Source of the DNA: Mesorhizobium sp. M1E.F.Ca.ET.045.02.1.1
Lineage (GTDB): Bacteria > Pseudomonadota > Alphaproteobacteria > Rhizobiales > Rhizobiaceae
Length of the DNA: 64,000 bases
Assembly: GCF_003952485.1 (NCBI RefSeq)
Contig: NZ_CP034447.1
Span: 3,734,501-3,798,500 of the forward strand
Direction of reading: 5' to 3'
Below the pieces are notes generated by a model. It was not told where the DNA came from, did not search any database, and worked only from the letters and a program-made list of their open reading frames with translations. Made by a program: the position numbers and the translations under genes. How positions within the stretch are numbered: position 1 is the first letter of the stretch; the number at the start of each line of letters is the position of its first letter. Below, in pieces: positions 1-64,000 of this stretch.

Positions 1-414
1 CTCAACACCTACACCGCTATCTTCATCGGCATCGTCTATTCCTACCTGCCGTTCATGGTGCTGCCGCTCTATTCCTCGCTGGAGAAGATGGATTATTCGC
101 TGATCGAGGCGGCGCAGGACCTCGGCTGCCCACCGACCGGAGCCTTCTGGAAGATCACCTTTCCGCTGTCGCTGCCAGGCGTCATCGCCGGCTGCCTTTT
201 GGTGTTCATCCCCGCCGTCGGCGAGTTCGTCATCCCGGACCTTCTCGGCGGGTCGCAGACGCTGATGATCGGCAAGACGCTGTGGAACGAGTTCTTCGCC
301 AACCGCGACTGGCCGGTCTCGTCGGCGGTGGCGGTCATCCTGCTCCTGGTGCTGACCGTTCCGATCATGTTCTTCCAGCAGGCCCAGGCGCGCGCGCAGG
401 AGCAAGGCAAATGA
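1..414 (+). CDS. ABC transporter permease, PotH-like (5' partial)
   Basis: The reading frame is open from the first base, so this is the C-terminal part of an inner-membrane permease. It carries the conserved cytoplasmic EAA loop (IEAAQDLGCPP, then ITFPLSLPGVIAG) through which such permeases contact their ATPase, followed by hydrophobic segments. Its TGA overlaps the ATG of the next permease (ATGA at 411-414), so the two are translationally coupled and probably form the membrane channel of one importer. By family, paired PotH/PotI-type permeases take up spermidine, putrescine or related small cations. The substrate is inferred, because the binding protein and ATPase lie outside the window. 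Confidence 0.85.
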   Translation, partial: LNTYTAIFIGIVYSYLPFMVLPLYSSLEKMDYSLIEAAQDLGCPPTGAFWKITFPLSLPGVIAGCLLVFIPAVGEFVIPDLLGGSQTLMIGKTLWNEFFANRDWPVSSAVAVILLLVLTVPIMFFQQAQARAQEQGK

Positions 415-1229
415 ACGCCACCTGGAGCCGCTTCAACGTCACCTCGATCGTGCTCGGCTTTGCCTTCCTCTATCTGCCGATCGTGCTGCTCATCGTCTTT
501 TCCTTCAACGAATCGAAGCTGGTCACCGTCTGGGGCGGCTTCTCGACCAAATGGTACGTGTCGCTGTTCCACAATCAGGGCCTGATGGACGCCACCTGGG
601 TGACGGCGCGCGTCGGTGTCATCTCGGCCACCGTGGCGACCGTGCTCGGCACGCTGGCGGCGATCACCCTGACGCGCTACACGCGCTTCAAGGGGCGGGT
701 GCTGTTTTCCGGCATGGTCTTTGCGCCGCTGGTCATGCCGGAAGTCATCACCGGCCTGTCGTTGCTGCTGCTCTTCGTGGCGGTCGGGCTCGACCGCGGC
801 TTCTTCACGGTCACGCTCGCGCACACCACCTTGACCATGTGCTTCGTGGCCGTCGTCGTGCAGTCGCGCCTGGTCTCCTTCGACCGTTCGCTGGAGGAAG
901 CCGCCATGGACCTCGGCGCGCCGCCGGTGAAGACCTTCTTCCAGATCACCCTGCCGGTCATCATGCCGGCCATCGTCTCCGGCTGGATGCTGGCCTTCAC
1001 GCTGTCGCTCGACGATCTGGTCATCGCCAGCTTCACGTCGGGTCCGGGCGCCACGACGCTGCCGATGAAGATCTACAGCCAGGTGCGCCTCGGCGTGACG
1101 CCGGAGATCAACGCCGCCTGCACGATCCTGATCGCCGTCGTCGCGATCGGCGTCATCATTGCCTCGATCGCCAACAAGCGCCGTGAGGTCCAGCGCCAGC
1201 GCGACGAGCAGGCGGCGCAGCGCGGATAG
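411..1229 (+). CDS. ABC transporter permease, PotI-like
   Basis: 272 aa inner-membrane permease, the second permease of the importer. The ATG at 411 overlaps the stop of the upstream permease; an in-frame start further upstream would run deep into that gene and was rejected. The N-terminus has a membrane span (IVLGFAFLYLPIVLLIVFSF), and several more follow. The EAA loop is at about residues 161-185 (EEAAMDLGAPP, then ITLPVIMPAI). The C-terminal tail is polar (RREVQRQRDEQAAQRG). PotI-type subunits pair with PotH for polyamine uptake, which is inferred here. A 9-bp-stem hairpin follows the stop. Confidence 0.88.
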   Translation: MNATWSRFNVTSIVLGFAFLYLPIVLLIVFSFNESKLVTVWGGFSTKWYVSLFHNQGLMDATWVTARVGVISATVATVLGTLAAITLTRYTRFKGRVLFSGMVFAPLVMPEVITGLSLLLLFVAVGLDRGFFTVTLAHTTLTMCFVAVVVQSRLVSFDRSLEEAAMDLGAPPVKTFFQITLPVIMPAIVSGWMLAFTLSLDDLVIASFTSGPGATTLPMKIYSQVRLGVTPEINAACTILIAVVAIGVIIASIANKRREVQRQRDEQAAQRG

Positions 1230-1237
1230 GCAACAGA

Positions 1238-1262
1238 CGGTGGGCGAGACTGGCGCCCACCG
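1238..1262 (+). terminator. Hairpin between convergent genes
   Basis: A perfect 9-bp stem (CGGTGGGCG / CGCCCACCG) with a 7-nt loop sits 8 bases after the potI-like stop, in the gap before the convergent AsmA gene. There is no strong T-tract, so it is at best a weak or bidirectional terminator. Confidence 0.45.
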
Positions 1263-1310
1263 TTCTCCCCACCTCGTGCGGAGAGAATATCTGCAGGCTT
1301 TTGCCGAACC

Positions 1311-3212
1311 CTATTGGCCCGAAATGCCGCGGCTGATCGGCGAGATGAACGGCGTGCTCCAGTTGCCGCCGACGAAGAACAGCGACTGGTTCAGGGGCTG
1401 CGGCGCCTGCACGGCCGTCTGGCCGCCGGCGGCCGGTTGCTGCGGCGGTTGCTGCGCGGGTTGTTGTGCCGGCTGACCGTTCGGAATGATGCCGCCGGAG
1501 AGCGCCAGCCCGTGCCCGGCATAAGAGGCGATGCCGGAAAGCCAGATCTTGTACTTCTGGGAATTGACCTCGGCCTTGTCCAGCCGCGCCACGCCTTTCG
1601 AGATGCTCGCCTTTATCTCGGCGCCGTCGATCGGCAGCGAGCCGTCGGCGACATCGTCGAGCGCGAAGAACCCTCCCTGTTCGTTGCGCTTGAGGAAGGC
1701 AGGCAGGTTGAGGCCGTTGAGCGAGCCCGGCCCGAATGTTGCCGAGAACGACCCATCGGCATTCTCGAAGATCGAATCCCAGGCCTTGCCCGGCCCCTTG
1801 AGGATGACCGAGACTGTACCGGTGCCGGCGGGCACCAGCCGCGTCATCCCCGCCGCGGTGGCGAAGGCGCCGGTGTCGACATCCGACGCCAGGAGCCGCA
1901 TCTCGACCTGAGTGCCGTCCGGCTTGCGGTCGAAACGCAGGCTGCTCTGGATGTTGCCGTTGAAGGCTGACGCGTCGGAGATGTCGAAGACGGCAAGCCC
2001 GTTCTTGACCTGCGCGGTCGCGGCGACGTCGGCCAGTTGTACCGGGCCGGCGGTGGCGTGCGCCGCCGACAGCCTGAGATCGAGGTTGATCTTGTCGGCG
2101 AAGCTGGTGTCGATCTCGCCTGGGCCTTTGTCGCCGGTGGGAGCGATCGGCGTGAAGGCGGAAAGGAACGATCGAAGGTCAAGCGTGTCGAAGGCAAGCG
2201 TGCCGGAAATGACGGGCAGGGCCTCGCTGAACGAAAAGTCCAGCGCCCCCATGCCGGGGTTGTTGTCGAGCGCCACCGTCGTGTTCTCGAATTTCGCCCG
2301 CCCGGCCGACGCCGTCACCTTGCTGGCGACCGAGACGGAGCCGATCGCGGCACTCGGCGCGATGCCGGCCTGCGACCATTCAAGCAGGCGTCTCAGCGAA
2401 GGGGCGGCGAATTTCGCCTGGCCGTCCAGATAGGCGTTGTCGGACATCGAGGCGACGCCGTCGAAGGAGAAGGTGGCGGGCGCGGCCTTGAAGGCGAACG
2501 TGACGGGCGCGGTGCCCCCGGCAAACAGCACCAGCGGCCTCGCCGAGGAAAAATCGATCTGGACGCTCTCGCCGCGCCATATGCCGGTCGCGGTGAGCGT
2601 GGCGTCGCTGTTCATCGCCGCCCAGTTCACCTGGCCGCTGAGGCTGCTCAGGATCTCGGTGTCCTTGCCGGCCGCCGAGGTCACGACGCGGCCGTCGCGG
2701 AATTCGACGGTGCCGAACGGATCGGAGGGAAGTCTGCCGAGATCGGGCTTCTGCGGGTTCGCGGTGACCACGCCGCGCGCCGTGTCGATCGAGCGCGTGA
2801 TGCGGCCGCCGCTGGGCAGCGGCGGCAGATAGAAGCCGCTCGCCGTGCGCTCGACCCTGATGGTCGGCCGCACCAGCCTTGCTGTCGAGAATTGGACGTC
2901 GCCCTGCAGGGCGGCCATGGCCGAGAGGTCGACCTCGACGCGCTCGGCTTCGACCACCGGCGGCGCGTCGGTCTCGGTCCATTGCGACAGCGTCACATCG
3001 CTGAGGATTGCCCGGAACTTCGGCCACACCTCGATGCGCGGCGAACCGTCGATCGTCACGCGAAAACCGCTCCAGGCGCTCAATTCCCAGGCGATGCGGT
3101 CGCGCACGATGCGCGTCGAGGCAATCAGCGGCAGGGCGGCCACGGCCAGCGCGATGACCAGCACCGCAACGCCGATCACCCATACCCCCCGCCGGATCAA
3201 AGATGATGGCAT
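1311..3212 (-). CDS. AsmA family protein
   Basis: About 633 aa, inner-membrane anchored with a large periplasmic part. One N-terminal hydrophobic segment at about residues 8-28 (VWVIGVAVLVIALAVAALPL) is followed by the usual AsmA start, in which a short helix leads into repeated beta-strand sequence (IDGSPRIEVWPKFRAILSDV). The C-terminus has a Gln/Pro/Ala-rich stretch of PAQQP-like repeats before a short conserved end. The ATG at 3212 follows a GGGGCGAG element; an in-frame ATG at 3305 lacks one. AsmA-like proteins are implicated in outer-membrane assembly or lipid transfer; the specific role here is unknown. It stands alone, divergent from the acetoacetyl-CoA synthetase gene. Confidence 0.8.
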   Translation of the reverse strand: MPSSLIRRGVWVIGVAVLVIALAVAALPLIASTRIVRDRIAWELSAWSGFRVTIDGSPRIEVWPKFRAILSDVTLSQWTETDAPPVVEAERVEVDLSAMAALQGDVQFSTARLVRPTIRVERTASGFYLPPLPSGGRITRSIDTARGVVTANPQKPDLGRLPSDPFGTVEFRDGRVVTSAAGKDTEILSSLSGQVNWAAMNSDATLTATGIWRGESVQIDFSSARPLVLFAGGTAPVTFAFKAAPATFSFDGVASMSDNAYLDGQAKFAAPSLRRLLEWSQAGIAPSAAIGSVSVASKVTASAGRAKFENTTVALDNNPGMGALDFSFSEALPVISGTLAFDTLDLRSFLSAFTPIAPTGDKGPGEIDTSFADKINLDLRLSAAHATAGPVQLADVAATAQVKNGLAVFDISDASAFNGNIQSSLRFDRKPDGTQVEMRLLASDVDTGAFATAAGMTRLVPAGTGTVSVILKGPGKAWDSIFENADGSFSATFGPGSLNGLNLPAFLKRNEQGGFFALDDVADGSLPIDGAEIKASISKGVARLDKAEVNSQKYKIWLSGIASYAGHGLALSGGIIPNGQPAQQPAQQPPQQPAAGGQTAVQAPQPLNQSLFFVGGNWSTPFISPISRGISGQ

Positions 3213-3476
3213 CTCGCCCCGTATGCTTCCGTTGCCGACAAAACCGCCCGACGGGTGTAACCGAGCGCCGACGCTTTTCAAGTCTTTATGGCCTTGCCAT
3301 GGCATTTACGCCGGTTCCGTGTCGGCCATTCCAACAAAATCTTGCCCTGCCGCGCTGCGGTATGCATAAGCCATAGGCCCGTCCGGCCCGCAAACGCCAC
3401 GCCGGTTTTGGGACAACGACGCAGGCGATATCAGGCTTAACTGCCGCAATCGCGACGCGCTTTGGGAGGAACGATC

Positions 3477-5435
<1,959 letters not shown>

Positions 5436-5568
5436 GCGCCTCGAGATGGTAAACGAATTCTGGCGACCGAATTTACCTAGATTTCACGAGTGGTACACAT
5501 TCGTAAATTTTTTCGGCCCCCGGTAAGGACTTGTTAAGGGACGACGCCGATAGTCGCGTATAACTTGA

Positions 5569-5672
5569 GGGAGAAATCCCGTTCCTCGTCCCCTGAGGAT
5601 CAGATTCGCTCAAGTCCCCGTTGTGACAGCAATCCCATCTTTCAAGGCGTCCACTGGACGCCTTTTTCTTTT
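5569..5672 (+). ncRNA. Probable small RNA, MmgR/suhB (alpha-r8)-like
   Basis: This non-coding stretch shows three successive hairpins. The first is GGGA-GAAA-TCCC (5569-5580). The second is CCTC-GTCCCCT-GAGG (5584-5598), with a C-rich loop able to pair with Shine-Dalgarno sequences. The third is a strong intrinsic terminator (5646-5672). The order and the CCTCGTCCCC loop resemble, from memory, the suhB/alpha-r8 sRNA family of rhizobia, which includes MmgR, a regulator of PHB accumulation in Sinorhizobium meliloti. The family match is recall, not a search. A TATAAC at 5559-5564 could be a -10 element, but I see no well-spaced -35. Confidence 0.6.
5646..5672 (+). terminator. Intrinsic terminator of the putative sRNA
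   Basis: A 7-bp G/C-rich stem GGCGTCC / GGACGCC with a 3-nt loop (ACT) is followed by TTTTTCTTTT. It ends the putative sRNA and would also stop transcripts from the acetoacetyl-CoA synthetase gene. Confidence 0.85.
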
Positions 5673-5678
5673 CCTGGA

Positions 5679-5775
5679 GCAATTCCAGAAAAGTGCGCAG
5701 CGGTCTTCCGTCCGGAATTGCGTCAAAACAAAGAGATAGAGCGGTTTGCCGTTTCCGTGAAACGGTGAACCGCTC
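5679..5775. repeat. RIME-like mosaic of two palindromes
   Basis: Two palindromes lie side by side. One has arms GCAATTCC (5679-5686) and GGAATTGC (5714-5721). The other is a long hairpin at 5739-5775 with 17-nt arms starting GAGCGGTT and ending AACCGCTC, containing two G-T pairs. Two-palindrome intergenic mosaics are known from rhizobia as RIME elements; assignment to that family is from memory. It sits between the sRNA terminator and the 3' end of the convergent kinase gene. Confidence 0.7.
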
Positions 5776-5784
5776 AAGACGCGA

Positions 5785-8700
5785 TTATTCGGCGAGCACG
5801 CGCGTGGAAGGGAAGCCGACCTCGACCAGTGTGCCTTCGCCGGGAGTTGACGTGATGGTGAAGCGGGCACGGTTCGCCTCGACCATCGCTTTGGTCAGCG
5901 GCAACCCGAGGCCGGTGCCGTCGCCGCGTCCGCGCTTCAGCGCATTGATCTGCTTGAACGGCTTCAGCGCCTGTTCGATCTCGGCCTGGGTCATGCCGAT
6001 GCCGGTGTCGCGCACGCGCATGACGACGTCGCCGGAGGCCTCGTACGCGGTCGACACGATCACCTGACCGCCCGCCTGTGTGTAGCGGATGGCATTGGAT
6101 AGGATGTTGAGGGCGATCTGGCGCACGCTTCTCAAGTCCGCCACCACCTCCGGCAGCCGCGAGGCGAAGCTGGAACGGATGATGACGCGCTCGCGGTTGG
6201 CCTGCGGCTGCATCATCGCCACTGTTTCGGCCAGCGTGTCGTTGAGTGACACCGCCTCATAGGCCATTTCCTGCTGGCCGGCCTCGATCTTGGAGATGTC
6301 GAGCAGGTCGTTGACGAGGTCGAGCACGTGATTGCCGGACCGGTTGATGTCGCGCAGATAGTCGCGGTAGCGGTCATTGGCGACGGGGCCGAACTTCTCG
6401 TCCACCATCAGTTCGGAAAAGCCGATGATGGCGTTGAGCGGCGTGCGGATCTCATGGCTGATGCGGGCGAGGAAATCCGTCTTTTGCGAGGAGGCGCGCT
6501 CGGCCACGGCGCGCGCCTGGGTGAGGTCTTCCTCAGCTCGCTTCCACTGCGTGATGTCGCGCACGACGGCGCAGAAGCCGCTGTCGTTGGGCAGCCTGCC
6601 AATGGTCATGAACAGCGGAATGAAGCGTCCCTGCGCCTCGCGGCCGATGACCTCGCGGCCGTCATTGAGCAGGCTCGCCACGCCCGGCTCGGAAAGGCCG
6701 GCGAGATAGTCGCGCGCCGCGCGCTGGCTCTCGATGGCGAACAGCGAAGCGAAAGGCTTGCCGGCGATCTCATCGGTGTCGAAGCCGAACAGGGCTTCCG
6801 CGGGGCGGCTGATCGAACGGATATTGCCGTCGCGGCCGATCAGCACCACGCCGTCGGTGGCGGTGTCGATGATGGTGCGCATTTCGGCGATGCGCGACTT
6901 CAGCTCCGAAACATCCGGCTGCTGGCTCGGCTCGTCATTCGCCGCGCTGAAACTCGTCGCTGGCGACTCGTCCTCGCCCGTGCGGCGCACCACCAGCATC
7001 AGCGCCTTGCCGCCGCGCCACGGCACGGAGCGCAACAACGCATCGATCGGGAATTCCTGACCCTGGCGGGTCGTGAGCTTCAGCGAACGGTCGCTTTCGT
7101 CGGCCTCGCCGTCGTTGGCGTAGTGCTCGGCGAACAGTGCGCCAAGCCCGCCGGCATCGGTAAGGTCCTCAAGCGCGTCATAGCCGGTGAGCTCGAGGAA
7201 GGCGTCATTGGCGTAATGCAGCACATCGCCGGAATGGATGAGCAGCGGCACCGGCAGCCTGGCGACGATGGACGTGTCGGGCGCCCTCGCTTCCTCTCCG
7301 GTGGAGAAGGCCGACGGCACGAAGCCTTCGAGCTTGAGCGGCGGCATCTCGAGGCGCGGCCGTTCCGGCGATACCGCTTTCGCTTCGACAGGCCTTTCGA
7401 CTGCGGGCAGGGCGCTGTCGCTATCGGAACCGGCCCAATCCTCGCTGTCTTGCGCGTCGCGAAAATCGTCGGCGGTCATGCTGTCGTCATCCGCGCCTGC
7501 GTCGGGGGCGGGCGCCCCCGCCACGGGCCGCTGAGCCGTCGGTTCGGCCGCCTTTTCCACCGCTTCGGTTTGGCGGGTTTCGGAATCCGGCGTTTGGTCC
7601 GCTTCGTCGGCGGCCTTCTCCGGCCCGGCATAGTCGAGCAGCGAGCCGGAGACGGGCGGCGTTTCGTCCTGGCCGGCGGCTGCCTCGGAAGCGTCGTCGA
7701 TACCGTCGAGCCGGGCCAGATCCTTCTGATCTTCCGCCTCGGTCTCCGCCTCCGCCGTCTCATCGGCCTCGGCCTGGGGCAGCGTTTGCTTGGCTTCGCG
7801 CCCGATGGGTTCATCCCGGCGCGTATCGGCCGCCGTCAGATCGGGCTCGCCGGCCTTCCGCCCACCGGTCTTCGGTTGTGCCGCCGCTGTCTCGGCCTTG
7901 TCGGCGGCGGAGATCGCGTCAGGCTGCTTTTCGGTCCCGGCGGGGGCGGCGGTCGTCGGCTCGGCCGGGGCGGAACTGTCCTTCCTCAGCCGCTCGCCGA
8001 TCTCGCGAAAGGCGCTGCGTTCGAGGATCGACAGGCCCCTGTCATTTCCAGGCCTGTTGTCACTTCCCTGCTTTTCACTTCCTGGCTCATTGGCCGGCTG
8101 CCGGTGCTCGGCCAGACGGATCACCTTGTCGGCGTAGCGCCGCTCCGGCTTCGGCACGATGGTCAGCGCCGGCACCTCGCCCTGGAACGGGTCGGCAGGC
8201 TTCGGCGGCTCGGCTGCCGGTTGCCCGGCGGCAGGTTCGGGTTCGGCTGGTGCGGCGCCATTGGGTACAAGCGCCATGCCGAGCGCTTCTGGATCCATGA
8301 TGGCGTCGGCGCTGCGCGCAACGCCGAAGCCGCGAAAACCCTCGAAGGCGCGGCTGCGGCCATAGACCGGCAGCGCCGCGAGATCGACCGGTATCTTCAA
8401 GTCCGTGCCCGCCACCGGCCAAAGCACCGAACGCCCCGACCAGGTATCGCGCCGCTCGAGCAGCGTGGCGATCTCGCCCGACGTGTCGAGACCGAAAGTC
8501 GTGGCGACGTCCCTGAAGCGGCGGCCGATCACATCGGCGGCCGGCTTGCCGACGATGTCGGCGAATTCCGGCGACAGCGCGCTGAACCTACCCTCGGCGT
8601 CGGTGCGCCAGACGAAACGCAACGGCGGCGCCGAACGGTCGATATTGCGAGCCGCGCCCGGCTGCGCCGACGCCCCGCTTTCGGCTGTGTGCTGCAGGCT

Positions 8701-9738
8701 CTCAGCGGCAGCATCCGCCGGTTCTACCCGCGGTGGTACCTCCGGTTCAGGCGGACTCACCTCGTCCACGCCGGCGTTAAAATACCAATGGTCGTGCTGC
8801 GCAGGGCCCGCATCGGCAGCCGGCCTACCTGCTTCGGTCGTATCCGGCACGTGGTCGACCGTGGTCGCGGTCTCTTTCGTTGGCTGGGCGCTGTCCGCAG
8901 ACCCCGCCAGGGCCGTGACTGCTTCTCCGCCCGCGGTCGCTGCCGGGGGCGAGATATCGTTCTCTCGGACCGGCTCGGCTTCGGCAGCGGTGCTCTTGTC
9001 TTCAGAGACGGCAGGCGCGCTTTCCGGCGCTGCCGCTGTGTCATCGCCGCCGGGCCGGTCGTTCTGCTCGCCGTCGAGCTGGTCCTCGTCGATCACCACC
9101 AGAAGATGGCGCTGGTCGGTGAGCCGGGCAAAGCCGGCCGGATAGGAGGTGTCCGCTCCGGGAACGAGGCGCTTGACGATGCGGTCTCCCGCGCTTGCCA
9201 CGTCCGCGACCAGGGCAGCCAGGGTCTCCGGCTTGATGCCGAGCGCCGCAAAGCCCTCCGAAGCCGCCTCGGTTTGCCCCTGGGCATCGACGAAGGCGAT
9301 GAAATGTCCGGCCTCGGTGAAGCCGCCGATGGCACGGCCGGCGATTTCGGCGACGCTGCGCGAACCGGTCTGCGCCGCGGGCACCGCCAGCATGATCGCC
9401 TTTTCGCCGTCCGGCATCGTTACCGTGCTGGCCAGGAAGCCGACGGCGCGGCTCACCATGCCGGTCGCTAGCCGTACCGTGATGGCGCGGTCGCTGCCGA
9501 TTTCCGGAAAGCCGCTGGTCGCCATGATCTGCCGCCTGGCGATCAGCGGCAGCCGCGCCGAGGCGCCGATGATGGCCTCGATATCCGGATAGCCGAACAC
9601 CGCGGCGCCTGGCCCGTTGGCCCAGATCACCTGCTCGAGATCGGCCGACAATATGGCGAGTGCGTCGCCGGCGGCGAAGCGCTGGCGCACGGCATCGAGC
9701 ACAGCGACATCAAGGAAGGAGTAGTTTTCGGGCGGCAT
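5785..9738 (-). CDS. Large PAS-domain sensor histidine kinase, PdhS/PleC/DivJ-like
   Basis: 1317 aa. The C-terminus is a complete histidine kinase core: H-box HEIRTPLNAIIGFSELM with the phosphorylated His near residue 1094, then FGPV and YLRDINRSG, then an ATPase domain with DTGIGMT and GTGLGLPL. PAS-like segments are visible near residues 370-430, 820-920 and 950-1060. Between them lie long Glu/Ala/Asp/Pro-rich stretches that look disordered, making the protein larger than most relatives I know. The H-box matches kinases that act on DivK in the alphaproteobacterial cell cycle. No transmembrane segment is obvious, so it is probably cytoplasmic or pole-bound. The start at 9738 follows GGAGGG. 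A perfect CtrA box lies just upstream. Confidence 0.85.
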   Translation of the reverse strand: MPPENYSFLDVAVLDAVRQRFAAGDALAILSADLEQVIWANGPGAAVFGYPDIEAIIGASARLPLIARRQIMATSGFPEIGSDRAITVRLATGMVSRAVGFLASTVTMPDGEKAIMLAVPAAQTGSRSVAEIAGRAIGGFTEAGHFIAFVDAQGQTEAASEGFAALGIKPETLAALVADVASAGDRIVKRLVPGADTSYPAGFARLTDQRHLLVVIDEDQLDGEQNDRPGGDDTAAAPESAPAVSEDKSTAAEAEPVRENDISPPAATAGGEAVTALAGSADSAQPTKETATTVDHVPDTTEAGRPAADAGPAQHDHWYFNAGVDEVSPPEPEVPPRVEPADAAAESLQHTAESGASAQPGAARNIDRSAPPLRFVWRTDAEGRFSALSPEFADIVGKPAADVIGRRFRDVATTFGLDTSGEIATLLERRDTWSGRSVLWPVAGTDLKIPVDLAALPVYGRSRAFEGFRGFGVARSADAIMDPEALGMALVPNGAAPAEPEPAAGQPAAEPPKPADPFQGEVPALTIVPKPERRYADKVIRLAEHRQPANEPGSEKQGSDNRPGNDRGLSILERSAFREIGERLRKDSSAPAEPTTAAPAGTEKQPDAISAADKAETAAAQPKTGGRKAGEPDLTAADTRRDEPIGREAKQTLPQAEADETAEAETEAEDQKDLARLDGIDDASEAAAGQDETPPVSGSLLDYAGPEKAADEADQTPDSETRQTEAVEKAAEPTAQRPVAGAPAPDAGADDDSMTADDFRDAQDSEDWAGSDSDSALPAVERPVEAKAVSPERPRLEMPPLKLEGFVPSAFSTGEEARAPDTSIVARLPVPLLIHSGDVLHYANDAFLELTGYDALEDLTDAGGLGALFAEHYANDGEADESDRSLKLTTRQGQEFPIDALLRSVPWRGGKALMLVVRRTGEDESPATSFSAANDEPSQQPDVSELKSRIAEMRTIIDTATDGVVLIGRDGNIRSISRPAEALFGFDTDEIAGKPFASLFAIESQRAARDYLAGLSEPGVASLLNDGREVIGREAQGRFIPLFMTIGRLPNDSGFCAVVRDITQWKRAEEDLTQARAVAERASSQKTDFLARISHEIRTPLNAIIGFSELMVDEKFGPVANDRYRDYLRDINRSGNHVLDLVNDLLDISKIEAGQQEMAYEAVSLNDTLAETVAMMQPQANRERVIIRSSFASRLPEVVADLRSVRQIALNILSNAIRYTQAGGQVIVSTAYEASGDVVMRVRDTGIGMTQAEIEQALKPFKQINALKRGRGDGTGLGLPLTKAMVEANRARFTITSTPGEGTLVEVGFPSTRVLAE

Positions 9739-9772
9739 GCGCTGGCGAACCCTCCGGCAGCGGGCATTTCGG

Positions 9773-9787
9773 TTAACGCTTTGTTAA
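9773..9787 (-). promoter_or_regulatory. CtrA-type box upstream of the histidine kinase gene
   Basis: TTAA-N7-TTAA (TTAACGCTTTGTTAA) is an exact match to the consensus for the cell-cycle regulator CtrA. It ends about 35 bases upstream of the kinase start codon, where it could cover a promoter. Only the match is seen; binding is inferred. Confidence 0.6.
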
Positions 9788-9882
9788 TAAAAGCCTGCGG
9801 GGCGAAGGTCCACAAGCCATGCCGTGTAGCGACCGAAATCTCTGGGCTCTTGGTTAATGGTCGGACGATTTTTATGGTGCGC

Positions 9883-9900
9883 TGCAACAAAGATGTTGCA
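9883..9900 (+). promoter_or_regulatory. Candidate PhaR operator upstream of the phasin gene
   Basis: A perfect inverted repeat TGCAACA-AAGA-TGTTGCA lies upstream of the phasin gene and runs into another TGCA (ATGCAC). From memory, PhaR repressors, which sense PHB, bind TGC/GCA-rich palindromes upstream of phasin genes. The palindrome overlaps the predicted -35 element, as expected for a repressor site. Confidence 0.6.
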
Positions 9901-9924
9901 ATGCACAAAATTTGCCTTTATATT
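9896..9924 (+). promoter_or_regulatory. Predicted phasin promoter
   Basis: TTGCAA (9896-9901), 17-bp spacer, TATATT (9919-9924) fits a housekeeping sigma factor promoter. It lies 60 bases upstream of the phasin start codon and its -35 element overlaps the palindrome at 9883-9900. Confidence 0.55.
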
Positions 9925-9984
9925 GCCATCATACGTGAACGAGACGGCTTTCTGACAAAGCCGCTGCCTCTGAAAGGTTGGAAA

Positions 9985-10446
9985 ATGTCCAAGATTGCCA
10001 AGACTTCTGACACCATCGAAAACGTGGAATTCCCGAGCTTCGACGCCTCCAAGGCCACCGACCAGATCCGCGCCTTCGCCGAGAAGGGCGTCGAGCAGTC
10101 GAAAGAGGCCTATGCCAAGTTGAAGACCGGTGCCGAGGAGACCCAGAAGGTTCTGGAGTCGACCTACGAGACCGCCAAGACCGTTTCCGGCGACCTGTCG
10201 CTGAAGACCATCGCCGTGCTGCGCGCCAACGCCGAAGCCGGCTTCTCGCACCTCGAAGCCCTTGTCGGCGCCAAGACGCTCTCCGAGGTCGTCGAACTGC
10301 AGACCGCCTTCCTGCGCAAGCGCGTCGAGATGGCCCTCGAGCAGGCCAAGGACTTGCAGGCCGTTGCCTCCAAGGCGGTCGAGGACGTCTCCAAGCCGGT
10401 CAAGACCGCCTTCGAGAAGGCGATCAAGGACGTTAAGGCGGCCTGA
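9985..10446 (+). CDS. phaP: Phasin family protein
   Basis: 153 aa, Ala/Lys/Glu-rich and almost entirely helical, with amphipathic repeats such as AYAKLKTGAEETQKVLESTYETAK and ending KAIKDVKAA. Phasins coat PHB granules in the cytoplasm and control their size. The ATG at 9985 follows AAAGGTTGG; the reading frame continues upstream without a better start. A palindrome-covered promoter precedes it, and a 3' UTR with three anti-Shine-Dalgarno-like hairpins follows. Together with the acetoacetyl-CoA synthetase and the putative sRNA it points to a PHB-related neighbourhood. Confidence 0.9.
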   Translation: MSKIAKTSDTIENVEFPSFDASKATDQIRAFAEKGVEQSKEAYAKLKTGAEETQKVLESTYETAKTVSGDLSLKTIAVLRANAEAGFSHLEALVGAKTLSEVVELQTAFLRKRVEMALEQAKDLQAVASKAVEDVSKPVKTAFEKAIKDVKAA

Positions 10447-10523
10447 CAGGTACAACCAAAAGCTGCATCAAAACGTCGCATTTCATCAGACAAATAGATG
10501 TGCGATGAGTTGATCGGATGAAT

Positions 10524-10634
10524 ACCCGGGGATGGAACCTCCTCCCTCCGTTCCCGGGGTGACCAGCCAGCACCTCCTCCCGCTGGCTCGTAACAGGAAA
10601 AGGCCGGCACCTCCTCCCGCCGGCCTTTTCTTTT
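10524..10634 (+). ncRNA. Triple-hairpin RNA with identical CCTCCTCCC loops (cuckoo/CcsR-like)
   Basis: Three consecutive hairpins present the same loop, A-CCTCCTCCC. The first has stem 10524-10536 / 10547-10560. The second has AGCCAGC / GCTGGCT with loop 10572-10581. The third has AAAAGGCCGGC / GCCGGCCTTTT with loop 10609-10618. The stems differ in sequence while the loops are identical, which suggests selection on the loop. CCUCCUCCC is a perfect anti-Shine-Dalgarno sequence and the defining feature of alphaproteobacterial cuckoo RNAs such as CcsR of Rhodobacter. It lies about 80 bases after the phasin stop with no obvious promoter of its own, so it may be the 3' UTR of the phasin mRNA or be processed from it. 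Confidence 0.75.
10598..10634 (+). terminator. Intrinsic terminator of the phasin transcript
   Basis: The third CCTCCTCCC hairpin has an 11-bp stem (AAAAGGCCGGC / GCCGGCCTTTT) and is followed by CTTTT, so it doubles as a Rho-independent terminator. Confidence 0.85.
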
Positions 10635-10782
10635 GCCCGGCTAAAACGGGTGCCGGTCGTTGAACCGGCCTTTGCCTAATCAAAGGCCTTGAATTAGACT
10701 CTGATAGCCCGTATTGGACGCATCGCCGACGACAGCGCGGACGCGGAGAACGGTTTCTCCTCGATTGCGGTCAGGTAGATGT

Positions 10783-10859
10783 GCCGTTGTAGCTCAGTTG
10801 GTTAGAGCACCAGATTGTGGATCTGGGGGTCGCTGGTTCGAGCCCAGCCAACGGTACCA
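10783..10859 (+). tRNA. tRNA-His (GTG), lacking G-1 and with A73
   Basis: A complete cloverleaf is visible. Acceptor GCCGTTG pairs with CAACGGT, the D-arm is GCTC...GAGC, the anticodon stem CCAGA/TCTGG carries loop TTGTGGA with anticodon GTG (10817-10819), the T-arm is GCTGG/CCAGC, and CCA is encoded at 10857-10859. The base before position 1 is T, not G, and the discriminator is A (10856) rather than C. This is the unusual tRNA-His type of some alphaproteobacteria that pairs with a divergent histidyl-tRNA synthetase; such a synthetase is encoded at 42173-43693. Confidence 0.97.
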
Positions 10860-10874
10860 TCGGCTCCCTGACGG

Positions 10875-12767
10875 TCACGTCGCTTTGCCGGCCGCCGCGT
10901 CCATTCCCATGTCTTCCTCGGAAATGTCGTCGAACGAGGCGTAGTTCATGTTGTAGAGGCGGGCGTAGAGGCCGTTTCGTTGCATCAATCGTTCGTGGTT
11001 ACCGCTTTCGACGATCTCGCCGTTCTGCAGGACGATGATGCGGTCGGCGCCGCGGATGGTGGCGAGCCGATGGGCTATGACGAGCCCGGTCCGGCCTTCC
11101 AGCAGTTTTGTCAGCGCCTTCTGGATCAGCATCTCCGTATAGGAATCGATGCTGGCCGTGGCCTCGTCGAGCACCAGTATCCTGGCGTCGGCCACCAGCG
11201 CCCGCGCGAAGCTGATCAACTGGCGCTGGCCGAGCGAGAGATTGCCGCCGCGCTGCTCGAGCTCGGTGTCGTAACCGCCGGGCAAGTGCGAGATGAAGTC
11301 GTGCGCGCCGACGGCCTTCGCCGCGCGCACCACCTCCTCGCGGGTAGCATTGGTCTTGTGATAGCGGATGTTCTCCAGCACCGTTCCGGAAAACAGAAAC
11401 GGCTCCTGCAGGACCATGGCCATCTGATCGCCGAGCGAATCCTGCGTCAGGTCGCGCACGTCGTGGCCACCGACCAGGACCTGACCCGACCACACATCGT
11501 AGAAGCGATGCGCCAGCGCCATGGAGCTCGACTTGCCGGACCCGGTCGGGCCGACAAGCGCTACGGTTTCGCCCGGATTGACACGGAAGCTGACATTCTT
11601 CAGCACCGGCTGGTCCCGCCGGTAGCCGAAGGTGACGTTCCTGAACTCGACCGACCCGTCCATGTCGCGCGACAGCGCCACCGCGTCTTGCCTGTCGCTG
11701 ACGTCCACCGGCACGTCGAGCACTTCGGAGATGCGCTGGCCCGAAGCCATGGCGCGCTGCATGACGCTGTACTGCATGGTAAGCGAGCGGATGGGGTCGA
11801 AGAAGCGCTGGATGTAGAACAGGAATGCCACCATGACGCCGACATCGAGGCTGTGCGACAGCACCATCGAACCGCCGACGACGATGACCGTCGCCATGGC
11901 GATGCCGGTCAGCGTATCGACGATCGGCACCATCACCTGCGCGTATTTGGCCGACCTCAGATGGGCATTGAGATTGGCCAGCACCTTCTCGTCATAGAGG
12001 TCGAAATTGACGTGCTGGCGTTCGAGGCTTTGCACGGTGCGCACGCCGTGAATGCCTTCGGCGAGCGCCCCGTTGGCGATCGAGTTGGTTTCATGCGCGG
12101 CCATGAAGGCGACCTTGGCGCGCGGCAGCCAGAACAGGCGGACGACGAACAGCATCGGCATGGTCGACAGCGTCAGCAGCCCGAGCCGGAAATCCAGCCA
12201 GAGCAGGACGCTGACGATGCCGAACAATAAGACGATGTCGCCCACCGACATGACCGACGTCTCGAGGAATTCCTGCATCGAATTGACGTCGCCCTGCAGG
12301 CGCGACATCAGCCGGCCGACCTCGGTCTTGTCCATGAAACTCAGCGAGACCCGCTGCAGATGGCTGAACATGGCGCGGCGCAGGTCGGAAAGCACATTCT
12401 CGGCCACCTTGCCGACGACGCTCTCCTGCACATAGCTGGCCGCGTAGTTGATGAGGATGATCACGGCAAAGGCAGCGGTCGCCCAGCCCATCACCGAACG
12501 GTCGAGCCTGCCCGGCGCCATGCCGTGGTCGATGGCGTAGCGGATGACCAGCGGGATCGCCAATTGCGTCAGCGTGAACACCAGCACCGCAGCGACCGAG
12601 ATGAAGATGCGGGACTGGTACGGTTTGACGAAGCTCCAGATGCGCCGCACGACGCGCGGATCGTAGGCCTTGCCGAAGACCTCCTCCTCGTCGCGGTGCG
12701 AGCCGACGACCGCCTTTGCCGGCCGTCCGCTGGTGTCTTCCTTCTCGTCGTCGCGCGGGTCCGGCAT
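10875..12767 (-). CDS. ABC exporter, fused permease-ATPase (second half-transporter)
   Basis: About 630 aa in the type IV ABC exporter layout: an N-terminal six-helix domain with spans such as FISVAAVLVFTLTQLAIPLVI, then an ATPase domain. The ATPase has Walker A GPTGSGKS near residue 407, signature LSLGQRQL near 509, Walker B ILVLDEAT and an H-loop AHRLAT. The signature has LSLGQ instead of LSGGQ, common in one partner of asymmetric heterodimers. Its ATG at 12767 overlaps the stop of the preceding ABC gene (TGATG), so the two are coupled; GTG at 12770 is an alternative start. Substrate cannot be told from sequence; lipids or drugs are typical. Confidence 0.88.
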   Translation of the reverse strand: MPDPRDDEKEDTSGRPAKAVVGSHRDEEEVFGKAYDPRVVRRIWSFVKPYQSRIFISVAAVLVFTLTQLAIPLVIRYAIDHGMAPGRLDRSVMGWATAAFAVIILINYAASYVQESVVGKVAENVLSDLRRAMFSHLQRVSLSFMDKTEVGRLMSRLQGDVNSMQEFLETSVMSVGDIVLLFGIVSVLLWLDFRLGLLTLSTMPMLFVVRLFWLPRAKVAFMAAHETNSIANGALAEGIHGVRTVQSLERQHVNFDLYDEKVLANLNAHLRSAKYAQVMVPIVDTLTGIAMATVIVVGGSMVLSHSLDVGVMVAFLFYIQRFFDPIRSLTMQYSVMQRAMASGQRISEVLDVPVDVSDRQDAVALSRDMDGSVEFRNVTFGYRRDQPVLKNVSFRVNPGETVALVGPTGSGKSSSMALAHRFYDVWSGQVLVGGHDVRDLTQDSLGDQMAMVLQEPFLFSGTVLENIRYHKTNATREEVVRAAKAVGAHDFISHLPGGYDTELEQRGGNLSLGQRQLISFARALVADARILVLDEATASIDSYTEMLIQKALTKLLEGRTGLVIAHRLATIRGADRIIVLQNGEIVESGNHERLMQRNGLYARLYNMNYASFDDISEEDMGMDAAAGKAT

Positions 12768-14647
12768 CACGCGGCTCCCAATGCGGCATCGTCGGGCCGT
12801 AGCTGCAGGTCGTAGAGCGCGCGGTAGCGTCCGCCCAAGGCCAGCAGTTCCTCATGCGTGCCGCACTCGACAATCCGGCCACCCTCGACGAACAGGATCT
12901 GGTCGGCATGCATCAGCGAACTCAGCCGATGCGAGATGATGAGCGTCACGCGGTCCTTGGCGAAGCGCTTCATCGCTGCCCGGATCCGCTGTTCGGTGCC
13001 GGCATCGATGGCCGCGGTGGAATCGTCGAAGACCAGCACCGAAGGCCGCAGCATCAGGCTGCGGGCGATGGTCAGGCGCTGCCGCTGGCCCCCGGAGAGC
13101 GACGCGCCGCGTTCGCCGACGATCGTGGTGTAGCCGGCCGGAAGCCCGATGATGTAGTTGTGCAACTGGGCGGATTCGGCCGCCCGCTCGATGCGGGTCT
13201 CGCGTGCCCAGGGATTGCCATAGGCAATGTTGTTCTCGATCGAGGTCGTGAACAGGAAGGCGTCCTGCTGCACGACGCCGACCGCCTTGCGCAGCGATTG
13301 CAGCGTGACCGCGCGGATGTCCTGGCCGTCGATGGTGATGGTGCCGCGGGTCACATCGTAGAAGCGCGGGATCAAATGCGCGATGGTCGACTTGCCGCTG
13401 CCGGGGGGACCGACGATGCCGATGGTCTGGCCGGGCCTGGCCTCGAAGGAAATACCGGACAATGTCGGCCGGCCGCCTGAACCCCCATAGCGGAAGCCGA
13501 CATCGTCGAAGCGCAGCACGCCCTCGGTGACGACGAGGTCCCTGGCACCCGGCGCGTCCTTGATGTCGAGCTCGGTGTCTAGCAGTTCGAACAGCCGCGT
13601 GCCGCAGGTCGAGGCGCGTGCGAACGAGTTGACCATCAGGCCGAGCTGGCGCACCGGCATCTGCAGGATGGTCATGAAGGTGAGGAACTGCGCCAGCGTG
13701 CCGACGCTGATTTGACCCGCCATCACCTTCTGGCCGCCGAACCAGAGCACGAGCCCCATGGCCGCCAGGAACGAGAAGTTCATCGCGCTGGTGTTGCCGA
13801 CGCGGATATCGACGCGCTCGTTGGCGAGATCCAGCGCGTCCTGCTTGGCACGGTCGAATTTCTTGAGCTCGTGGCTCTGCGCCGCAAAAGCGCGCACGAC
13901 ACGGATGCCGCCGAGGTTCTCGTCCATCACTCGGCTCAGCACCGACAGTCGCTGCTGCAGGGTCAGCCAGGTGCTGCGCAGTCTCAACTGGGTGACGGAG
14001 GACCGCCAGGCGACGAACGGCACGAAGCTGAGGCTGAGCAGCCCGAGCACCGGATCGGTGCTGATCAAGAGATAGGCACCGACGCCGATCAGCACGCCGA
14101 GCAGAACCACGCGCAGGACGCCGGTGGAAAAGAACATGCGCACGCCGTCGAGATCGAGCAGCCCGAGCGTGATCAGATCGCCGGTGTGAACCCTGTCGTG
14201 AAAGGCAAAGCTCAGGCGCTGGATTTTCTCATAGAAAGCCAGGCGCAGTTCGTATCCGGTCTGATGGCCGACGGCCTCGCCATAGTAGTTCTGCGCCATG
14301 GTGAAGAGGCCGCGCAGGACGCTGACGACGAGCAGCGTGAGCGCCGTGTTCCAGAGCGCGTGCTCCGCGGCAGTGCCGGCGCCCTCGGCTATCACGCCTT
14401 GCGCCTGATCGATGGCGCGCCCCAGCAGGCGTGGAATGAGAAGCTGCAGCGTCGCGGCAATCAAGGTCGAGACGATGGTGATAGCGACCTGCCAGGGGTG
14501 GCGCAGCATCATGCGCATGATGCGGAGCAGGGTGCTGAAGCCCTTTCCCCAGGAGGCTTCCGCCACATGGGCAAAGGATTTGCCACGCTCCGGCGCGCTG
14601 CTTTTTGCATCCGTATGCAAGGAAAATATCCAACCAGATCCGAACAT
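12767..14647 (-). CDS. ABC exporter, fused permease-ATPase (first half-transporter)
   Basis: 626 aa, same layout as its partner: membrane domain (spans such as VAITIVSTLIAATLQLLIP), then an ATPase with Walker A GPPGSGKST near residue 411, signature LSGGQRQR, and H-loop ISHRLSS. Walker B is VLVFDDSTAAID, with Asp in place of the usual catalytic Glu, whereas the partner keeps DEAT. That pairing (one degenerate and one consensus catalytic site) is typical of heterodimeric exporters. No convincing ribosome binding site precedes the start at 14647, so the exact start is uncertain. Confidence 0.87.
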   Translation of the reverse strand: MFGSGWIFSLHTDAKSSAPERGKSFAHVAEASWGKGFSTLLRIMRMMLRHPWQVAITIVSTLIAATLQLLIPRLLGRAIDQAQGVIAEGAGTAAEHALWNTALTLLVVSVLRGLFTMAQNYYGEAVGHQTGYELRLAFYEKIQRLSFAFHDRVHTGDLITLGLLDLDGVRMFFSTGVLRVVLLGVLIGVGAYLLISTDPVLGLLSLSFVPFVAWRSSVTQLRLRSTWLTLQQRLSVLSRVMDENLGGIRVVRAFAAQSHELKKFDRAKQDALDLANERVDIRVGNTSAMNFSFLAAMGLVLWFGGQKVMAGQISVGTLAQFLTFMTILQMPVRQLGLMVNSFARASTCGTRLFELLDTELDIKDAPGARDLVVTEGVLRFDDVGFRYGGSGGRPTLSGISFEARPGQTIGIVGPPGSGKSTIAHLIPRFYDVTRGTITIDGQDIRAVTLQSLRKAVGVVQQDAFLFTTSIENNIAYGNPWARETRIERAAESAQLHNYIIGLPAGYTTIVGERGASLSGGQRQRLTIARSLMLRPSVLVFDDSTAAIDAGTEQRIRAAMKRFAKDRVTLIISHRLSSLMHADQILFVEGGRIVECGTHEELLALGGRYRALYDLQLRPDDAALGAA

Positions 14648-15182
14648 TAGCCCGGACGAATGAAGCAGACTCAGTTGAAGCAGCGCGATGTTACGCGGGC
14701 CTGACTTGACCGTTCAAGGGCCAATGGCGGCGTCGCATCTATGCCTGGGAACGCGGCCCATATGCTCGTGATCCGATGGTTGCCTGCCTCACCTGACGCG
14801 GCGGAAGGAAGCAGGACGGCGAGCGGAGTCGACATTGCGTGAGGATATCACTATATACCGGCGGCTTTCGGTTTCTCGCCCATTTGCTGCGCCTGCGAGA
14901 TTGCCGTAAATGCGTTGCGTATAGTGACGGAAATCGGCCTGAAAAACCGGGAAAAAGCAAGCAGAAACAAGAGAGCGGATCTTTGACGGTCCTGGCGAAG
15001 CATCATCATCCTCACCGATCTGAACGTGTTCCCTGAACCCTCCAATTCCTCCCACTGTGTGGATCTCGGGCAAGATGTCTTGCCGGTCGAGGCCGACTCG
15101 GGTCGAATGGGGCGTGCATCCGTTAGCGGGATGGGGGCGTTCATGACTACCAAACCGGCTTAGCCGCTAGGGAAGAAGCAGT
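14648..15182. other. Intergenic region without a supported gene
   Basis: About 535 bases between the divergent ABC exporter operon and the DUF768 gene. Short open frames exist on both strands, but none has a convincing start site or a recognisable product. Its A+T content is higher than the flanks, particularly around 14840-15000. Confidence 0.5.
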
Positions 15183-15437
15183 ATGAGTGAACACGCGATC
15201 GAGTTCTTGCGCGGATGGATTGGCGAAAAGGTCCATTGCCAGCATTCTCCAGCCAAGATCGAGAAGCAGGCCGAGACCCTGGCGAAGGAATGCTGCGCCG
15301 AGGCCGCCGAGGAAGGCATTCTTCTGGAAGACATCCAGGAAGAAGTCGGCGATATCCAGGAACTGATCGCCTCGCGGCTCGAGGAAGTCGCCGAGGAGAG
15401 CACGCACGAGACGCCGTCGGACAAGCTGTCCGAGTAA
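15183..15437 (+). CDS. DUF768 family small protein
   Basis: 84 aa, acidic and probably all-helical. It starts MSEHAIEFLRGWIGEKV, contains a Cys pair (KECCAEAAEEG), and ends in a Glu-rich helix and a short polar tail. A GAAG element precedes the ATG at 15183. From memory it matches DUF768, a small family expanded in Mesorhizobium with no known function. It is convergent with the P1-peptidase gene and stands alone. Confidence 0.8.
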   Translation: MSEHAIEFLRGWIGEKVHCQHSPAKIEKQAETLAKECCAEAAEEGILLEDIQEEVGDIQELIASRLEEVAEESTHETPSDKLSE

Positions 15438-15491
15438 GACACCGGCCCGGCGCGCCGGGAAGCCCTGTGCCCCCTGGGCTGGGCGCGGGGC

Positions 15492-16610
15492 TTAGCCGAA
15501 TTTGTTCTTCAGCCATTCCTTTGGCAGCGCCGGCACGAAATTGCCGTCACGCCCCGTCATGTCCTCATTGGCGATCAGCGCGTTGAGGATCGCTTCCTCC
15601 ACCCCTTGCACAACAGCATCGAAGAACGGGTCGATATCGACGTCCGGGATGAAATACGCGCGGGCGATGCGGCCTGAAGCCGCCAGCGCGGCCCCCGGAT
15701 TGGCGGTCGAGAAGGCAAGAAAGATATCGCCCGAGCTGTGGTAGCCATAGCCGCCGGTCATGGCGATGCCGAGCGGCACGCGCCGGGCAAGCCGTTTCAT
15801 CTGATGCGGCAGGAACGGCGCGTCGGTGGCGACAATGGCGATGATCGAGCCCTTTTCGGCGCGCGGCGTGCCTTCGCGGATCGCCGGCTCGGTGAGTTCC
15901 GGCCCGACGCGCCGGCCGTGAATGGTGAAGTTGGACCGCCTGCCGAAGTTCGCCTGCACGAACACGCCCAGCGTGTAGCTTCTTTCCTGCCATTCGATGA
16001 TGCGCGAGGCGGTGCCGGACCCGGCCTTGAAGCCGAAGGAGATCATGCCGGTGCCGCCGCCGACGCTGCCTTCCTCGATGGCGCCGCCTGTCGCGCCATC
16101 GAGCGCGGCGGAGACATGACCGAAGCCGACATGGTGGCCATTGATGTCGTTGAGGAAACCGTCATAGGTCTCGGCCGCCACCGGCAGTCCCCACGCGCTG
16201 TCGAGTGCCGCCGGCAGCACTTGGTTCATCCAGCGCAGCGTGCCGTCGCGGGTGACGCCGCAGGAATGGGTGTTGGTGATGGTGATCGGCAGATTGAAGG
16301 CGCCGGTCTCCTCGATGATGTGCGTGCCGGTGAGTTCGCCATTGCCGTTCTGGCTGAACACGCCGGCAAACACCGGCGTCGCGAGCTCGCCGGGCGGTCT
16401 TGGCAGGATCGCCGTCATGCCGGTGCGCACCGGTCCCTTGCCGACCTGGAGTGGGCCGTCTCCGGAAATCAGCGTCGTGTAGCCGACCGTGACACCCGGC
16501 ACGTCGGTGATGGCGTTGAAGCGCCCGGGCGTGCCGTCCAGGGCTATCGCGAACGAACGCAGGCGGGGCTTGCCGGAGGGCGTGCGGAGATGCGGGTCGT
16601 CGATGATCAT
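15492..16610 (-). CDS. P1 family peptidase (DmpA-type aminopeptidase)
   Basis: 372 aa. The sequence GSIIAIVATDAPFLPHQMKRLARR matches the DmpA/BapA family, Ntn-hydrolases made as a single chain that cleaves itself before the Ser of GSII to expose the nucleophile. DVPGVTVGYTT near the N-terminus and NTHSCGVTRDG are further family motifs. Family members remove N-terminal D- or L-residues or beta-amino acids from peptides; the substrate here is unknown. The ATG at 16610 follows GAGGA with ideal spacing; the longer open frame overlaps xseA and was rejected. It lies 7 bases after xseA, so the two are likely cotranscribed. Confidence 0.88.
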   Translation of the reverse strand: MIIDDPHLRTPSGKPRLRSFAIALDGTPGRFNAITDVPGVTVGYTTLISGDGPLQVGKGPVRTGMTAILPRPPGELATPVFAGVFSQNGNGELTGTHIIEETGAFNLPITITNTHSCGVTRDGTLRWMNQVLPAALDSAWGLPVAAETYDGFLNDINGHHVGFGHVSAALDGATGGAIEEGSVGGGTGMISFGFKAGSGTASRIIEWQERSYTLGVFVQANFGRRSNFTIHGRRVGPELTEPAIREGTPRAEKGSIIAIVATDAPFLPHQMKRLARRVPLGIAMTGGYGYHSSGDIFLAFSTANPGAALAASGRIARAYFIPDVDIDPFFDAVVQGVEEAILNALIANEDMTGRDGNFVPALPKEWLKNKFG

Positions 16611-16617
16611 CCCGTCC

Positions 16618-18186
16618 TCAGAACAACGAGCCTTGGCTGCCGGGCTCCTTGGCCTTGCCCGAGGACTTGGCGGCCAGCTTCGGCCGCGCTCCGCCACTTG
16701 TGGCGATGGCCTCGGCACTGCCGTCGGCGAATTCCAGTTGCAGCGCCGCGCCCGGCGCCAATTCCGCGACGCGCTTTATGACGGCGCCGTCGGCGTCCTT
16801 GACCAATGCGAAGCCGCGCGCCAGCACGGCCTTGTGCGAGAGGGTGGAGAGCAGCCGGTCGGCCTGGGTAAGCGCCGCACGCAGCCGATCAAGCTGCCGC
16901 GCCAGGGCCTGGTCCTGCCTTCGCATCAGCCCGGCCAGCGTATCGGCCTGCAGCTTCTGCCGCCTGACGATCGGCGCCGGCGACAGTCTCGCCGAGGTGC
17001 GCTGGAAGCGCGCCCGGCCTTGGCGAACGATGGCAAAGAATGCGGCCCGCGCGCGGGCAATGTCGCGGCCGGTCAGCGTGCGGGTCTCGTTGAGGCGGCG
17101 CGACAGGGTCGCTGGCGTCAGCCGCTGCCGGTCCAGCCTCGAGCGCTTGCGCTCGATGCTCACCGTCAGGCCACGGCCCAGCCGGCTGGTCGCCTCGTCG
17201 AAGCGGCGGCGCGGCAGCGCCAGCAACTGATCGGGCGAAGGCAGTGCCCGCGCCGCGGCGCGCACCGCCTGGCGCTTGCGCTCCAGATTGCGCGAAGCGC
17301 AGGCATTGAGCCGCGCCCCGAGGCTCGCCAGCGTGGCCTCGAGATCGGCCTTGACGGGTACCGCAATCTCGGCCGCGCCCGTGGGCGTCGGCGCGCGCAT
17401 ATCGGCGACGAAGTCGATCAGCGTCCAGTCCGTCTCGTGGCCGACTGCGGAGATCACTGGGATATGCGAGGCTGCGACGGCGCGTGCCAGCCCTTCGTCG
17501 TTGAAACCCCAAAGATCCTCGAGGCTGCCGCCGCCGCGCGCCACGATCAGAAGATCGGGCTGTCGTATCGCGCCGTCCGAGGCGAGCGCATTGAAGCCGT
17601 TGACGGCCGCGGTCACTTCCTTGGCCGTCGTCTCGCCCTGGACCCTCACCGGCCAGACCAGCACGGTGAGCGGAAACCGGTCCTTGATGCGGTGGATGAT
17701 GTCTCGGATCACCGAGCCGGTCGGCGAGGTGACCACGCCGATGACTTGAGGCATGAACGGCAGCCGCCGCTTGCGCCCGGAATCGAACAGGCCCTCCGCC
17801 TGCAGCCGGCGCTTGCGCTCTTCCAGCAGCGCCATCAGTGCTCCGGCGCCCGCCGGCTCCAGATTGTCGATGACGATCTGGTAGTTGGACTTGCCGGGAT
17901 AGGTCGTCAGCTTGCCGCTGGCGATCACTTCCATCCCTTCCTCGGGGCGGAATTTCAGCCGGGCCATCGTCGTCTTCCAGACCACGGCGTCGAGCCGCGC
18001 GCGGTCGTCCTTCAGCGCGAAATAGGCGTGGCCGGAGGAATGCGGGCCGCGATAGCCTGAAATCTCGCCGCGCACCCGCACGTTGCCGAAGGCGTCCTCG
18101 ACCGTGCGTTTCAGCGCGCCTGAAATCTCGCTCACCGTGTATTCGGTGGCGTTGCTGCGTGATTCGGTTGCTGCTTCACTCATCAT
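16618..18186 (-). CDS. xseA: Exodeoxyribonuclease VII large subunit
   Basis: 522 aa. It begins with an OB-fold DNA-binding domain ([27 protein letters not shown]), continues with the catalytic domain ([58 protein letters not shown]) and a long Arg-rich coiled coil, and ends with GSLF. With XseB it degrades single-stranded DNA to oligonucleotides in the cytoplasm; xseB is not in this window. The first two codons are both ATG, so the start is 18186 or 18183. Confidence 0.95.
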
Positions 18187-18304
18187 GCGATTGGGGAACG
18201 CTTATCGGCCTGCGTCAAGGCAGGGACCAATCCTCGCTAATATTATAACGCGATCTTAAGCCGAATTTGCTTTGACTGGCTCCGATACAGTCGGCCAAGC
18301 ACGC

Positions 18305-20533
18305 ATGAGCCCGCGCCCCAACAGCAGCCCGTTGACGCATCAGGTCACCTTGACCGTGCTGATGCTTGCCGTTTGCGCGCTGGCGATCGTCGTCGGCTTC
18401 GGCCTCTACGCGGCAGTCCAGGCCGACCATGCCGCGCTCGAACGCCAAAAGATATTCATCGCCGATGGCCTGAAGGATCAGATCGCGACGGTTCAGCGTG
18501 AGCAGGAAAGCGTTTCGGTCTGGGATGACGCCGTCACCAATGTGAAGGCCGGCAACCAGGCCTGGATCGAGGAGAATCTCAGCGTCTGGATGTATACCTA
18601 TTACGGCCACAACCGGGTCTACCTCCTCGACGCCGCAAACCTTCCGGTCCATGCCATGCGGGAGGGCGAGGTGCTCGATCCGTCGGCCTATCGCGAGGAC
18701 GAGCCGGCAATGCTCTCCACCATCGAGAAATTGCGCGCCATGCTCGCCCAGCCGCCGAAGGCCGACGCTTCCGGCCAGCCGGCCAAGATGGTCGCCGGGG
18801 ATCTGGTGTCGCTGGGCGGCAAGCCGGCGATCCTCAGCGTCATGCCGCTGGTGCCGAGCACCGACAGGGTCACCCAGGAGCCCGGCAGCGAATATCTGCA
18901 TGTGTCGGTGGAGTTCATCAACGACGCCGTCATCGGCAAAATCGCCGAGAAATACCTGCTCGAGGGCGCGCGACTCGTGCCCTTGTCGCAACCGGTCGGC
19001 GCGGCGGCCGTTCCGCTGGTCGATTCGCGCGGCGTCATCCTCGGCTATATAGGCTGGAACCAGGAACGGCCCGGCCTTACCCTGGTGCGCAAGATGGCGC
19101 CGGCGCTGGCCGTGGCGCTGCTTGTGGCGGCTGGTGTTCTGGCGTTCCTGCTGCGCCGGCTCCGCCGCGCTTCGTCCGCGCTGCAGACAAGCCAGGATGA
19201 GGCGCAATATCTCGCTTTCCACGACACGCTCACCGGTCTGCCCAACAGGGCGCTGTTCGAGGACCGCTTGCGACGGGCCCTGCTCAGGACTAGCCAGGAT
19301 ATGGCGGTTCACGACATGGGAGGGGTGGCGTTGCTTTATCTCGATCTCGACCGCTTCAAGCATATCAATGACACGCTCGGCCATCCCGCGGGCGATGAGC
19401 TGGTGCGCCAGACGGCAGCCAGGCTCCAGCACACCGTTCGCGAGGTGGATACCGTGGCGCGGCTGGGCGGCGACGAGTTCGCGCTGATCCTCGTCGACAT
19501 CCGCGATATCCGAGCCGCCGAGGATATCGCCGAGCGGCTGTTGCAGAAGTTGCAGGAGCCGTTCAAGCTCATGGACGATCAGGTCTTCGTCAGCGCCTCG
19601 ATCGGCATCGCGCTGGCGGCCGGCGACGAGACGGATGCCGACGATCTCTTGCGTAAGGCCGACATCGCGCTCTACGAAGCCAAGAAGAACGGCCGCGGCC
19701 GGCACCAGGTCTTCGCCGGCGACATGGACGACCTTCTCTTGCGCAAGCGCAAGGTCGAGACCGAGCTTCGCAAGGCCCTCGACGGCGGAACCGGCATCGG
19801 GCTCGCCTACCAGCCGGTGTTCGCGGCGAACGGCAAGACGATCCTCGGCGCAGAGGCGCTGATCCGCTGGGGGCATGAGGTGCATGGCGCATTGCCGGCG
19901 GCGCAGTTCATCGCCATCGCCGAGGAGCGCGGCATGATCGGCCAACTCGGCGCGTGGGTGCTGCAGGAAGCCTGCCGCTTCGCCGTGCGGACCGACTTGC
20001 CGTGGCTCGCCGTCAACGTGTCACCGCTGCAATTGCGCGACGCCGGCTTTCCCGAACAGGTTGCGTCGATCCTTGCCGACACCGGGCTGGCGCCGCAGCG
20101 CCTGCAGTTCGAAATCACCGAAAGCGTGCTTCTGGACAACAGCGATGCTTCGAGGGCGGCTCTGGCCGCCTTGCGCCAGTTGGGCGTCGGCATCGTTCTG
20201 GACGATTTCGGTACCGGCTATTCATCGCTGAGCCACCTGCGTCGCCACGCCATCGACAAGCTCAAGATAGACTGTTCCTTCGTGCGGCTTCTCGATGGCG
20301 AAGGCAACTCGGCGGCGATCGTCAAGGCGCTGATCGATCTCGCCGTCGCGCTCGGAGTCGACGTCACCGCCGAGGGTGTGGAGACCGAGGCGCAGAAGAT
20401 GCTGCTGGTCGCCATGGGCTGCCGGCAACTGCAGGGCTATCTCCTGTCGCCGCCGCTCGAGCCGGTCCAACTGCTCGGCCTTTCCGGTCTGGCTTCGCCG
20501 GATGAGGTCGAGCCGGCCGCCGCGCGCGCCTGA
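18305..20533 (+). CDS. Membrane-bound GGDEF-EAL protein (cyclic-di-GMP turnover)
   Basis: About 742 aa. Two membrane spans (VTLTVLMLAVCALAIVVGFG and a second near residues 265-285) flank a periplasmic CHASE4-like sensor with VWDDAVTNV. The cytoplasmic part has a diguanylate cyclase domain with intact GGDEF near residue 388 (RLGGDEFALIL), then a phosphodiesterase domain with EAL near 516 (GAEALIRW), NVSPLQL, ITES, DDFGTGYSS, KIDCSF and EGVE. Both active sites look complete, so it could make or degrade cyclic-di-GMP. The ATG at 18305 is chosen over an in-frame TTG at 18272; neither has a strong ribosome binding site. Confidence 0.9.
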   Translation: MSPRPNSSPLTHQVTLTVLMLAVCALAIVVGFGLYAAVQADHAALERQKIFIADGLKDQIATVQREQESVSVWDDAVTNVKAGNQAWIEENLSVWMYTYYGHNRVYLLDAANLPVHAMREGEVLDPSAYREDEPAMLSTIEKLRAMLAQPPKADASGQPAKMVAGDLVSLGGKPAILSVMPLVPSTDRVTQEPGSEYLHVSVEFINDAVIGKIAEKYLLEGARLVPLSQPVGAAAVPLVDSRGVILGYIGWNQERPGLTLVRKMAPALAVALLVAAGVLAFLLRRLRRASSALQTSQDEAQYLAFHDTLTGLPNRALFEDRLRRALLRTSQDMAVHDMGGVALLYLDLDRFKHINDTLGHPAGDELVRQTAARLQHTVREVDTVARLGGDEFALILVDIRDIRAAEDIAERLLQKLQEPFKLMDDQVFVSASIGIALAAGDETDADDLLRKADIALYEAKKNGRGRHQVFAGDMDDLLLRKRKVETELRKALDGGTGIGLAYQPVFAANGKTILGAEALIRWGHEVHGALPAAQFIAIAEERGMIGQLGAWVLQEACRFAVRTDLPWLAVNVSPLQLRDAGFPEQVASILADTGLAPQRLQFEITESVLLDNSDASRAALAALRQLGVGIVLDDFGTGYSSLSHLRRHAIDKLKIDCSFVRLLDGEGNSAAIVKALIDLAVALGVDVTAEGVETEAQKMLLVAMGCRQLQGYLLSPPLEPVQLLGLSGLASPDEVEPAAARA

Positions 20534-20536
20534 TCC

Positions 20537-21493
20537 CTACCAGCCGGGCAGGATCTGGTTCGCCTTGGTCCGCTTCATCTTGGCGAAAGCAAGCGCCGCG
20601 AAGTCGAAGCTTCCCGTCTCCTCGCCGACGGGCACGGAAATGTTGTCGAGGCTTTCCGCAATGTGGCGGGCCAGGGCGTCGACGATCTCCGGCTGCGAGG
20701 TCTGGCCGCGCATGATGCCGATCCGGCAGTCCGGCAGCGCATCGAACCCATCGGCCTCGCCAAGCACGCGCATGCCGGGCCTGAGCGCGCATTCCGGCAG
20801 CACCGAGATGGCGAGGCCGGAAAGCACGGCGGCGGTGATCACGGTGGCCGAGAAGCTGGAGAACAGCACGCGATACTCGCGGTTCTGCCGGTCGAGCACG
20901 TCGACGGCGGCGCGCCGCCAGACGCAATTCGGCCGGCCGAACGCCATCGGCAGGATTTCCTGCTCATGCGTGGCGTGGTTGGCCGAGGTGACCCACAAAA
21001 GCGGTTCGCGCCGCACCACTTCCGACTGGCCGCGGGTGTCGTTGTGCGTCACCAGCGCGAGGTCGAGATTGCCGCGCTTGATGTGCTCGACCAGCCCGGG
21101 CGTCGGTTCGCAGATCACGGTCAGCTCGACCCGCGGGTTGGAGCGCGAGAAGCGCGCCATGATCTCGGGCAGGAAACGGTCGGCATAGTCGTCCGGCGTG
21201 CCGATCCTGATCGTGCCTTCCAGCCGCTGGTCGTCGAAGGCGGCTAAAGTCTCGCGGTTGAGGTAGATCAGCCGCCTGGCATAGGACAGCAGCCTGTCGC
21301 CTTCCTCGGTCAACTTGTTGGTGCGCCCGTCCTTTTCGAACAGCGGCTTGCCGATCCGCTCCTCCAGCCGGCGCATCTGCATCGACACTGCCGACTGCGT
21401 GCGATGCACCTCTTCGGCCGCCCGGGTGAAGCTGCCGGTGTCGGCGATCGAGATGAAGGTCTGCAACTGATCGAGATCGAGCGGCGCTTTCAT
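20537..21493 (-). CDS. LysR family regulator, LrhA-like
   Basis: 318 aa. The N-terminal winged helix-turn-helix (LDQLQTFISIADTGSFTRAAEEVHRTQSAVSMQMRRLEERIG) closely resembles LrhA/HexA-type LysR regulators, and the effector-binding domain follows (IRIGTPDDYADRFLPEI). The ligand is unknown. It ends 3 bases from the convergent cyclic-di-GMP gene and is divergent from the DUF1127 gene, which is a possible target by LysR convention. Confidence 0.88.
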   Translation of the reverse strand: MKAPLDLDQLQTFISIADTGSFTRAAEEVHRTQSAVSMQMRRLEERIGKPLFEKDGRTNKLTEEGDRLLSYARRLIYLNRETLAAFDDQRLEGTIRIGTPDDYADRFLPEIMARFSRSNPRVELTVICEPTPGLVEHIKRGNLDLALVTHNDTRGQSEVVRREPLLWVTSANHATHEQEILPMAFGRPNCVWRRAAVDVLDRQNREYRVLFSSFSATVITAAVLSGLAISVLPECALRPGMRVLGEADGFDALPDCRIGIMRGQTSQPEIVDALARHIAESLDNISVPVGEETGSFDFAALAFAKMKRTKANQILPGW

Positions 21494-21592
21494 CGGTCCA
21501 ATCCATCATTGATGTTGATGCTACAGATTAAAAACATTCGTTGGATTAATCAATCACGCGATGGCAAATTGGCATTGTCCACATGAAGGCAC

Positions 21593-21640
21593 TGCATGTC
21601 GCCCAAAAGTGGCTCCCGGGTTGGGGGCGACGACATGCAT
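21593..21640. repeat. Palindromic intergenic repeat
   Basis: TGCATGTCGCCC (21593-21604) and GGGCGACGACATGCA (21625-21639) form an inverted repeat with a 3-nt bulge. It matches, from memory, a dispersed GCATGTCGCCCAAAAGTG-type palindrome common in Mesorhizobium. A degenerate partial copy (GGTTTTGGGACAACGACG) appears to lie near 3403-3421. Confidence 0.55.
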
Positions 21641-21729
21641 CACTTTAAGTGTATCGAGACCGCAACGGCGCTTCTCCCAAGGCGCCGGTTGCCTGGTTTC
21701 GTCCGCTCGACTCCGAAGGAGAGACCGAC

Positions 21730-22020
21730 ATGACCACGATCGAATTCGCCTCCAAGACCCCGCGCATCACCACGCGTCCGGCCGTTGCGACGCTTGTGGT
21801 CAATGCTCTCGTCAACGCCTACCGCGCCTGGAAAAACCGCCGCGCCTTCTACCGCCTTGGCGAGATGTCGGACGCCGAGCTTGCCGATATCGGCCTCACC
21901 CGCGCCGACCTCCACGTCGCCGTTGCCGTGCCCTTTGGCCGCGATCCGACGGCGAAGCTGCGCGCGATTGCCAGCGACCGCGCCGACACGATCGAGGACC
22001 TCGCCCGCAAGGTGGCCTGA
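21730..22020 (+). CDS. DUF1127 domain protein
   Basis: 96 aa. The DUF1127 core is visible as AWKNRRAFYRLGEMSDAELADIGLTRADLHVAV. The ATG at 21730 follows AAGGAGAG. DUF1127 proteins are small, Arg-rich and often RNA-binding; in Rhodobacter the DUF1127 protein CcaF1 is cotranscribed with CCUCCUCCC-loop RNAs. Here too the gene is followed by C-rich hairpins (22081-22160). Divergent from the LysR gene. Confidence 0.85.
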   Translation: MTTIEFASKTPRITTRPAVATLVVNALVNAYRAWKNRRAFYRLGEMSDAELADIGLTRADLHVAVAVPFGRDPTAKLRAIASDRADTIEDLARKVA

Positions 22021-22080
22021 GCGGCTGCATTCTCGGTCGCCTGTGAACCTTTTTGAGGGCTCGGCGCGACCAAGCTTCAT

Positions 22081-22160
22081 GCAGGCTCCCACACTCCCAG
22101 CCGGTTCCCCGCCGGCCTGCCTGCAGATTGCCCGGTTCCCCCTGCGGACCGGGCATTTTT
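22081..22160 (+). terminator. C-rich hairpins and terminator after DUF1127
   Basis: Two hairpins expose C-rich loops. GCCGG-TTCCCCG-CCGGC lies at 22100-22116. TGCCCGGT / ACCGGGCA (22129-22136 / 22148-22155) has loop TCCCCCTGCGG and is followed by TTTTTCTTTT, making it an intrinsic terminator. The loops contain TTCCCC or TCCCCC rather than CCTCCTCCC. Confidence 0.8.
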
Positions 22161-22175
22161 CTTTTGAGTTGAGCG

Positions 22176-23177
22176 CTACCGCCGTTCCATGCCGCGCTTG
22201 AACTGGTCGAAGATCGTTTCCATGCCCTTCTGATACTCGTCGCGCTGCTGCGCGCCGGTCTCGAACATCTGGCCGAAAATGTCGTCAAACGGGTTTCGCG
22301 GCCGGCCGCTCGGATTGGTCTGCGGCTGCGGCTCACTCTGTTGGGGTTGGCGCTGTTGCGGCTGCTGCGGCGCCGGCTGACCGCCCGGCAAGCCGAAGCC
22401 GCCGCCCTGGCGCAGCATCTCCTCGAACATCTTGCCGAGCGGATTGTCGCCATAAGGGCTCTGCGTCTGCTGAGGCTGGTTTTGCGTCTGCTGCGCGCCG
22501 CCGCCGAACATGTCCTGCAGCACCTTGCCAAGCGGATTATCGCCGTAAGGGTTCGGCGTCTGCTGCGGCTGGCTTTGCGGCTGCTGCGTGCCGCCGCCGA
22601 ACATGTCCTGAAGCACCTTGCCCAGAGGATTGTCGCCATAAGGATTGGGCGCCGGTTGCGGCGCCTGCGCGCCGCCTCCCGCCTGCCGCATCATCTCCTC
22701 GATGATTTCGCCAAGCGGGTTGCTGCCGCCGCCGAAGCCGCCGGCGGCCTGCATCTGGTTGTTGGTCTGCTTGAACAGCCCGCCCATCATCATCGAGGCC
22801 ATCGCCGGCAGCATCTGCTGCAGCACCTGCTGGCTGAGCCCGGTGGCCTGCGCGGCCTGGGCGGCGACGGCGCGCGACAGGTCCTTCGAGCCGAACAGGT
22901 GGCCGAGAATGCCGTTGCCCTCGTTGATGCCTTGCGGCGAAAAGGCTCTGGTGGCGTCCTCGAAATATTTGGCGTGCTGGCCGCTCGCCATCGCCGTCAT
23001 GAAGGCGCCCATCCCGTAAGGATCGGCGGTGTTACGCTGCAGCCCCTGCGAGAAGGCGGGTAGCAGCGCCTGGATCGCTGCCTGGGTCTGCTGCATCGAC
23101 AGGCCATACTGCTGAGCCAGCGCCTGCATGCCGGCGCCGTTCTGGGCTTGCGAAAAAATGTCGAACAGGGAAGGCAT
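22176..23177 (-). CDS. DUF937-like protein with tandem repeats
   Basis: 333 aa. The N-terminal half is helical and Gln/Ala/Met-rich (QNGAGMQALAQQYGLSMQQT), as in DUF937 proteins. The middle holds at least three tandem repeats of about 32-34 residues, each with NPYGDNPLGKVLQDMFGGG or a variant separated by Gln/Pro-rich linkers, plus a diverged first copy (NPLGEIIEEMMRQ) and a final NPFDDIFGQMFE unit. No signal peptide or membrane span is seen. Function unknown. It lies about 100 bases downstream of gshA on the same strand. Confidence 0.75.
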   Translation of the reverse strand: MPSLFDIFSQAQNGAGMQALAQQYGLSMQQTQAAIQALLPAFSQGLQRNTADPYGMGAFMTAMASGQHAKYFEDATRAFSPQGINEGNGILGHLFGSKDLSRAVAAQAAQATGLSQQVLQQMLPAMASMMMGGLFKQTNNQMQAAGGFGGGSNPLGEIIEEMMRQAGGGAQAPQPAPNPYGDNPLGKVLQDMFGGGTQQPQSQPQQTPNPYGDNPLGKVLQDMFGGGAQQTQNQPQQTQSPYGDNPLGKMFEEMLRQGGGFGLPGGQPAPQQPQQRQPQQSEPQPQTNPSGRPRNPFDDIFGQMFETGAQQRDEYQKGMETIFDQFKRGMERR

Positions 23178-23276
23178 GGGGTCTCCTCCGCAATATCCTC
23201 ACGGAGGAACCTAGTTCGTTTCCATCACCGATTGAAGCGGCTTTTGCCGAGCCGCTGTCAGGCGGCAGGCGAACGG

Positions 23277-24650
23277 CTAATAGGCGTATTCCATGAATAC
23301 CGGCTCGATCGAGCCGCCCCAGCGTGTGTGATAGGCAGACAGCATCTCCTCGGCGCTGGTGGTGCCGCGCGCCACCACCTCGTCGAGGGTGTTGAGGAAC
23401 GAGGTCTCGTCATAGCCGTCGCGGTTCTTCTTGCAGCGATTCTTCAGTCCCATGCGCGAGATGGCGAGCACGTCGCGGGCGACGTCGCGCAAGGTGGCGT
23501 TGCGGAACGGCGCCGCAATGCCCTGCTCCGGCACGGCGTTGCGCATCGCCAGAGCTTCCTTGTAGGTCCAGCTCGATGTCAGCGTCTCGGCGGCGTCCAG
23601 CGCCTGCTCGTCATAGAGCAGCCCGACCCAGAAGGCCGGCAGGGCGCAGATGCGCCGCCATGGTCCGCCGTCGGCGCCGCGCATTTCGAGGAAGCGCTTC
23701 AGCCGCACGTCCGGAAAGAGGGTCGACAGGTGGTTGGCCCAGTCGCCCATTGTCGGTAGCCCGTCGGGCACTTCGCCGCGGGCGGCACCCGCCATGAACT
23801 GGCGGAATGTGTAGCGCGTCATGTCGTGATAGTGGCCGTCGCGAATGACGAAATACATCGGCACGTCGAGCGCCCATTCGACATAGTCGGCAAAGCCGAA
23901 GTCGGGTGCAAAGCAGAATTCCAGCATGCCGGAGCGCTGGTTGTCGGTATCGCGCCAGATGTCGCCGCGCCAGCTCTGAAGGCCGTTCGGATGGCTCTCC
24001 GTGAAAGGCGAATTGGCGAACAGCGCCGTCGACAGCGGCTGCAGCTTCAGCGACACCTGCATTTTTCGCCGCATGTCGGTCTCGCTTTCGAAGTCGAGAT
24101 TCACCTGTATCGTGCAGGTGCGGTACATCATGTCGAGGCCCTTCGATCCGACCTTCGGCATGTAGCGGGTCATGATCTCGTAGCGCGACTTCGGCATTTT
24201 CGGCGTTTCGGCGAGCGACCATTTCGGGCTGCCGCCGAGGCCGAGGAAGCGGATGCCGAGGGGCTCGGCGATCTCGCGCACCTGCGCCAGATGCGCGTTG
24301 CCCTCGCGGCAGGTCTGGTGGATCGACTCCAGCGGCGCGCCGGAAAGCTCGAACTGCCCGCCCGGCTCCAGCGAGATCGCGCCCTGGCCGGTCGGCTCGA
24401 CCAGGCCGATGATGCGGCCGGCATCCATGATCGGATCCCAGCCGAGCTTTTCCTGCATGCCTTCCAGGATGGCGCGGATGCCGCGCTCGCCGCCATAGGG
24501 CACCGGCGCATTGCCGTCGACATAGAAGGGGAATTTCTCGTGCTCGGTGCCGATGCGCCATTTGTCGCGCGGCTTGTTGCCCGCGGCCAGGTAGCCGACG
24601 AGTTCGTCGATGCCTTCGATGGGACTGGTATCGGTTGTGTCGCGCGCCAT
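23277..24650 (-). CDS. gshA: Glutamate-cysteine ligase, plant type
   Basis: 457 aa cytoplasmic enzyme for the first step of glutathione synthesis, joining Glu and Cys with ATP. Motifs include WRIGTEHEKFPFY near the N-terminus, QGAISLEPGGQFELSGAP, TCTIQVNLDF and RSGMLEFCF. It belongs to the plant/alphaproteobacterial GCS type rather than the E. coli type. In other rhizobia rsmE usually lies directly upstream; here the two are separated by an insertion sequence. Confidence 0.93.
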   Translation of the reverse strand: MARDTTDTSPIEGIDELVGYLAAGNKPRDKWRIGTEHEKFPFYVDGNAPVPYGGERGIRAILEGMQEKLGWDPIMDAGRIIGLVEPTGQGAISLEPGGQFELSGAPLESIHQTCREGNAHLAQVREIAEPLGIRFLGLGGSPKWSLAETPKMPKSRYEIMTRYMPKVGSKGLDMMYRTCTIQVNLDFESETDMRRKMQVSLKLQPLSTALFANSPFTESHPNGLQSWRGDIWRDTDNQRSGMLEFCFAPDFGFADYVEWALDVPMYFVIRDGHYHDMTRYTFRQFMAGAARGEVPDGLPTMGDWANHLSTLFPDVRLKRFLEMRGADGGPWRRICALPAFWVGLLYDEQALDAAETLTSSWTYKEALAMRNAVPEQGIAAPFRNATLRDVARDVLAISRMGLKNRCKKNRDGYDETSFLNTLDEVVARGTTSAEEMLSAYHTRWGGSIEPVFMEYAY

Positions 24651-24770
24651 GAAAAAGCCCTCCGCAGCGGCCGACCGACCGCCGGGCGCTAGATGGACGA
24701 AATGTCAGTAGCCGATCAAGCGAAAAATCCTGAGCCACGGCTCAACTGGATTTGATCTGCATGGCGCGCC

Positions 24771-24912
24771 TTCCCTTCTCCCCTTGTGGGAGAAGGTGGA
24801 TCGGCGCGCTAGCGCCGAGACGGATGAGGGGTGTTCCAGCGGAGTGAGACGTTGGTGTCTTCTGGAGCACCCCTCATCCGTCGCCTTCGGCGACACCTTC
24901 TCCCACGAGGGG
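24771..24912. repeat. Dispersed palindromic repeat split by the insertion sequence
   Basis: A long imperfect palindrome starts TTCTCCCCTTGTGGGAGAAG and returns as CACCTTCTCCCACGAGGGG. The IS lies in its right arm, and the element resumes at 26426-26446. Copies of the same family are at 38470-38602, 41446-41590 and 41938-42080. Confidence 0.75.
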
Positions 24913-24940
24913 CTAGCGTGCGCACACATTTGCTTCGGGC

Positions 24941-26245
24941 TCATTTTTGCGAGGCCAGAACGAAGCCGTGTGTGATGGCGTTGAAGCGTCTGAGGCCGTG
25001 GGTGAAGGTGATGGGCCCTGGCGGGCGTTCCTTTTCGTAGCCGTTCCAGCCTCCGAGCCTGGCGATACACCAGGCGGCCCAGGCGAGCGTGTGCGTGGGG
25101 TGCGGGTTCTTCTGCTTTTGGGTCTTGCCTTCAAGCTTGGCGATGAGCACTTCCAGGACGGTGATCTCGGTGGGATCGAAGAGGTGTGCGGCCTGGAAGC
25201 GCTGGCCCGGCGAACCACGCCCGTGTACGAGTTGCATGACCTTGGTGGCGACGACCAGAGCGGTGGCGGCCAGACGTTCGAGTGCATCGCCGTCGGCGAT
25301 GAGACTTTCCTCCAGATCGATGGCCTGCGACTTCACGGTCCGAAACAGCTGTTCGACGCTCCAACGCGAGCGATACAGGTCGACGATGCGGCAGGCATCG
25401 GCGAGCGTTTCGACGCTGTGGGTGGTCAACAGCCGCCAGATCACCGCGTCCTTGGCCGAAGGTGGATCGATCTCACGCACTTCCACCATGTTGAGCGTGA
25501 GTTCGCGCGGATCGCGGCTGTCGGCGCCAAGGCGGGGCTGGCGCAAGCTCACCGCGGTGAAGCGAACGGCCAGTTCGACGGTGCGGGCCGGCCGGCCGGG
25601 TCGGGCCTGCAGTTCGAAGGCAATGCGGCCGGCTTCCGGCGTCTTGGCGATCGCGCCGAACAGGCGCTCGCCCCGGGTGCCCAAGGCCCGATCCCGTACA
25701 GCGCGGATGAGCACATGGGTGCGCTCGTCGGGCAGCCTTGCAAACACTTCGTAGATGTCGGCCTCGCGGTCGCCGATCACCGTCATCTGCGGCGCGTCGG
25801 TCAGCGCCTGGCATGCCGCCTTGGCGGTGCCGATCCACTTGTGGCTTTCCTTGGCTTCGATCGGCAGCGCCTGGTAGTCATCCGCCTTCTCTGCCTCGCG
25901 CCGCCAGATCGTGGCGCCTGCAAGGCCAAGGACCGAGCCGTCCACGGCATCCACGGCCAACGCCGGATGCACGAACAGCCCGATATCCGTGCCATTGCCG
26001 ACACGACCGAGGCCGCGCTTGCGCGAAGCCTTGGCTTCATAGTTGATCTCGCTGCTGTCCTCGATGATCAGCACGTGGCGGCCGGCGGCCAGTTCGGCGG
26101 TTCGCGCCGCCGCCGTGCGGATGATCTCTTGCGTGCTCACGTGGCGATTGCGAAACAGGCGTGTGAATGCGACCTTCTCGGCGCGCGTGTCGGCCAGCCG
26201 GCGCATGCCCGTGCTGACACGCGCAAACATGCGCTCCAGAACCAT
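24941..26245 (-). CDS. IS4-family transposase (copy 1)
   Basis: 434 aa from the ATG at 26245. Catalytic features are IIEDSSEINYE (first Asp), GDREADIYE (second Asp) and YRSRWSVEQLFRTVK, which fits the Y-(2)-R-(3)-E-(6)-K signature of IS4 transposases. The normal N-terminal segment of the family is missing from this frame but is encoded just upstream in another frame (26298 to about 26253), joined at an A6G4 tract. A -1 frameshift would give about 452 aa. Differs from copy 2 by one residue (His for Asp near the C-terminus) and one silent change. Confidence 0.92.
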   Translation of the reverse strand: MVLERMFARVSTGMRRLADTRAEKVAFTRLFRNRHVSTQEIIRTAAARTAELAAGRHVLIIEDSSEINYEAKASRKRGLGRVGNGTDIGLFVHPALAVDAVDGSVLGLAGATIWRREAEKADDYQALPIEAKESHKWIGTAKAACQALTDAPQMTVIGDREADIYEVFARLPDERTHVLIRAVRDRALGTRGERLFGAIAKTPEAGRIAFELQARPGRPARTVELAVRFTAVSLRQPRLGADSRDPRELTLNMVEVREIDPPSAKDAVIWRLLTTHSVETLADACRIVDLYRSRWSVEQLFRTVKSQAIDLEESLIADGDALERLAATALVVATKVMQLVHGRGSPGQRFQAAHLFDPTEITVLEVLIAKLEGKTQKQKNPHPTHTLAWAAWCIARLGGWNGYEKERPPGPITFTHGLRRFNAITHGFVLASQK

Positions 26246-26298
26246 GCTCCCCTTTTTTGCAGGCGCAGGTCGCCGAAGTAGCCAAGCAACGAAGCCAT
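26237..26298 (-). other. Transposase 5' segment and A6G4 slip site (copy 1)
   Basis: A short frame starting at ATG 26298 encodes MASLLGYFGDLRLQKRG, which resembles the N-terminus of IS4-type transposases (FGD-R-L-KRG). It meets an A6G4 run (A-tract complement at 26253-26258) where a -1 shift continues as KGSMVLERMF into the main frame. Identical in both copies. Confidence 0.6.
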
Positions 26299-26449
26299 CG
26301 TCAAAACCTCCAGAATCAACAATGGCGGCTACAGAATCACATACAATTCAACCGCTTCAAGCCATTTTCCGACGGCGCCTCTTCACGCTTGACCACAGCA
26401 CGAAGCAAATGTGTGCGCACGCTAGCCCACGAGGGGAGAAGGGAAGATC

Positions 26450-27184
26450 CTACCAGTCGCCGATCGTCGCCTGCATCACCGCGAGCGCCGCCACCGCCGC
26501 CGTATCGGCGCGCAGGATGCGCGGTCCGAGCGGGATGGCGGTGACGAAAGGCAACGCCCTCAGCATCCTGCGTTCGTCATCGGAAAATCCGCCTTCCGGC
26601 CCGACCAGCAGCGCGAGTTTTTTCTCCCGCACCTTCTGCAACGCCGGCAGCGGGTTGTTGGTCGAGGCGTCCTCGTCGCAGAAGATCAGCCGCCGCTCCT
26701 TGTCCCAGCCGCCGAGCAGCCGCTCCAGCTTTGCCGCCTCGCGCACCTCCGGCACGGCCAGGATGCCGCATTGCTCGGCCGCCTCGACGACATTGGCGCG
26801 CAGCCGGTCGATGCCGGGCTTCGCCACCTGCGTATGCTGGGTGACGATCGGCTGGAGGATGCCGGCGCCCATCTCCACCGCCTTCTGCACCAGATAGTCG
26901 AGCCGGCCCTGCTTCAGCGGGGCGAAGCAATAGACCAGATCGGGCAGTGGCGGCTGCGGCCGCTGCAGGGAGAGCACCTTGAGCCGGACTGCCTTCTTGG
27001 ATCTGGCGGCGATCGCCGCCGACCATTCGCCGTCGCGGCCGTTGAAAAGAAGAACTTCCGCGCCTTCGCCGAGCCGCAGCACATGCGCGAGATAGTGGCT
27101 CTGCTGTTGTCCGGCATCGAATTCGGTGCCTGGTCCGAGATCGTCCGGCACGAACAGCCGCTGCATCTTGTAGTTGGCGCGCAT
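26450..27184 (-). CDS. rsmE: 16S rRNA m3U1498 methyltransferase
   Basis: 244 aa SPOUT methyltransferase that modifies U1498 of 16S rRNA using SAM. The N-terminal PUA-like part has [24 protein letters not shown], and the C-terminal knot has [12 protein letters not shown] and [11 protein letters not shown]. Start taken as 27184; an ATG at 27166 is also possible. The IS and half a palindromic repeat now separate it from gshA. Confidence 0.93.
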
Positions 27185-27215
27185 GGCCGAGCAATGGGCG
27201 AGGGCAGCGTTGCCG

Positions 27216-27878
27216 TCAAGTATCGGCGGACGGATGCCAGACAGGCGCGTAGCCTTGCCTCAGCACCGAAACGCTGGTGGCAGGCGTGAGCAGACGAAGC
27301 GGCCGACCGGCGAGACTGTCGAGGGCGATAGGGTCGGCATAACCCGCGAACGACCATCCGAGCGCCTTGCCGGCACGGAGCGCATAGGCGGTGTCGTTGT
27401 CGGCCACCATCGAGCCATCGGGCAGGTTGCCAAGCTCCACGGCTGCGACGGCCGGTGGCCGGCCGCCCGAAGCCAGCCGCTCCTTGTGCAGCCGCTTGTC
27501 GACCATCGGCGCGCGCGGTTCGGCAATGCCGATTGCCTCGCCGAAACGGCCCACGAAATCTGTCGCCCGTTCGCGCTGGCAAAAGAAGCAGGGCCGGTGG
27601 CCGGCGGCCAATGCCGTCACCTCGTCGAGGAAGAACAGCTCGGTCCAGCCGGCTTTGCCCCCCAATTGGCCGTCACTTTGGCGGTTGCGGCCCATCGGCT
27701 CGCGTCGCACGTTGCGGAACTCGCAGACGCAGATGATCCAGGCCTGTAACGCCCAGCGCTTCTTCAGTAGCGTCTTCGTCTCGGGATCATGGATGATGCC
27801 GCGATTGCCCATGAACAGGCCGCGCTCGGGCGCGGCGTGGATGGCGCCGAACGGATCGACCCGGTTCTGCAGTGGCAT
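27216..27878 (-). CDS. Conserved hypothetical protein
   Basis: 220 aa. The ATG at 27878 follows GGAGAG. It contains a short Cys pair in [28 protein letters not shown] and a Gly-rich C-terminal half with [23 protein letters not shown]. No signal peptide or membrane span. I do not recognise the family. The CxxC could bind a metal, but no second pair is visible. It lies 31 bases upstream of rsmE on the same strand. Confidence 0.7.
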
Positions 27879-27963
27879 AGCTTTCTCTCCGGCGCGCACC
27901 TTGGCTGAAATGCGGGCGGCATGATATCGCTCGCCCGTGCAATTTCATGTCAGCAGGATTCTC

Positions 27964-28662
27964 ATGCGGGTGCTGGTGGTCCAGAACTACGAAAACACCG
28001 GCCTCGGTCAGGTCGGCGCCGCACTTAAGGAGGCCGGCGCCGAGCTCGACCTGCGGCGTCCCTATGAGGGTGACCCGCTGCCTCAGGACGCGGCCGGGCA
28101 CGATGCGATGGTCGTGCTGGGCGGCGGGCAGAATGCGCTGGCCGACGACGACTACCCCTATTTTCCCTCTCTGCTCGAACTGACGCGCGAATTCGCCGGC
28201 AGGGACCGGTCGGTGCTCGGCATTTGCCTCGGCGGCCAGCTCGTCGCCCGCGCCTTTGGCGCCGAAAACCACATCGGCCGGGCGGTTGAGTTCGGCTGGT
28301 GCGGCGTGTCGCTGACGAGGGAAGCCAAGGCCGATCCCGTGCTCGGCGCGCTGCCAGAAGAATTCCCGATCTTCCAGTGGCACGACGACACGTTCGACCT
28401 GCCCGAAACCGCCGTCCGGCTCGCCGGCAACGAGGTCGCCACGAACCAGGCCTTTCGCATCGGCCGCGCCGTCTATGGCTTCCAGTTCCATTTCGAGGCC
28501 GACCGCCCGCTGGTGCGCGACTGGAGCACGTCCTTCGCGGCAACGATTGCCGAGCGTAACCCCGACTGGGCCGGCAAGCTCGACGACGAGATGGCCCGCA
28601 ACGGGCCCGACGCCGACGCCGCCGGACTGGCGATCGCCCGCGCCTGGGTGGCGACGATCTAG
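27964..28662 (+). CDS. Class I glutamine amidotransferase-like protein
   Basis: 232 aa. The catalytic Cys lies in GICLGGQL near residue 88 and the His in FQFHFEAD near 176, as in GATase1 domains. There is no attached synthase domain. Such stand-alone proteins hydrolyse glutamine or gamma-glutamyl compounds. The ATG at 27964 follows AGGA; an in-frame GTG at 27937 is less likely. Divergent from the preceding hypothetical gene. Confidence 0.85.
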   Translation: MRVLVVQNYENTGLGQVGAALKEAGAELDLRRPYEGDPLPQDAAGHDAMVVLGGGQNALADDDYPYFPSLLELTREFAGRDRSVLGICLGGQLVARAFGAENHIGRAVEFGWCGVSLTREAKADPVLGALPEEFPIFQWHDDTFDLPETAVRLAGNEVATNQAFRIGRAVYGFQFHFEADRPLVRDWSTSFAATIAERNPDWAGKLDDEMARNGPDADAAGLAIARAWVATI

Positions 28663-28948
28663 TTATCTCACCGATCGTTTCGCCAAGCGTGACATAATTG
28701 GCACGCGATGGCAGTTCCGCCTGGGGAAAACCTGCTTCGTCCTTGGCCTGTGCTCGCTCGCCATCCTAGAAGGCGCCCGCCCTGTATCGTTCGTGCAACC
28801 GCAATGAACCTTCTGTGTGATCTGCGCGACACACCGGCGATACAGAATCTGCCTAGAAGCGCGAAATCGTCGAAACATTGAGACGCATTTTATCGTTTCA
28901 ACGCATTGGTAACCGCCTCGTGCACAGATGCAGAAAGCTCAACCAGAG

Positions 28949-29089
28949 ATGACGTCCGTGAAAGCAGCGCTTTTGTCCTTTGTTATGCTGTCTGCCATCA
29001 TCGTGTGCGGCCTCGGCATCTACGCCGCCGATGCAGCCAACAATCACCAGGCCGTTGACGGCTACGGCGTCACCGCCGCGCTTCGCTAA
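28949..29089 (+). CDS. Small hypothetical protein with one hydrophobic segment
   Basis: 46 aa, starting MTSVKAALLSFVMLSAIIVC and ending VTAALR. One hydrophobic segment (about residues 6-26) could be a membrane anchor or a signal peptide ending near YAADAA. An in-frame ATG at 28928 would add 7 residues. It lies in an otherwise empty 480-base gap. No homologue is recognised and the ribosome binding site is weak. Confidence 0.45.
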   Translation: MTSVKAALLSFVMLSAIIVCGLGIYAADAANNHQAVDGYGVTAALR

Positions 29090-29141
29090 AGCCTGATCCT
29101 TCCCGACAAACGAAAAGCTGACCCCACAGCCGGGATCATGG

Positions 29142-29912
29142 CTAGAACGCCTTTCCCTGCACGGTCACGATACGCTTGTCGCCGCCGTTAACGGCAAGGG
29201 CGCTCAGCATTCCCGATTGCCAGGCGAGCGTGTCGACATTGACGCGGTTGGCCAAAACCTCGGTCTCTGGCACCGGTGTGTGCCCGTGCACGATCACCTT
29301 CGGGTGAAGGCCGGGGTGGTCGTGGAAGGCGTCGCGGATCCAGATCAGGTCCTGCGGGCTCTGGCTTTCGAGCGGAATGCCGGGCCTGATGCCGGCGTGA
29401 CAGAAGAAGAAGTCGCCGAAGGTCACTGAAAAGGACAGCGAGCGCAGGAAGTCGACATGGGCTTGCGGCAAGGCTTCGACCAATGCCGCGTGTCCGTGCG
29501 CCAGCACCTCGTCCGGCCTGCCGAACCAGCTGCTGCCGGTCGAGAGCTTCACCCCGTATGACGCCGCGGTCTGGATACCGCCATAGCGCATGAACAGGCC
29601 GTCCGCGTCGGGCTCGGCAAGAAATTCCAGCATGCCGATGTCGTGATTGCCGGCAAGCGTCAGGTTGCGCGGGTCGCGCTCTCTTGCCTCGATCAGGAAA
29701 TCGATGACGCCTTTGGAATCCGGTCCGCGGTCGACATAGTCGCCGAGATGGATGATGCGCCAATCGGATGACGGTGCATATTCCAGCTCGCTTTCGATCC
29801 GGCGATGCATCGCGGCAAGCAGGTCATGGCGGCCATGCACGTCGCCGATCGCATAGAGCCGCATGCCGTCCGGCCCGCGAGCGTCGAGATAATGAATGCC
29901 GGTCTCAATCAA
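29142..29912 (-). CDS. Metallophosphoesterase, PP2A/PrpA-type serine/threonine phosphatase
   Basis: 256 aa. All metal-binding motifs of the family are present in order: IGDVHGRHD, LGDYVDRGPDS, AGNHDIGML, CHAGIRPG and VHGHTPVPE. The final blocks resemble bacterial PrpA-type protein phosphatases; diadenosine tetraphosphatase is another option. Probably cytoplasmic. It stands alone. Confidence 0.9.
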   Translation of the reverse strand: MIETGIHYLDARGPDGMRLYAIGDVHGRHDLLAAMHRRIESELEYAPSSDWRIIHLGDYVDRGPDSKGVIDFLIEARERDPRNLTLAGNHDIGMLEFLAEPDADGLFMRYGGIQTAASYGVKLSTGSSWFGRPDEVLAHGHAALVEALPQAHVDFLRSLSFSVTFGDFFFCHAGIRPGIPLESQSPQDLIWIRDAFHDHPGLHPKVIVHGHTPVPETEVLANRVNVDTLAWQSGMLSALAVNGGDKRIVTVQGKAF

Positions 29913-29970
29913 GGCATGCGTCTTCCCGTGTCGTAATCACGGGAAACTAGCGCGGATCGATGAATAGGCC

Positions 29971-31107
29971 CTAGCGTCGCAGCTGGTCCTTGCCCATGTC
30001 GGTTACCAAACGCTTACCGCACAGCGCCAGCGTGATGTCCATCTCCTTGCGGATGATTTCGAGCGCCTTGGTGACGCCCGCCTTGCCCATCGCGCCGAGT
30101 CCATAGAGGAAGGGCCGGCCGATATAGGTGCCCTTGGCGCCGAGGCAGAGCGCCTTGAGCACGTCCTGGCCAGAGCGGATGCCGCCGTCCATATGCACCT
30201 CGATCCTGTCGCCGACCGCATCGGCGATCTCCTCCAGCACCGAAATCGAAGAAGCGGCGCCGTCGAGCTGGCGTCCGCCGTGGTTCGACACGACGATCGC
30301 GTCGGCGCCGGTCTCGGCCGCCATCAGCGCGTCCTCCTTGTCGAGAATGCCCTTCAGGATCAGCTTGCCGCCCCAACGCTCCTTGATCCAGGCGACATCC
30401 TTCCACGAAAGCTGCGGATCGAACTGCTCCGTCGTCCAGGACGACAGCGAAAAGACGTCGCCGACATCCTTGGCATGGCCAACGATGTTGCGGAAGGTTC
30501 GACGCGGCGTGCCGGCCATGCCCAGGCACCAGCGCGGCTTGATGGCCATGTCGATGATGTTGGCGAGCGTCATCTTGGGCGGCGCCGACAGCCCGTTGCG
30601 CACATCCTTGTGGCGCTGGCCGAGGATCTGCAAATCGAGCGTCAGCACCAGCGCCGAGCACTTCGCCGCCTTGGCGCGATCGATGAGGTTGAGCACGAAA
30701 TCCTTGTCGCGCATCACATAAAGCTGGAACCAGAACGGCTTCTTGGTGACGGAGGCGACATCCTCGATCGAGCATATGCTCATCGTCGACAGCGTGAACG
30801 GCACGCCGAACGCCTCTGCCGCCTGCGCCGCCAGCATCTCGCCGTCGGCATGCTGCATGCCGGTCAGGCCGGTCGGGGCCAGCGCCACCGGCATCGCCAC
30901 CTTCTGGCCGATCATGGTCGATTCCAGCGAGCGGTTGCTCATGTCGACCAGCACGCGCTGGCGGAATTTTATCTTGCCGAAATCCTCTTCGTTGGCGCGG
31001 TAGGTGCTCTCGGTCCAGGCGCCGGAATCGGCATAGTCGAAGAACATCTTCGGTACCTTGCGGCGCGCCAGGTCCTTGAGGTCGGCGATGGTGAGAATTT
31101 CGCTCAT
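29971..31107 (-). CDS. lldD: L-lactate dehydrogenase (FMN, quinone-linked)
   Basis: 378 aa. FMN-dependent alpha-hydroxyacid oxidoreductase with family motifs FDYADSGAW, PVALAPTGLTGMQHADGE, WKDVAWIKERWGGKLILKGI, VSNHGGRQLDG (active-site His) and HMDGGIRSGQDVLKA. It oxidises L-lactate to pyruvate at the inner membrane. The start at 31107 is the first sensible ATG; the frame is open far upstream but overlaps lldR. The adjacent GntR gene lies 23 bases upstream on the same strand. Confidence 0.93.
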   Translation of the reverse strand: MSEILTIADLKDLARRKVPKMFFDYADSGAWTESTYRANEEDFGKIKFRQRVLVDMSNRSLESTMIGQKVAMPVALAPTGLTGMQHADGEMLAAQAAEAFGVPFTLSTMSICSIEDVASVTKKPFWFQLYVMRDKDFVLNLIDRAKAAKCSALVLTLDLQILGQRHKDVRNGLSAPPKMTLANIIDMAIKPRWCLGMAGTPRRTFRNIVGHAKDVGDVFSLSSWTTEQFDPQLSWKDVAWIKERWGGKLILKGILDKEDALMAAETGADAIVVSNHGGRQLDGAASSISVLEEIADAVGDRIEVHMDGGIRSGQDVLKALCLGAKGTYIGRPFLYGLGAMGKAGVTKALEIIRKEMDITLALCGKRLVTDMGKDQLRR

Positions 31108-31130
31108 GGTGGTCCCCGCTTGATCGATGC

Positions 31131-31934
31131 TTAGGAGCGTTTGCGTGTTGGTTCGATGTCGCCGGCTTCCGAGCGCTGCCTGAGCCGCAGCCGCGACACC
31201 CGCTGCCAGTCGCCGCTGCGCTCGGCTTCCGCCATGGAGCGCTCGACATAGGTGATGTGGTCCATCGCGGCCTTGCGCGCGGCGGCAGGGTCGGCCGCCT
31301 TGATCGCGGCATGGATTGCCCGGTGCTGGTGAAGCAGCGCGTCGCGCGCCCCGGGCACGGTGAACACGAGGAGCCGGTTCTGGAACACGCCCTCGGAGAG
31401 CAGCCGGTAGCACGAGCGCAGCGTGTGCAAGAGGATGATGTTATGCGCGCATTCGCAGACCGCGTGATGGAACTCGACGTCGATATCCGCCTCGTCGTCG
31501 AAATCGCCGGTCCGGTGCGCTTCGTCCATGCGCGCCATGATGCGGTCGAGCAGCGCCAGATCCTCGGGCGTCGCCCGCCGCGCCGCGTATTCGGCGGCCA
31601 CCGCTTCGATCTCGCGCCGGTACTCCAGATAATCGGTCACCGCCTTGCGGTGCGTGGAGATGAGGTCGGTCACCGGCTTGGTGAAAAGCTGGCCGATGAC
31701 GTCGGCGACATGAGTGCCGCCGCCCGGCCTGGTCGTCAGCAGCCCACGTCCCTCCAGCGCCTTCAGCGCATCGCGCAGGATCGGCCGCGACACGTCGAAC
31801 TGCCGCGCCAGTTCGCGCTCGCCCGGCAGCCGGTCGCCGGTACGCAGCACGCCTTCCAGGATCAGGTTCTCGATCTGCTGCAGCACCTCGTCGGCGGTGC
31901 GCGAATGCTCGATCCTGGAGAAGATATCGCTCAA
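31131..31934 (-). CDS. lldR: GntR/FadR-type regulator, probably LldR
   Basis: 267 aa. The N-terminal winged helix (LILEGVLRTGDRLPGERELARQFDVSRPILRDALKALEGRGLL) is followed by an FCD ligand domain with conserved Asp/His (DIDVEFHHAV, HQHRAIHAAI). Position directly before lldD and resemblance to PdhR/LldR suggest it senses lactate. I could not settle on an operator in the gap 31935-32141. Confidence 0.85.
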   Translation of the reverse strand: MSDIFSRIEHSRTADEVLQQIENLILEGVLRTGDRLPGERELARQFDVSRPILRDALKALEGRGLLTTRPGGGTHVADVIGQLFTKPVTDLISTHRKAVTDYLEYRREIEAVAAEYAARRATPEDLALLDRIMARMDEAHRTGDFDDEADIDVEFHHAVCECAHNIILLHTLRSCYRLLSEGVFQNRLLVFTVPGARDALLHQHRAIHAAIKAADPAAARKAAMDHITYVERSMAEAERSGDWQRVSRLRLRQRSEAGDIEPTRKRS

Positions 31935-32141
31935 CGGAGGGCGCCTGGGAATGGGACGGATGTCGCGCAGATTAAAGCCACTGCCGCCAACTGGTCAAAT
32001 TATTTATCCAATTCGCCGGATCCGGTAGACTCCGCGGCCGCGCCGTCCCATTCATGCCTGCTAAATTTGCTGTTTACGTGCAATGCTGATTGCCGCAAGA
32101 GGACGGGCTTGCACGAAGGGCCGAAACAAGGGGGACCAGCC

Positions 32142-33464
32142 GTGTCGGACGAGACGTCCAACCTCGAATTCCAGCCGCGCGCCCAAGGCAGCGTCATGGG
32201 CTTTCCGGCGCATGAGGGGCGGCCCGGCGCATTGGGCGAGGTGCATGCCCGGCCGCATCCGCTGGTCGAGAAGCCGCGTGTGCTCATCCAGCTCTCCTTC
32301 ATGACCGAGGGCGGCGCCGCCGTCGACCATGCCGTGCTGTCCGACTTGTCGCGGCGCCTCGGTATCGCGGCGCCCGAACGCCATGCCCGTCACCATGCCA
32401 TGAAATGGGGCAAGGGCACGGTTCGCTGGGAGCGGCACACCGAATTCTCGACCTATCTCTGGGAAGGGCCGCTCGCCGAGAACGGTCGGGGCCAGGAGGA
32501 TTCGCCCTTCGGCAACGGCTTCTCGCCGCCCGGAACCGTGATCTCCGGCATCCGGCTCGAAATCCGCAAGTGGACGCAGGCGAGCGAGAAGCTGATCGCC
32601 GGCTTTGACCCGACCAGCCTCTGCTATTCGCTGGTCGAGCGGGGCGCGGCTGCCATCATCACCGACTTCCGTCAGGACGGCGATGGCCTGACCCGCATGT
32701 TGGTGCTCGACCGCGGCCTGACGCCGGCGAGCACCGGCGCCTTGTCGCATCGGCTGATCGACATCGAGACCTACCGGACGCTTGCTATGCTTGGCCTGCC
32801 GCTGGCGCTGACGCTGTCCGGCCGCGCCCGCCGCATCGAGGACCGGCTGGCCCAGACCACGTTGGAAATGAAGGCGGCCGAGACCCGCGACAGCCAGACG
32901 CTGCTCGCCGACCTCACCGAGCTTGCCGCCGAGCTGGAGGCCGACGCCGCCTCCAGTCTCTACCGTTTCGGCGCCAGCCGCGCCTATGACGGTATCGTCA
33001 GCGAAAGGCTGGAGGCGTTGGAGGAGGAGCCTGTGCAGGGCTACGACACCTGGGCCGGCTTCCTGCAACGGCGCATGGCGCCGGCCATGCGCACCTGCCG
33101 CTCGGTGGAGGAGCGCCAGGCCAATCTGTCGCGAAAACTCACCCGCACCACCACGTTGCTGCGTACCTGGGTCGATGTCGAGGTCGAGAAGCAGAACCGT
33201 GACCTGCTCGCCTCGATGAACAACCGTGCCCGGCTGCAATTGCGACTGCAGCAGACCGTCGAAGGCCTCTCGGTCGCCGCCGTGTCCTACTATGTCGTCG
33301 GCCTAATCGGCTATCTCGCCAAAGGCGCCTCGATCTTCGGCCACACCTTCGCGCCGGAAGTCGTCACTGCGGCTTCGGTGCCGGTTGCAGTGCTGCTCGT
33401 CTGGTGGGCTGTGCGCCGTGTGCGACGCATGCACTCCGAGCCGGCAAAGCACCCCGGCGAATAA
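32142..33464 (+). CDS. DUF3422 family membrane protein
   Basis: 440 aa from a GTG at 32142 preceded by GGGGGA. The soluble part starts GEVHARPHPLVEKP and has WGKGTVRWERHTEFSTY. The C-terminus has two hydrophobic segments (SVAAVSYYVVGLIGYLAKG and VVTAASVPVAVLLVWWAVR). This matches DUF3422, whose function is unknown. Divergent from lldR. The frame is open far upstream but that overlaps lldR in antisense. Confidence 0.85.
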   Translation: MSDETSNLEFQPRAQGSVMGFPAHEGRPGALGEVHARPHPLVEKPRVLIQLSFMTEGGAAVDHAVLSDLSRRLGIAAPERHARHHAMKWGKGTVRWERHTEFSTYLWEGPLAENGRGQEDSPFGNGFSPPGTVISGIRLEIRKWTQASEKLIAGFDPTSLCYSLVERGAAAIITDFRQDGDGLTRMLVLDRGLTPASTGALSHRLIDIETYRTLAMLGLPLALTLSGRARRIEDRLAQTTLEMKAAETRDSQTLLADLTELAAELEADAASSLYRFGASRAYDGIVSERLEALEEEPVQGYDTWAGFLQRRMAPAMRTCRSVEERQANLSRKLTRTTTLLRTWVDVEVEKQNRDLLASMNNRARLQLRLQQTVEGLSVAAVSYYVVGLIGYLAKGASIFGHTFAPEVVTAASVPVAVLLVWWAVRRVRRMHSEPAKHPGE

Positions 33465-33469
33465 GTAAT

Positions 33470-33620
33470 CTCCCCCCTTGAGGGGGAGATGGCCGGCAGG
33501 CCAGAGGGGGGTCGTCTCACATAGAGCGCCGACGCTTGCGGGGCTACGGAAGCTGGCGCTTCACGCGCGGCGACCCCCTCTGTCGCCTTCGGCGACATCT
33601 CCCCCCCAAGGGGGGAGAAA
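33470..33620. repeat. Dispersed palindromic repeat
   Basis: Starts CTCCCCCCTTGAGGGGGAGA and closes with the opposite arm ATCTCCCCCCCAAGGGGGGAG. The arms also share GGCCAGAGGGGGGTCG / CGACCCCCTCTG. Same family as 35255-35425 and 43684-43853. Confidence 0.75.
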
Positions 33621-33746
33621 GCCAGCGGCAGATTGCCGCTGCGGAAGCTTGGGCCACGCCCGTCGTCCATTGCGACAAAAGCAGCGTTTGCAAGGAACCG
33701 CCCTAGCTGGTAAAAGATTTTGACCAGTCGAGCGGAGGAAGTGCCG

Positions 33747-35243
33747 ATGTCCGGCCTTGCCATGCCCAAGCCAGATGCCGGGACGATGCACCGGCGCGCC
33801 GAGATCGTCGCCGACATGCGCATCATCGTGCCGGGCGAGGGTGTCGTCGACACGGCGAATGAAATGCGCGCCTTCGAAACCGATGGCCTCACCGCTTACC
33901 GGCAATTGCCGCTGGTGGTGGTGCTGCCAGAGACGGTGGCGCAGGTCTCGCGCGTGCTGAAATACTGCGACGAGCGCAACATCCGCGTCGTGCCGCGCGG
34001 CTCCGGCACCTCGCTTTCCGGCGGCGCGCTGCCGCTCGAGGATGCTGTTCTGTTGGTGATGAGCCGCTTCAACCGTATCGTCGCGATCGACTACCCGAAC
34101 CGCGTCGTCGTCGCCCAGCCGGGCGTCACCAATCTCGGCATCACTATCGCCGTCGAGCAGGAGGGCTTCTATTACGCCCCCGATCCGTCCTCCCAGATCG
34201 CCTGCTCGATCGGCGGCAACGTCGCGGAAAATTCCGGCGGCGTGCACTGCCTGAAATACGGGCTCACAGCCAACAATGTGCTGGGCATCGAGATGGTGCT
34301 GATGAATGGCGAGGTGGTGCGGCTCGGCGGCAGCCATCTCGACCAGGAAGGCTACGACCTGCTCGGCGTCATGACCGGCTCGGAAGGCCTGCTCGGCGTC
34401 GTCACCGAGGTGACGGTCCGCATCCTGAAGAAGCCGGAGACGGCACGCGCGCTGCTCGTCGGTTTCCCAACCAGCGAGCAGGGCGGCCAGTGCGTCGCCG
34501 ACATCATCGGCGCCGGCATCATCCCGGGCGGCATGGAGATGATGGACCGGCCGGCGATCCACGCCGCCGAGGATTTCGTCCATGCCGGCTATCCGCTCGA
34601 TGTCGAGGCGCTGTTGATCGTCGAGCTCGACGGGCCGAGCGTCGAGGTCGATCACCTGATCGGCCTGGTCGAGACGATCGCCTACGAGAACGGCTCGACC
34701 ACCTGCCGCATCTCGCAGACGGAAGAGGAGCGGCTGAGCTTCTGGGCCGGCCGCAAGGCCGCTTTCCCGGCGGTCGGCCGCATCTCGCCGGACTATTACT
34801 GCATGGACGGCACCATCCCGCGCAAGGAATTGCCGCGCGTGCTGGCCGGCATGCGCGACCTCTCCGAGAAATACGGGCTCGGCGTCGCCAATGTCTTCCA
34901 CGCCGGCGACGGCAATCTGCACCCGCTGATCCTCTACGACGCCAACGTCCCGGGCGAGCTCGACAAGGCCGAGAGCTTCGGCGCCGACATTTTGCGGCTT
35001 TGCGTCGAGGTCGGCGGCGTCTTGACCGGCGAGCATGGCGTCGGCGTCGAGAAGCGCGACCTGATGCCGGAAATGTTCAACCAGATCGACCTCGACCAGC
35101 AGATGCGCGTCAAATGCGCCTTCGACCCCAACCATCTGCTCAACCCCGGCAAGGTCTTCCCGCAGCTGCGCCGCTGCGCCGAGCTCGGCCGCATGCATGT
35201 GCATCGCGGGCAGCTGGCGTTTCCGGACATTCCGAGGTTTTGA
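33747..35243 (+). CDS. glcD: Glycolate oxidase subunit GlcD (FAD-linked)
   Basis: 498 aa. FAD-binding PCMH domain with [16 protein letters not shown] and [22 protein letters not shown], and C-terminal substrate domain ending with [13 protein letters not shown] and [11 protein letters not shown]. With GlcE and GlcF it oxidises glycolate to glyoxylate at the membrane. The ATG at 33747 follows GGAGGA. A palindromic repeat separates it from glcE. Confidence 0.93.
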
Positions 35244-35254
35244 GTGGATATGGC

Positions 35255-35425
35255 GGCGCTTGAGCACCCCCCTCTGTCCTGCCGGACATCTCCCCCGCAA
35301 GGGGGGAGATTGGCAGCTTCGGCGCGCCGCCTTCCCGCCGACGTTGGAGATTGGCGAAACCCTACGCGACGTCTGATCTCCCCCTTTGCGGGGGAGATGT
35401 CCGGCAGGACAGAGGGGGGTGCGAC
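35255..35425. repeat. Dispersed palindromic repeat between glcD and glcE
   Basis: Begins GGCGCTTGAGCACCCCCC, continues TCTGTCCTGCCGGACATCTC, and is mirrored by GAGATGTCCGGCAGGACAGA. The first arm is nearly identical to 43684-43740. Long hairpins inside an operon may affect glcE expression. Confidence 0.8.
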
Positions 35426-35482
35426 GAAACGCAGCCTATCTGTTTTGCCCCGCCTCGCGGGGGCGAGGAACCAGGTGCTCTC

Positions 35483-36739
35483 ATGACCACCTTCACCCCA
35501 TCCACTTCCGCCGAAGTCCTCTCCACCGTCCAATGGGCGGCGGCGGAGGAAACGCCGCTGGAAATCCTCGGCCATGGCTCAAAGCGCGGCATCGGCCGCC
35601 CGCTGCAAACCGAGCACACGCTCGACCTGTCGAAGCTCTCCGGCGTCACCCTCTATGAACCGGCCGAGCTGGTGCTGTCCGCAAGAGCCGGCACGCCGCT
35701 TGCCGAAATCGAGAAGCTGCTCGCCGAAAACGGCCAGCAATTCACCTTCGAGCCGATGGACTATCGTGCGCTGCTTGGCGGCGAGCCGGGCAGGGGCACG
35801 ATCGGCGGGGTGCTTGCCTCGAACCTGTCCGGCCCGCGGCGTCTCAAGGCTGGCGCCGCGCGCGACCATATCCTCGGCATCGCCGCCGTCTCGGGCCGCG
35901 GCGAGGCCTTCAAGTCGGGTGGCCGTGTCGTCAAGAACGTCACCGGCTACGATCTCTCCAAGCTGATGGCGGGGAGTTGGGGCACGCTCGCCGTGCTGAC
36001 CGACGTCACCTTCAAGGTCCTGCCCGCGGCCGAGACCGAGGTGACCTTGGCCATCCGCGGCCTGCTCGACGATGCCGCGGTTGCCGCCATGGCGCTGGCG
36101 CTGGGTTCCAGCGCCGAAGCCTCGAGCGCGGCGCATCTGCCGGAGCGGATCGCTTCGCGCGTCGCCACCGGCCATCTCGGCAGCGATGCCGCGACGCTGT
36201 TGCGCGTCGAAGGCTTTGGCCCGTCGGTCGTCTACCGCATCGAGGCGTTGCGGAACCTGCTCGGCAAGGCCGGTCCGCTGCAAGAAATCGACGGCGAAAC
36301 CTCGAAGGCGATGTGGCGCGACATCCGCGATTGCACACCCTTCGCCGATGGCGCCGAGAGGCCTGTCTGGCGCGTGTCGATGGCGCCGTCGCAGGCGCAC
36401 CACATGGTGATGGCGCTGCGCATGCAGGCGGCCGTCGACGCTTTCTACGACTGGCAGGGCGGGCTGGTGTGGCTCTCCATGCGCGAGGATGATCCGGAGG
36501 CGGGGCTGCTGCGCGGATTGATCCGCAAATATGGCGGCGGCCACGCGACACTGGTGCGGGCGTCTGCCTCGCATCGCGCGGCGCTCCCGGTGTTCGAACC
36601 GCAGCCGCCGCATCTGGCGGCGCTGTCGGCCAGGCTCAAGGCCGAGTTCGATCCGAAGCAGATTCTCAACCCCGGCCGCATGGCGCCGGGTGCCGGCTCT
36701 GCTACTCTCGCTCGACCAACCGAGGGAGCAGCATCATGA
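35483..36739 (+). CDS. glcE: Glycolate oxidase subunit GlcE
   Basis: 418 aa. A second FAD-binding PCMH domain with EILGHGSKRGIGRP, FEPMDYRALLGGEPGRGTIG and SGGRVVKNVTGYDLSKLMAGSWGTL, ending FDPKQILNPGRM. GlcE is required with GlcD and GlcF for glycolate oxidation. The ATG at 35483 is chosen because earlier in-frame starts lie within the repeat. Its stop overlaps the next gene by 4 bases. Confidence 0.9.
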   Translation: MTTFTPSTSAEVLSTVQWAAAEETPLEILGHGSKRGIGRPLQTEHTLDLSKLSGVTLYEPAELVLSARAGTPLAEIEKLLAENGQQFTFEPMDYRALLGGEPGRGTIGGVLASNLSGPRRLKAGAARDHILGIAAVSGRGEAFKSGGRVVKNVTGYDLSKLMAGSWGTLAVLTDVTFKVLPAAETEVTLAIRGLLDDAAVAAMALALGSSAEASSAAHLPERIASRVATGHLGSDAATLLRVEGFGPSVVYRIEALRNLLGKAGPLQEIDGETSKAMWRDIRDCTPFADGAERPVWRVSMAPSQAHHMVMALRMQAAVDAFYDWQGGLVWLSMREDDPEAGLLRGLIRKYGGGHATLVRASASHRAALPVFEPQPPHLAALSARLKAEFDPKQILNPGRMAPGAGSATLARPTEGAAS

Positions 36740-37125
36740 GCAATACCGATCCAGGCCCGGGCAGCGGACCGCGCCAGACCGATCGCTGGCTGGAGCCGGG
36801 CCAGACCAACGCCTTGGTCATCTACATTCTTTACCTCGCCAGCCTTGCCATCGGCGTGACCGCCATCATCGGCATCGTGCTTGCCTACATCAATCGCGGC
36901 AAGGCGGGCGGCTTCGTCGAAAGCCACTACGCATTCCAGATCAGGACGTTCTGGATCGGCCTTCTCTACGCGCTGATCTCGGTGGTCCTGATGATGCTCG
37001 CGATCGGCTTCCTGCTGATGTTTGCGGTCGCCGTCTGGTTCATCGCCCGCTGCATCCTCGGGCTGCAGGCGCTGCAGCGCGGCGAGCCGGTCAAGAACCC
37101 GCAAAGCTGGCTTCTCGGACAGTAA
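36736..37125 (+). CDS. DUF4870-like membrane protein inside the glc operon
   Basis: 129 aa with three predicted membrane spans (ALVIYILYLASLAIGVTAII, FWIGLLYALISVVLMMLAIG and LLMFAVAVWFIARCILGLQ). The segment ESHYAFQIRTFW matches DUF4870-like proteins. Its ATG overlaps the glcE stop (ATGA), and glcF begins 10 bases after its own stop, so it is made with the glycolate oxidase. By position it might anchor the complex to the membrane; this is inference. Confidence 0.82.
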   Translation: MSNTDPGPGSGPRQTDRWLEPGQTNALVIYILYLASLAIGVTAIIGIVLAYINRGKAGGFVESHYAFQIRTFWIGLLYALISVVLMMLAIGFLLMFAVAVWFIARCILGLQALQRGEPVKNPQSWLLGQ

Positions 37126-37135
37126 GGATTTTTGT

Positions 37136-38461
37136 GTGCAGACCAATTTCTCAGCCACGCAGCTTGCCGATCCGCATGTCGCGGAATCGGAGAAGATCCT
37201 GCGCAAATGCGTGCATTGCGGCTTCTGCACCGCCACCTGTCCGACCTATGTGACGCTCGGCAATGAGCTCGATTCACCGCGTGGTCGCATCTACCTCATC
37301 AAGGACATGCTGGAGAACGGCCGGCCGGCCGACAAGGAGATCGTCACCCATATCGACCGCTGCCTGTCCTGCCTTGCCTGCATGACGACATGCCCCTCGG
37401 GCGTGAACTACATGCACCTGGTCGACCATGCCCGCGCCCATATCGAGGCGACCTACAGGCGCCCGCTGCCCGATCGGCTGACGCGCGCGATGCTGGCTTT
37501 CGTGCTGCCTTACCCGGGCCGCTTCCGCGCCGCATTGAAGCTGGCCGGGCTCGGCAGGCCGTTCATCGGCCTGTTCGAGAAGCTGCCGGTGCTGAGGCCG
37601 GTCGCCGCCATGCTGAAGCTCGCGCCCTCGTCGATCCCGCCGGCATCGCCGATGGCCACGCCCGGCGTGCATGCCGGCCAGGGCGCGAAGCGCGGCCGCG
37701 TCGCCATCCTCACCGGCTGCGCGCAGTCGGTGCTCGATCCGGCCATCAACGAGACGACCATCTCCTTGCTGACAAGGCTCGGCGTCGAGGTCGTGGTACC
37801 TGAAGGCGAAGGCTGCTGCGGCGCGCTCGTCCATCACATGGGCCGCGAGGATCAGGCCCTTGCCTCGGCCAGGCGGAATGTCGACGCCTGGGCACGCGCG
37901 ATCGAGCAGGGCGGGCTCGACGCCATCATCATCACCGCGTCCGGCTGCGGCACCACGATCAAGGATTACGGCTTCATGCTGCGCCTCGATCCCGCCTATG
38001 CCGAAAAGGCGGCGCACGTTTCGGCGCTGGCCAAGGACATCACCGAATATCTCGCCGCCCTCGACCTGCCTGAGCCGGTGCGCAAGCCGGGCACGATCGT
38101 TGCCTATCACTCCGCCTGCTCGATGCAGCACGGCCAGAAGATCACGCGCCAGCCGAAGGAGCTACTCGCCAAGGCAGGCTTTGTTGTGCGCGAGCCGCGC
38201 GAAGGGCATCTCTGCTGTGGCTCGGCCGGCACCTACAACATCCTGCAGTCCGAGATTTCGAAGAAGCTGCGCGACCGCAAGGTGAGGAATATCGAGGCGA
38301 CCGGCGCCGAAATCGTCGCCACAGGCAATATCGGCTGCATCACCCAGATCGCGTCGGCCGCCAAGCTGCCGGTGGTGCATACGGTGAAGCTGCTCGACTG
38401 GGCCTATGGCGGGCCGAAGCCCGAAGGCGTTTCGGAGAGGAACCTGGTCGGGGCGGAGTGA
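37136..38461 (+). CDS. glcF: Glycolate oxidase iron-sulfur subunit GlcF
   Basis: 441 aa from a GTG at 37136 preceded by AAGGA. Two 4Fe-4S motifs occur: CVHCGFCTATCP and CLSCLACMTTCP. CCG-type motifs follow (GEGCCGALVHHMG, CCGSAGTYN), as in the heterodisulfide reductase-like family. It carries electrons from GlcD/GlcE to the quinone pool. Confidence 0.93.
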   Translation: MQTNFSATQLADPHVAESEKILRKCVHCGFCTATCPTYVTLGNELDSPRGRIYLIKDMLENGRPADKEIVTHIDRCLSCLACMTTCPSGVNYMHLVDHARAHIEATYRRPLPDRLTRAMLAFVLPYPGRFRAALKLAGLGRPFIGLFEKLPVLRPVAAMLKLAPSSIPPASPMATPGVHAGQGAKRGRVAILTGCAQSVLDPAINETTISLLTRLGVEVVVPEGEGCCGALVHHMGREDQALASARRNVDAWARAIEQGGLDAIIITASGCGTTIKDYGFMLRLDPAYAEKAAHVSALAKDITEYLAALDLPEPVRKPGTIVAYHSACSMQHGQKITRQPKELLAKAGFVVREPREGHLCCGSAGTYNILQSEISKKLRDRKVRNIEATGAEIVATGNIGCITQIASAAKLPVVHTVKLLDWAYGGPKPEGVSERNLVGAE

Positions 38462-38469
38462 ACTTCGTC

Positions 38470-38602
38470 GCTGGCGGCCCCCTCATCCGGCCGCTTCGCG
38501 GCCACCTTCTCCCCGAGGGGAGAAGAGGTTGGCGCCGGCGCCGACAGTCTCCTCTCCCCGACGGGGCGAGGTCAGCCGAGCGAAGCGGAGGCTGGGTGAA
38601 GG
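38470..38602. repeat. Dispersed palindromic repeat after glcF
   Basis: CCCCCTCATCCGGCCGCTTC, then CACCTTCTCCCCGAGGGGAG, then a partly mirrored arm TCTCCTCTCCCCGACGGGGC. Related to the repeats at 24771, 41446 and 41938. Confidence 0.65.
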
Positions 38603-38614
38603 GCCGTGCCGCGC

Positions 38615-39535
38615 CTACTCCGCCGCGAGCTGGTCCGCCGAGCCATAGGTCGCCCGGTAGAGCGCGCGCTGGCGGTTGAGCGCCACCATGGTGTTGCGCA
38701 GCAGGATCGCGACCGTCAGCGGGCCGACGCCGCCGGGCACCGGCGTGATCCAGGAGGCGACTTCCTTGACGCTCTCCGTGTCGACGTCGCCGACGATGCG
38801 GCTTTCGCCGTCCGGGCCGATCTCGGAATTGATGCCGATGTCGATGACGCAGGCTCCGGGCTTGACCATGTCGGCCTTGATCAGCCGCGGCCTGCCGACG
38901 GCGACGAACAGGGCGTCGGCGCGCCGCGCATGCGCCGCCACCGAACGCGTCATGTGATGGCATACCGTCACCGTCGCGCCCTCGCTCATCAACAGGAAGG
39001 CGATCGGCTTGCCGACGATCTCGGAATGGCCGACGACGACCACCTCGAGGCCTTTGAGATCGAGGCCGGTCTCCTTGAGCAGCTCGACCGAGGCGGCCGC
39101 CGTGCACGGCGCCAGATCGAGCTGGTTGTAGACGATGTTGCCGATCGAGGCCGGATGCATGCCCTCGACGTCCTTCAGCGGATGCACCGCGGCCTGCAGC
39201 GTCTTGATCGGAATATGCGCCGGCACGGGCCGCTGGATGATGATGCCGGTGATGCGCGGGTCCGCGTTGAGGCCGTGGATGGCGGCTTCCAGCTCGCCCG
39301 CCGTGGTGTCGGCGGCAAAATGCCTTTCCTCGAAGCCGATGCCGGCAAGCTCGGCCTTGGCGCGCTGGTTGCGCACATAGACTTCGACCGCCGCTATGTC
39401 ACCGACGGAGATCGAGACGAGCTTCGGCGGAAAGCCTTCGGCCGTGGCAATCGCCGCGTCCTCGCGCACGGAAGCGATGATGCGCTGGGCGACCGGACCA
39501 CCCCGGAGATAGCGGCTGTCGTCGGACCGGGACAT
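38615..39535 (-). CDS. folD: FolD-like methylene-THF dehydrogenase with altered active site
   Basis: 306 aa. Overall FolD features are present: VVGHSEIVGKPIA, GACVIDIGIN and PVPGGVGPLTVA. The usual active-site motif Y-x3-K is YVRNQ here (Tyr53, Gln57), so the Lys needed for cyclohydrolase activity is Gln. KDVDG is KDVEG (Glu124), while the conserved Gln (IIIQRPVP, Gln101) remains. In human MTHFD1 the same Lys-to-Gln change removes cyclohydrolase but keeps dehydrogenase activity. This protein may therefore be a dehydrogenase only. The ATG at 39535 follows AAAGGT. Confidence 0.85.
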   Translation of the reverse strand: MSRSDDSRYLRGGPVAQRIIASVREDAAIATAEGFPPKLVSISVGDIAAVEVYVRNQRAKAELAGIGFEERHFAADTTAGELEAAIHGLNADPRITGIIIQRPVPAHIPIKTLQAAVHPLKDVEGMHPASIGNIVYNQLDLAPCTAAASVELLKETGLDLKGLEVVVVGHSEIVGKPIAFLLMSEGATVTVCHHMTRSVAAHARRADALFVAVGRPRLIKADMVKPGACVIDIGINSEIGPDGESRIVGDVDTESVKEVASWITPVPGGVGPLTVAILLRNTMVALNRQRALYRATYGSADQLAAE

Positions 39536-39669
39536 GACTGTGACCTTTGGAGCTGGAACCGTTGGCGTGGGAAATTGTGCGCTGCAATAGCAGAGGACGG
39601 CCGGGAAATCAGCCCCCGAAAACGAAACGGCCTGCTTTCGGCGCGACCTGCCGCCAGCCGTGAAAGCGA

Positions 39670-39701
39670 AAAGGGCAGCGCGGTTTCCCGTGCTGCCCTT
39701 T
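39670..39701 (-). terminator. Terminator of the L,D-transpeptidase gene
   Basis: On the minus strand, AAAGGGCAGC and GCTGCCCTTT form a 10-bp stem with a 12-nt loop, followed by TTCGCTTTC. It lies about 140 bases after the L,D-transpeptidase stop, in the 309-base gap before folD. Nothing else was seen in that gap. Confidence 0.65.
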
Positions 39702-39844
39702 CGTGACTGGCCGTATCCCCACACGGCCCGTCCCCCGTATTCGTTGCCAGTCTAAGCACGTCTCCTAAAAGCGCGCTATGGCTTCAGAGCAACAGCAGGC
39801 GCCAAAAACGCCTCAGCGCCGCCTTACTGGCTGATGCGCGGTGA

Positions 39845-40585
39845 CTATATCACCTCGACCGTCGTTCCGACTTTCACGCGCTCGTAAAGGTCGACGACGT
39901 CCTCGTTGCGCATGCGGATGCAACCGGAAGACACCGCGCCGCCGATCGTCCAGGGCTGGTTGGTGCCGTGGATGCGGTATTCGGTGGTGCCGAGATAGAG
40001 CGCGCGCGCGCCGAGCGGGTTCTCGATGCCGCCGGCGAGATAGGTCGGCAGGTAGCGGCCCTTGGCGGCCTCGCGCTTGATCATCACGGCTGGCGGGCGC
40101 CAGTCCGGCCACACCTTCTTGTCGGTGATCTTGTGCGTGCCCGACCATTCGAAGCCAGGCTTGCCGGTGCCGACGCCGTAGCGCCGCGCCTTGCCGTCCT
40201 TCTCGACCAGATAGAGGAAGTTCTGGTGGGTATCGATGACGATGGTGCCGGGCTTCTGCGGGCCGTCATAGGCGACTTCCTGCGGCAGATAGATCGGATT
40301 GATCTGCGGCCGCATCGCCATGCGCTTGGCGGGCTGCTGCACGGCCGCGGTGCGCTGCTGATCGGGCTGCGCCTGGAAAAGCCGCCGCGGCTGCTGCTGC
40401 GTCGCCTGCCGGGTCGGGCGCACGATGCCGGGCGCGTGGCCGAGCTGCAGCACCCAGGGCGCCGAAAGATCGGGGCTCACCATCACCGGCGGCCTGTCGG
40501 CATAACGGTCATCGGCAAGTGAGGTCGTCGCGCCGGCGGCAAGAACCGCGGCTGCGCCGAGCAGTAAAGTGAACGCTGTCTTCAT
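39845..40585 (-). CDS. L,D-transpeptidase (YkuD)
   Basis: 246 aa, exported. The signal peptide is MKTAFTLLLGAAAVLAAGAT, with cleavage likely after SLA. A Gln/Pro-rich linker follows, then a YkuD domain with IVIDTHQNFLYLVEKDGKA and catalytic HGTNQPWTIGG...SSGCIRM. It would crosslink peptidoglycan or attach lipoprotein. The ATG at 40585 follows GAGGGGCG; earlier in-frame ATGs lack a signal peptide. Confidence 0.92.
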   Translation of the reverse strand: MKTAFTLLLGAAAVLAAGATTSLADDRYADRPPVMVSPDLSAPWVLQLGHAPGIVRPTRQATQQQPRRLFQAQPDQQRTAAVQQPAKRMAMRPQINPIYLPQEVAYDGPQKPGTIVIDTHQNFLYLVEKDGKARRYGVGTGKPGFEWSGTHKITDKKVWPDWRPPAVMIKREAAKGRYLPTYLAGGIENPLGARALYLGTTEYRIHGTNQPWTIGGAVSSGCIRMRNEDVVDLYERVKVGTTVEVI

Positions 40586-40795
40586 CGGAACGCCCCTCGA
40601 TCGTCGAACTCGTCCGAGGGAGTGCCCTCGGGTGTCGCGATCCTTGGCGTGGAGCGGCAACCGAAACATGAATCGGAATGCGTAAAATGCCGCTTTGTCA
40701 GTAAACCTTTTGGTGTGGTTACCGGCCGGTTCAGGAATCTGGTAAAGCCACGGTAAAACGGGCGCCGAGGCGCATTAACGAACGGATTTGTGGCA

Positions 40796-41434
40796 ATGGG
40801 ATACGAAAATGCCGGCCTGCTCGACGGCCCCGACGGTATCGCGCGCTGCTTCTGGCATGGCAATCTGCCGGACTATCTCCACTACCACGACCACGAATGG
40901 GGCCGACCCGTGGCGGACGACCGCCGGTTGTTCGAAAAAATCTGCCTCGAAGGTTTCCAGTCCGGCCTGTCGTGGCTGACCATCCTGCGCAAGCGCGAGA
41001 ATTTCCGCGAGGCCTTCGCCAATTTCGACTTCGATCAGGTGGCTCGCTTCACCGATCATGATGTCGAGCGCCTGCTCGGCAATGCCGGCATCATCCGTCA
41101 TCGCGGCAAGATCGTCTCGACCATCAACAACGCCAAGCGAGCCCGCGAGCTCGCCGATGAATTCGGTTCTTTAGCCGCCTGGTTCTGGAAGTTCGAGCCG
41201 GGTCCCGACGAGCGGCCCGAAATCGTCGACCTCGCGCACCTGCGCGCCAATCCGACGACGGCGGTCTCGGTCAGGATTTCCAAGGAATTGAAGAAGCGCG
41301 GCTGGAGCTTCGTCGGCCCGACCACCGTCTATGCCTTCATGCAGGCGATGGGCCTGGTCAACGATCATCTCGAAGGCTGTGTGTGCCGTGCCGAGGTAGA
41401 GGCGGAGAGGAAGAGGTTCAAGCGGCCGAAGTGA
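40796..41434 (+). CDS. tag: DNA-3-methyladenine glycosylase I
   Basis: About 212 aa. It removes 3-methyladenine from DNA. Key features are RCFWHG near the N-terminus, YHDHEWGRP, FEKICLEGFQSGLSWLTILRKR (HhH region), and C-terminal NDHLEGC. The Cys and His residues correspond to the zinc site of E. coli Tag. ATG at 40796 chosen; a GTG two codons upstream is possible. Confidence 0.93.
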   Translation: MGYENAGLLDGPDGIARCFWHGNLPDYLHYHDHEWGRPVADDRRLFEKICLEGFQSGLSWLTILRKRENFREAFANFDFDQVARFTDHDVERLLGNAGIIRHRGKIVSTINNAKRARELADEFGSLAAWFWKFEPGPDERPEIVDLAHLRANPTTAVSVRISKELKKRGWSFVGPTTVYAFMQAMGLVNDHLEGCVCRAEVEAERKRFKRPK

Positions 41435-41445
41435 GCACTCTTTCC

Positions 41446-41590
41446 CTTCGCCCCTTGTGGGAGAAGGTGTCGCCGAAGGCGACGGATGAGGGGTGCTCCA
41501 GGGAACGCCAGCGCCTCACTCCGCTGGAACACCCCTCATCCGTCTCGGCGCTGCGCGCCGATCCACCTTCTCCCACAAGGGGAGAAGGTC
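41446..41590. repeat. Dispersed palindromic repeat after tag
   Basis: CGCCCCTTGTGGGAGAAGG with mirrored CCTTCTCCCACAAGGGGAG. Inner arms share GACGGATGAGGGGTG / CACCCCTCATCCGTC. The cleanest copy of the family split by the IS at 24913. Confidence 0.8.
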
Positions 41591-41599
41591 AGGGTGCAC

Positions 41600-41839
41600 T
41601 CAAACGCCGCCGGCGCCCGTCAAAAACAACCCGGCAAGGATGGCCGCCACGGCCGCGAAGGCCGGGTAGATCACCAGCAGGCCCGTCACCAGCGCGTCGC
41701 GCAAGGTCGGCTTTTGCGCTTCCGCCGCAACCTCGAACGGCCCGGCCGGCTGCTGCGCCGGCTTGAGCGCGAGCCTATCGGCAGGCCGCAGCCTGGCAAT
41801 TGGCTTGCCGCTCTCGATGATGTCGATCTGTTCCGCCAT
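41600..41839 (-). CDS. Small membrane protein, hypothetical
   Basis: 79 aa. A polar N-terminus (MAEQIDIIESGKPIARLRPA) precedes one hydrophobic segment (ALVTGLLVIYPAFAAVAAIL) and a short tail. It sits between two copies of the same dispersed repeat. No function recognised. Confidence 0.65.
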   Translation of the reverse strand: MAEQIDIIESGKPIARLRPADRLALKPAQQPAGPFEVAAEAQKPTLRDALVTGLLVIYPAFAAVAAILAGLFLTGAGGV

Positions 41840-41937
41840 CGCCCCGAACCCCTTGTTTCCGGGGCGCTTTATGGTCTTGGATTGTGTCTGCAGCGTGCCG
41901 CGCTGATGGCGGAATTGTTTCGAAGGCGCGTCTTTGC

Positions 41938-42080
41938 CTTCTCCCCTTGTGGGAGAAGGTGGATCGGCGCGCAGCGCCGAGACGGATTAGGGGTGTTGGC
42001 CGCAGTGCCGTCAGTGCGAAGCTGGAACACCCCTCATCCGTCGCCTTCGGCGACACCTTCTCCCACAAGGGGGGAAGGGA
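41938..42080. repeat. Dispersed palindromic repeat before hisS
   Basis: TTCTCCCCTTGTGGGAGAAG with mirrored CTTCTCCCACAAGGGG. Inner arms GACGGATTAGGGGTG / CACCCCTCATCCGTC. Same family as 41446-41590. Confidence 0.8.
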
Positions 42081-42172
42081 AGGGGCGCTAACCCTTGCCG
42101 CCCAAGGCTGTATCGTCTAGGACACGCCCGCTCGAAATAAGTCAGCGTTTATCTAGCGAAAAGACCCAACCC

Positions 42173-43693
42173 ATGGCCGACAAATCGGAAAAGACGAAAG
42201 CGCGGCTGCCGCGCGGTTTTGCCGACCGCAGCGCCGAAGACATCCGCGCCGTCGAGAAGATGATGGCGACCATTCGCTCGGTCTATGAGCTTTACGGCTT
42301 CGAGCCGGTCGACCAGCCGATGATCGAATACACCGACGCGCTTGGAAAATTCCTGCCCGACCAGGACCGGCCGAACGAAGGCGTCTTCTCCTTCCAGGAC
42401 GACGACGACCAGTGGCTGTCGCTGCGCTATGATCTCACCGCGCCGACCGCGCGCTTCGTCGCCGAGAATTACGACCGCCTGCCGAAACCTTACCGCAGCT
42501 ATCGCTCCGGCTGGGTGTTCCGCAACGAAAAGCCGGGTCCCGGCCGCTTCCGCCAGTTCATGCAGTTCGACGCCGACACGATCGGCACGCCGGGCGTGGC
42601 TGCCGATGCCGAAATGGCGATGATGATGGCCGACGTGATGGAGGCGCTCGGCATCAAGCGCGGCGACTACGTCATCCGCGTCAACAACCGCAAGGTGCTG
42701 GACGGCGTCCTGGAGGCAATCGGGCTTGGTGGTGACGAGAATGCAGGACGCCGACTGACGGTTCTGCGCGCAATCGACAAGCTGGACAAGCTGGGTGTTG
42801 AGGGTGTGCAGCTACTTCTGGGCACGGGTCGGAAGGACGAGAGCGGAGATTTTACCAAGGGCGCCGGACTAGATAAGCCGCATATCGAGTTGGTGATGAA
42901 CTGCGTCGCGGCAGTCGGCGAAATGCGCGCCAGCAACCATGCCACCGTACAAGATCTGAAAGGCTCTCTCGGGAACATATCGGCTTGTGAAGCAGGCTTG
43001 AACGAACTCGAAGAAATTGCGTTGCTTTGCGACGCGGCTGGATATGGACCGGCGCGAATCAAGATTGACCCCTCCGTCGTGCGCGGCCTGGAATATTACA
43101 CCGGTCCGGTCTTCGAGGCCGAGCTTCTGGCCGAGATCCCCAATGAGGACGGCCAGATCGTGCGTTTCGGTTCGGTCGGCGGCGGCGGCCGCTATGACGG
43201 GCTCGTCTCGCGCTTCCGCGGTGAGCCGGTGCCGGCGACCGGCTTCTCCATCGGCGTCTCCCGCCTGATGACGGCGCTGAAGAACCTCGGCAAGCTCGAC
43301 ATTTCCGACGTCGTCGCCCCGGTCGTCGTTCTGGTCATGGACAAGGACACGGAAAGCCTCGGCCGCTACCAGAAGATGGTCGCCGAGCTGCGCGCGGCCG
43401 GCATCCGCTCCGAAATGTATCTCGGCGGCGCCGGCATGAAGGCGCAGTTGAAATATGCCGACCGCCGCGGCAGCCCGATCGCCGTCATCCAGGGCGGCGA
43501 CGAGCGCGCCAAAGGCGAGGTGCAGATCAAGGACCTGATCGAAGGCGCGCGCCTGTCGGCCGAGATCACCGACAACGCCGAATGGCGCGCCGCAAGGCCG
43601 GCACAGGTGACTGTGGTGGAAGGTGAACTGGTGGCCGAGGTGAAGAAGATCCTGGCGGCGCAGGCGGCCGATCGCGCGAAAGGTGGCGCTTGA
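42173..43693 (+). CDS. hisS: Histidyl-tRNA synthetase, divergent alphaproteobacterial type
   Basis: 506 aa class II synthetase. Visible motifs are [49 protein letters not shown] (motif 2), [14 protein letters not shown] and [13 protein letters not shown]. It is longer than the E. coli enzyme and matches the laterally acquired type found with tRNA-His lacking G-1; that tRNA is at 10783-10859. Residues about 181-300 are encoded by DNA of clearly lower G+C (by hand count 31/60 in 42841-42900 and 30/60 in 42961-43020, against 44/60 in 43201-43260), suggesting a recombined segment. The stop lies at the edge of a dispersed repeat. Confidence 0.93.
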
Positions 43694-43853
43694 GCACCCC
43701 CCTCTGTCCTGCCGGACATCTCCCCCGCAAGGGGGGAGATTGGATGTCGCCTTGGCTTTCGCCAATCGCCGACGTTGCAGGACGATTGCCGTCGGCAAAA
43801 CTGCCGATCTCCCCCCTTGCGGGGGAGATGGCCGGCAGGCCAGAGGGGGGTGC
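43684..43853. repeat. Dispersed palindromic repeat between hisS and hisZ
   Basis: Starts GGCGCTTGAGCACCCCCC (the TGA is the hisS stop), then TCTGTCCTGCCGGACATCTC, and closes with the opposite arm GGGGGAGATGGCCGGCAGGC. Nearly identical to 35255-35312. Confidence 0.8.
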
Positions 43854-43871
43854 CTCGCGCCCAGCCTTCCC

Positions 43872-44993
43872 ATGACCTCCCGCTACCCCGCCATCGCCGC
43901 CGACATCGTAAAACTCTTCGCCGCGCGCGACACGCACGCCGTCGAAGTCGCCGTGCTGCAGCCGGCCGATCCGTTCCTCGACATGGCCGGCGAGGATCTG
44001 CGCCGCCGCATCTTCCTGACCGAGAGCGAGACCGGCAAGACGCTTTGTCTCAGACCGGAATTCACCATTCCCGTCTGCCTCGACCACATCGCCAGCCAGG
44101 CCGGCACGCCGCGCCGCTATTCCTATCTCGGCGAGGTGTTCCGCCAGCGCCGTGAGGGCGGCAACGAGTTCTTCCAGGCCGGCATCGAGGATCTCGGCGA
44201 CCGCGACACGGCCGCTGCCGATGCCCGCTCGCTGGCCGACGCGTACGCGCTGCTGTCGCTGGTGCTGCCCGGGCAGGCGCTCGCGATCACGCTCGGCGAC
44301 CAGACCCTGTTCGAGGCGGTGCTGGCGGCGCTCGGCCTGCCGCGCGGCTGGCGCATGCGGCTCGCGCGCGCCTTCGGCTCGGCGCCGATGCTGGAGGCAG
44401 CCCTTGCCGATCTCGCCAACCCGCCGCGCAACAGCCAGCTCTCCGGTCCGGTCGCCACGCTGGTGCTCGACGGCGATGCGGAAGGTCTTGCCGCGCATAT
44501 CGCCGCCGGCATGGAAGAGGCCGGCCTGTCGGCTTCGTCCGGCCGTGCGCCGGCCGACATCGCGCGCCGGCTGATCGAGAAGGCGCAACTGCGCAGCGTG
44601 CGGCTGTCGAAGGAGGCGTTCTCGGCGCTGAAGGGTTTTCTCGGGATCGACGTCGCGCTGGGTGGCGCGACCGAGGCACTCGAAAAATTCGCCGCCGATG
44701 CCGGCCTGTCGCTGGGCGCGGCGCTCGAGAATTTCGCCGCCCGCGCCAGCGCGATCGAAGCGCACGGCCTGCCGGTCGAAAAGATCCGCTACGACGCCGC
44801 CTTCGGCCGCCCGCTCGATTACTACACCGGTCTGGTCTTCGAAATCGCGGCCGCCGACGGCGACCGGCCGCTGGTCGGCGGCGGCCGCTACGACCGGCTG
44901 CTGACGCTGCTTGGCGCCAAAAAGCCGATCCCCGGCGTCGGCTTCTCGGTCTGGCTCGACCGCATCGAGGCCTTGCGGGAGAGCGCGAAATGA
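43872..44993 (+). CDS. hisZ: ATP phosphoribosyltransferase regulatory subunit
   Basis: 373 aa. A HisRS-like protein without tRNA-binding domain: [64 protein letters not shown] and GGGRYDRLL. It forms the regulatory part of the hetero-octameric HisG/HisZ enzyme for the first step of histidine synthesis. Stop overlaps hisG (ATGA). Confidence 0.93.
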
Positions 44994-45682
44994 TCACGCT
45001 GGCGATCCCGTCCAAAGGCCGTCTCAAGGAGCAATCGCTGGAAGTGCTGGCCAAGGCCGGGCTGGCGGTGACCCTGCCGCAGGACGACCGCAAATACCGC
45101 GCCCGCATCGATGGCCTCGACACTGTCGAAGTGGCGTTCCTGTCCGCGTCGGAAATTGCCGGCGAGATCGGCAAGGGCGCGGTCGATCTCGGCATCACCG
45201 GCGAGGACCTGTTGCGCGAGAACCTTGCCGACTGGGAAGCGCGCGCCGAGATCGTCGCCCGCCTCGGCTTCGGCCACGCCGATGTCGTGGTGGCCGTGCC
45301 GGACATCTGGCTCGATGTCGACACCATGACCGATCTCGACGATGTCGCCGCCGATTTCCGCCAGCGCCATGGCCGACGCTTGCGCATCGCCACCAAATAT
45401 TGGCGGCTGACGCAGCAGTTCTTTTCGCTGAAGCACGGCATCCAGGTCTACCGCATCGTCGAAAGCCTCGGCGCCACCGAAGGCGCGCCGGCGGCGGGGC
45501 TGGCCGACGTCATCGTCGACATCACCACCACCGGCTCGACCTTGCGCGCCAACCACCTCAAGGTGCTGGGCGATGGCGTGATCCTGAAGTCGCAGGCCTG
45601 TCTGGTGGCTTCGAAGAAGGAGCGTGATGCGGTCGATCAGGCGCAATTGCGCGATATAGCCGCGAGAATCCCTCCCCCTTGA
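44990..45682 (+). CDS. hisG: ATP phosphoribosyltransferase catalytic subunit, short form
   Basis: 230 aa. The short HisG form without regulatory domain, which needs HisZ. Motifs are [43 protein letters not shown] and [17 protein letters not shown]. Couples ATP and PRPP. Its last codons (IPPP, stop) are encoded by the start of a dispersed repeat (CCTCCCCCTTGAGGGGAGG). Confidence 0.95.
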
Positions 45683-45796
45683 GGGGAGGGTGGACAGCCG
45701 CCGAAGGCGGATGGACGGGAGGGGTCATCGCGGCAGTGCTCGACGTGAGACGACCCCGCCCGCCTCGCTTCGCGAGGCACCCTCCCCTCAAGGGGG
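45670..45796. repeat. Dispersed palindromic repeat split by the second IS copy
   Basis: CCTCCCCCTTGAGGGGAGGG (overlapping the hisG stop) is mirrored by CACCCTCCCCTCAAGGGGG at the edge of the IS. The element resumes at 47310-47330. The IS lies in the distal arm, as in copy 1. Confidence 0.75.
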
Positions 45797-45923
45797 CTAG
45801 CGTGCGCACACATTTGCTTCGTGCTGTGGTCAAGCGTGAAGAGGCGCCGTCGGAAAATGGCTTGAAGCGGTTGAATTGTATGTGATTCTGTAGCCGCCAT
45901 TGTTGATTCTGGAGGTTTTGACG

Positions 45924-45985
45924 ATGGCTTCGTTGCTTGGCTACTTCGGCGACCTGCGCCTGCAAAAAAGGGGAGCATGGTTCTG
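45924..45985 (+). other. Transposase 5' segment and A6G4 slip site (copy 2)
   Basis: ATG at 45924 opens a frame encoding MASLLGYFGDLRLQKRG. A6 at 45964-45969 followed by G4 at 45970-45973 is the only point needed to join it by -1 shift to the main transposase frame, whose ATG is at 45977. Confidence 0.6.
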
Positions 45986-47281
45986 GAGCGCATGTTTGCG
46001 CGTGTCAGCACGGGCATGCGCCGGCTGGCCGACACGCGCGCCGAGAAGGTCGCGTTCACACGCCTGTTTCGCAATCGCCACGTGAGCACGCAAGAGATCA
46101 TCCGCACGGCGGCGGCGCGAACCGCCGAACTGGCCGCCGGCCGCCACGTGCTGATCATCGAGGACAGCAGCGAGATCAACTATGAAGCCAAGGCTTCGCG
46201 CAAGCGCGGCCTCGGTCGTGTCGGCAATGGCACGGATATCGGGCTGTTCGTGCATCCGGCGTTGGCCGTGGATGCCGTGGACGGCTCGGTCCTTGGCCTT
46301 GCAGGCGCCACGATCTGGCGGCGCGAGGCAGAGAAGGCGGATGACTACCAGGCGCTGCCGATCGAAGCCAAGGAAAGCCACAAGTGGATCGGCACCGCCA
46401 AGGCGGCATGCCAGGCGCTGACCGACGCGCCGCAGATGACGGTGATCGGCGACCGCGAGGCCGACATCTACGAAGTGTTTGCAAGGCTGCCCGACGAGCG
46501 CACCCATGTGCTCATCCGCGCTGTACGGGATCGGGCCTTGGGCACCCGGGGCGAGCGCCTGTTCGGCGCGATCGCCAAGACGCCGGAAGCCGGCCGCATT
46601 GCCTTCGAACTGCAGGCCCGACCCGGCCGGCCGGCCCGCACCGTCGAACTGGCCGTTCGCTTCACCGCGGTGAGCTTGCGCCAGCCCCGCCTTGGCGCCG
46701 ACAGCCGCGATCCGCGCGAACTCACGCTCAACATGGTGGAAGTGCGTGAGATCGATCCACCTTCGGCCAAGGACGCGGTGATCTGGCGGCTGTTGACCAC
46801 CCACAGCGTCGAAACGCTCGCCGATGCCTGCCGCATCGTCGACCTGTATCGCTCGCGTTGGAGCGTCGAACAGCTGTTTCGGACCGTGAAGTCGCAGGCC
46901 ATCGATCTGGAGGAAAGTCTCATCGCCGACGGCGATGCACTCGAACGTCTGGCCGCCACCGCTCTGGTCGTCGCCACCAAGGTCATGCAACTCGTACACG
47001 GGCGTGGTTCGCCGGGCCAGCGCTTCCAGGCCGCACACCTCTTCGATCCCACCGAGATCACCGTCCTGGAAGTGCTCATCGCCAAGCTTGAAGGCAAGAC
47101 CCAAAAGCAGAAGAACCCGCACCCCACGCACACGCTCGCCTGGGCCGCCTGGTGTATCGCCAGGCTCGGAGGCTGGAACGGCTACGAAAAGGAACGCCCG
47201 CCAGGGCCCATCACCTTCACCCACGGCCTCAGACGCTTCAACGCCATCACAGACGGCTTCGTTCTGGCCTCGCAAAAATGA
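45977..47281 (+). CDS. IS4-family transposase (copy 2)
   Basis: 434 aa, identical to copy 1 except Asp for His near the C-terminus (ITDGF against ITHGF). DDE residues and the YREK signature are intact, so it is potentially active. The first codon may be internal to a longer frameshifted product starting at 45924. Confidence 0.92.
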   Translation: MVLERMFARVSTGMRRLADTRAEKVAFTRLFRNRHVSTQEIIRTAAARTAELAAGRHVLIIEDSSEINYEAKASRKRGLGRVGNGTDIGLFVHPALAVDAVDGSVLGLAGATIWRREAEKADDYQALPIEAKESHKWIGTAKAACQALTDAPQMTVIGDREADIYEVFARLPDERTHVLIRAVRDRALGTRGERLFGAIAKTPEAGRIAFELQARPGRPARTVELAVRFTAVSLRQPRLGADSRDPRELTLNMVEVREIDPPSAKDAVIWRLLTTHSVETLADACRIVDLYRSRWSVEQLFRTVKSQAIDLEESLIADGDALERLAATALVVATKVMQLVHGRGSPGQRFQAAHLFDPTEITVLEVLIAKLEGKTQKQKNPHPTHTLAWAAWCIARLGGWNGYEKERPPGPITFTHGLRRFNAITDGFVLASQK

Positions 47282-47391
47282 GCCCGAAGCAAATGTGTGC
47301 GCACGCTAGCCTCAAGGGGGAGGGGGACCTTTGGCGGATTTCCACCGCCGCTATCGGCTGATAGGCTGGCTCATCCCGGGAGGAGACGGCG

Positions 47392-49152
<1,761 letters not shown>

Positions 49153-49214
49153 GAGGTGCTCCCCACACGCTTTTCCGCCAAGTTCGCCGAAACGCGCGGC
49201 GTTTGGGGGCTTGA

Positions 49215-50318
49215 ATGACTGGTATCGCACGGTCGGCGACTTCCTACGCGATGCCACTGGCCGCCCTGGTGATGGCCGTCGTGGTCAGAGCCAGCGGTCT
49301 CTCGGTGGACGAAGGTTCGCTGAACGTCAGGATTCTTGTCGGGGCGCTTTCGTGCGCGATCATGTTCACCACCATTTTCGTGGTGCTCGACCACGCCGAG
49401 GCAGTGGCCCGGCGCGTGGGGGAGCCGTACGGAACGCTGGTGCTGACCTTTGCCGTGACGGCAATCGAAGTGTCGATCATCGTTTCCATAATGCTGCATG
49501 GAGCGAACAATCCGACGCTGGCACGTGAGTCCGTTTTCTCGACGGTGATGATCACCTCCACCGGCGTTGTCGGCACCTGTCTCACGCTTGGCGGCTGGCG
49601 TCATCGCAAGCAGGCAATCGTTCGCCAAGGGACCAGCGCGTATCTGGCGGTTCTGGTCGCGCTGACCGTCATGACGCTTGTTCTGCCAACCTACACTCAA
49701 ACGACGGATCCCGGCACGTTTTCGGCAGCTCAGCTTGGTTTTGTAAGCGTCCTTTCGGTGCTGCTCTATGCAAGTTTCGTGTTCGCCCAGACTGTCCGCC
49801 ACCGGGACGACTTCGTCCAGGAACAGGCGCACGACGTTTCGACGCGAACTGCCTCTCATGAAAGCGTTTTTGTCGGCATTCTGCTGCTGTTGAGCGGGCT
49901 GATCGGAATTGTCATGCTCGCCGAGCAGGTCGCAGCAAGTGTCGAGGACACGCTCGTTGCCTACCAGGTGACCCAGGCGGACAGCATCGTGGGAGCGTTG
50001 ATCGCGGGGCTGGTTTTGATGCCGGAGGCCATTTCGGCGGTTCGCGCTTCACTCAACAATGAGCTGCAGCGCGGTTTGAACGTTGCGATGGGTTCGGCTT
50101 GCGCTACGATCGGTTTGACCATACCGGCGGTCGCCGCCGCCAGCCTGCTGACGGGCAGAGGCTTGACCTTGGGGCTCCCGTCGGCTGACGCGGTCCTTTT
50201 GGTCCTGGCGCTTTTCATATGCAGCGTAAGCTTTAGTAACGAAAGAACGACATTCTTGACAGGCATGGTTCATATTGTCGTATTTTTTACTTTCGTATTT
50301 TTGATATTTATACCATGA
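49215..50318 (+). CDS. chaA: Calcium/cation:proton antiporter, ChaA-like
   Basis: 367 aa membrane protein with about 11 hydrophobic segments and the two conserved alpha repeats of CAX antiporters: GEPYGTLVLTFAVTAIEVS near residues 69-87 and LMPEAISAVRASLNNELQRG, followed by ALACxTIGLTIP-like MGSACATIGLTIP. It exports Ca2+, Na+ or K+ for protons. Convergent with the ATP-grasp operon. Confidence 0.88.
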   Translation: MTGIARSATSYAMPLAALVMAVVVRASGLSVDEGSLNVRILVGALSCAIMFTTIFVVLDHAEAVARRVGEPYGTLVLTFAVTAIEVSIIVSIMLHGANNPTLARESVFSTVMITSTGVVGTCLTLGGWRHRKQAIVRQGTSAYLAVLVALTVMTLVLPTYTQTTDPGTFSAAQLGFVSVLSVLLYASFVFAQTVRHRDDFVQEQAHDVSTRTASHESVFVGILLLLSGLIGIVMLAEQVAASVEDTLVAYQVTQADSIVGALIAGLVLMPEAISAVRASLNNELQRGLNVAMGSACATIGLTIPAVAAASLLTGRGLTLGLPSADAVLLVLALFICSVSFSNERTTFLTGMVHIVVFFTFVFLIFIP

Positions 50319-50405
50319 AAGCTTTGGTGCGAGCTAATTTAGCAATCGGACGCAGGGATGGGACGGCGACCGGCAGGAAGTCGCTATCCGACTTGTCTGC
50401 GTTCC

Positions 50406-51452
50406 TCAAAGCGTCGCTAGCCGCGAATTCGGCATGGTCTTTCCATAGGCTCGGCGCAGCGTCGCCTTCTCCTCCAGCGCGACGATGACACGTGCGGCAA
50501 AATCGGTCTTGTACATCTCCGCGAGCCGTGCCAGTCCGCCTGGCGTGAAGACATTGATCTCCAGAAGTTTGTCGCCGACGATGTCGAGTCCAACCAGAAA
50601 CATGCCGTCGCTGACCAGTTTGGGGCGTACCATCTCGGCAATGCGCAAAATCGTGTCAGTTACCTTGACCTTGCGGGCGGTTCCGGCGGCGTGGATGTTG
50701 GAGCGGACGTCGCCCTTGGCTGGGATGCGGCGAAAGGCGGCGTAACTGCCGTCGCGCAGCAGCGGCAGGCCGTTCATCAGGAAAAGACGCACGTCACCAG
50801 CCTTGGCCTCCGGAATGTACGCCTGCGCGATGAGATAGCCGTCACCGCTGGCCGCCTCGAAAATCTGGTTGAGGTTGGAATCGGTAGGCGTCGCGATATG
50901 GAAGACGTTCTTGCCACCCGACCCTTGCAGTGGTTTGACGATGCAGCCCTTCGAGTGTTTGTCGATGAATGCGCGGATCTCGGCAATGCTGCGCGATATA
51001 AGGGTCGCCGGCCGAACCGCTTCGGGAAAGGTCTGCAGGTAGAGCTTGCTCTGTGCCTGCGCCAGACCATCCGGATCGTTGACGACGATGACGCCTTGTT
51101 CCGCTGCGAGCCGCCCGAACATGATGCCTGCGTTGGCGGCCCATGGTCGATCCCTGACGTCGAGCGACGGGTCGTTGCGCAGAAACAGGATATCGATATC
51201 GCTTATCACGAAGGTCTTTTTCTGCTTCGCGGCATCCTTCAGGGCGGCATGCAGCTTGTCGGGCGTCTTGTAGGAAGCGTCCGGCAAGACTGCGACGCTG
51301 ACAGCCAGGCTGTCATCCGGACGCAGTATGAAGTCTCCGGGTTCGACATAGACAACCGAATGTCCGCGCTGGACTGCAGCCAGCGCCAGCGTTGTCGTCG
51401 TGTAGCCTGGCGTCTCGCTCTCGATCGAATTGACGAAGAACGCAATGCGCAT
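50406..51452 (-). CDS. GshB-like ATP-grasp ligase
   Basis: 348 aa. N-terminal pre-ATP-grasp fold like glutathione synthetase (RGHSVVYVEPGDFILRPDDS), then ATP-grasp motifs GCIVKPLQGSGGKNVFHI, DVRLFLMNGLPLL and FLVGLDIVGDKLLEINVFTPGGL. Such enzymes form peptide bonds to a carboxylate using ATP. It is diverged from a housekeeping GshB and sits in an operon with DUF1704 and formylglutamate amidohydrolase-like genes, so glutathione is probably not its product. ATG at 51452 after GAGGGAGC. It is 13 bases after the DUF1704 gene. Confidence 0.85.
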   Translation of the reverse strand: MRIAFFVNSIESETPGYTTTTLALAAVQRGHSVVYVEPGDFILRPDDSLAVSVAVLPDASYKTPDKLHAALKDAAKQKKTFVISDIDILFLRNDPSLDVRDRPWAANAGIMFGRLAAEQGVIVVNDPDGLAQAQSKLYLQTFPEAVRPATLISRSIAEIRAFIDKHSKGCIVKPLQGSGGKNVFHIATPTDSNLNQIFEAASGDGYLIAQAYIPEAKAGDVRLFLMNGLPLLRDGSYAAFRRIPAKGDVRSNIHAAGTARKVKVTDTILRIAEMVRPKLVSDGMFLVGLDIVGDKLLEINVFTPGGLARLAEMYKTDFAARVIVALEEKATLRRAYGKTMPNSRLATL

Positions 51453-51465
51453 CGGGGATGCTCCC

Positions 51466-53334
51466 TCAAGTCCCAACCATATCGATTGGATCGATTCCCG
51501 CCATCGCCTTCTTGAGCCGCGGACGCGCCGCGTCGGAAGAAAGGAATGCAGGTTCGAGGCGCGGCGCGCGCAGCAAGCCGCGCGCATTGAGTTCCTGGAT
51601 TGCGCCGAAATGCGCGGCGGAGATCTTGCCGATCCAAAACGGCGTAAGGCTGCCGCCGCCTCTCAGATGATCGAGGACCTGCACCACGCCGCGCAGATAG
51701 ATGGCGTCTTTTGCCAGGCCACCACCGCGAAAGACACGCAGAACGACGTTGAAGGCGCTGCGATCATCGAGACCGAAATCCTTATGGAGAATGCGGAAAG
51801 TTTCCTCGAACGTCGCGCCGTCGAGCATCGCCTGACACGCGAGAACCCTGGCCGCGATCAGCCGCAGCCGCGCCGCGGTCATGCCGCCGACCAGATATTC
51901 CGCCAGCACGGCCAGTCCCTCCTGCATGCCCTCGTAGCCGGCGAGCCCATTGCGGAAGATGGCAAGCCCCTGCGCATCGCCGTTGAAATAGGTCACCAGG
52001 TGGACACCGATCTCGTGACTGAGCAGCGCGGTCAGACGCTCCGGTGGAAGGTTGGTATCGCGCGAAACCAGCAACCGGTTTCGAGAGACGAGGAGGCCGG
52101 CCGGCAGGTCGCCGCGGATCTCCACGGAAGCATCGAAATCGGAATAGGCGGCACGGTATCCAGCGATCATGTCACGCGCGGCTGCGGCGACAGCATCGGC
52201 GCCCAATCCCTCCTGCCTCACCGACGACGCAGCGCCGGGCACCTTTTCGACAATGGCGCGTGCTCGCGTCGCCAGACTCGGCTCGACGCTGCCATAGAGT
52301 GCTCGTCCGAGCTCGACGAAACGGGGCGTCTCGCGCGCCGCGAGCATCGACAGCTGCAGATCGAGCTCCTGCTGCTTTTGCGAGAACAGCGTGGTCAGCA
52401 GCGGATCTTCCAGATGATCGAGCGAGACCGAGTAGAGCTTCCGCTTCTGCGCGGCGACCTCGAATTCGAGCGGCCTGTAGAGCAGTGCTGGGACATGCTC
52501 GAAGCCGCCTGCCTGGAATTCCAGCCAGGCCGGTTCGGCGTTGATCGGTGTGACGGCAAGCAGGAAATCGAATGTCGACGCGACGCTGTCGAGTGCCCGG
52601 TCGGCGCGCACGACAGCGTCGATATAGGCGCGCCGCCCCAACGAACGATGGGTTGCCGGCGGTTCCAGCTTTGATGCCTTCAGAAAGGCGCTGACCGCCT
52701 GGAGCGCGGAATCCACCATGTTGGCGACGACAAGATCGCGCAATTCGGGATAGATGCGCTCGCACCCAGGCACCCTGTAGATCGGCGCGAAGCGTACCGT
52801 CAGGCCTGCTACATCGTCGAGATCATCCGAGAGCCGTGCTTCGGCGCGGGTCGTGGGAACGAATTCGTCCACGCGCGGCGTGCGGTATTTCGCTTCGCGT
52901 CCGGACGCCGCAGCGGCAAAGCGCTTGAGCGCCGCCTTCTCCGCCGCGGTGTCGCCGCTAGCCAGTGCAATCTCGAAAGGCGGCAGGAACGGTACGTCCT
53001 CCGTCAGAAACCGGTCTTCGGCCAACTCGCCGATGTCGAGCACGAGGAATGCCCCGCAATGATCGCGCATCCTTCGCGCCACCAGCCGCTCGACCTCACC
53101 GGCGAGGTCACTATCGGCAGCGATCAGATAGGAGGCGTTGGCGGAAACAATTTGGAACGCCGCATCCTGCTGCGACCCGACATGGACGCAGAGAAACGGC
53201 AGCGGCCGATCGATGTGTAAACGGTTGCCGTCGCCGAACTCGCGGCGGATTGGCTTGCTCTCCCGGAAAAGCGCGTCCAAGTCCGCTTCGATCCTGGCCA
53301 ACGGAGACATAGCCTCAACGAGCTTTGGCTTCAT
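51466..53334 (-). CDS. DUF1704 metallopeptidase-like protein (QEGLA motif)
   Basis: 622 aa. Conserved HEIGVHL near residue 440 and GMQEGLAVLAEYL near 470 give a gluzincin-type metal site (HExxxH plus a distal Glu). Databases name this family flavohemoglobin expression-modulating QEGLA motif protein. The eukaryotic tubulin detyrosinase MATCAP belongs to the same DUF1704 family. Substrate here unknown. Start at 53334 overlaps the stop of the preceding gene by 4 bases. Confidence 0.85.
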   Translation of the reverse strand: MKPKLVEAMSPLARIEADLDALFRESKPIRREFGDGNRLHIDRPLPFLCVHVGSQQDAAFQIVSANASYLIAADSDLAGEVERLVARRMRDHCGAFLVLDIGELAEDRFLTEDVPFLPPFEIALASGDTAAEKAALKRFAAAASGREAKYRTPRVDEFVPTTRAEARLSDDLDDVAGLTVRFAPIYRVPGCERIYPELRDLVVANMVDSALQAVSAFLKASKLEPPATHRSLGRRAYIDAVVRADRALDSVASTFDFLLAVTPINAEPAWLEFQAGGFEHVPALLYRPLEFEVAAQKRKLYSVSLDHLEDPLLTTLFSQKQQELDLQLSMLAARETPRFVELGRALYGSVEPSLATRARAIVEKVPGAASSVRQEGLGADAVAAAARDMIAGYRAAYSDFDASVEIRGDLPAGLLVSRNRLLVSRDTNLPPERLTALLSHEIGVHLVTYFNGDAQGLAIFRNGLAGYEGMQEGLAVLAEYLVGGMTAARLRLIAARVLACQAMLDGATFEETFRILHKDFGLDDRSAFNVVLRVFRGGGLAKDAIYLRGVVQVLDHLRGGGSLTPFWIGKISAAHFGAIQELNARGLLRAPRLEPAFLSSDAARPRLKKAMAGIDPIDMVGT

Positions 53335-54155
53335 GTCATGCCCCGCAACGCAGCCTCGAGAACTGGCACCGTGGACCCAAGCATGGAACGCAGCCGTTCG
53401 ATCGCTGCCCAGTCGGGTTCGCCGCTCCATTCGTCCATGAAGATCTTCTTGAACTCGACCGCTATGGCACACCCGGTCCCGGGGAAATTGGCATGGACGA
53501 AACGGGCCTGCTCGCCCTTGCCCTGGAACGACACATTCTCACGCACATCGATCGGCTCGCCGTTGAAATCCTGGCCGCGCAGCGCCTCCGTGAAGGCGTC
53601 GACGACCGGCGCCCAGCGCGCGCGGTCCATCGAGAACGTGCCGATATTGATATCAGGCGCGCCATCTTGCGACGCAGGCACTGCTTTCGGCCCTGCACGC
53701 CGGTGGTTGTAGCTGTGGACGTCGACAAGGACGAACCTGCCGTAACGTGTCTCGACATCGGCAAGGACACGCCTGAGCTCGCTGTAGAAAGCGTCGTGAA
53801 AGGCGAGAGACTCGTCCACAACGTCCTCGGCCGGTGGCTCTCGCCATACGTGCAGGCCCCAGGACTGGTCCGGCGACCGATAGACCGCAGCCTCGCGCGC
53901 TCGGTTCAGATCGACTTGGAAGCGCGATCGATGAACGATAATCTGGGTTGGGAAATCGGCAATGAAGTGCTCGGTGAAGGGATCCTCCTCCCGCAGCCGA
54001 TCAGGGTCGGGGATGCACATGAGCGACTGGCAAGCGCGCCCGACGTCGGAGCCGCTGTGGATCGCCGTGCCAATGACGGGGGAATCGCCAAGCTTGATCG
54101 TCCAGCCTGCCGGCGACCCGCTCGCAGCATTGTTGAAAATAGGCTTGCTCACCAT
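53331..54155 (-). CDS. N-formylglutamate amidohydrolase-like protein
   Basis: 274 aa. FGase-family hydrolase with HSGSDVG, VHRSRFQVDLNRAREAAVY, LVDVHSYNHRR and AVEFKKIFMDEW, which supply putative zinc ligands and a carboxylate-binding Arg. The true substrate may be a C-terminal or free N-acyl-glutamate. First gene of the three-gene operon with DUF1704 and the ATP-grasp gene. The ATG at 54155 is the best start. Confidence 0.82.
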   Translation of the reverse strand: MVSKPIFNNAASGSPAGWTIKLGDSPVIGTAIHSGSDVGRACQSLMCIPDPDRLREEDPFTEHFIADFPTQIIVHRSRFQVDLNRAREAAVYRSPDQSWGLHVWREPPAEDVVDESLAFHDAFYSELRRVLADVETRYGRFVLVDVHSYNHRRAGPKAVPASQDGAPDINIGTFSMDRARWAPVVDAFTEALRGQDFNGEPIDVRENVSFQGKGEQARFVHANFPGTGCAIAVEFKKIFMDEWSGEPDWAAIERLRSMLGSTVPVLEAALRGMT

Positions 54156-54257
54156 CCATCGAAATGCGTGGAGAGAGCGGACGGTTCCGGGTCCAACCGG
54201 TTGACACTTGCACCAGGACCACATTGTCTCGCTGAAGAACTGGCTTCGCCCGGCACC

Positions 54258-55166
54258 TCACGCCGCCAGCACGGCCTGATCCAGCCCGCGGATGATCTTC
54301 GCCAGTTCCACGCATTCGTCCTGGCGCACCTTGTTGCGCCGCCACGCGATGCAGATCATGCGCTGCGGCATCGGTTCCTGGAACGGCACGATCCTCAGGT
54401 CCGGCATCACGCCGGCGGCGCTTGCCGCCATTTCCGGAACCAGCGTCACGCCCAGCCCATGCGCTACCATTTGCAGAAGCGTCGTCAGACTCGTGGCGCC
54501 GTAACTTGCCATCGCCACCGGCCGCACATTGCCGCAGACGGCCAGCGCCTGCTCGCGCAGGCAGTGCCCTTCTTCCAGCAGCATCAGCCGCTCCAGCGCC
54601 GGGCTTTCCGGCGGCACCGGCGGCGAGGCGAAAGCCGGATCGCCGGCTGGGACTGCAAGGAAGAAGCGGTCGGGGAAAAGCTCTTCGGTGACCAGCCCCG
54701 GGTGGTCGAGCGGCAGCGCGGCGATAAAAGCGTCGAGCCGGCCCGAGGCACTGTCCTCGACCAGCGATGCGGTCACCGCCTCGCGCAGTTCGAGCTGCAG
54801 CGCCGGGAAGTGCCGCTTCAATTCAGGTAGGACCCGCGGCAGGAGATAGGGCGCCACCGTGGGGATGATGCCCAGTCGGAAGCGCCCTTCCATGGCGGGA
54901 CGGCCGCGCCGGGCTGTCGTCTCTACGTCACGTATGTCGGCAAGGATGCGCTCGATGCGCGGCTGCAGGACGAGCGCCTCGTCGGTCATCCGCACCGTCT
55001 TGCCGCCGCGTTCGAACAGAGGGCAGCTCAGCCGCTCTTCCATCTCGGCGATCTGGGCGGAGAGCGCCGGCTGGCTGACGCCGGCAAGCTTGGCGGCGCG
55101 GCCGAAATGCAGCGTCTGCGCCAGCGCGTCGAAATAAAGCATCTGCCTGACGGTGAGACCGATCAT
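54258..55166 (-). CDS. oxyR: Hydrogen peroxide-sensing regulator OxyR
   Basis: 302 aa LysR protein. It has the redox Cys pair in EEGHCLREQALAVCGN, the hallmark of OxyR, and an N-terminal helix-turn-helix (HFGRAAKLAGVSQPALSAQIAEMEERL). Divergent from katG, its usual target. Confidence 0.93.
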   Translation of the reverse strand: MIGLTVRQMLYFDALAQTLHFGRAAKLAGVSQPALSAQIAEMEERLSCPLFERGGKTVRMTDEALVLQPRIERILADIRDVETTARRGRPAMEGRFRLGIIPTVAPYLLPRVLPELKRHFPALQLELREAVTASLVEDSASGRLDAFIAALPLDHPGLVTEELFPDRFFLAVPAGDPAFASPPVPPESPALERLMLLEEGHCLREQALAVCGNVRPVAMASYGATSLTTLLQMVAHGLGVTLVPEMAASAAGVMPDLRIVPFQEPMPQRMICIAWRRNKVRQDECVELAKIIRGLDQAVLAA

Positions 55167-55168
55167 AA

Positions 55169-57520
<2,352 letters not shown>

Positions 57521-57539
57521 GGGCTCATCCTCCCAGGTG

Positions 57540-57570
57540 AAAAGGCGCGGGCATGACCCGCGCCTTTTTT
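57540..57570. terminator. Bidirectional terminator between katG and aqpZ
   Basis: AAAAGGCGCGGG and CCCGCGCCTTTTTT form a 12-bp stem with a 5-nt loop and T-tracts on both strands, serving both convergent genes. Confidence 0.92.
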
Positions 57571-57589
57571 GCGTTGAGTTCAATAAAGC

Positions 57590-58267
57590 TCAGTCTTTTT
57601 CGAAGATGCCCGCCTTGGCGACGACGCCGGCAATAGCCCCGCCGATCAGCGGCGCGACGATGAACAGCCATAGCTGACCGAGCGCGGCTCCGCCCGAAAA
57701 CAGCGCCGGGCCGATCGAGCGGGCAGGGTTCACCGAGGTGCCGGTCACCGGGATCATGGCGAAGTGAATTCCTGCCAGCGTCAGGCCGATGACCAGGCCC
57801 GCAAAGGCCGTCGTGTGCTTGGCGTTGGTGACGCCGAGGATCACCGTGACGAAGGTGAAGGTGCCGATCAGCTCCCACAGGAAGGCCGAGCTCATGCCCC
57901 ATTTTGCCTCGTCCCAGCCATTGGCGCCGAAACCGCCGGTGTGGCCGCCGGCCTGGCCGGTGACGATGATCCACAGCGCCAGCGACGCGATGATGGCGCC
58001 GATGATCTGCGCGATCCAGTAAGGGACGACATCCTTGGCTGGCATCCGTCCCGCAAGGAACACGCCGAGCGTCACCGCCGGGTTGAGATGCGCGCCCGAG
58101 ATCGGGCCGATCGCATAGGCCGCGGCGATCAGGCCGATGCCGAACGCCAGGCCGATGCCCTCCTGGCCGAGCGGCAGCGCGCCGCCGAAACCGCCCGTGA
58201 CCACGGAGGCCGTGCCGATGAACACCAACAAGAACGTGCCTAGAACTTCTGCCAAATAAGTCTTCAT
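57590..58267 (-). CDS. aqpZ: Aquaporin Z
   Basis: 225 aa, six membrane spans with two NPA half-helices (SGAHLNPAVTLGV and TGTSVNPARSIGPAL). The Arg after the second NPA and small residues fit a water-selective pore. It starts at 58267 (MKTYLAEVLGTF), after a GGAGAGG-like site. Confidence 0.94.
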   Translation of the reverse strand: MKTYLAEVLGTFLLVFIGTASVVTGGFGGALPLGQEGIGLAFGIGLIAAAYAIGPISGAHLNPAVTLGVFLAGRMPAKDVVPYWIAQIIGAIIASLALWIIVTGQAGGHTGGFGANGWDEAKWGMSSAFLWELIGTFTFVTVILGVTNAKHTTAFAGLVIGLTLAGIHFAMIPVTGTSVNPARSIGPALFSGGAALGQLWLFIVAPLIGGAIAGVVAKAGIFEKD

Positions 58268-58602
58268 TGCCCTCTCCTCGTAAGGATCCGCCAAACCGCG
58301 TTTCCCGCGCCGCGAATCACAGGCGAAAGAGTATTCCTGGCGGCAAAACTTGGAAAGCTGAGAGGTTAAGCCAGGAGACTTGCTTGTATCCGCCAACCGA
58401 AACATTAGACACCTTTCATGTTTCGGTCGATTTGTTCTTGTTTTCCGCCGGCGGTCGACTGCTTCGAGAAAAGCGTTCCGTTTTTCGCTCTCAGGATGGC
58501 ATTGCGCAGATCGTTTTTGGCCTCATCGCAACAGAACTGTTTCAATCTGGGCAGGAAAAGCTCTATGAGCAGGGCCGAAAGCAACGGTTGACGGAAGCAG
58601 GA
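58268..58602. other. Intergenic region with a 10-bp inverted repeat
   Basis: 335 bases between divergent aqpZ and the methyltransferase gene. It contains ACCGAAACAT (58396-58405) and ATGTTTCGGT (58418-58427), a perfect 10-bp inverted repeat with a 12-base spacer. The frame upstream of the methyltransferase is open through this region but has no family resemblance. No gene called. Confidence 0.5.
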
Positions 58603-59892
58603 ATGAGACTGGGCGGAAGGCTGGCGGCGGCCATCGAAGTTCTGGAAGACATCGGCCGGCGGCACCGCCCGGTGGCCGACGCCTTGCGCGACTGGGGCCT
58701 GTCGCACCGCTTCGCCGGCGGCGGCGACAGAGCGGCGATCGGCAACATCGTCTACGACGCGCTGCGCCGCAAGCGCTCGGCCGGCTGGCTCTTCGGTGAG
58801 GACACGCCGCGCGCCATCGGCTTCGGCGCGCTGCTGCTCGAATGGGGCCAGACGGCGCAGTCGCTCAACGACGCGCTCGACGGCGACAAGTTCGCGCCGC
58901 CTCTGCTCAGCGCCACAGAATTGAAAGCGGTTGCCGGACGCCTGCCGGCCGATGCGCCTGACGCCGTGCGGGCCGATGTTCCGGACTGGTGCGCGCCGCT
59001 GCTCGAACAGGCCTATGGCGAGGATTGGGTCGAGGAGGGTGCGGCTCTCGCCATGCGCCCGCCGCTGGACCTCAGGGTCAATGCCTTGCTGTCCGATCGC
59101 GGCAGGGTGCTGGCCGAACTCGAGGGCACGGGTGCGGCGCCCGCCGCGATCGCGCCGCACGGCATCCGCATCCCGCCGATCGACGGTGACGGCAGGCATC
59201 CGAACGTGCAGGCCGAGCCCGCCTTCCAGAAAGGCTGGTTCGAAGTGCAGGACGAGGGCTCGCAGCTTGCCGCGGCACTTGCCGGTGCCATGCCCGGCAT
59301 GCAGGTGCTCGACTATTGCGCCGGCGCCGGCGGCAAGACGCTGGCGCTCTCGGCCGAGATGGGCAATACAGGCCAGCTCTTTGCCCATGATGCGGAGAAG
59401 GTGCGGCTGGCGCCGATCTTCGAGCGCATTCGCCGCGCGCACAGCCGCAACATCCAAATCGTCAGCAAACCCGCGGAACTCACGCCGCTGGCCAGTCATA
59501 TGGATATCGTGCTGATCGACGCGCCCTGCACCGGCAGCGGCACCTGGCGGCGGCGGCCCGACGCCAAATGGCGGCTGACCGACAGGCAGCTCGATGCCCG
59601 CAAGGGCGAGCAGCAGGCGATCCTCGACGCGGCGCAGGCCTTCGTCAAACCCGGCGGACTGCTGGTCTACATCACCTGCTCGGTGTTCGATGCCGAGAAC
59701 GGCGAGCAGGTCGCGGCCTTCCGCGGGCGCCACGGCGACTTTGCGCCGGTCGATCATCGCCAGCTCTGGAACAGCCATTTCCCCGGCCACGAAGGCGCCG
59801 CGCGCATCGCCGACGCCGGCGGCATCTCGCTGTCGCCGGCGCTCAGCGGCACCGACGGATTTTATTTCCACGCTCTGCGCAGGGCCGCCTGA
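58603..59892 (+). CDS. RsmB/NOL1-type RNA cytosine-5 methyltransferase
   Basis: 429 aa. SAM-binding VLDYCAGAGGKTLALSAEM, catalytic motifs DAPCTGSGTWRRRPDAKWRL and ITCSVFDAENGEQV (two Cys), and a NusB-like N-terminal region. Methylates cytosine in rRNA or tRNA. ATG at 58603 after GGAAG; the open frame starts much further upstream, but that part lacks conserved sequence. Confidence 0.88.
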   Translation: MRLGGRLAAAIEVLEDIGRRHRPVADALRDWGLSHRFAGGGDRAAIGNIVYDALRRKRSAGWLFGEDTPRAIGFGALLLEWGQTAQSLNDALDGDKFAPPLLSATELKAVAGRLPADAPDAVRADVPDWCAPLLEQAYGEDWVEEGAALAMRPPLDLRVNALLSDRGRVLAELEGTGAAPAAIAPHGIRIPPIDGDGRHPNVQAEPAFQKGWFEVQDEGSQLAAALAGAMPGMQVLDYCAGAGGKTLALSAEMGNTGQLFAHDAEKVRLAPIFERIRRAHSRNIQIVSKPAELTPLASHMDIVLIDAPCTGSGTWRRRPDAKWRLTDRQLDARKGEQQAILDAAQAFVKPGGLLVYITCSVFDAENGEQVAAFRGRHGDFAPVDHRQLWNSHFPGHEGAARIADAGGISLSPALSGTDGFYFHALRRAA

Positions 59893-59987
59893 GGCAGCCG
59901 GCATTTTGCTGCGCTGCAACATAAGAGATTGCCTGTCCTGCCTGCCTCTGCAATAAGCTTCGCCAGCAAAAGTGAAGGCGAAGGCCC

Positions 59988-60446
59988 ATGGCAGCCAAGA
60001 TCGTACCCGCTCCCGACTATGAGGATCGCGTCAGGACTTCCTTTGCCCGTCAGAAAGCAATGGCCACCATCGGCGCGGAACTGACGCTGGTCACGCCCGG
60101 CATTATCGAGATCGAGATGCCTTACGCCGCCGAGCTGACGCAACAGCACGGCTTCCTGCATGCCGGCGTCATCTCGACCGCGCTGGATTCGGCCTGCGGC
60201 TATGCCGCGTTCTCGCTGATGCCGCAGAATTCCAGCGTGCTGACCATCGAATTCAAGGTCAACCTCCTGGCGCCGGGCAGGGGCGAGCGCTTCCTGTTCC
60301 GCGGTTCGGTGACCAAGCCCGGCCGCACCATCATCGTTGCCGACGGCCAGGCCTACGCCTTCGCCGTCGATGGCGAGGCCAAGCTGATCGCCACAATGAC
60401 CGGCACGATGATGACGGTGGTCGGCCGCGACGGGATAGAAGGGTGA
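59988..60446 (+). CDS. PaaI-type hotdog thioesterase
   Basis: 152 aa hotdog-fold protein. QQHGFLHAGVISTALDSACGYAAF holds the usual active-site Asp/Asn-equivalent region. Hydrolyses acyl-CoA; substrate unknown. Followed 3 bases later by the nucleosidase gene, so probably cotranscribed. Confidence 0.85.
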   Translation: MAAKIVPAPDYEDRVRTSFARQKAMATIGAELTLVTPGIIEIEMPYAAELTQQHGFLHAGVISTALDSACGYAAFSLMPQNSSVLTIEFKVNLLAPGRGERFLFRGSVTKPGRTIIVADGQAYAFAVDGEAKLIATMTGTMMTVVGRDGIEG

Positions 60447-60449
60447 TCC

Positions 60450-61088
60450 ATGGCAACCGCTGCGCGGATAGGAGACAAATCCGTTCTTGTCGTCATGGCG
60501 GCGGAGGCCGAATACGGCCCGCATCTGCAAAAGCTGTTCACGCCGCTGATGACCGGCGTCGGCCCGGTCGAGGCCGGCGTGCGGCTGGGCGCCGAGCTTG
60601 CGACGTTGAAGGCGGCGGGCGCGCTGCCGGATCTCGTCGTCTCGCTGGGCTCCGCCGGAAGCCGCACGCTGGAGCAGGCTGAAATCTACCAGGCCGTGTC
60701 GGTCAGCTACCGCGACATGGATGCCTCCCCGCTCGGCTTCGAGAAAGGCGCGACGCCGTTCCTCGACCTGCCGGTGACGGTGCCGCTGCCCTTCGTCATC
60801 CCCGGCATCAGGAGCGCGACGCTGTCCTCCGGTGGCGCGATCGTCACCGGCGCCGCCTATGACGCGATCGACGCCGACATGGTCGACATGGAGACCTTCG
60901 CCTGCCTGCGCGCCTGCCAGCTGTTCGGCGTGCCGCTGATCGGCCTGCGCGGCATTTCCGACGGCGCTGCCGATCTCAGGCATGTCGGCGACTGGACCGA
61001 ATATCTGCACGTCATCGACGAGAAGCTGGCCGCGGCAATCGGGTTGCTGGAGCAAGCGATTGTATCCGGCGCGATCCGCCTTACTTAA
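60450..61088 (+). CDS. mtnN: 5'-methylthioadenosine/S-adenosylhomocysteine nucleosidase
   Basis: 212 aa. GVGPVEAGVRLGAEL, LVVSLGSAGSRTLEQAE, VDMETFACLRACQLFGVPLIGLRGISDGA match the MTA/SAH nucleosidase family. Splits adenine from methylthioadenosine and SAH. Shorter than E. coli MtnN, of the kind found in rhizobia. Confidence 0.85.
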   Translation: MATAARIGDKSVLVVMAAEAEYGPHLQKLFTPLMTGVGPVEAGVRLGAELATLKAAGALPDLVVSLGSAGSRTLEQAEIYQAVSVSYRDMDASPLGFEKGATPFLDLPVTVPLPFVIPGIRSATLSSGGAIVTGAAYDAIDADMVDMETFACLRACQLFGVPLIGLRGISDGAADLRHVGDWTEYLHVIDEKLAAAIGLLEQAIVSGAIRLT

Positions 61089-61160
61089 GGGCTTGGGAAG
61101 GACCGAAGGCCGCAGCGCACAACCATTGCGTCGACTCGTTTCTTTCTTTAAAGGCCCTCC

Positions 61161-62717
61161 ATGACGACACATCCCGACACTGTTCTCATCATCGACTTCG
61201 GCAGCCAGGTCACGCAGCTGATTGCGCGGCGCGTGCGCGAAGCCGGGGTCTACTGCGAAATCGTGCCGTTCCAGTCTGCCGCCGAGGGCTTCCGCCGCAT
61301 CCGGCCGAAAGCCGTCATCCTGTCGGGCAGCCCGCACTCGACCGTCGACATCGGTTCGCCCCGCGCGCCCGATGAGGTCTTTTCCGCCGGCATTCCGGTG
61401 CTCGGCATCTGCTATGGCGAGCAGACCATGTGCGCCCAGCTCGGAGGCAAGGTCGAGGCTGGCCACCACCGCGAGTTCGGCCGGGCTTTCCTGGAGATCG
61501 AGGACGACTGCGCGCTGTTCGACGGCGTCTGGGCCAAGGGTACGCGGCACCAGGTCTGGATGAGCCATGGCGACCGCGTCACCGCCATTCCCGATGGCTT
61601 CCAGGTGGTGGGCACGTCCACCGGGGCGCCCTTTGCCGCCATCGCCGACGAGGCGCGCCAGTTCTACGCCGTGCAATTCCATCCCGAAGTGGTCCATACC
61701 CCTGACGGCGCGAAGCTGCTTGGCAACTTCGTCCACCATATCGCTGGCCTCAGCACGGGCTGGACGATGGCTGCCTATCGCGAGCAGGCGGTCGAAGCGA
61801 TCCGCAAGCAGGTCGGCAAGGGCAAGGTGATCTGCGCGCTGTCGGGTGGCGTCGATTCCTCGGTCGCCGCGCTGCTTATCCATGAGGCGGTCGGCGACCA
61901 GCTCACCTGCATCCTGGTCGACCACGGCCTGATGCGCAAGGACGAGGCGCAAAGCGTGGTGGAGATGTTCCGCCAGCACTACAACCTGCCCCTGATCCTG
62001 GTCGACGCTTCCGACCGCTTCATCACGGCGCTCGAAGGCGAGAGCGATCCCGAAAAGAAGCGCAAGACCATCGGCCGGCTGTTCATCGAGGTCTTCGAGG
62101 AAGAGGCCAAGAAGCTCGGCGGCGCCGATTTCCTGGCGCAGGGCACGCTCTATCCCGACGTCATCGAGAGCGTCTCCTTCTCAGGCGGTCCGTCGGTGAC
62201 GATCAAGTCGCACCACAATGTCGGCGGCCTGCCCGAGCGTATGAACATGAAGCTGGTCGAGCCGCTGCGCGAATTGTTCAAGGACGAGGTGAGGGCGTTG
62301 GGCAAGGAACTCGGCCTGCCCGAGAGCTTCATCGGCCGCCATCCGTTCCCGGGTCCCGGCCTTGCCATACGCTGCCCGGGCGGCATCACCCGCGAGAAGC
62401 TGGAGATCCTGCGCGAGGCCGACGCCATCTATCTCGACGAGATCCGCAAGGCCGGCCTCTACGACGCCATCTGGCAGGCCTTCGCCGTGCTGCTTCCGGT
62501 GCAGACCGTCGGCGTCATGGGCGACGGCCGCACCTACGAATTCGTCTGCGCGCTGCGCGCCGTGACGTCCGTCGACGGCATGACGGCCGACTTCTACCAC
62601 TACGACATGAACTTCCTGGGTGCGGCCGCCACCCGCATCATCAACGAGGTGAAAGGCATCAACCGCGTCGTCTACGACGTGACCTCGAAGCCGCCCGGAA
62701 CCATCGAGTGGGAATAA
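61161..62717 (+). CDS. guaA: GMP synthase (glutamine-hydrolysing)
   Basis: 518 aa. GATase domain with [10 protein letters not shown] (nucleophile Cys) and [10 protein letters not shown]; synthetase domain with P-loop [14 protein letters not shown]; and C-terminal dimer domain ending KPPGTIEWE. Converts XMP to GMP. Its 3' end is a known integration site for integrative elements in Mesorhizobium, and an integrase gene follows directly. The reading frame is intact, so integration left the gene whole. Confidence 0.97.
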
Positions 62718-63034
62718 AGGTGCATCATTAGCTAGCTTTCGGTAAGTATCGATCAGAGTTGTATAAGCCTCTGAAATAAGTGTGTTTTCCTTACTGCATC
62801 TATCGCCATCTATCGCCTGGAAGCGGAATCATTTGGCGGTAAATTTGACGGCATGCGTTTCAGCGTTCTCTTTCCTGCCATGTAATACCGTCGTCCCGCC
62901 GATTGCAAGCGCACTCACTTCTTGCCCATCAAAGCATTGAAATACAATGATCGTTCCTAACAGTTGACGGTAAAATTAATGACGGTAAAATTGGCGGCCG
63001 AGAAACCAAAGTTGTGATCCGATCCTCTGTCATT
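62718..63034. other. Probable left end of an integrative element (attL side)
   Basis: 317 bases with no gene, visibly richer in A+T than guaA. It holds a 10-bp tandem duplication (ATCTATCGCC twice, 62798-62817), GGCGGTAAATTTGACGG at 62835-62851, and two direct repeats at 62965-62992. These look like integrase arm-type sites. The core crossover site is expected in the last codons of guaA, but its partner lies outside the window. Confidence 0.6.
62965..62992 (+). repeat. Direct repeats upstream of the integrase
   Basis: TGACGGTAAAATT occurs at 62965-62977 and 62980-62992 (15-bp period). A related GGCGGTAAATTTGACGG is at 62835-62851. The spacing suggests a protein-binding array. Confidence 0.7.
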
Positions 63035-64000
63035 ATGTTAACAGATATTGCCCTTAAGCGGCTGAAACCGAAAGACAAAATGTACAAAGTTGCCGACCGT
63101 GACGGTATGTACGCTGCGGTGTCTCCGACTGGGCAGATTGCGTTTCGGTACGACTACCGGACCAATGGTCGGAGAGAGACTGTGACGCTGGGCCGATATG
63201 GGAACGGAGGTCTCACGCTGGCAGAGGCACGCGACCGCTGCCTTGCCGCGCGAAAAATGGTGGCAGCCGGAAAGTCGCCGGCGCAAGAAAAGCAGCGCGA
63301 GAAGCGTCGCCTGTCAGGCACGGCGAGCTTCGGGGATCAAGGCAAGCGCTGGTTAAAGGAAGCGAAGATGGCGGATAGCACCCGCTCGATGCGCAAGGCT
63401 ATTTTCGATCGCGACATTTTGCCGATTTGGGAAAAAAGACTCCTAACCGAAATAACACCTGACGACTTGCGGGCGCTCTGCGCAAAGGTGAGGGATCGTG
63501 GTGCGCCGGCAACCGCCGTCCATATCCGCGATGTCGTGAAGCAGATCTATAGCTACGCCATTCTGCACGGCGAGAAGATCGCCAACCCTGCGGACGAGGT
63601 GGGACCAGCCTCAATTGCCACGTTCGAGGCGAAAGACCGCGCTCTGTCGCCTGCAGAAATCCGGATAATGCTGAAAGAGTTGGAAAACGTGCCGACGCTG
63701 CCGACGATTCGGGTCGGCCTAAAGTTCATCCTGCTCACGATGGTCCGAAAGAGTGAACTACTCGAGGCGACTTGGGACGAGGTCGATTTCGAGAACGCCG
63801 TCTGGAGCATCCCAAAAGAGCGAATGAAGCGGAAGAAGCCGCATAACGTCTACCTGTCACAGCAATCCCTCGATATCATGATCGCGCTCAAGACTTGTGC
63901 GGCGAACTCCCGATATGTGCTGCCGTCCCGCTACGATGCCGATGAGCCCATGTCGCGCGCGACGTTCAATCGGGTAACCGCGGCGATTGTCGAGCGGGCA
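63035..64000 (+). CDS. P4-type tyrosine integrase (3' partial)
   Basis: At least 322 aa, continuing past the window. The N-terminal DUF4102-like domain is visible (MLTDIALKRLKPKDKMYKVA, then GRYGNGGLTLAEARDRCLAA). SAM-like core-binding region follows (DSTRSMRKAIFDRDILPIWEKRL cut short here), and the catalytic domain starts with GLKFILLTMVRKSELLEAT, holding the first catalytic Arg. The His-x-x-Arg and Tyr residues lie beyond the end. Codon use and composition differ from the neighbouring core genes (many CGA, CTA, GGA, TTA). ATG at 63035 is the first plausible start. Likely the integrase of an element inserted at guaA (IntG-like). Confidence 0.92.
   Translation, partial: MLTDIALKRLKPKDKMYKVADRDGMYAAVSPTGQIAFRYDYRTNGRRETVTLGRYGNGGLTLAEARDRCLAARKMVAAGKSPAQEKQREKRRLSGTASFGDQGKRWLKEAKMADSTRSMRKAIFDRDILPIWEKRLLTEITPDDLRALCAKVRDRGAPATAVHIRDVVKQIYSYAILHGEKIANPADEVGPASIATFEAKDRALSPAEIRIMLKELENVPTLPTIRVGLKFILLTMVRKSELLEATWDEVDFENAVWSIPKERMKRKKPHNVYLSQQSLDIMIALKTCAANSRYVLPSRYDADEPMSRATFNRVTAAIVERA

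Follow-up and report, generated by a model that had tools for sequence, protein, structure and literature searches.

Mesorhizobium sp. M1E.F.Ca.ET.045.02.1.1 carries, behind a phasin gene, an array of three hairpins that belongs to an established RNA family, cuckoo/NfeR1 (ar14), and not to CcsR1. The phasin gene and the array probably constitute one PHB-responsive unit (a probability of roughly 0.6), the RNA of which would silence mRNAs rich in Shine-Dalgarno sequence. The case is built on sequence, structure, conservation, operator matches and co-occurrence with the PhaR gene, from which transcription, processing, PhaR binding and targets at this locus are predicted. The window is the whole 64,000-nucleotide stretch analysed, and positions in Table 1 refer to it; statements on cited papers refer to the accessible parts of their text.

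The hairpin array and its phasin host

An exact search of the window finds CCTCCTCCC on the + strand at 10538, 10573 and 10610, and the whole-window count of 4 matches (0.72 expected) was reached by none of 100 shuffles; the fourth copy (53984-53992), inside overlapping ORFs and without an array, is probably due to chance. Each array copy lies inside a 10-nt loop, ACCUCCUCCC, with an unpaired probability of 1.0 in the fold, on stems of 12, 7 and 14 pairs, which bears out the three hairpins with one shared loop described, at the right coordinates, in an earlier note on this DNA. The covariance-model search suggested there returned Rfam ar14 above its cut-off, and the array has the structure of that family: three hairpins, CCUCCUCCC unpaired in each, and stems that vary yet stay paired. 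The CcsR1 model (RF02791) scored 32.8 bits, below its cut-off of 65.3, and membership was rejected; of the former label "cuckoo/CcsR RNA", the cuckoo part stands as ar14/NfeR1 and the CcsR1 part falls.

Table 1. Features of the phasin locus in window coordinates
Feature	Position	Strand	Evidence and remarks
PhaR-type operator 1, TGGTGCGCTGCAACA, predicted	9875..9889	+	17.2 bits with PhaR matrix
PhaR-type operator 2, TGTTGCAATGCACAA, predicted	9894..9908	+	20.5 bits; overlaps -35 box
sigma70-like phasin promoter, TTGCAA-N17-TATATT	9896..9924	+	consensus match, not proof
phasin gene, 153 aa	9985..10446	+	PF09361 55.6 bits (cut-off 24.9); TIGR01985 141.9 bits (cut-off 99.7)
3'UTR spacer, length peculiar to the genus	10447..10524	+	61-UTR alignment; may fold into a hairpin
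ar14 RNA, Rfam RF02344 limits	10520..10634	+	70.1 bits (cut-off 58.8); own-genome search recovers the same locus
hairpin 1	10525..10558	+	loop ACCUCCUCCC 10537-10546; two-sided changes in 7/10 consensus-helix pairs
hairpin 2	10565..10588	+	loop ACCUCCUCCC 10572-10581; two-sided changes in 5/7 pairs
hairpin 3	10595..10632	+	loop ACCUCCUCCC 10609-10618; T-rich stretch after; two-sided changes in 3/13 pairs

The gene upstream is a phasin by both Pfam and TIGRFAM models, and the array probably lies in its 3'UTR, as first proposed; a tRNA-His (10783-10859) lies downstream. A terminator scan reported 0 sites, admitting loops of 3-8 bases only, and hairpin 3 went unscored because its loop size is outside that range; from a reading of its sequence and its conservation, it is a probable terminator. 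A simple consensus scan of 9780-10780 finds the phasin promoter as the sole promoter-like site. Two PhaR-type palindromes accompany it at a spacing of 19 bp, one of them covering the -35 box, and the Sinorhizobium meliloti phaP1 and phaP2 promoters have two PhaR-site copies flanking the -35 (PMC12542648). With predicted operators at 9875 and 9894 and a PhaR gene in the same genome (PF07879 match at G000:C1:2377588-2377767), the locus carries the sequence marks of the PhaR regulon, and the tie to PHB that had been suspected is plausible.

Between the phasin stop and the array, the genus has approximately 60 more nucleotides than other genera, often foldable. The simple consensus scan finds no promoter-like site in the spacer (10447..10524), and a promoter there was rejected as a candidate. 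The same scan finds at the window array no sigma70 promoter directly before the RNA such as NfeR1 has, a trait of NfeR1 that is not part of the Rfam definition of the ar14 family.

The genome has four ar14 matches at three loci: the phasin locus, a tandem pair after two DUF1127 genes (L079) and a free-standing copy (L080). The tandem pair adjoins a trmFO-like ORF (by eye), a neighbor seen also in S. meliloti. The earlier note set a phasin host here against the DUF1127 hosts of related RNAs; the host is indeed a phasin, but the genome also has this separate DUF1127-hosted locus. The best 30 ar14 loci of the genus all follow DUF1127 genes (30/30; hosts recognized by text pattern, three proteins confirmed with Pfam).

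Conservation of the array and its stems

The motif follows the orthologous phasin in 61/61 genus genomes examined (69-100% phasin identity); within 230 nt past the stop, 54 of the 61 loci have three exact copies, six have two (one of these interrupted by a contig end) and one has a single copy. Among 3200 shuffled versions of the 3' regions (50 for each of 64 loci, a set that includes three paralogs), none has two or more copies, and no motif lies within 500 nt downstream of the three own-genome phasin paralogs, which are the paralogs examined. The first motif begins about 90-100 nt after the stop in the genus.

A survey of the GTDB family with one genome per genus found a phasin match in 76 of 101 genomes, and 68 loci from 67 non-genus genomes were read, leaving out the seven genomes with the weakest phasin matches. 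Of these loci, 19 have at least two motifs, 6 have one and 43 have none; at 23 of the 25 motif-bearing loci the phasin is at least 56% identical to that of the window. The distance from stop to first motif is 48 and 78 nt at two of the 25 and 27-38 nt at the other 23, where it is too short to hold a promoter outside the coding sequence; judged by this spacing, the array is almost surely phasin 3'UTR at those 23 loci. Of 20 family loci scanned with the Rfam ar14 model, 16 scored over its cut-off (L117, despite its three motifs, falls under it), and the array has been lost at some phasin orthologs (L104, L113 and L114) that retain the phasin and the tRNA. In other families of the order, no motif was found at 26/26 phasin loci read (the reading at order level covered 27 loci, from a set of 95 matching genomes, and one of these loci, L129, repeats a family genome). 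Conservation of the loops at related phasin loci, on which the original idea had been staked, thus survived, at 61/61 genus loci and 25/68 others of the family.

Covariation was measured on 25 aligned three-motif arrays picked from 65 (11 of the family and 14 of 54 genus loci). Two-sided changes were found in 15 of 30 pairs of a structure derived from this same alignment (shuffled mean 5.8, reached by 0/500 shuffles), and 96.9% of alignment cells pair, compared with 38-64% paired and 5-7 two-sided pairs in slid controls. A stem of at least 6 pairs encloses 98% of the 230 motif positions downstream of phasins, versus 29% with shuffled flanks. The constant loop and diverging stems previously noticed are accordingly fixed loops on covarying stems in these 25 arrays.

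Predicted PhaR-type operators at cuckoo loci

With a matrix made from 11 published PhaR-bound S. meliloti sites and a threshold of at least 12 bits, a PhaR site is predicted at 61/61 phasin promoters of the genus and 64/68 of the family. The 12-mer pattern of operator 2, TTGCANYGCACA, has 8 matches in the 7.35-Mb own genome (1 in a backward control), and two of these eight strict sites are at cuckoo loci, those of the phasin and of DUF1127. The best 30 DUF1127 loci of the genus have TGCAnYGCA upstream in 30/30 cases, 17 of them in the strict form; the free-standing L080 has no PhaR site of at least 8 bits. Elsewhere in the window, a PhaR-type palindrome at 39575-39589 (15.9 bits) has a strict 12-mer 52 nt before a FolD-like ORF on the - strand, and another at 59907-59921 (17.4 bits) lies just before a hotdog-thioesterase-like 152-aa ORF (59988, + strand). 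A strict site at G000:C1 2379586, about 2 kb from the PhaR gene, precedes a citrate-synthase-like ORF (all three ORFs by eye).

Among the matches listed, cuckoo loci of other genera number 121 (122 surveyed minus L328, which has no motif; own-genus rows G000 and G011 left out), a survey that favors high-scoring copies; only one of the 121 is phasin-hosted. A PhaR site is predicted within 400 nt upstream of 81/121 listed loci (2.6% in shuffles, 1.7% in random stretches of the window) and within 620 nt upstream of 88/121 (2.4% in block shuffles, 3.0% in random window stretches), leaving 33/121 without one; the 620-nt limit was adopted because 400 nt missed tandem DUF1127 hosts, where the site is near -450 to -480. 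De novo and with no prior, TGCAnTGCA was the top enriched pattern (61/121 listed loci, 0.8 expected). Sites of listed loci are near -281 to -308 with hosts recognized as DUF1127 by text pattern and mostly at -70 to -73 or -92 to -206 with other hosts. A second enriched pattern, GCATnGCTG (51/121 listed loci, 2.6 expected; 350 nt upstream, L211-L240 and L253-L344), might be an LsrB-type box. Positional specificity is weaker because sites are also in excess downstream: 30 loci with long flanks (620 nt) have 25 upstream, none far upstream and 8 downstream, and listed loci overall have sites in 10/116 downstream stretches of 200-250 nt versus 48/121 upstream stretches of 250 nt. The downstream excess may come from linked units, for example the second DUF1127 promoter in S. 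meliloti.

The PhaR gene (PF07879) is present in 88 of 101 family genomes. Among the matches listed, a site is found at a cuckoo locus in 66/70 genomes with the gene versus 2/10 without it (Fisher p 7e-7, kinship ignored; 61/70 versus 2/10 at 400 nt), and by locus in 95/125 versus 3/23; the repeats L345, L358 and L347 were left out, and some added loci are weak matches. Four of the 70 PhaR-bearing genomes have no site at a listed cuckoo locus within 620 nt. As for the two PhaR-less genomes with a site, the G091 assembly is a 96%-complete draft, and the match in G104 is under the cut-off, with no exact motif. A caveat to the comparison is upstream GC, which is lower in PhaR-less genomes (0.45) than in PhaR-bearing ones (0.56).

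In S. meliloti, a PhaR site upstream of SMc02051 is published as a prediction, and the same paper lists SMc02051 as raised in the phbC phaR strain relative to phbC, with 1.51 and 4.63 as the table entries (PMC12542648). The main text of that paper, as accessible, contains neither "NfeR1" nor "DUF1127". SMc02051 (L244:5500-5697, S. meliloti 4H41), "uncharacterized" in that text, is a DUF1127 protein by Pfam and lies directly behind NfeR1; a second DUF1127-like ORF follows it. In all 11 Sinorhizobium/Ensifer contigs with the SMc02051 region, cuckoo motifs precede SMc02051; TTGCACTGCACA stands before those motifs in 10/11 (L245 ends there), and 10/11 have a DUF1127 ORF after them (L249 ends at that point). 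The second array of L244 was taken as NfeR1 because it has the published LsrB box TGCA-N6-GCAT; a matrix scan found no PhaR site of its own, and TTGCACTGCACA is about 155 nt before the first motif of the first array. On pSymA, a PhaR-type site, TGCTGCGATGCAATA, lies 71 nt upstream of the first SmelA075 motif. NfeR1 is published as LsrB/NtrC-controlled, with its own sigma70 promoter (PMC10746234), and of its six copies in S. meliloti one was reliably seen by Northern in the conditions tested (PMC7143759). PhaR repression of the others, which would await PHB, could explain this single visible copy.

Predicted targets, rival explanations and significance

The proposed mechanism begins with PhaR, which would repress the shared promoter of phasin and array through the two predicted operators until PHB accumulation draws PhaR off, as described for S. 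meliloti. One transcript would then yield the phasin mRNA and, cut from its 3'UTR by an endonuclease, an RNA roughly 110 nt long that displays three redundant anti-Shine-Dalgarno loops and has hairpin 3 as its end. The amount of array RNA made may thus be set by stored carbon. The loops would pair with ribosome-binding sites of the GGAGGAGG type and lower translation, mainly of nutrient-uptake ABC transporters. NfeR1 has anti-Shine-Dalgarno loops that silence mRNAs of ABC transporters and ntrB by blocking ribosome-binding sites (PMC8844928, PMC10746234).

The full 9-nt loop complement before a start codon (GGGAGGAGGN3-10ATG) occurs at 7 places in the 7.35-Mb genome (1 in a backward control), a number that makes the "global translation" of the earlier note look too broad; its other suggestion, a sponge for another RNA, is supported by no finding here. 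Six of the seven sites open long ORFs, and one a 2-aa frame. Four of the six are ABC transporter parts (Pfam), with leaders predicted to form loop duplexes of -20.6 to -20.7 kcal/mol, and the other two are FMN-monooxygenase-like and MmgE/PrpD-like (by eye), a composition that hints at an enrichment of ABC transporters. The 8-nt core has 35 sites versus 8 in the control; among 30 that were read, many are inside longer frames. Pairing in cis with the ribosome-binding site of the phasin itself was tried as a candidate and rejected as weak (-6.5 kcal/mol at the window locus).

The array might instead be an independent ar14 RNA that merely lies behind the phasin, with a promoter in the genus spacer or the phasin coding sequence and PHB irrelevant to it. 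NfeR1 and L080 are free-standing, NfeR1 with its own sigma70 promoter (PMC10746234), and the extra nucleotides of the genus spacer would offer space; against this, the simple consensus scan found nothing promoter-like from stop to array, though a promoter of another type or one inside the coding sequence may exist, and in other genera the short gap at 23 of the 25 loci with an array points the same way. This explanation is judged unlikely. Slightly less likely still is that a different regulator of TGC/GCA boxes (such as LsrB or NtrC) binds the cuckoo-locus palindromes, in which case the family-wide PHB link would be wrong and the phasin link might hold. The LsrB (TGCA-N6-GCAT) and NtrC (TGC-N11-GCA) boxes of the NfeR1 promoter are TGC/GCA palindromes as well (PMC10746234), and GCATnGCTG recurs at 51/121 listed loci; the spacing of those boxes differs, however, the matrix was built from PhaR-bound sites, the sites co-occur with the PhaR gene, and SMc02051, the DUF1127 gene beside NfeR1, was raised in phbC phaR over phbC (PMC12542648).

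The hairpins could also serve the phasin mRNA alone, by terminating it and protecting its 3' end; the loops would then be a structural habit or pair with the phasin's own ribosome-binding site. In favor of such a role, hairpin 3 is the sole terminator-like structure seen behind the phasin. Against it, the loops stay identical while stems change, and within the own genome three phasin paralogs lack an array; the loop pairs with the phasin start at a genus median of only -7.1 kcal/mol (58 loci with a start found), compared with -16.9 to -20.7 kcal/mol at the six candidate targets, and this role is considered improbable. A unit in which phasin and array respond together to PHB is the preferred reading. 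Cuckoo RNAs look like the RNA arm of the PhaR regulon because most other ar14 loci surveyed share the operator; that the cuckoo/ar14 RNAs of the family as a class act as a post-transcriptional PhaR arm, most copies (phasin-hosted, DUF1127-hosted or free-standing alike) being released by PHB and damping nutrient uptake, is given even odds.

The RNA itself is of a known kind; the novelty, relative to the literature searched, is in its phasin host and in the family-wide occurrence of PhaR-type operators. NfeR1/ar14 of S. meliloti (RF02344) likewise has three hairpins with CCUCCUCCC in every loop, variable stems and a length of about 115-123 nt, but it is free-standing under its LsrB/NtrC-controlled promoter, whereas the window copy is in a phasin 3'UTR behind a promoter predicted to be PhaR-controlled. 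CcsR1-4 of Rhodobacter sphaeroides ("CIN1") also carry CCUCCUCCC in hairpins that follow a gene for a small protein, sharing one transcript with ccaF1 (DUF1127) from which RNase E frees them (PMC10253847); they differ in host, in their RpoHI/RpoHII promoter and in the CcsR1 model, which stays under its cut-off here. The cuckoo family (SmelA075/SmelA099; Reinkensmeier) has the same loop motif in 2-4 adjacent hairpins, and its 2011 description mentions neither phasin nor PHB in the accessible text (PMC3927594). MmgR of S. meliloti is an sRNA whose gene is repressed by PhaR/AniA and which is tied to PHB and phasins (PMC12542648, PMC7143759); it is a separate gene acting on phasin expression, whereas the window RNA would be inside the phasin transcript itself. 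A partial literature search found nothing joining NfeR1/cuckoo RNAs with PhaR or phasins, and earlier mention is possible; where papers contain both terms, the accessible text brings up AniA or phasins when it deals with MmgR or AbcR. Among the M. huakuii sRNA candidates in the accessible text of PMC5596092, none could be matched to the window locus.

The proposed link would connect PHB status with NfeR1-type riboregulation, which have been studied separately as regulators. Symbiosis and osmoadaptation both involve a contribution from anti-Shine-Dalgarno RNAs of the NfeR1 type, most copies of which are silent in the conditions tested; the PhaR link, if true, names an inducer. Carbon storage would thereby gain a direct feedback on nutrient uptake.
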